Source of the DNA: Oscillospiraceae bacterium
Lineage (GTDB): Bacteria; Bacillota_A; Clostridia; Oscillospirales; Oscillospiraceae
DNA: 15,684 nucleotides
Direction: 5' to 3'
Assembly: GCA_017549325.1 (NCBI GenBank)
Contig: JAFYVA010000049.1
Coordinates: forward strand, 1 to 15,684
The notes under the pieces were generated by a model, which saw nothing but the letters and a program-made list of their open reading frames with translations, was not told where the DNA came from and searched no databases. This document shows positions 1 to 15,684 of the stretch, piece after piece. Both the position numbers and the translations under genes were made by a program. Numbering within the stretch: position 1 is the stretch's first letter; each line of letters starts with the position of its first letter.

Positions 1-413
1 AGCTCGGCCTTGATGCGCTCACGCAGCTCGTCGGCGATAGCCTTGGGATCATTACCAAAGAGGTGCATGCTGCCCGTGATGTCCAGCCAGCTCTCGTCGA
101 TACCAAATGGTTCTACCAAATCGGTGTAGTGCCCGTAGATCTCGTTGACGCGGCGGCTGTACTGCGCGTAGAGCTTATGGTGGGGCGGCAAGGTAATCAG
201 ATGGGGCGCTTTTTGCTTGGCCTGCCAGATGGTCTCCGCCGTCTTGACGCCCAACTGCTTGGCGGCTTCGTTTTTGGCGAGGACGATGCCGTGGCGCGAT
301 TTCGGGTCGCCGCACACCGCCACCGGCACATCCCGCAGCGCAGGATAGTCCAGCAGCTCCACCGAGGCGTAAAAACAGTTCAAATCGCAGTGCAGTATCA
401 CCCGGTCTTTCAT
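1..413 (-). CDS. dinB: DNA polymerase IV (Y-family), 5' part, cut by window edge
   Basis: Translesion DNA polymerase that copies damaged templates with low fidelity. Only the first 137 residues are visible; the gene runs off the left edge. The N-terminal palm motif with catalytic Asp10 followed by FYASVE (residues 14-19) is diagnostic for the Y family. The second catalytic motif, here G-I-D-E-S with Asp106 and Glu107, is also present. The ATG at 413 is chosen because AGGAGG lies 11 bases upstream at 425-430. The gene diverges from the aldo/keto reductase and has its own sigma-A-type promoter at 452-480. No LexA-like operator was recognised. Polymerase IV versus a close Y-family relative such as UmuC/PolV-type cannot be separated fully without the C-terminal little-finger domain, but the N-terminus fits DinB well. 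Confidence 0.93.
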   Translation of the reverse strand, partial: MKDRVILHCDLNCFYASVELLDYPALRDVPVAVCGDPKSRHGIVLAKNEAAKQLGVKTAETIWQAKQKAPHLITLPPHHKLYAQYSRRVNEIYGHYTDLVEPFGIDESWLDITGSMHLFGNDPKAIADELRERIKAE

Positions 414-451
414 CGTGTCCCACGCCTCCTCTCGTGCAAATGTTCGAGAAT

Positions 452-480
452 AGTATACCCCACTTGCGCACCAAAGTAAA
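452..480 (-). promoter_or_regulatory. sigma-A promoter for dinB
   Basis: Reading the minus strand: TTTACT (480-475), a 17-base spacer, then TATACT (457-452). It lies 39 bases upstream of the dinB ATG, with the Shine-Dalgarno in between. It is seven bases from the divergent reductase promoter, so the two may compete. Confidence 0.75.
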
Positions 481-487
481 GCCGCAC

Positions 488-516
488 TTGTACTTTTCCG
501 CCGCTTGGAGTATGAT
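488..516 (+). promoter_or_regulatory. sigma-A promoter for the aldo/keto reductase
   Basis: TTGTAC at 488-493, a 17-base spacer and TATGAT at 511-516. Start of transcription is expected near 523, giving a leader of about 26 bases before the ATG at 549. Confidence 0.75.
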
Positions 517-548
517 GAATACAAATCACTGTAAGCGAGGATACCGCC

Positions 549-1727
549 ATGCAATATCGCACCGACAAATACGGCAATCAGATCTCCGCGCTGGGCTTCG
601 GCTGTATGCGCTTTCCTCAGACGCTGGGCAAAATCGACATGGCCGCCACGGAGAAACTGCTGCTCCACGCCATCGAATCCGGCGTGAACTATTTCGACAC
701 CGCCTACATCTATCCCGGCAGCGAAGCCGCCGTGGGTGATATTCTCCATAAGCATGGCCTGCGTGATAAGGTCTACATCGCCACCAAACTGCCCCATTAT
801 TTGATCCGCAGCGTGGAGGGCGCGGAAAAGACTTTCCAAGAGGAACTGCGCCGCCTGAAAACCGACCACATCGACTACTATCTGATGCATATGCTGACGG
901 ATGTGGGGGCGTGGGAGAAGCTGAAGACCCTCGGTGTAGTGGACTGGCTGGAAGAGCAAAAGCGCCGCGGCACCATCCGCCAGATCGGCTTTTCCTACCA
1001 CGGCAACGCCGAGACCTTCTGCCGTCTGGTGGATGTTTACGACTGGGACTTCTGCCAGATCCAGTATAACTACATGGACGAGCATTCGCAGGCAGGCCGC
1101 CGCGGCCTCCACTATGCCCATGAAAAGGGCTTGCCCGTGGTCATCATGGAGCCCCTTCGCGGTGGTCGCTTGGTGAATCATCTCCCCGAGGAGGCGGAGA
1201 AGATCTTTGCCTCACATACACCCGGCTATACGCCTGCCCAGTGGGGTCTGCGGTGGCTGTGGGATCAACCGGAGGTCACCTGCATCCTCTCCGGCATGAA
1301 CGCCATGGCACAGGTACAGGACAACATCGACACCGCCTGTGACGCCGCCGTGGGCGCCCTGACGGAGGCCGATCAGGCGATGCTCCGGCAGGTGGTGGCC
1401 GCCATCAACGCCAGAATGAAGGTGGGCTGCACCGGCTGCGGCTACTGTATGCCCTGTCCCAAGAACGTGGATATCCCTGGCACCTTCGCCGCCTATAACC
1501 GCCGCTACAGTGACGGAAAATTCCGCGGCCTTGCCGAGTACGCCATGTGTACGGCTCTGCGCCGCCAGCCTACCTCCGCCTCCAACTGCATCGGCTGCGG
1601 TAAGTGCGAGCAGCACTGCCCCCAGGGACTGCCCATCCGCGAAAAGCTGAAGGAGGCCGCCTCGGAGCTGGAAGGCCCCGTCTACCGCACCGCGAGAAAG
1701 CTGAACCAGATTTTTAAGTTGTTTTAA
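549..1727 (+). CDS. Aldo/keto reductase with C-terminal 2x[4Fe-4S] ferredoxin-like domain
   Basis: NAD(P)H-linked oxidoreductase of the AKR TIM-barrel superfamily, fused to a ferredoxin-like tail; 392 residues, a usual length for this clostridial subfamily. The AKR catalytic tetrad can be placed at Asp50, Tyr55, Lys80 and His114. The tail carries two cysteine sets: Cys294/297/300/303 followed by Pro, and Cys347/350/353/357 followed by Pro. Both fit [4Fe-4S] binding, which suggests electron exchange with ferredoxin-type partners as well as nicotinamide. The ATG at 549 follows AGCGAGG with good spacing. It is monocistronic: own promoter at 488-516 and a strong terminator directly after the TAA. 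The substrate cannot be told from sequence. The fold and cluster assignment are firm; the reaction is unknown. Confidence 0.92.
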   Translation: MQYRTDKYGNQISALGFGCMRFPQTLGKIDMAATEKLLLHAIESGVNYFDTAYIYPGSEAAVGDILHKHGLRDKVYIATKLPHYLIRSVEGAEKTFQEELRRLKTDHIDYYLMHMLTDVGAWEKLKTLGVVDWLEEQKRRGTIRQIGFSYHGNAETFCRLVDVYDWDFCQIQYNYMDEHSQAGRRGLHYAHEKGLPVVIMEPLRGGRLVNHLPEEAEKIFASHTPGYTPAQWGLRWLWDQPEVTCILSGMNAMAQVQDNIDTACDAAVGALTEADQAMLRQVVAAINARMKVGCTGCGYCMPCPKNVDIPGTFAAYNRRYSDGKFRGLAEYAMCTALRRQPTSASNCIGCGKCEQHCPQGLPIREKLKEAASELEGPVYRTARKLNQIFKLF

Positions 1728-1730
1728 AGA

Positions 1731-1764
1731 AAAAATCGTGCATCCGAATGGATGCACGATTTTT
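1731..1764. terminator. Bidirectional intrinsic terminator between reductase and ribU
   Basis: Perfect 15-bp stem (1731-1745 with 1750-1764) and a GAAT loop. Its ends are A5 on the left and T5 on the right, so it ends transcripts from both sides: the reductase on + and ribU on -. Confidence 0.9.
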
Positions 1765-1777
1765 GTTTGCATACAGA

Positions 1778-2461
1778 TCAAATTTTGCCCATCAGCACCA
1801 GCGCGGTGACGATGGCAGTGGCCAGCAGCGCGATGGTGAAGAGCCAGAAGCCGCCGTTGAGCTTCTTGGAGGCGGCGTGGACATCGTGGGAGGGAGCCAC
1901 CAGACCGGTCTTACGCAGGGCGGTGACCACGGGCTTGTAGATAATGAGGGTGGCGGCCATGTTCAGTGCACCTTTGACCAGATTGAAGGGCAGGAAGATG
2001 GGCAGCAGCATCTCTGCCACGGCCTCGCGGGGGACGCCCATGTACAGGGGGGTGATGAGGTAGTTCCACAGGATCATCACCACGGTCAGAGCCAGCGTGG
2101 CAACGCCGAGGCCGATGATGGCGCCGTTACGGGAGTGGTTCTTCTTATAGATGAACGAGGCGGTGCAGGCGAACACGGCGGTGGCCAACACATTCATGAT
2201 GCAGCCGATGGGGCCGGTGCCGCTGACGGTGAACATCTCAATAACGGCCACCACAAGGGCGATGATGGCGGCGGAGACGGGGCCGTAGATAAAGCCGCCG
2301 ATGCACACGATGGTCTCCTTGACCTCCAACTGCAGGAATCCGGCGACATCGGGGATGCTCTTGCACAATAACATCACCACATAGGTGACGGCGGTCAGCA
2401 TGGCGAGGGTCACCAGCTTCTTGACGCGGGCGGTTCTGGCGGGGGTAGTGTTGTGAGACAT
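1778..2461 (-). CDS. ribU: Riboflavin ECF transporter substrate-binding subunit RibU
   Basis: Integral membrane S-component that binds riboflavin and works with a shared EcfA/A'/T energising module, which is not in this window. The 227-residue protein is mostly hydrophobic, with about six membrane segments from roughly residue 12 to the C-terminal end. The small-residue-rich first helix (residues 12-30) is where S-components usually contact EcfT. The assignment to riboflavin rests mainly on the FMN riboswitch directly upstream. The ATG at 2461 follows AAAGGAG with 8-base spacing. The open frame extends upstream through the leader, but that part overlaps the riboswitch and has no suitable start. 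It is somewhat longer than most RibU proteins, with a polar stretch near residues 185-205 before the last helix. Expected to be shut off when FMN is plentiful. Confidence 0.9.
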   Translation of the reverse strand: MSHNTTPARTARVKKLVTLAMLTAVTYVVMLLCKSIPDVAGFLQLEVKETIVCIGGFIYGPVSAAIIALVVAVIEMFTVSGTGPIGCIMNVLATAVFACTASFIYKKNHSRNGAIIGLGVATLALTVVMILWNYLITPLYMGVPREAVAEMLLPIFLPFNLVKGALNMAATLIIYKPVVTALRKTGLVAPSHDVHAASKKLNGGFWLFTIALLATAIVTALVLMGKI

Positions 2462-2524
2462 AAAAAATACTCCTTTTTGAAATGATACACGCCTGGAAAC
2501 AGTCTTCCAAGGTGCACGCATTAC

Positions 2525-2550
2525 AAAAAAGAGCATAACAATGATGCTGT
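2525..2550 (-). terminator. Candidate riboswitch-controlled attenuator
   Basis: Minus strand: ACAGCAT (2550-2544) pairs with ATGCTCT (2536-2530) with one mismatch, followed by a T6 run. It sits five bases after the FMN aptamer and before the ribU ribosome binding site, where a terminator controlled by FMN is expected. The stem is weak, so control at translation remains possible. Confidence 0.45.
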
Positions 2551-2554
2551 ACAC

Positions 2555-2663
2555 GCCTTCTCTCATCCAGACTATACTGTCGGTATCGGAATTGCACCGA
2601 TTCGTGCCCATAGGCTCGCGGACTATCACCGCCGGTGGGGAATTTCGCCCCGCCCCGAAGACT
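2555..2663 (-). promoter_or_regulatory. FMN riboswitch (RFN element)
   Basis: The minus strand carries the hallmark blocks of the RFN aptamer in order: TCTTCGGGGC with GAAATTCCC, then ACCGGCGGT, AGTCCGCGAGCC, GAATCGGTG with AATTCCGATACCGACAGT, and finally AGTCTGGATGAGAGAAG. The 5' CTTC and 3' GAAG close the P1 stem. It sits in the ribU leader about 95 bases upstream of the start codon. FMN binding is known to reduce expression of downstream riboflavin genes. Confidence 0.96.
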
Positions 2664-2686
2664 CTTATTCCGTTGTGTTCAAACAC

Positions 2687-2715
2687 ATCATACTATACCC
2701 GCGAGAAAAATGCAA
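2687..2715 (-). promoter_or_regulatory. sigma-A promoter for the ribU leader
   Basis: Minus strand: TTGCAT (2715-2710), 17-base spacer, TATGAT (2692-2687). Transcription should start about 20 bases before the first riboswitch helix. The -35 box lies within an inverted repeat CCGCGA...TCGCGG (2699-2704 and 2725-2730) that could be an operator. Confidence 0.7.
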
Positions 2716-2783
2716 TAGTAAGTTTCGCGGAGTGAGAAAAATGTAAACATTTCATGTACCTTGCGACAATTCGCAAAAAAGTG

Positions 2784-2813
2784 TTGCAAATGGTGATAAA
2801 GTATGTCTATAGT
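2784..2813 (+). promoter_or_regulatory. Probable sigma-A promoter for the small membrane-protein pair
   Basis: TTGCAA at 2784-2789, 18-base spacer, TATAGT at 2808-2813. It would start transcription close to 2820, just at the Shine-Dalgarno of the next gene, so the leader would be very short. A perfect inverted repeat TTGCGA-CAAT-TCGCAA lies just upstream at 2761-2776. Confidence 0.5.
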
Positions 2814-2835
2814 AATAGAAAAGGAGGGTGCGGCT

Positions 2836-3387
2836 ATGAAAAAGAGAACGAAAGTGATTGTTGCTCTGCTGGCAGTTGTGATTTTGGCGCTGTGGGCGTT
2901 CCCCACGATCCTTTACATTGTGAATACAAGAGATACCATCAAAAATACAGACGAAGAAATCGAAGCCTTTATCGAAGCCTATCAGGGAGCGGAAGTGACC
3001 GCTATTGTAAAAACGGCAGAAAGTGACGATACTAAAGTTGTCATCCACGAGCGGGAAGATTTGGGAATGTGTGTCGCCTTTTTTGAGAAAAAACTGTCTG
3101 GAAAGCGGCTGCACTATTTGGGAATGAACATGCTGGCAGATTCGGGATTACATATTTCTTGGGATGTGCGGGAGAACGGGAAAGAGGGGCATGTTGTTGT
3201 TTATGGTGACAACCGCAGCGGTAGCGTTGGCGCCTATGTTTCCGAAGAATTTCCGTGGGTTGCCCGTGAAAATTTGGAGTCAGACTTTATTATTGATATT
3301 TATCCCCTCGACCCATCCGAGGAAACATTCCCTATCGCCAATCTGCTGTACCAATATACACCCGATGGTGAACAGTTCCGTCCATGA
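2836..3387 (+). CDS. Unknown membrane-anchored protein, first of a pair
   Basis: I do not recognise a family. The 183-residue product starts with a lysine-rich tip, then one hydrophobic segment (about residues 7-29) that can be an uncleaved signal-anchor. After it comes an acidic, soluble region of about 150 residues that would lie outside the cell. There are no paired cysteines and no lipobox. The ATG at 2836 is preferred over an in-frame ATG at 2803 because AAGGAGGG lies 7 bases upstream and the earlier one has no ribosome binding site. Base use is clearly more A/T-rich than in flanking genes, which hints at foreign origin. The next gene has the same plan and nearly the same ribosome-binding block, 62 bases downstream. 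Confidence 0.72.
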   Translation: MKKRTKVIVALLAVVILALWAFPTILYIVNTRDTIKNTDEEIEAFIEAYQGAEVTAIVKTAESDDTKVVIHEREDLGMCVAFFEKKLSGKRLHYLGMNMLADSGLHISWDVRENGKEGHVVVYGDNRSGSVGAYVSEEFPWVARENLESDFIIDIYPLDPSEETFPIANLLYQYTPDGEQFRP

Positions 3388-3449
3388 TACTGATAAAGCA
3401 TCATTGCCTATTATGCTGTCCATAGAGCCAATGTAAAGGAGGTGCAGCT

Positions 3450-3992
3450 ATGAAAGGCTGGAAACTTATTTTGATTCCCATTGTCCTCATTATTTTGGCT
3501 GTGGGCGGCGCACTTGCCTACAACTGGTGGTACGACAGTCATCGTGCACCCGGCACTGGGGGAACTATGGAAGGTTATCTGCAGGGGGTTGCCGATTGGG
3601 CCAAGGGGGAGCAGGGATTGGAACTGCTGGGAGAGTACACCTTTGTCACCACGGAGGAGATCGACAAGAGCAAAGTAAAAAAAGTCTATGCCTATCAGCT
3701 TTCGGATGGCTCCGTCTACGGTTGGCTTTCCTATTATGAGGAGCAGCGGCAGGAATGGCTGTCAGATTGGGCGTATGTCGCCTCCGGCACCTGTGTAGAC
3801 TACGCCAAAGCACTGGCGGAGGCGGAAGCACAGTATCGGGAGAAGGATTTGTTTTTGGGCGACTATAGCTTGAACGGTCTGTTCTTTGCCATCGGTGATA
3901 CTCCCGAAACCTTGGCAGGCTATTTTGTCAGCTGTACGGAGGGTTTGACCTACCGCATTCACACGCAGAGGTTATACACCGGGAAAGAATAG
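3450..3992 (+). CDS. Unknown membrane-anchored protein, second of a pair
   Basis: Not assigned to a family. The product is 180 residues with an N-terminal signal-anchor (about residues 5-26) followed by a soluble domain rich in Tyr, Trp and Glu, for example the Y-x-W-L-S-Y-Y-E-E stretch near residues 91-98. It has no lipobox. The ATG at 3450 follows AAAGGAGG. Sequence around this start closely matches that of the preceding gene, and the two probably share one transcript ending at the 4021-4052 hairpin. The gene ends with TAG, the only intact gene in the window to do so. Function cannot be inferred beyond a probable cell-envelope location. Confidence 0.75.
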   Translation: MKGWKLILIPIVLIILAVGGALAYNWWYDSHRAPGTGGTMEGYLQGVADWAKGEQGLELLGEYTFVTTEEIDKSKVKKVYAYQLSDGSVYGWLSYYEEQRQEWLSDWAYVASGTCVDYAKALAEAEAQYREKDLFLGDYSLNGLFFAIGDTPETLAGYFVSCTEGLTYRIHTQRLYTGKE

Positions 3993-4020
3993 CCTCCGAT
4001 AACGGTAAATTACAGAAGAA

Positions 4021-4052
4021 AACAGCATCCACCCGCAGAGGTGGATGCTGTT
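4021..4052. terminator. Bidirectional terminator between the membrane-protein pair and the SulP gene
   Basis: Perfect 13-bp stem (4021-4033 with 4040-4052) and a six-base loop. The + side is followed by TTGTTT-like sequence; the - side by TTTTCTTCT. It serves the two converging transcripts. Confidence 0.85.
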
Positions 4053-4064
4053 GTTTGTAAGCGT

Positions 4065-5717
4065 TTATTTCGCCTCTTCCACACCGGCAAGTTCTGCGGC
4101 GCGGGCGAGGGCATCGTCGATGTGGGGGCAGAAGTTCTCGCGGCCAACCTTATCGATAAAGCCGGCCTTCTCCATAGTGTGCATGGGCTGTTCGTTGACA
4201 TGGGAGAACACGATGTGGATACCCTTGGCAAGGCAGCGGTCGTGGAGGTTCTCCAGCGCGTTCATGGCGGTGGCATCCACGGCGGGCACGGCACGCATAC
4301 GGATCACGATGCAGCGGGTGAAATCCTTGAAAGAGATCTCGGCGATGCGGTCGGCGGCACCGAAGAACAGGGGGCCGCGGATCTCGTAGACACGGACGGC
4401 CAGAGGCACCTGACGGAGGTTGATGCTGTCCTCGGGTCTGTCGGCATACTTCCAGCCACGGACATCCGTCTCATCGGACATACGCTTCATGAACAGCAGG
4501 CAGGCCAGCAGCATGCCGATCTCGATGGCCACCACCAGATCGAAAACCACCGTCAGCACGAAGGAGATCACCAGCACGAGGATGTCGGACTTGGGTGCGG
4601 TCTTGACCAGATGGACGAAGGGACGCCACTGGCACATATTGTAGGCCACGATGAAGAGGATGGCGGCGATGGTGGGCATGGGAATCAGTGCGGCGTAGGG
4701 CATCAGTACCACCAGCACCAGCAGCAGGACGATGGCGTGAACCATACCGGCCACGGGGGTGCGGCCGCCGGACTTGATGTTGGCGGCGGTACGGGCGATG
4801 GCGCCGGTGGCGGGGATACCGCCGAAGAGGGCCGAGCCCACGTTACCGATACCCTGTGCGATCAGCTCCATGTTGGAGCGGTGGCGGGAGGACACCATAC
4901 CGTCGGCCACCACGCAGCTCAGCAAGGACTCGATACCGGCCAGAATGGCGATGGTGAAGGCGTCGGGCAGCAGGGCGCCCATATCCTTGAGATTGATGGC
5001 GGGGATGGACAGTGCGGGCAGCTTGTTGGAGATGGTGTAGAGATCACCGATGGTGTTCACAGGCAGGTTCAGGAGCTTCACCAGCAGAGCGCCCACCACC
5101 ACGGCGATGAGGGAGGGGGGCACGCGCTTTTCGATCTTGGGATAGACAATGAGGATCAGCAGAGAGACAGCACCCACCAGAATGGCCCAGGGATTGACAG
5201 AGCCGATGTTGTGGAAGAAGGCCTCCAGCTTCTCCAGCGTCTCGATGGGAGCCTCACCGTGGGCGTAACTGACGCCGCAGAAATCCTTCCACTGGCCGAT
5301 GAAGATGGTCACGGCGATACCGGCGGTGAAGCCGGTGGTGATGGTGTAGGGGATGTACTTAATCAGACCGCCGAAACGGCACAGACCCATTACCACCAGA
5401 ATGATACCGGCCATAACGGTAGCCAGCACCAGACCGCCCATACCCTTGGTGGCCACGATACCGGCCACGATGGTGGCGAAGGCGGCGGTGGGACCGGCGA
5501 TCTGCACGGTGGAGCCGCCGAAGAAGGAGATGAGGAAACCGGCCACGATGGCGGTGTAGATACCCTGCTCGGGACCCACGCCGCTGGCCAGCGCCAGTGC
5601 GATGGACAGGGGCAGTGCGATGATGGCAACGATGATACCGGAGACGATATCTTTCACCAGCTGCTGACGGGTGTACCCCTTCAGGGTGGTGAAGAGCATG
5701 GGTGTAAAGTATTTCAT
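4065..5717 (-). CDS. SulP/SLC26-family anion transporter with STAS domain
   Basis: Membrane transporter for an anion such as sulfate or bicarbonate; 550 residues, normal for bacterial SulP. The N-terminal signature around residues 36-62 (small-residue stretch, then G-V-G-P-E-Q-G-I-Y) and the A-G-P-T-A-A block near 74-79 are typical. Many hydrophobic helices follow to about residue 410. A C-terminal STAS domain (about 437-538) includes Asp481 in V-D-A-T-A, where STAS domains often have the regulatory Asp-Ser/Thr. The start is placed at the ATG at 5717 because GAGG lies 8 bases upstream; an earlier in-frame GTG at 5738 has no ribosome binding site. Family membership is firm. The transported ion is not decided by sequence, and no cysteine-biosynthesis or carbonic anhydrase gene is nearby to help. 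Confidence 0.92.
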   Translation of the reverse strand: MKYFTPMLFTTLKGYTRQQLVKDIVSGIIVAIIALPLSIALALASGVGPEQGIYTAIVAGFLISFFGGSTVQIAGPTAAFATIVAGIVATKGMGGLVLATVMAGIILVVMGLCRFGGLIKYIPYTITTGFTAGIAVTIFIGQWKDFCGVSYAHGEAPIETLEKLEAFFHNIGSVNPWAILVGAVSLLILIVYPKIEKRVPPSLIAVVVGALLVKLLNLPVNTIGDLYTISNKLPALSIPAINLKDMGALLPDAFTIAILAGIESLLSCVVADGMVSSRHRSNMELIAQGIGNVGSALFGGIPATGAIARTAANIKSGGRTPVAGMVHAIVLLLVLVVLMPYAALIPMPTIAAILFIVAYNMCQWRPFVHLVKTAPKSDILVLVISFVLTVVFDLVVAIEIGMLLACLLFMKRMSDETDVRGWKYADRPEDSINLRQVPLAVRVYEIRGPLFFGAADRIAEISFKDFTRCIVIRMRAVPAVDATAMNALENLHDRCLAKGIHIVFSHVNEQPMHTMEKAGFIDKVGRENFCPHIDDALARAAELAGVEEAK

Positions 5718-5738
5718 ATTCTTGACCTCACAACACAC

Positions 5739-5768
5739 AATATAATAAAGAAATTGCTAATAACACAA
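5739..5768 (-). promoter_or_regulatory. Possible sigma-A promoter for the SulP gene
   Basis: Minus strand: TTGTGT (5768-5763), 18-base spacer, TATATT (5744-5739). Start would be about 10-15 bases before the GAGG site. A moderate match only. Confidence 0.4.
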
Positions 5769-5828
5769 ACACCGCTATATTACGCCTCAATTCGTAGAAA
5801 TGCAACCCCTAAAATGCAGAAAATGAAG

Positions 5829-6133
5829 AAAAACACTTGGGCGGCCTCGCATAGAGATTTATACGCTCCAAAGGGGCTATTTTCCCACAATACTGCATCA
5901 AAAATCCACGGTAGGCGTCAGCCTTACCATGGATTTTTTCTTTGTCTTGCAGAAAAATCTCTCCCTTTGGAGTGCGTTGCAGTTTTGAATAGAAGATTTT
6001 TGTTCTCAGGGATTTCCAGAGGACGAAGGAATACTGTATGTATTTCGAGGACGATGGATTCCCTGAGGGCGAAAGGATTCATTCAAAACCGCGTAAATCC
6101 CTATGTGAGTCCGCCCTTTTACAGCGGTGTTTT
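5829..6133. repeat. Nested inverted-repeat element (candidate MITE or structured RNA)
   Basis: Non-coding stretch of about 305 bases between the aldolase stop and the SulP promoter. The outer arms 5829-5866 and 6091-6133 are imperfect inverted copies: AAAACAC/GTGTTTT at the ends, then GGGCGG-CTC-CATAG-GATTTA-ACGC matched in reverse on the right. Inside lie two independent arms. Arm A is closed by a perfect 10-bp stem (5866-5875 with 5963-5972) around a long hairpin at 5900-5938. Arm B is closed by TTTTGAAT/ATTCAAAA (5983-5990 with 6081-6088), then CTCAGGGA/TCCCTGAG (6005-6012 with 6060-6067). The fold is a three-way junction on either strand. I saw no transposase and no clear target-site duplication. 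Confidence 0.8.
5900..5938. terminator. Long hairpin inside the element, possible bidirectional terminator
   Basis: The stem AAAAATCCA / TGGATTTTT continues, after one mismatch, as GGTA-GGC / GCC-T-TACC around a GTCA loop. With A5 and T6 at its ends it can act as an intrinsic terminator in both directions, including for the aldolase operon on the minus strand. Confidence 0.55.
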
Positions 6134-6148
6134 CGTAATTTGTTCAAT

Positions 6149-6928
6149 TTATGTCTCCGTTGCCTTGCGGGCTGCCTCCACCTGCATTTTCACGCCGGAA
6201 ATCAGCAGCAGCGTGTCGATTCCCAAGACCATGGCATCGTACCCGGTGGCGAAGCCATCGGCCACGCCGGCAGGCGAACCGGTGAAGAGGAAGCAGAACT
6301 TCCCGTTGTCGCGGCAGGCCTTGCGGATGCGGGCGAATGCCGCCTGCATGGTGGGATGATCGAACTGTCCCGGCAGCCCCATGGAGATCGACAGGTCGAA
6401 AGGCCCGATGAAGATACCGTCCACGCCCTCCATGGCGGTGATGGACTCGATGTTTTCCAGTGCCTCCTTCGTCTCGCACTGCGGCAGCAGCAAAGTGGCC
6501 TCGTTCATCACCGCCATCGTCTCGGCGGTGGTGCGCTCGACGTCAAAGCCCCAGCCATCCTTACGGGTGGGGCAGAAGCCGCGCTGGCCGATGGGGGCGA
6601 ACTTGGCCCAGTCGATGACCTGCTGCACCTCCTCCACGGAATGGATGTTGGGCACGATGAGACCGCGGGCACCCACATCCAGCAGCTTCAGCACGGCGCT
6701 GCGGCTGAGATCACGGACGCGGCACAGGGGGGAGAGATTGCTCAGTTCCGCGGCGCGGATCAGGTCCATGGCCGTCTCGGCCTCGGAGGGGCTGTGCTCA
6801 CAGTCGATGATGACGAAGTCGAGACCCGTGCGGCCCAGACACTCGATGACGGTGGGGCTGTTGAGGCCGCAGAAGGTGCCGAGGGGCTTCTCTGCGCCGA
6901 GCAGTTGCGCTTTCAGCTTATTGTTCAT
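6149..6928 (-). CDS. HpcH/HpaI-family class II aldolase
   Basis: Divalent-metal-dependent aldolase of the phosphoenolpyruvate/pyruvate superfamily; family members split or join pyruvate and an aldehyde (for example 4-hydroxy-2-oxo acids). The 259 residues match the family length. Expected active-site residues are visible: His45 in I-D-C-E-H, Arg70, and metal ligands Glu152 (P-Q-C-E-T) and Asp178 (G-P-F-D-L-S). The ATG at 6928 follows AAGGAG with good spacing. It begins 12 bases after the stop of the aminotransferase upstream, so the two are surely co-transcribed. This suggests that the aminotransferase makes a 2-oxo acid that the aldolase cleaves, but the real substrate is unknown. Transcription probably ends in the hairpin element just downstream. 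Confidence 0.92.
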   Translation of the reverse strand: MNNKLKAQLLGAEKPLGTFCGLNSPTVIECLGRTGLDFVIIDCEHSPSEAETAMDLIRAAELSNLSPLCRVRDLSRSAVLKLLDVGARGLIVPNIHSVEEVQQVIDWAKFAPIGQRGFCPTRKDGWGFDVERTTAETMAVMNEATLLLPQCETKEALENIESITAMEGVDGIFIGPFDLSISMGLPGQFDHPTMQAAFARIRKACRDNGKFCFLFTGSPAGVADGFATGYDAMVLGIDTLLLISGVKMQVEAARKATET

Positions 6929-6940
6929 AGAAGTTTCTCC

Positions 6941-8143
6941 TTAGTTTGCAGTTTTCGAAGCGATCAGCTTACCCAGCCGCTCCATGCCGATGCGGATCTT
7001 CTCGGGAGGCAGATTGCCGAAGCTCATGCGCATACAGTTGCGGCCACGGCCACCGCCATCGGTGAAGAATCCCTCGCCGGCCACGAAGGCCACCTTGTAC
7101 GCTGCCGCCTCTTCCAGCAGCTTGGTGGTATCAAAGTAATCGGGCAGCTCCACCCAAGTGAAGAGACCGCCGTCGGGGAACACCCATTTCGAACCGGCAG
7201 GGAGATACTGCTCGAGGCACTCCATCATCACATCACGGCGCTCGGTGTAAATGGTCCGCAGCTTTTCCATATGCGGCTCGAAATAGCCGCGCTTGAAGAA
7301 CTCCGCGCACAGCACCTGTGCGATGCCGTTGGTCTGGGAGTTGGTGGCCGTCTTGGCGTCGAAGAGTTTGGCAATGATCTCCGGTGCGGCATAGACAAAA
7401 CCGAGGCGGGCGCCGGGAGAGAAAATTTTGGACAGGCTGTTGGCGTAGACGGTGTGGCCGGTCTTATCAAAATACTTGATGGGCGGCAGATCTTCGCCGC
7501 TGTAGCGCAGCTCACGGTAGGGGTCGTCCTCCAGTACCAGCACATCGTACTTGCTGCCCAGTTCGGCGACGGCCTTGCGGCGCTCCACGCTGAGGGTGCG
7601 GCCGGAGGGGTTTTGGAACGTGGGGATCACATAGATGATCTTGGGATGGTACTCCTTGATCTTCTGCTCCAGATCCTCCGGGATAATGCCGTCGTCGTCC
7701 ATCTCCACGGAGACGCACTTGGCCTGGAACATCTCAAAAATCTCTGCACACTGGACGAAGGTAGGTGCTTCCACCAGAATCACATCGCCGGGGTTGATGA
7801 ACACCTGACAGATCAGGTTCATCGTCTCCAAGCCGCCGGCCACGATGGCGATGTCATCGGCGGAGGCGTGGATGCCCTTGGGAGCGAGCAGCTTTTCGGA
7901 GATCTCCTGCCGCAGATCCAGCAGGCCGTTGGGGTGGCTGTACTGCAGCGCCTCCACGCCCCGCTGATCGTATGTCAGCACATCGGCAGCGATCTCGCGG
8001 ATGGCGTCCACGGGCAGCGCTTCTCTGGCCGGTGCGCCGCCGCCAAAGGAGATCGTCTCCGGGTCGGTCATGGCGTTGAACAGATTGCGCACGATGGTGG
8101 CGCTGTTTTCCATATCGGTCATTCTTCCGGCAAATTCGATCAT
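6941..8143 (-). CDS. PLP-dependent aminotransferase class I/II (2-aminoadipate/aromatic type)
   Basis: Fold-type I aminotransferase, 400 residues, of the group that includes LysN-like 2-aminoadipate transaminases and the catalytic part of MocR regulators; no DNA-binding domain is attached. Visible motifs: P-T-F-Q-N-P-S-G with Asn178, E-D-D-P-Y (205-209) with the Asp that contacts the pyridine nitrogen, Schiff-base Lys239 in S-L-S-K, and Arg246. Start choice: the in-frame ATG at 8161 overlaps the ribosome binding site, whereas the ATG at 8143 has AGGAG 8 bases upstream, so the shorter form is taken. It lies between the DUF554 gene and the aldolase in the same direction. The amino donor and acceptor cannot be told. 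Confidence 0.9.
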   Translation of the reverse strand: MIEFAGRMTDMENSATIVRNLFNAMTDPETISFGGGAPAREALPVDAIREIAADVLTYDQRGVEALQYSHPNGLLDLRQEISEKLLAPKGIHASADDIAIVAGGLETMNLICQVFINPGDVILVEAPTFVQCAEIFEMFQAKCVSVEMDDDGIIPEDLEQKIKEYHPKIIYVIPTFQNPSGRTLSVERRKAVAELGSKYDVLVLEDDPYRELRYSGEDLPPIKYFDKTGHTVYANSLSKIFSPGARLGFVYAAPEIIAKLFDAKTATNSQTNGIAQVLCAEFFKRGYFEPHMEKLRTIYTERRDVMMECLEQYLPAGSKWVFPDGGLFTWVELPDYFDTTKLLEEAAAYKVAFVAGEGFFTDGGGRGRNCMRMSFGNLPPEKIRIGMERLGKLIASKTAN

Positions 8144-8199
8144 ACGGTCATCTCCTATCATTCGTCATATCGATTTCAGAACTATCCATGGGTAGTCGC

Positions 8200-8916
8200 T
8201 TACCAGATGTATAGCGCTGCCAGCACCAGTGCCGGCAGCAGGTTGGCAAGGCGGATGGTGTTCTTCCATATGAGGTTGATACCCACACAGAAGATCATCG
8301 CCGAGCCCACCAAAGAGAGGTTGCTGAGTGCCGCTGCCGTCAGCAACGGCTGAATGAGCTGTGCCAGCACCGTAACACTGCCCTACAGTATCAACACAGG
8401 GATAGCGGCAAAAATGCAGCCCTTGCCCATAGAGGAAGCCATAATCATCACGATCACAAAGTCCATCAGCGACTTGGTGATCAGTGTTGTGCTGTCGCCG
8501 TAGATGCCGTCCTGCACCGCGCCGACGATGGCCATGGCACCGATGCACACCGACATCATCGCACAGATGAAAGCATCGATAAACCGCGTATCGTTGCTGC
8601 TGCCGCTGATCTTTTTCAGCCATGCGCCAAAACGCTCGATGAGCCCCTCCAGATTCAGCAGTTCACCGATCAAGCTGCCCAGTGCGATGCAGACCACCAG
8701 CATCAGGGAACCTTGCGTGGAGAGGGCGCCGTTTTCGATCACCAGCATCTGTTCCAGACCACCGGCAATACCGACAAACAGGATGCACACACCCATGCCC
8801 CGCATGATCGTTTCCTGGCAGCGCACGGGAATCCATTTGCCGCCCACTAATCCAATCAAGCCGCCGACCACGATGGCCGCAGCATTGATGATGGTTCCCA
8901 ATCCAAACACAGTCAT
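8200..8916 (-). pseudogene. DUF554-family membrane protein interrupted by an in-frame TAG
   Basis: DUF554 (YdfK-like) proteins are polytopic membrane proteins of about 230-240 residues with unknown function. Here the frame from the ATG at 8916 gives 177 residues and stops at TAG (8385-8383). The same frame then continues for another 60 codons to TAA at 8202-8200 with a plausible end of the family: G-S-V-T-V-L-A, then a hydrophobic helix, and L-V-G-S-A-M-I-F, and N-L-L-P-A-L. Total 238 codons plus stop fits the normal length exactly. A CAG-to-TAG change at codon 178 (Gln in the family's I-x-Q-G-S context) is the simplest explanation. The start has AAAGGA close upstream and a good promoter at 8984-9012. 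The N-terminal G-L-G-T-I-I-N-A motif is typical. Confidence 0.85.
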
Positions 8917-8983
8917 TTTTCCTTTGCCTCCCTACGCTCACTGCAAAGACTTATGGCAGAGGGGTTCGCGATTTTTTAACACC

Positions 8984-9012
8984 ATCATACTATTTTATTC
9001 GATAAATTACAA
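8984..9012 (-). promoter_or_regulatory. sigma-A promoter for the DUF554/aminotransferase/aldolase operon
   Basis: Minus strand: TTGTAA (9012-9007), 17-base spacer, TATGAT (8989-8984). No terminator was seen between this point and the aldolase, so all three genes probably lie on one transcript. Confidence 0.72.
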
Positions 9013-9112
9013 TCAAACTGCCAGATTTTTTATTTGCATATGTGTAAATTTTTTTGCTGCGATTTTGTATAAAAATACTACAGGACGGCGGTGTTGGGAC
9101 GCCTTTCCGCCG

Positions 9113-9150
9113 AAAAACAGGCAAAGACCGCCCCGAAGGACGGTCTTTGC
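9113..9150 (-). terminator. Intrinsic terminator of the acyltransferase gene
   Basis: GCAAAGACCG (9121-9130) pairs with CGGTCTTTGC (9141-9150). On the minus strand the stem is followed by CCTG and a T5 run at 9117-9113, about 65 bases after the acyltransferase stop. Confidence 0.85.
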
Positions 9151-9214
9151 TGGGATCACGGTAAGGAATTGTTTCGAGAGAACTGCGTGCAGAATATGCA
9201 TGGAAACACAGGCT

Positions 9215-10405
9215 TTACTGTTCCGGCTCAAGGCTGTAGTAGTGATCCTCCTTGATGGAGGTCTCCAGCCGATTGAGCATCAGCACATACTTGATGGCGT
9301 TGAAGCGGGCGTGACCCTGTAGGAGATAGCCCGCATCACCGGCGGTGATGGAGAGCTTGGCACCGGAGATAATGGTGGCGGCAGTAATGTCGGCGGTGTT
9401 GAGGATCACATCGCCGAAGGAGAGGTGCTTGTCCGTCAGCGTCACGGTAACCTCGCCCAGATCGTGGCGCTCGGTACCGCTGTAGCGGCAGCCCTGTACG
9501 CCGCTGTCCTGCCAGATCACGGTGTCCTCCCGGATCTCCTGCTGCGCCGTCCACAGCTTCTGGGCGTTATACCAGTCCACCAGGCGGCGGTGGGGGAAGG
9601 TGCTGTCGTCGCAGTGGAGCAGCAGATCCTCGCCGTACTCCACCTTGAGTCCACAGTTGTCACAGTGGACATAGGCACCCTCGGAGCGGAGTGTGCCGGT
9701 CTTGCCGCAGTGGGGGCAGAGGAAGAGGAGCCGCTCGAGATACTCGGCACGGGTGGAGGAGCGGTAGCGCTTGCCGTGCTCGGAGTCGATGTAGCGCATA
9801 CCCGCCACGATGGTTTTGTAGAGGGTGTCGTCGTCCATGGCGGCCATTTCCTCCACGCTCAGCTCCCGAACCACCTTGCCCTCGAAGGGGCCGCGGCGCT
9901 TGCTGTGATTCCAGCGGGGGTTGATGCCGTAGCCGCCCTGCAGCTGGTAGAGGAGCACGGGGATCTTCAGCATACGGATCAGCTTCACCACAGAGGGGTC
10001 AACATAGAAGGAGTAGTCAGCCCACACACGGTTGCCGGTGGGGAAGAGGAGGATGGAGCCGCCCTCCTTCGCCGTCTTGAGACAGGTGCGGATACATTTG
10101 ATATCAGCGGCGGCCTTATGCTTATAGATCGGTGCGAAGCACCAGCGCAGCAGCCGCGGGAAGAACTTGTCGGAATTAAGGTGATCCGAGGCGATGATAT
10201 AGGGCATCCGGGAAAAGCTCAGCAGCACGAAAGCCGGATCCAACAGCGCCTGATGGTTCGACAGGATCAGGTACTGCTTTCCCTCGCGGATGCGGAACGG
10301 TTTTGTCCGATAGCCGTACCACACGCGGGTAAAGATCCAGATGATCGGAAGAAGAATGTAAAAGAACACCTGATGCCGCTTATGGGTATGAGAGGTCTTT
10401 GCCAT
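9215..10405 (-). CDS. PlsC-like acyltransferase with zinc ribbon and C-terminal beta-rich domain
   Basis: Membrane-associated lysophospholipid acyltransferase-type protein, 396 residues; the family transfers acyl chains to glycerolipids or related acceptors. A hydrophobic segment (about 13-30) precedes the N-H-x4-D motif (His51, Asp56). The second motif reads F-P-T-G-N-R (121-126) instead of the usual F-P-E-G-T-R, so the conserved Glu is lost. After the catalytic part comes a four-cysteine zinc ribbon (Cys230, 233, 248, 251). About 145 residues follow, including a beta-strand-rich end that looks PH/GRAM-like. Standard PlsC proteins are about 200-250 residues and lack this tail. The ATG at 10405 is preferred over an upstream start because AAAGGAGG sits at the right distance. 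Own promoter and terminator; substrate unknown. Confidence 0.85.
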   Translation of the reverse strand: MAKTSHTHKRHQVFFYILLPIIWIFTRVWYGYRTKPFRIREGKQYLILSNHQALLDPAFVLLSFSRMPYIIASDHLNSDKFFPRLLRWCFAPIYKHKAAADIKCIRTCLKTAKEGGSILLFPTGNRVWADYSFYVDPSVVKLIRMLKIPVLLYQLQGGYGINPRWNHSKRRGPFEGKVVRELSVEEMAAMDDDTLYKTIVAGMRYIDSEHGKRYRSSTRAEYLERLLFLCPHCGKTGTLRSEGAYVHCDNCGLKVEYGEDLLLHCDDSTFPHRRLVDWYNAQKLWTAQQEIREDTVIWQDSGVQGCRYSGTERHDLGEVTVTLTDKHLSFGDVILNTADITAATIISGAKLSITAGDAGYLLQGHARFNAIKYVLMLNRLETSIKEDHYYSLEPEQ

Positions 10406-10439
10406 GTCTTGACCCTCCTTTGTTCGCATAGATAACAAC

Positions 10440-10468
10440 ACTATAGCACAATTTCCGCGGCAAGTCCA
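10440..10468 (-). promoter_or_regulatory. Probable sigma-A promoter for the acyltransferase
   Basis: Minus strand: TGGACT (10468-10463), 17-base spacer, TATAGT (10445-10440), about 35 bases upstream of the start codon. Confidence 0.6.
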
Positions 10469-10540
10469 TACTTGCCTTATGAACGGGTGCAAATGTGGAG
10501 GCAAATGCGGCAATATTCCGAAAAAACCCTAAGATTATCG

Positions 10541-10569
10541 TTGCATTTGGTACGGCGGTGTGCTATCAT
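10541..10569 (+). promoter_or_regulatory. sigma-A promoter for threonine ammonia-lyase
   Basis: TTGCAT at 10541-10546, 17-base spacer, TATCAT at 10564-10569. It leaves a leader of about 57 bases with no T-box or leader-peptide features visible. Confidence 0.75.
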
Positions 10570-10633
10570 AAAGACAAATAAAAGGAAAATGTACGCGAAT
10601 GAAATACAAGTTGCTGCCAAGGAGGAAACAATC

Positions 10634-11827
10634 ATGCTGCAGATGGAAATGATCTGGAATGCACGCAGTGTGCTTTCCGGTGTGATTAACAAAACACCGC
10701 TGATCCCCGCCGGTGAGGTCAAGGGCGGTTCTCTCTACCTGAAGGCCGAGTGCCTGCAGAAGACCGGCGCGTTCAAGCTGCGCGGCGCCTATTATAAGAT
10801 CGCCTCCCTGACGGAGGAGGAGAAGCGCCGCGGCGTGATCGCCTGCTCTGCCGGCAACCACGCCCAGGGCGTGGCCTTCGCCGCCCGCGACATGGGCATC
10901 CATGCCGTCATCTGCATCCCCGAGGGTGCGCCCCTTTCCAAGATCGAGGCTACCCGCAGCTACGGTGCCGAGGTGGTGTTGGTGCCCGGCGTGTATGACG
11001 ATGCCTACGCCGAGGCGATCCGCCTCCGTGACGAGCATAACTATACCTTCATCCATCCCTTTGACGATTCCGCCATTATGGCCGGTCAGGGCACCATCGG
11101 TCTGGAGATCCTGGATCAGCTGGAGGATGTGGACGTGATCGTGACGGCCATCGGCGGCGGCGGTCTCATCTCCGGCATCGCCTATGCTGTCAAGCAGCTC
11201 AAACCCTCCTGCAAGGTCATCGGCGTCCAGTCCGAGGGCGCACCCAGTATGTACGAGGCACTGCGCCGCGATGAGATCGTCACACTGGACAAGGTAGACA
11301 CCATTGCCGACGGTATCAAGGTCAAGACCGCCGGTGACAAGACCTTCGAAATGTGCCGCCAGTATGTGGACGAGGTGGTGACCGTCTCCGAGAGCGAGAT
11401 CGCCGAGGCCATCCTGTGGCTGTTGGAGAAGCAGAAGCTCATCACCGAGGGTGCCGGTGCCGTATCGGTGGCCGCCGTCGCCTCCGGCAAGATCGATGTT
11501 GCCGGCAAGAAGGTGGTGGCACTGCTCTCCGGCGGCAATGTGGATGTGACCACGCTGGAGCGCATCATCAAGCACGGTCTTACCGCCGAGGGCCGCGTCT
11601 GCTCCTTCTCCACCGTCCTGCCCGACCAGCCCAATGCGCTGGCCACCTTCCTCTCCGTGGTGTCTGCCGTGGGTGTCAATGTCTTGGAGGTCCACCACGA
11701 CCGCTCCAGCATGAAGGCCGGCGTCAACGCCATCCGCGTCCGTCTGGTGGTGGAGACCCGCAACAAGAACCACATCGAACAGCTGTATACCACGCTGAGC
11801 CAGAAGGGCTACGCCGTTATTGAGTAA
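10634..11827 (+). CDS. ilvA: Threonine ammonia-lyase (threonine dehydratase) with ACT domain
   Basis: PLP enzyme that converts L-threonine to 2-oxobutanoate and ammonia, feeding isoleucine synthesis or threonine fermentation. It has 397 residues. The PLP lysine is Lys48 in K-T-G-A-F-K-L-R-G, and the phosphate-binding glycine loop is at 174-177 (I-G-G-G-G-L). A single C-terminal ACT-type regulatory domain spans about 323-397. That length matches the common Firmicutes form of about 400 residues; the symbol ilvA is used loosely, because tdcB-like catabolic enzymes share this architecture. No other branched-chain genes flank it, so a catabolic role is equally possible. The ATG at 10634 follows AAGGAGG. 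The stop is overlapped by the ribosome binding site of the next gene. Confidence 0.92.
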   Translation: MLQMEMIWNARSVLSGVINKTPLIPAGEVKGGSLYLKAECLQKTGAFKLRGAYYKIASLTEEEKRRGVIACSAGNHAQGVAFAARDMGIHAVICIPEGAPLSKIEATRSYGAEVVLVPGVYDDAYAEAIRLRDEHNYTFIHPFDDSAIMAGQGTIGLEILDQLEDVDVIVTAIGGGGLISGIAYAVKQLKPSCKVIGVQSEGAPSMYEALRRDEIVTLDKVDTIADGIKVKTAGDKTFEMCRQYVDEVVTVSESEIAEAILWLLEKQKLITEGAGAVSVAAVASGKIDVAGKKVVALLSGGNVDVTTLERIIKHGLTAEGRVCSFSTVLPDQPNALATFLSVVSAVGVNVLEVHHDRSSMKAGVNAIRVRLVVETRNKNHIEQLYTTLSQKGYAVIE

Positions 11828-11837
11828 GGAGTCAGGT

Positions 11838-12341
11838 ATGTATCTTCCCACCCGTTGCCGCACAGAGGATGGCTATCTGGTGCACCAGAGTCTCATGACC
11901 GAGGTGCCCTACGGCCGCTATACCGCTGCGAGAAAGGGCTGCGGCTTCATCGCCGTGTACAATGCCGTGCGCTATTTCGCCCGGCCCTATACCGAGGAGC
12001 AGGTGCACCGCTTTTTCCACCGTCAGGTATTCCTCGGCGGTGTGCTGGGCACGACCTTTTTCCATCTGGCCCGCGGCGTGTACCGCTTCGGCCTGCGGGT
12101 GAAGGGGATCCGCTACCGCAATCTCTCCGGCGTGGAGGCGGGCATCCTGTGGTACCATACCGGCAAGACGAAGCACTATGTCTTTCTCCATCGCGGCGAG
12201 GGGGAGAATTTCCGCTATTACAACACCTCCTACGCCCGACAGGAGATGCCGTTTCGTGACTTTTACACCAACCATGTGAAAAAGACACCCCTTCTGAAAC
12301 TGCCTATCATGTTCACCCTGTCTTTGGGTAAGAAAAAGTGA
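11838..12341 (+). CDS. Papain-fold protein resembling peptidase C39-like domains
   Basis: A 167-residue protein without signal peptide or clear membrane helix. Around residues 29-47 it reads as a small C39-like catalytic motif: Cys35 in G-C-G-F, then an Asn-containing helix (Y-N-A-V-R-Y). A later His113 in K-H-Y-V-F and Asn129 in Y-Y-N-T-S fit the His and Asp/Asn of that fold. So a cysteine peptidase or an inactive relative is the best guess, seen by motif only. The ATG at 11838 is used: its site AAGGAG spans the TAA of the threonine ammonia-lyase gene, a layout that gives translational coupling. A TTG further upstream is in frame but lacks a binding site. Any link to threonine metabolism is unclear. 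Confidence 0.65.
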   Translation: MYLPTRCRTEDGYLVHQSLMTEVPYGRYTAARKGCGFIAVYNAVRYFARPYTEEQVHRFFHRQVFLGGVLGTTFFHLARGVYRFGLRVKGIRYRNLSGVEAGILWYHTGKTKHYVFLHRGEGENFRYYNTSYARQEMPFRDFYTNHVKKTPLLKLPIMFTLSLGKKK

Positions 12342-12378
12342 AAAACACCCCATATTCCCTTGGAATATGGGGTGTTTT
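12342..12378. terminator. Strong intrinsic terminator after the ilvA operon
   Basis: Perfect 17-bp stem (12342-12358 with 12362-12378) and a three-base loop, starting directly after the TGA and followed by T-rich sequence. It insulates spo0A from the upstream operon. Confidence 0.92.
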
Positions 12379-12421
12379 GGTTTTGTTTTGGAAATACACG
12401 ATTTACAAATATTTCCTAATA

Positions 12422-12459
12422 TGTCGAACGATTATTGCGAAAATGAGGGTGATTCGACA
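12422..12459. promoter_or_regulatory. Two 0A boxes upstream of spo0A
   Basis: TGTCGAA at 12422-12428 and its reverse TTCGACA at 12453-12459 are exact matches to the Spo0A binding site, in opposite orientation with centres 31 bases apart. Relative to the predicted start near 12503 they lie at about -78 and -47, positions suited to activation. This indicates autoregulation of spo0A. Confidence 0.75.
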
Positions 12460-12467
12460 AAATAACC

Positions 12468-12496
12468 TTGAAAAGCGTGTCCAAATCTGGTATTTT
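12468..12496 (+). promoter_or_regulatory. Probable sigma-A promoter of spo0A
   Basis: TTGAAA at 12468-12473, 17-base spacer, TATTTT at 12491-12496. The -10 is weak, in keeping with a need for activator from the 0A boxes just upstream. Expected start about 12503. Confidence 0.6.
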
Positions 12497-12505
12497 ACTC
12501 ACCGA

Positions 12506-12544
12506 CACGGCGATTTGATGGTATTTGCCGCGAAATGCGCCGTG
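12506..12544 (+). other. Stem-loop in the spo0A 5' leader
   Basis: CACGGCGATTT (12506-12516) pairs with AAATGCGCCGTG (12533-12544) with one bulged G and a 16-base loop. It would form within a few bases of the mRNA 5' end and 12 bases before the ribosome binding site. It may protect the message; no ligand-binding motif was recognised. Confidence 0.5.
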
Positions 12545-12573
12545 AATGATGATTGAAAAGGACGGATCAGGCG

Positions 12574-13320
12574 ATGGAGAAGCAAGTCAAGGTAGTACTG
12601 GTAGACGGAAATGAGGAATCCCGCCTGCTGTTGGGTGAATATCTGCGCTCTTCCGAGGGTGTCAATCTCTGCGGTTGTACCGGCGACGGGGAGGAAATGC
12701 TGAAGATCCTGGACAAGGAGAAGCCCCATGTGGTGGTGATGGATGTGATCCTGCCCGGTGCCGACGGTATGTCTCTGCTGCGCCATGCGGCCAAGAGCGC
12801 CAAGGTGATCGTGATCTCCGCCTTTTGCAGCGACCGCGTCATCGGCGATGCCCAGCAGATGGGCGCATGGTACTTCATGTCCAAGCCCATCAACCCCGAG
12901 ATGCTGGTCAACCATGTGCGCCGTGCCGTGCAGCCGGAGGAGCCTGCCCTTCGGATGCCCTCTCTGGAGAGCGCCGTCACCGCCATTATCCACGATGTGG
13001 GCGTTCCGGCCCATATCAAGGGCTATCAGTATGTCCGTGAGGCCATCATTCTGGCGGTGGAGGATGTGGACATTATCAACGCCGTTACCAAGGCGCTGTA
13101 TCCTGCGGTTGCCAAGCATTTCGGCACCACGCCGTCCCGCGTGGAGCGCGCCATCCGCCACGCCATCGAGGTGGCGTGGGATCGGGGCGATCTGGAGACG
13201 CTCCAGCACTACTTCGGCTACACCGTCAACTCCGCCAAGGGCAAGCCCACCAACAGCGAGTTCATCGCCATGATCGCCGACCGAATCCGATTGCAGCAGC
13301 GCAAAGCAGGAGTCGTGTGA
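12574..13320 (+). CDS. spo0A: Stage 0 sporulation response regulator Spo0A
   Basis: Master transcription factor of sporulation entry, activated by phosphorylation. It has 248 residues: a receiver domain (about 4-120) with phospho-acceptor Asp57 and conserved Lys104, a short linker, then the Spo0A-specific C-terminal DNA-binding domain (about 131-240). The recognition helix region is F-G-T-T-P-S-R-V-E-R-A-I-R-H (183-196). One oddity is in the N-terminal acidic pocket: the usual Asp pair is Asp11-Gly12. The ATG at 12574 is chosen because AAAAGGA lies upstream at suitable distance; an in-frame TTG at 12553 overlaps that site. In many relatives spo0A follows spoIVB, but here the neighbour is the ilvA operon with a strong terminator, so the gene stands alone. 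It ends at a terminator shared with the DJ-1 gene. Confidence 0.95.
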   Translation: MEKQVKVVLVDGNEESRLLLGEYLRSSEGVNLCGCTGDGEEMLKILDKEKPHVVVMDVILPGADGMSLLRHAAKSAKVIVISAFCSDRVIGDAQQMGAWYFMSKPINPEMLVNHVRRAVQPEEPALRMPSLESAVTAIIHDVGVPAHIKGYQYVREAIILAVEDVDIINAVTKALYPAVAKHFGTTPSRVERAIRHAIEVAWDRGDLETLQHYFGYTVNSAKGKPTNSEFIAMIADRIRLQQRKAGVV

Positions 13321-13331
13321 GCATAAAAAAA

Positions 13332-13360
13332 GACCTTCCGCCCTTTTGGAGCGGAAGGTC
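13332..13360. terminator. Bidirectional terminator between spo0A and the DJ-1 gene
   Basis: GACCTTCCGC (13332-13341) pairs with GCGGAAGGTC (13351-13360). A run of A on the left and ATTCTTTTT on the right give a U-tract for both converging transcripts. Confidence 0.9.
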
Positions 13361-13371
13361 ATTCTTTTTCA

Positions 13372-13914
13372 TTACAGCAGCACGCCTTCTTTGATGTTCT
13401 CCATCATCTCGGTGCCCTTCAGTTCCTCGATGAGGGCCAGAGCGAAGTACATGGCCGTACCGGGGCCGCGGGAGGTGATGATGTTGTTGCGGCTCTTGAC
13501 CACCATGTTTTCAGAGTATACGGCTTTTTCCAGCTCGTCCTTCATGGCGGGATAGATGGTGGCCTTTTCGCCATCCAGCAGACCCAGCTGGGCAAAGACC
13601 ATGGGGGCGGCGCAGATAGCGGCCAGCGTCACGCCCTGTGCGTGCTTTTCCTTCAGCAGGGAGCACAGGCCCGCGTGTGCCTGCAGATTGGTGGTACCGG
13701 GCATACCGCCGGGGAGGATCAGCATCTTGGCACCGTCAAAATTCACCTCTTCGTAGAGGGCGTCGGCCATTACGGTGATGCCGTGACTGCCGCACACCGC
13801 CTTATTGCCGGTGACGGACACGGAGGTGATATCGCACTTGGCGCGGCGCAGCAGATCCACCACCGTCAGCGCTTCCACCTCTTCAAAACCCTCGGCCAAA
13901 AAGATATACAGCAT
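13372..13914 (-). CDS. DJ-1/PfpI family protein
   Basis: Single-domain protein of 180 residues in the DJ-1 branch of the DJ-1/PfpI superfamily (often annotated ThiJ/YajL-like). Key residues match: nucleophile-elbow Cys101 in A-A-I-C-A-A-P, Glu14 in G-F-E-E-V-E, and the L-P-G-G loop (67-70). Family members are cytosolic and linked to oxidative or electrophile stress; their exact activity is disputed. The ATG at 13914 follows GAAGGAG; an in-frame start 36 bases upstream would overlap the lipoprotein stop and lacks a site. It begins 17 bases after the lipoprotein gene and is probably co-transcribed with it. Confidence 0.92.
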   Translation of the reverse strand: MLYIFLAEGFEEVEALTVVDLLRRAKCDITSVSVTGNKAVCGSHGITVMADALYEEVNFDGAKMLILPGGMPGTTNLQAHAGLCSLLKEKHAQGVTLAAICAAPMVFAQLGLLDGEKATIYPAMKDELEKAVYSENMVVKSRNNIITSRGPGTAMYFALALIEELKGTEMMENIKEGVLL

Positions 13915-13931
13915 CGTTTCTTCTCCTTCCG

Positions 13932-14486
13932 TTAGTCCAGAGCGCGGCACTCATAGGAGACCAGCACTTCATTGACAATATAGCAGACGTACTGTTCATG
14001 CTCGCCCATCACATGGGCCCAGCCGTAGGCCCCGAAGCCGTCATCATACCAGCTGGCGGGGGCGCGGAATTCATAACCCTCCATCGCCGTGGCGGCGGCC
14101 TCAAGAGATGCGTAACTGTCGCCCACGCAGATGACATCCAGCATCTCGCTGCCCATCACATCGGAAGCCACAGCCTGAATGGGTGCGTTCTCCGGCTTGC
14201 CGATGAAGCGGTAGGGGACGTGGCCGAGCGTTTCGTAGTAGAAATAGGGCGGGTCGCCCTCGGGGGTCACGACGGTGTAGTCCTCGCCGTAGATGGCGAC
14301 GATCTCCTCGCCGGAGAGGCGCAGCAATTCCGCGGCGGTGTAAACCTTGGGAACGGGGACGGTGTCCTCCACAGGCGCATCATCCTGTACCGGCGGCGCA
14401 GGAGGCAGGTCGGGCGTGGGCTGCCGGTGGGCACAGCCCGTCAGCAGCAGGCACAAAAGCAGCAGAGAAATCAGTTTTACTTTCAT
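13932..14486 (-). CDS. Putative lipoprotein of unknown function
   Basis: 184 residues. A short charged start and a Leu-rich helix lead into the lipobox L-T-G-C, with Cys18 as the lipidation site, so the mature protein should be tethered to the outer face of the membrane. A Pro- and Asp-rich linker (about 22-46) separates the anchor from a domain of about 135 residues rich in Tyr, Glu and Asp. I cannot name this domain. The ATG at 14486 has AAAGGAGG at ideal spacing and a good promoter at 14522-14550. It precedes the DJ-1 gene by 17 bases. Confidence 0.85.
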   Translation of the reverse strand: MKVKLISLLLLCLLLTGCAHRQPTPDLPPAPPVQDDAPVEDTVPVPKVYTAAELLRLSGEEIVAIYGEDYTVVTPEGDPPYFYYETLGHVPYRFIGKPENAPIQAVASDVMGSEMLDVICVGDSYASLEAAATAMEGYEFRAPASWYDDGFGAYGWAHVMGEHEQYVCYIVNEVLVSYECRALD

Positions 14487-14521
14487 CGGTGTACCTCCTT
14501 TTGAGAGATTCTCTTTGGTTT

Positions 14522-14550
14522 ATCTTACACCAAACGCGCCCCATTATCAA
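14522..14550 (-). promoter_or_regulatory. sigma-A promoter of the lipoprotein/DJ-1 operon
   Basis: Minus strand: TTGATA (14550-14545), 17-base spacer, TAAGAT (14527-14522), about 35 bases upstream of the ATG. Confidence 0.7.
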
Positions 14551-14579
14551 GTGCGGAGGGGTGGAAAATACTGGAAAGC

Positions 14580-14612
14580 AAAAAACTTCCCCTCACAGAC
14601 CGTGAGGGGAAG
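14580..14612 (-). terminator. Terminator of the nitroreductase gene
   Basis: CTTCCCCTCAC (14586-14596) pairs with GTGAGGGGAAG (14602-14612); on the minus strand a T6 run follows (14585-14580). Confidence 0.9.
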
Positions 14613-14622
14613 CGTGTCGCAC

Positions 14623-15180
14623 TTACAGCCAGGTCTCCACATTCTGGCGGCGCGGGGCCTTGCCGGTGGGGATCACCTCGGGGTAGCCCACCACCATAGA
14701 CAGATACAGATGATAGCCCTCGGGGATGAATTTCCCCTTATTGACGGCGGTTTCCTCGGTGGTGAACACATCCTTGGAATAGACGGTCAGAGGGCAGGCG
14801 GAGAGTTCCAGCGCGTGGGCGGCGTTCATCATGTTGGCGGCGGCCATAAAGGCACTGCAGTCGGGCCAGGGGCACTTGGGGTCATAGGATACCATGATGA
14901 CCGCAGGAGCGCCGAAAAAGTCGGCAGGGAAAGGCCATGTGGCGCCCTTGGGAGCCAGCTTCTTGAACTCGGGCGGCTCGGGACACACGGCGGCGAGCAG
15001 CTCTGCCTTGCTCTCCTCGGTGGTCAGCACGGTGAAATGCCAGCCCTGTGCGTTGTGGCCGCTGGCGGCATACTTGGCGGCATCGAGGATGGCCTCCAGC
15101 TTTTCCTTCTCCACGGGGGTGGATTTGAATTTGCGGCAGCAGAAGCGGGTCTTCATGTTTTGCAGCACGGCGTTTTCCAT
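14623..15180 (-). CDS. Nitroreductase-family flavoprotein
   Basis: FMN-dependent oxidoreductase of the nitroreductase fold, 185 residues, in the range of the short clostridial subfamily. The N-terminal K-T-R-F-C-C-R-K-F stretch (10-18) corresponds to the R-R-S-x-R-x-F motif that binds FMN phosphate. S-G-H-N-A-Q-G-W (40-47) corresponds to the usual P-S-x-x-N-x-Q-P-W flavin-binding loop. G-Y-P near residues 168-170 fits the conserved C-terminal part. Natural substrates of this family are often unclear. The ATG at 15180 follows GGGAGG. Monocistronic, with its own promoter (15217-15245) and terminator. Confidence 0.9.
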   Translation of the reverse strand: MENAVLQNMKTRFCCRKFKSTPVEKEKLEAILDAAKYAASGHNAQGWHFTVLTTEESKAELLAAVCPEPPEFKKLAPKGATWPFPADFFGAPAVIMVSYDPKCPWPDCSAFMAAANMMNAAHALELSACPLTVYSKDVFTTEETAVNKGKFIPEGYHLYLSMVVGYPEVIPTGKAPRRQNVETWL

Positions 15181-15216
15181 AGTAAAGCCTCCCTGTATGC
15201 GAATATGGTTGATATG

Positions 15217-15245
15217 ATTATAACATTGCAGAAAAAGCTGTGCAA
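15217..15245 (-). promoter_or_regulatory. Strong sigma-A promoter for the nitroreductase
   Basis: Minus strand: TTGCAC (15245-15240), 17-base spacer, perfect TATAAT (15222-15217). The first direct repeat copy begins 11 bases upstream of the -35. Confidence 0.85.
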
Positions 15246-15255
15246 CAGCAAAAGG

Positions 15256-15383
15256 GAGATGGCAGTAACAAAAAAAGAGACCTGCATCAACGATGCAAGT
15301 CTCTTTGGCAGTGACAAAAGGGCATCATTCCCGATGAGAAGCACTCGCCCCAACCTTGCATGGGGAGAGCGCGAGAGGGGAGG
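15256..15383. repeat. 128-bp direct repeat, copy 1
   Basis: Identical to 15557-15684 except for one base (A at 15264 versus G at 15565), at an offset of exactly 301 bases. It contains a long hairpin (15270-15306) and the left part of another. No convincing gene lies in it. Confidence 0.93.
15270..15306 (-). terminator. Terminator-like hairpin within repeat copy 1
   Basis: AAAGAGAC-c-TGCATC (15274-15288) pairs with GATGCA-a-GTCTCTTT (15292-15306), with one internal mismatch. On the minus strand it is followed by a T7 run (15276-15270), as for an intrinsic terminator. Confidence 0.7.
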
Positions 15384-15398
15384 GTATGCCCCTCTCGC
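15371..15398. repeat. Perfect 10-bp hairpin at the right end of repeat copy 1
   Basis: GCGAGAGGGG (15371-15380) pairs with CCCCTCTCGC (15389-15398), 8-base loop, followed by TTTT on +. The left arm lies in the direct repeat; the right arm is outside what can be compared, because copy 2 reaches the window end. Confidence 0.7.
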
Positions 15399-15409
15399 TT
15401 TTAATAAAA

Positions 15410-15461
15410 CTCCCGCTGCCAAAACAACGCCCGAAGGGCAAAGTTGTTTTGCTTGCGGGAG
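15410..15461 (-). terminator. Compound hairpin, terminator-like on the minus strand
   Basis: Three stacked stems: CTCCCGC/GCGGGAG (15410-15416 with 15455-15461), CAAAACAAC/GTTGTTTTG (15420-15428 with 15443-15451) and GCCC/GGGC at the tip. On the minus strand it is followed by TTTTATT. Confidence 0.65.
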
Positions 15462-15463
15462 AA

Positions 15464-15548
15464 GGATTCGAACCCTCGAAGACCGCCTGCGGCGGCTTCG
15501 CGCGCTTGCGCGCGTTTATTAAACAGTATGTGAGGGTTTTACGAATCC
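15464..15548 (-). other. Structured three-way-junction-like module between the direct repeats
   Basis: GGATTCGAACCCTC (15464-15477) is matched in reverse by GAGGGTT-tta-CGAATCC (15532-15548): 14 of 14 pairs with a three-base insertion. The stem encloses two hairpins, CCGCC-tgc-GGCGG (15483-15495) and CGCGCG-cttg-CGCGCG (15499-15514). One stem arm reads like a tRNA T-arm on the minus strand, but no acceptor partner, D-arm or anticodon arm was found. Confidence 0.6.
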
Positions 15549-15556
15549 ACCGTAAA

Positions 15557-15684
15557 GAGATGGCGGTAACAAAAAAAGAGACCTGCATCAACGATGCAAG
15601 TCTCTTTGGCAGTGACAAAAGGGCATCATTCCCGATGAGAAGCACTCGCCCCAACCTTGCATGGGGAGAGCGCGAGAGGGGAGG
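15557..15684. repeat. 128-bp direct repeat, copy 2, cut by window edge
   Basis: Second copy of 15256-15383, one mismatch, including the terminator-like hairpin (15571-15607). The match is still perfect at the last base of the window, so the repeat continues beyond it and may be part of a longer tandem series. Confidence 0.92.

Follow-up and report, generated by a model that had tools for sequence, protein, structure and literature searches.

Between a SulP-type sulfate permease gene and an HpcH/HpaI aldolase gene, the window (the whole 15,684-nt stretch of Oscillospiraceae DNA that was analyzed) carries a non-coding stretch of inverted repeats, and the question raised by this locus is what that structure is. 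An earlier note had described it as a three-way junction occupying 5829-6133 and had offered a non-autonomous transposable element, a processed RNA or a composite terminator as explanations. The evidence makes it highly probable that 5839-6116 is a non-autonomous MITE-like element, belonging to a widespread family of about 277 nt that enters the hairpin loops of intrinsic terminators and duplicates 2 bp (AA/TT). The features of the locus are collected in Table 1.

Table 1. Features of the element and its surroundings in the window
Feature	Position	Strand	Basis
Whole mobile element (278 nt)	5839..6116	+	sharp ends, common to copies elsewhere; absent from L001/L002
Left terminal inverted repeat	5839..5861	+	repeat search; helix 1 of consensus structure
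Right terminal inverted repeat	6094..6116	+	repeat search; helix 1 of consensus structure
Arm 1 of three-way junction	5864..5974	+	fold; model R1
Arm 1 tip	5900..5938	.	A-tract/stem/T-tract hairpin resembling a bidirectional terminator
Arm 2 of three-way junction	5979..6092	+	fold
Left half of split host terminator, AAAAACAC	5829..5836	.	uninterrupted terminator in L001/L002
Right half of split host terminator, GTGTTTT	6127..6133	.	uninterrupted terminator in L001/L002
Left copy of 2-bp target duplication (TT), probable	5837..5838	.	flank comparison, permutation test
Right copy of 2-bp target duplication (TT), probable	6117..6118	.	flank comparison, permutation test
HpcH/HpaI aldolase gene, terminator interrupted by the element	6149..6928	-	Pfam PF03328
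SulP-type sulfate permease gene, downstream	4065..5738	-	Pfam PF00916 + PF01740

Fold and anatomy of the element

The RNA fold of 5815-6150 has an energy of -140.4 kcal/mol (z = -11.9), and none of 100 shuffled sequences folded as well. The z-score was -9.3 for the minus-strand fold and -7.7 for the fold with DNA parameters. A repeat search recovered the terminal inverted repeats, which are 23 nt long and 87% complementary, and likewise the bases of both hairpin arms. The three-way junction is thus real and far beyond chance.

Arm 1 matched the covariance model R1 at 5859-5988 with 147.7 bits, the window being among the sequences behind the model. The tip of this arm had z-scores of -5.0 and -6.5 on the two strands; it contains mismatches and was detected by a looser scan only, a stricter terminator scan without mismatches leaving the tip in the window unscored. 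In several relatives (e.g. G751:C56), the arm-1 model finds arm 2, in reverse orientation; arm 2 of the window is too diverged and gave no match to that model at E ≤ 1. One element aligned with its own reverse complement at 67%, and the element has the appearance of a single arm unit duplicated in inverted orientation. The inverted terminal repeats of parvoviruses and AAV are T-shaped palindromes with one long stem and two hairpin arms; the likeness would be architectural only, and no homology is suggested.

Rfam gave no relevant match. Within 5700-6250, no intron family was found at E ≤ 1, and the sole match was to a microRNA family, below threshold. Elsewhere in the window, an FMN riboswitch (2551-2666, minus strand, 109.7 bits) lies at the 5' end of a gene for the S component of an ECF-type transporter, which has a weak riboflavin-type match; this pairing of riboswitch and gene is ordinary. 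Furthermore, a 128-nt direct repeat (15256-15383 and 15557-15684, 99% identical, 301 apart) reaches the end of the window; an assembly overlap and a true duplication would both account for it.

The empty site

The same two genes adjoin in L001 and L002, two goat-gut Oscillospiraceae MAGs that were reached via the SulP protein. Their intergenic region contains a plain, uninterrupted palindromic terminator, AAAAACACTGC-TTTTTATA-GCAGTGTTTTT, without the element. The counterpart in the window reads AAAAACAC-TT-[278 nt]-TT-TTACAGCGGTGTTTT; measured against the empty site, the lineage of the window seems to be missing three or four bases on the left side. Because L001 and L002 show the palindrome unsplit, the outermost pairing is assigned to the host terminator and the insert to 5839-6116. 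The extent of 5829-6133 given earlier for the junction did not hold, its outer ends being the halves of the host terminator. The aldolase ORF ends 32 nt from the end of the element.

A weaker second pair of filled and empty sites is formed by L113 in genome G104 and its counterpart in G179, where an ordinary hairpin terminator that differs in sequence, and no element, comes after the gene orthologous to the L113 neighbor. The other flank of L113 gave no match to the G179 locus, so that this second empty site is one-sided. A further candidate locus was set aside since it was not a clean empty site.

Insertion into terminators

The pairing of left and right flanks was scored in two sets of copies. 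In the first set of 24 copies, the duplex of a copy's own flanks had a median of -16.9 kcal/mol vs. -7.0 kcal/mol for cross-paired flanks; 15 copies fell below the 5% tail of mismatched values, and the own right flank was the best in 12. This set excluded L109, L114, L119 and L120, with one usable flank each, and contig-end fragments. The second set was obtained with the arm model alone, and its element ends were read by eye, with the flanks in view, before scoring. Twenty of its 30 loci were scored; L216, L219, L222, L224, L232 and L237 were without one end, and L239, L242, L243 and L244 were left out as no matching second end was seen. The medians were -16.45 kcal/mol for own flanks vs. -7.25 kcal/mol cross-paired, 11 of the 20 copies were below the 5% tail, and the own flank was the best partner in 11 (1 expected by chance). 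An A-tract on the left together with a T-tract on the right was present in 15 of the 20.

Over both sets, 26 of 44 copies pass the 5% tail and 18 fail. The copies that fail are the window, L082, L084, L086, L088, L124, L136, L139 and L175 in the first set and L218, L223, L234, L235, L236, L238, L240, L241 and L245 in the second. No terminator is visible by eye at L086, L088, L238, L241 and L245, and at L084 and L175 the terminator stem seen by eye lies beyond the 24 nt scored. In the window, pairing between the two flanks is no more than moderate (-7.5 kcal/mol, with 7 of 23 foreign right flanks as good), and insertion into a terminator at this locus rests on the empty site.

The insertion point lies between the two stem halves of the terminator. 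Moreover, the near-identical copies L087, L107 and L121 sit in terminators with different stem sequences. IS110-type elements with bridge RNA use, in the cited excerpt, a single target sequence for each element or each set of close elements (PMC11187229), and an IS110-type element was rejected on the different stems at these three copies. A strong symmetric terminator in the window itself, AAAACACCCCATATTCC...GGAATATGGGGTGTTTT at 12342-12378, is an uninterrupted site of the kind used by the element; the arm-model matches at 12294-12405 represent an ordinary terminator and not an element. At L144 (205-246), a 42-nt mini element consisting of two terminal repeats only lies inside a well-paired terminator and indicates that the arms can be lost.

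A 2-bp repeat flanked 21 of 33 copies in the first test vs. 14.5 after permutation (P 0.003), with AA in 16 and TT in 5, and 3-bp repeats were at chance level in the same 33 copies; L136, with a shifted end, was left out, and the repeat register was chosen by eye. In the second set, 2-bp repeats were present in 10 of 20 copies (5.2 permuted, P 0.007) and 3-bp repeats in 5 of 20 (1.6 permuted, P 0.013), so a duplication length of 2 bp is not certain. A 2-bp AA/TT target duplication is supported by these tests. No bias of insertion orientation was seen among 26 rows, in which genes were called by ORF length only: 8 were tandem forward, 5 tandem reverse, 10 convergent, 1 divergent and 2 one-sided.

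It was considered whether the element is RNA-mobile and targets terminators in the manner of a group IIC intron. Bacterial-C group II introns insert directly after terminators, according to the cited portion of PMC8919778; like them, the window family uses intrinsic terminators as low-harm landing sites, and the element has a strong RNA fold. However, introns of this class are described there as ribozymes, usually with a reverse transcriptase, whereas the window element is a 277-nt one without an Rfam match and is located in the hairpin loop rather than downstream of the terminator. The 2-bp duplication, the occurrence of both orientations relative to tandem genes (8 vs. 5) and the G-U counts given below, which do not exceed A-C, also argue against such an origin, which is extremely unlikely. 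A group II intron proper (IIC) was rejected, as Rfam detected no ribozyme core at E ≤ 1 in 5700-6250 and the insertion is between stem halves.

Conservation of pairing and size

In the consensus structure of 24 sequences from the subfamilies, 95.8% of cells are paired (97.5% in helix 1, the terminal repeats), and pairing falls to 40-52% when the partner is slid by 1-3 columns as a control. Shuffle counts for this structure are not probabilities, since the 24 sequences share ancestry and their own alignment supplied the structure. Compensatory changes, with both sides altered, occurred in 40 of the 71 pairs of the three-way junction. The covariance check proposed in the earlier note was therefore positive.

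A one-strand RNA is expected to favor G-U on its own strand. For pairs present in the folds of both strands, G-U vs. A-C counts were 18 vs. 16 (A2) and 9 vs. 17 (A1), and for the union of pairs they were 53 vs. 66 and 54 vs. 47; pairs of the plus fold only favor G-U and those of the minus fold only A-C, as folding itself dictates. G-U is not above A-C, and therefore what is maintained is pairing in the DNA itself or in the transcripts of both strands. On this test, a functional RNA from one strand was discarded as the main explanation. Thus the covariation expected of a processed RNA was found, but the strand preference was not.

The 52 full copies measured are 267-280 nt long (mean 277.3 nt); close relatives are among them, so that the number of independent events is below 52, and the copies in G641 and G425 were not added. 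End sequences differ widely, as a comparison of the window (GGGCGGCCTCGCATAG) with L238 (AGCCAAACAAGAGTTG) shows. In the alignment, the arm-1 loop of L149 is reversed.

Length and T-shaped fold are therefore kept while terminal sequences vary widely (L223, L238 and L241), and compensatory change is common, with no strand preference. These observations, together with the reversed loop of L149, a hairpin-type event, would fit an element that is acted on, as a folded single strand or cruciform, by a hairpin-recognizing enzyme of the HUH or another type, with terminators being entered because they also extrude hairpins. However, terminal inverted repeats and a target duplication are present, and IS200/IS605 and REP/RAYT elements are not known to have either; we consider this explanation rather unlikely. 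An element derived from IS200/IS605 or REP/RAYT was itself rejected on those two features.

Spread and movement of the family

In the family-level search, 24 of 400 genomes matched at E ≤ 1e-3 and at least 8 of 400 had long homologues, with complete copies in seven; these genome counts are lower bounds, two candidates per genome having been scored. The long matches in G093 are all truncated at contig ends. With fragments and contig-end pieces counted, each of the eight genomes with long matches has 1-16 matches. Of 10 genomes, 8 matched the end pattern, and the reversed pattern, used as a control, matched none. A second subfamily with different ends, reached via a weak match, is present in at least 20 of 400 genomes at E ≤ 1e-6. 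With the arm-1 covariance model, 80 of 394 genomes of the order matched at E ≤ 1e-4 (eight candidates per genome scored, E-values rough). None of 32 genomes in the genus of the nearest relatives had a match, and in further genera searched whole the carriers were 2 of 2, 2 of 2 and 1 of 5 genomes. The distribution of the family is patchy. Many copies sit at contig ends, and contigs often break inside copies. Plasmid and phage collections were searched and gave no match, nor did two exact-pattern scans of viral contigs.

L081 and L082, from two congeneric genomes, differ at 1 of 279 positions, and a comparison of their flanks gave no match at E ≤ 1e-20. The three copies in G104 show 3-5 differences over 278 positions. 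In G641, whose contigs reach 1.4 Mb, and in G425, copies of the same type were compared letter by letter on the left side only; they agree fully across the 19-24 nt between the start of the arm and the left end of the element, and diverge beyond it. Recent movement is shown by near-identical copies at unrelated loci. With dispersed copies in genomes of the family and the empty site in L001 and L002, the copy-number and empty-site check put forward in the earlier note came out in favor of a non-autonomous transposable element. Among the single-ended matches fetched with the end pattern in 10 genomes, only short or truncated elements and no autonomous partner were found, and no transposase with matching ends was seen among the end-pattern matches inspected.

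An RNA or composite terminator that benefits the host, is retained for a role in gene regulation and only looks mobile would be in keeping with the internal terminator-like hairpins, which a strict scan detected in 32 of 52 elements on the plus strand and 16 of 52 on the minus strand vs. 6 of 260 shuffles (in these, blocks of dinucleotides were permuted, and dinucleotide content is preserved only approximately). It would also suit the four truncated copies, L138, L145, L146 and L150, which retain the arm-1 hairpin. However, near-identical elements lie at unrelated loci, the orthologous site in two relatives is without the element, and the sharp ends and short direct repeats are left unexplained, which makes such a role improbable. 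What stands of the composite terminator is that the element is inside a terminator and has a terminator-like arm 1 tip.

Other repeats were observed. L093, L095, L097, L098, L100-L104, L201 and L203 are interspersed hairpin repeats that are apparently single-armed and have different ends, several of them having the tip motif GGAATACTTTGTGTATTTC in common; they are perhaps related units in other genomes of the family. In G033, truncated copies at L135 (1545-1700) and L137 (3020-3131) both end at a similar GGACCCG hairpin, an arrangement resembling recombination of the element with another repeated terminator. Another interspersed repeat in this genome lies beside L136, L137, L138 and L139, with 73-88% identity over 113-451 nt.

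Comparison with known mobile elements

Bacterial MITEs include RUP, BOX, NEMIS, bcr1, ERIC, YPAL, EFAR and Nezha in the cited excerpts (PMC3733652, PMC10969869), and a size of 70-300 bp is given in the first of these (PMC3733652). Like MITEs, the window family is short (52 copies measure 267-280 nt, which leaves no room for a transposase gene), non-coding, intergenic and multi-copy, with terminal inverted repeats, a strong hairpin, a target duplication (2 bp, the length being in some doubt), dispersed copies and empty sites. It departs from other MITEs in its size, fixed near 277 nt, its nearly symmetric T shape with two arms, the divergence of its terminal repeats under a retained fold and its preference for terminator loops, and no parent IS is known for it.

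SPRITE of Streptococcus pneumoniae is described in the cited part of PMC3049150 as an interspersed repeat that resembles a Rho-independent terminator and is enriched near gene 3' ends; its inverted repeats are AAAA/TTTT only, and no comparable empty site was found for it there. The window family is likewise interspersed, terminator-associated and near gene 3' ends. However, SPRITE, as portrayed in that part, is itself terminator-like, whereas the window family sits inside pre-existing terminators and has long GC-rich terminal repeats.

According to the cited excerpts, certain IS elements insert at the symmetry axis of REP palindromes, ISPsy8 with a 3-bp duplication (PMC1525189), and IS30, whose duplication is 2 bp, has a near-palindromic hot spot with a central 2-bp insertion (PMC9333248). 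By analogy, the window family may be likened to these in its palindromic target, insertion at the axis and short duplication. However, IS30 and the REP-targeting IS use particular sequences, as far as these excerpts go, whereas the terminators of the window family have different stems and no transposase gene is present.

Proposed mechanism and significance

The MITE-like element would be recognized by a transposase supplied in trans, the target being recognized as a palindrome or hairpin rather than by its sequence. Once inserted, the element would fold back on itself so that its terminal stem extends the interrupted terminator stem, and the extended stem would bring the terminator halves together again beside the U-tract; the element would also add its own terminator-like arm tip. 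The split terminator may thus still be functional. Insertion would be tolerated or nearly neutral because self-folding lets the split stem re-form, and a terminator loop probably does little harm as a landing site. Intrinsic (Rho-independent) terminators are present at many gene ends and would for that reason offer many low-cost targets to an element that inserts in their loops.

More tentatively, and with considerable doubt on our part, the family may represent a superfamily recognized by shape, in which the fold and the 277-nt size rather than the letters of the ends are selected, and which enters terminator hairpins with termination kept. We know of no equivalent mode of shape-recognized transposition into terminators. 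Among the matches listed in a search of the open-access literature, with subscription journals outside the search, no counterpart in terminator loops was recognized, and the element family is apparently undescribed so far.

With carriers making up about a fifth of the sampled genomes of the order (80 of 394) and copies at contig ends, the family is relevant to annotation, terminator prediction and assembly. The finding raises the question of how a transposition system finds terminators that are alike in shape and not in sequence. If the fold keeps the split terminator working, the element would be a natural example of a self-splinting insertion.
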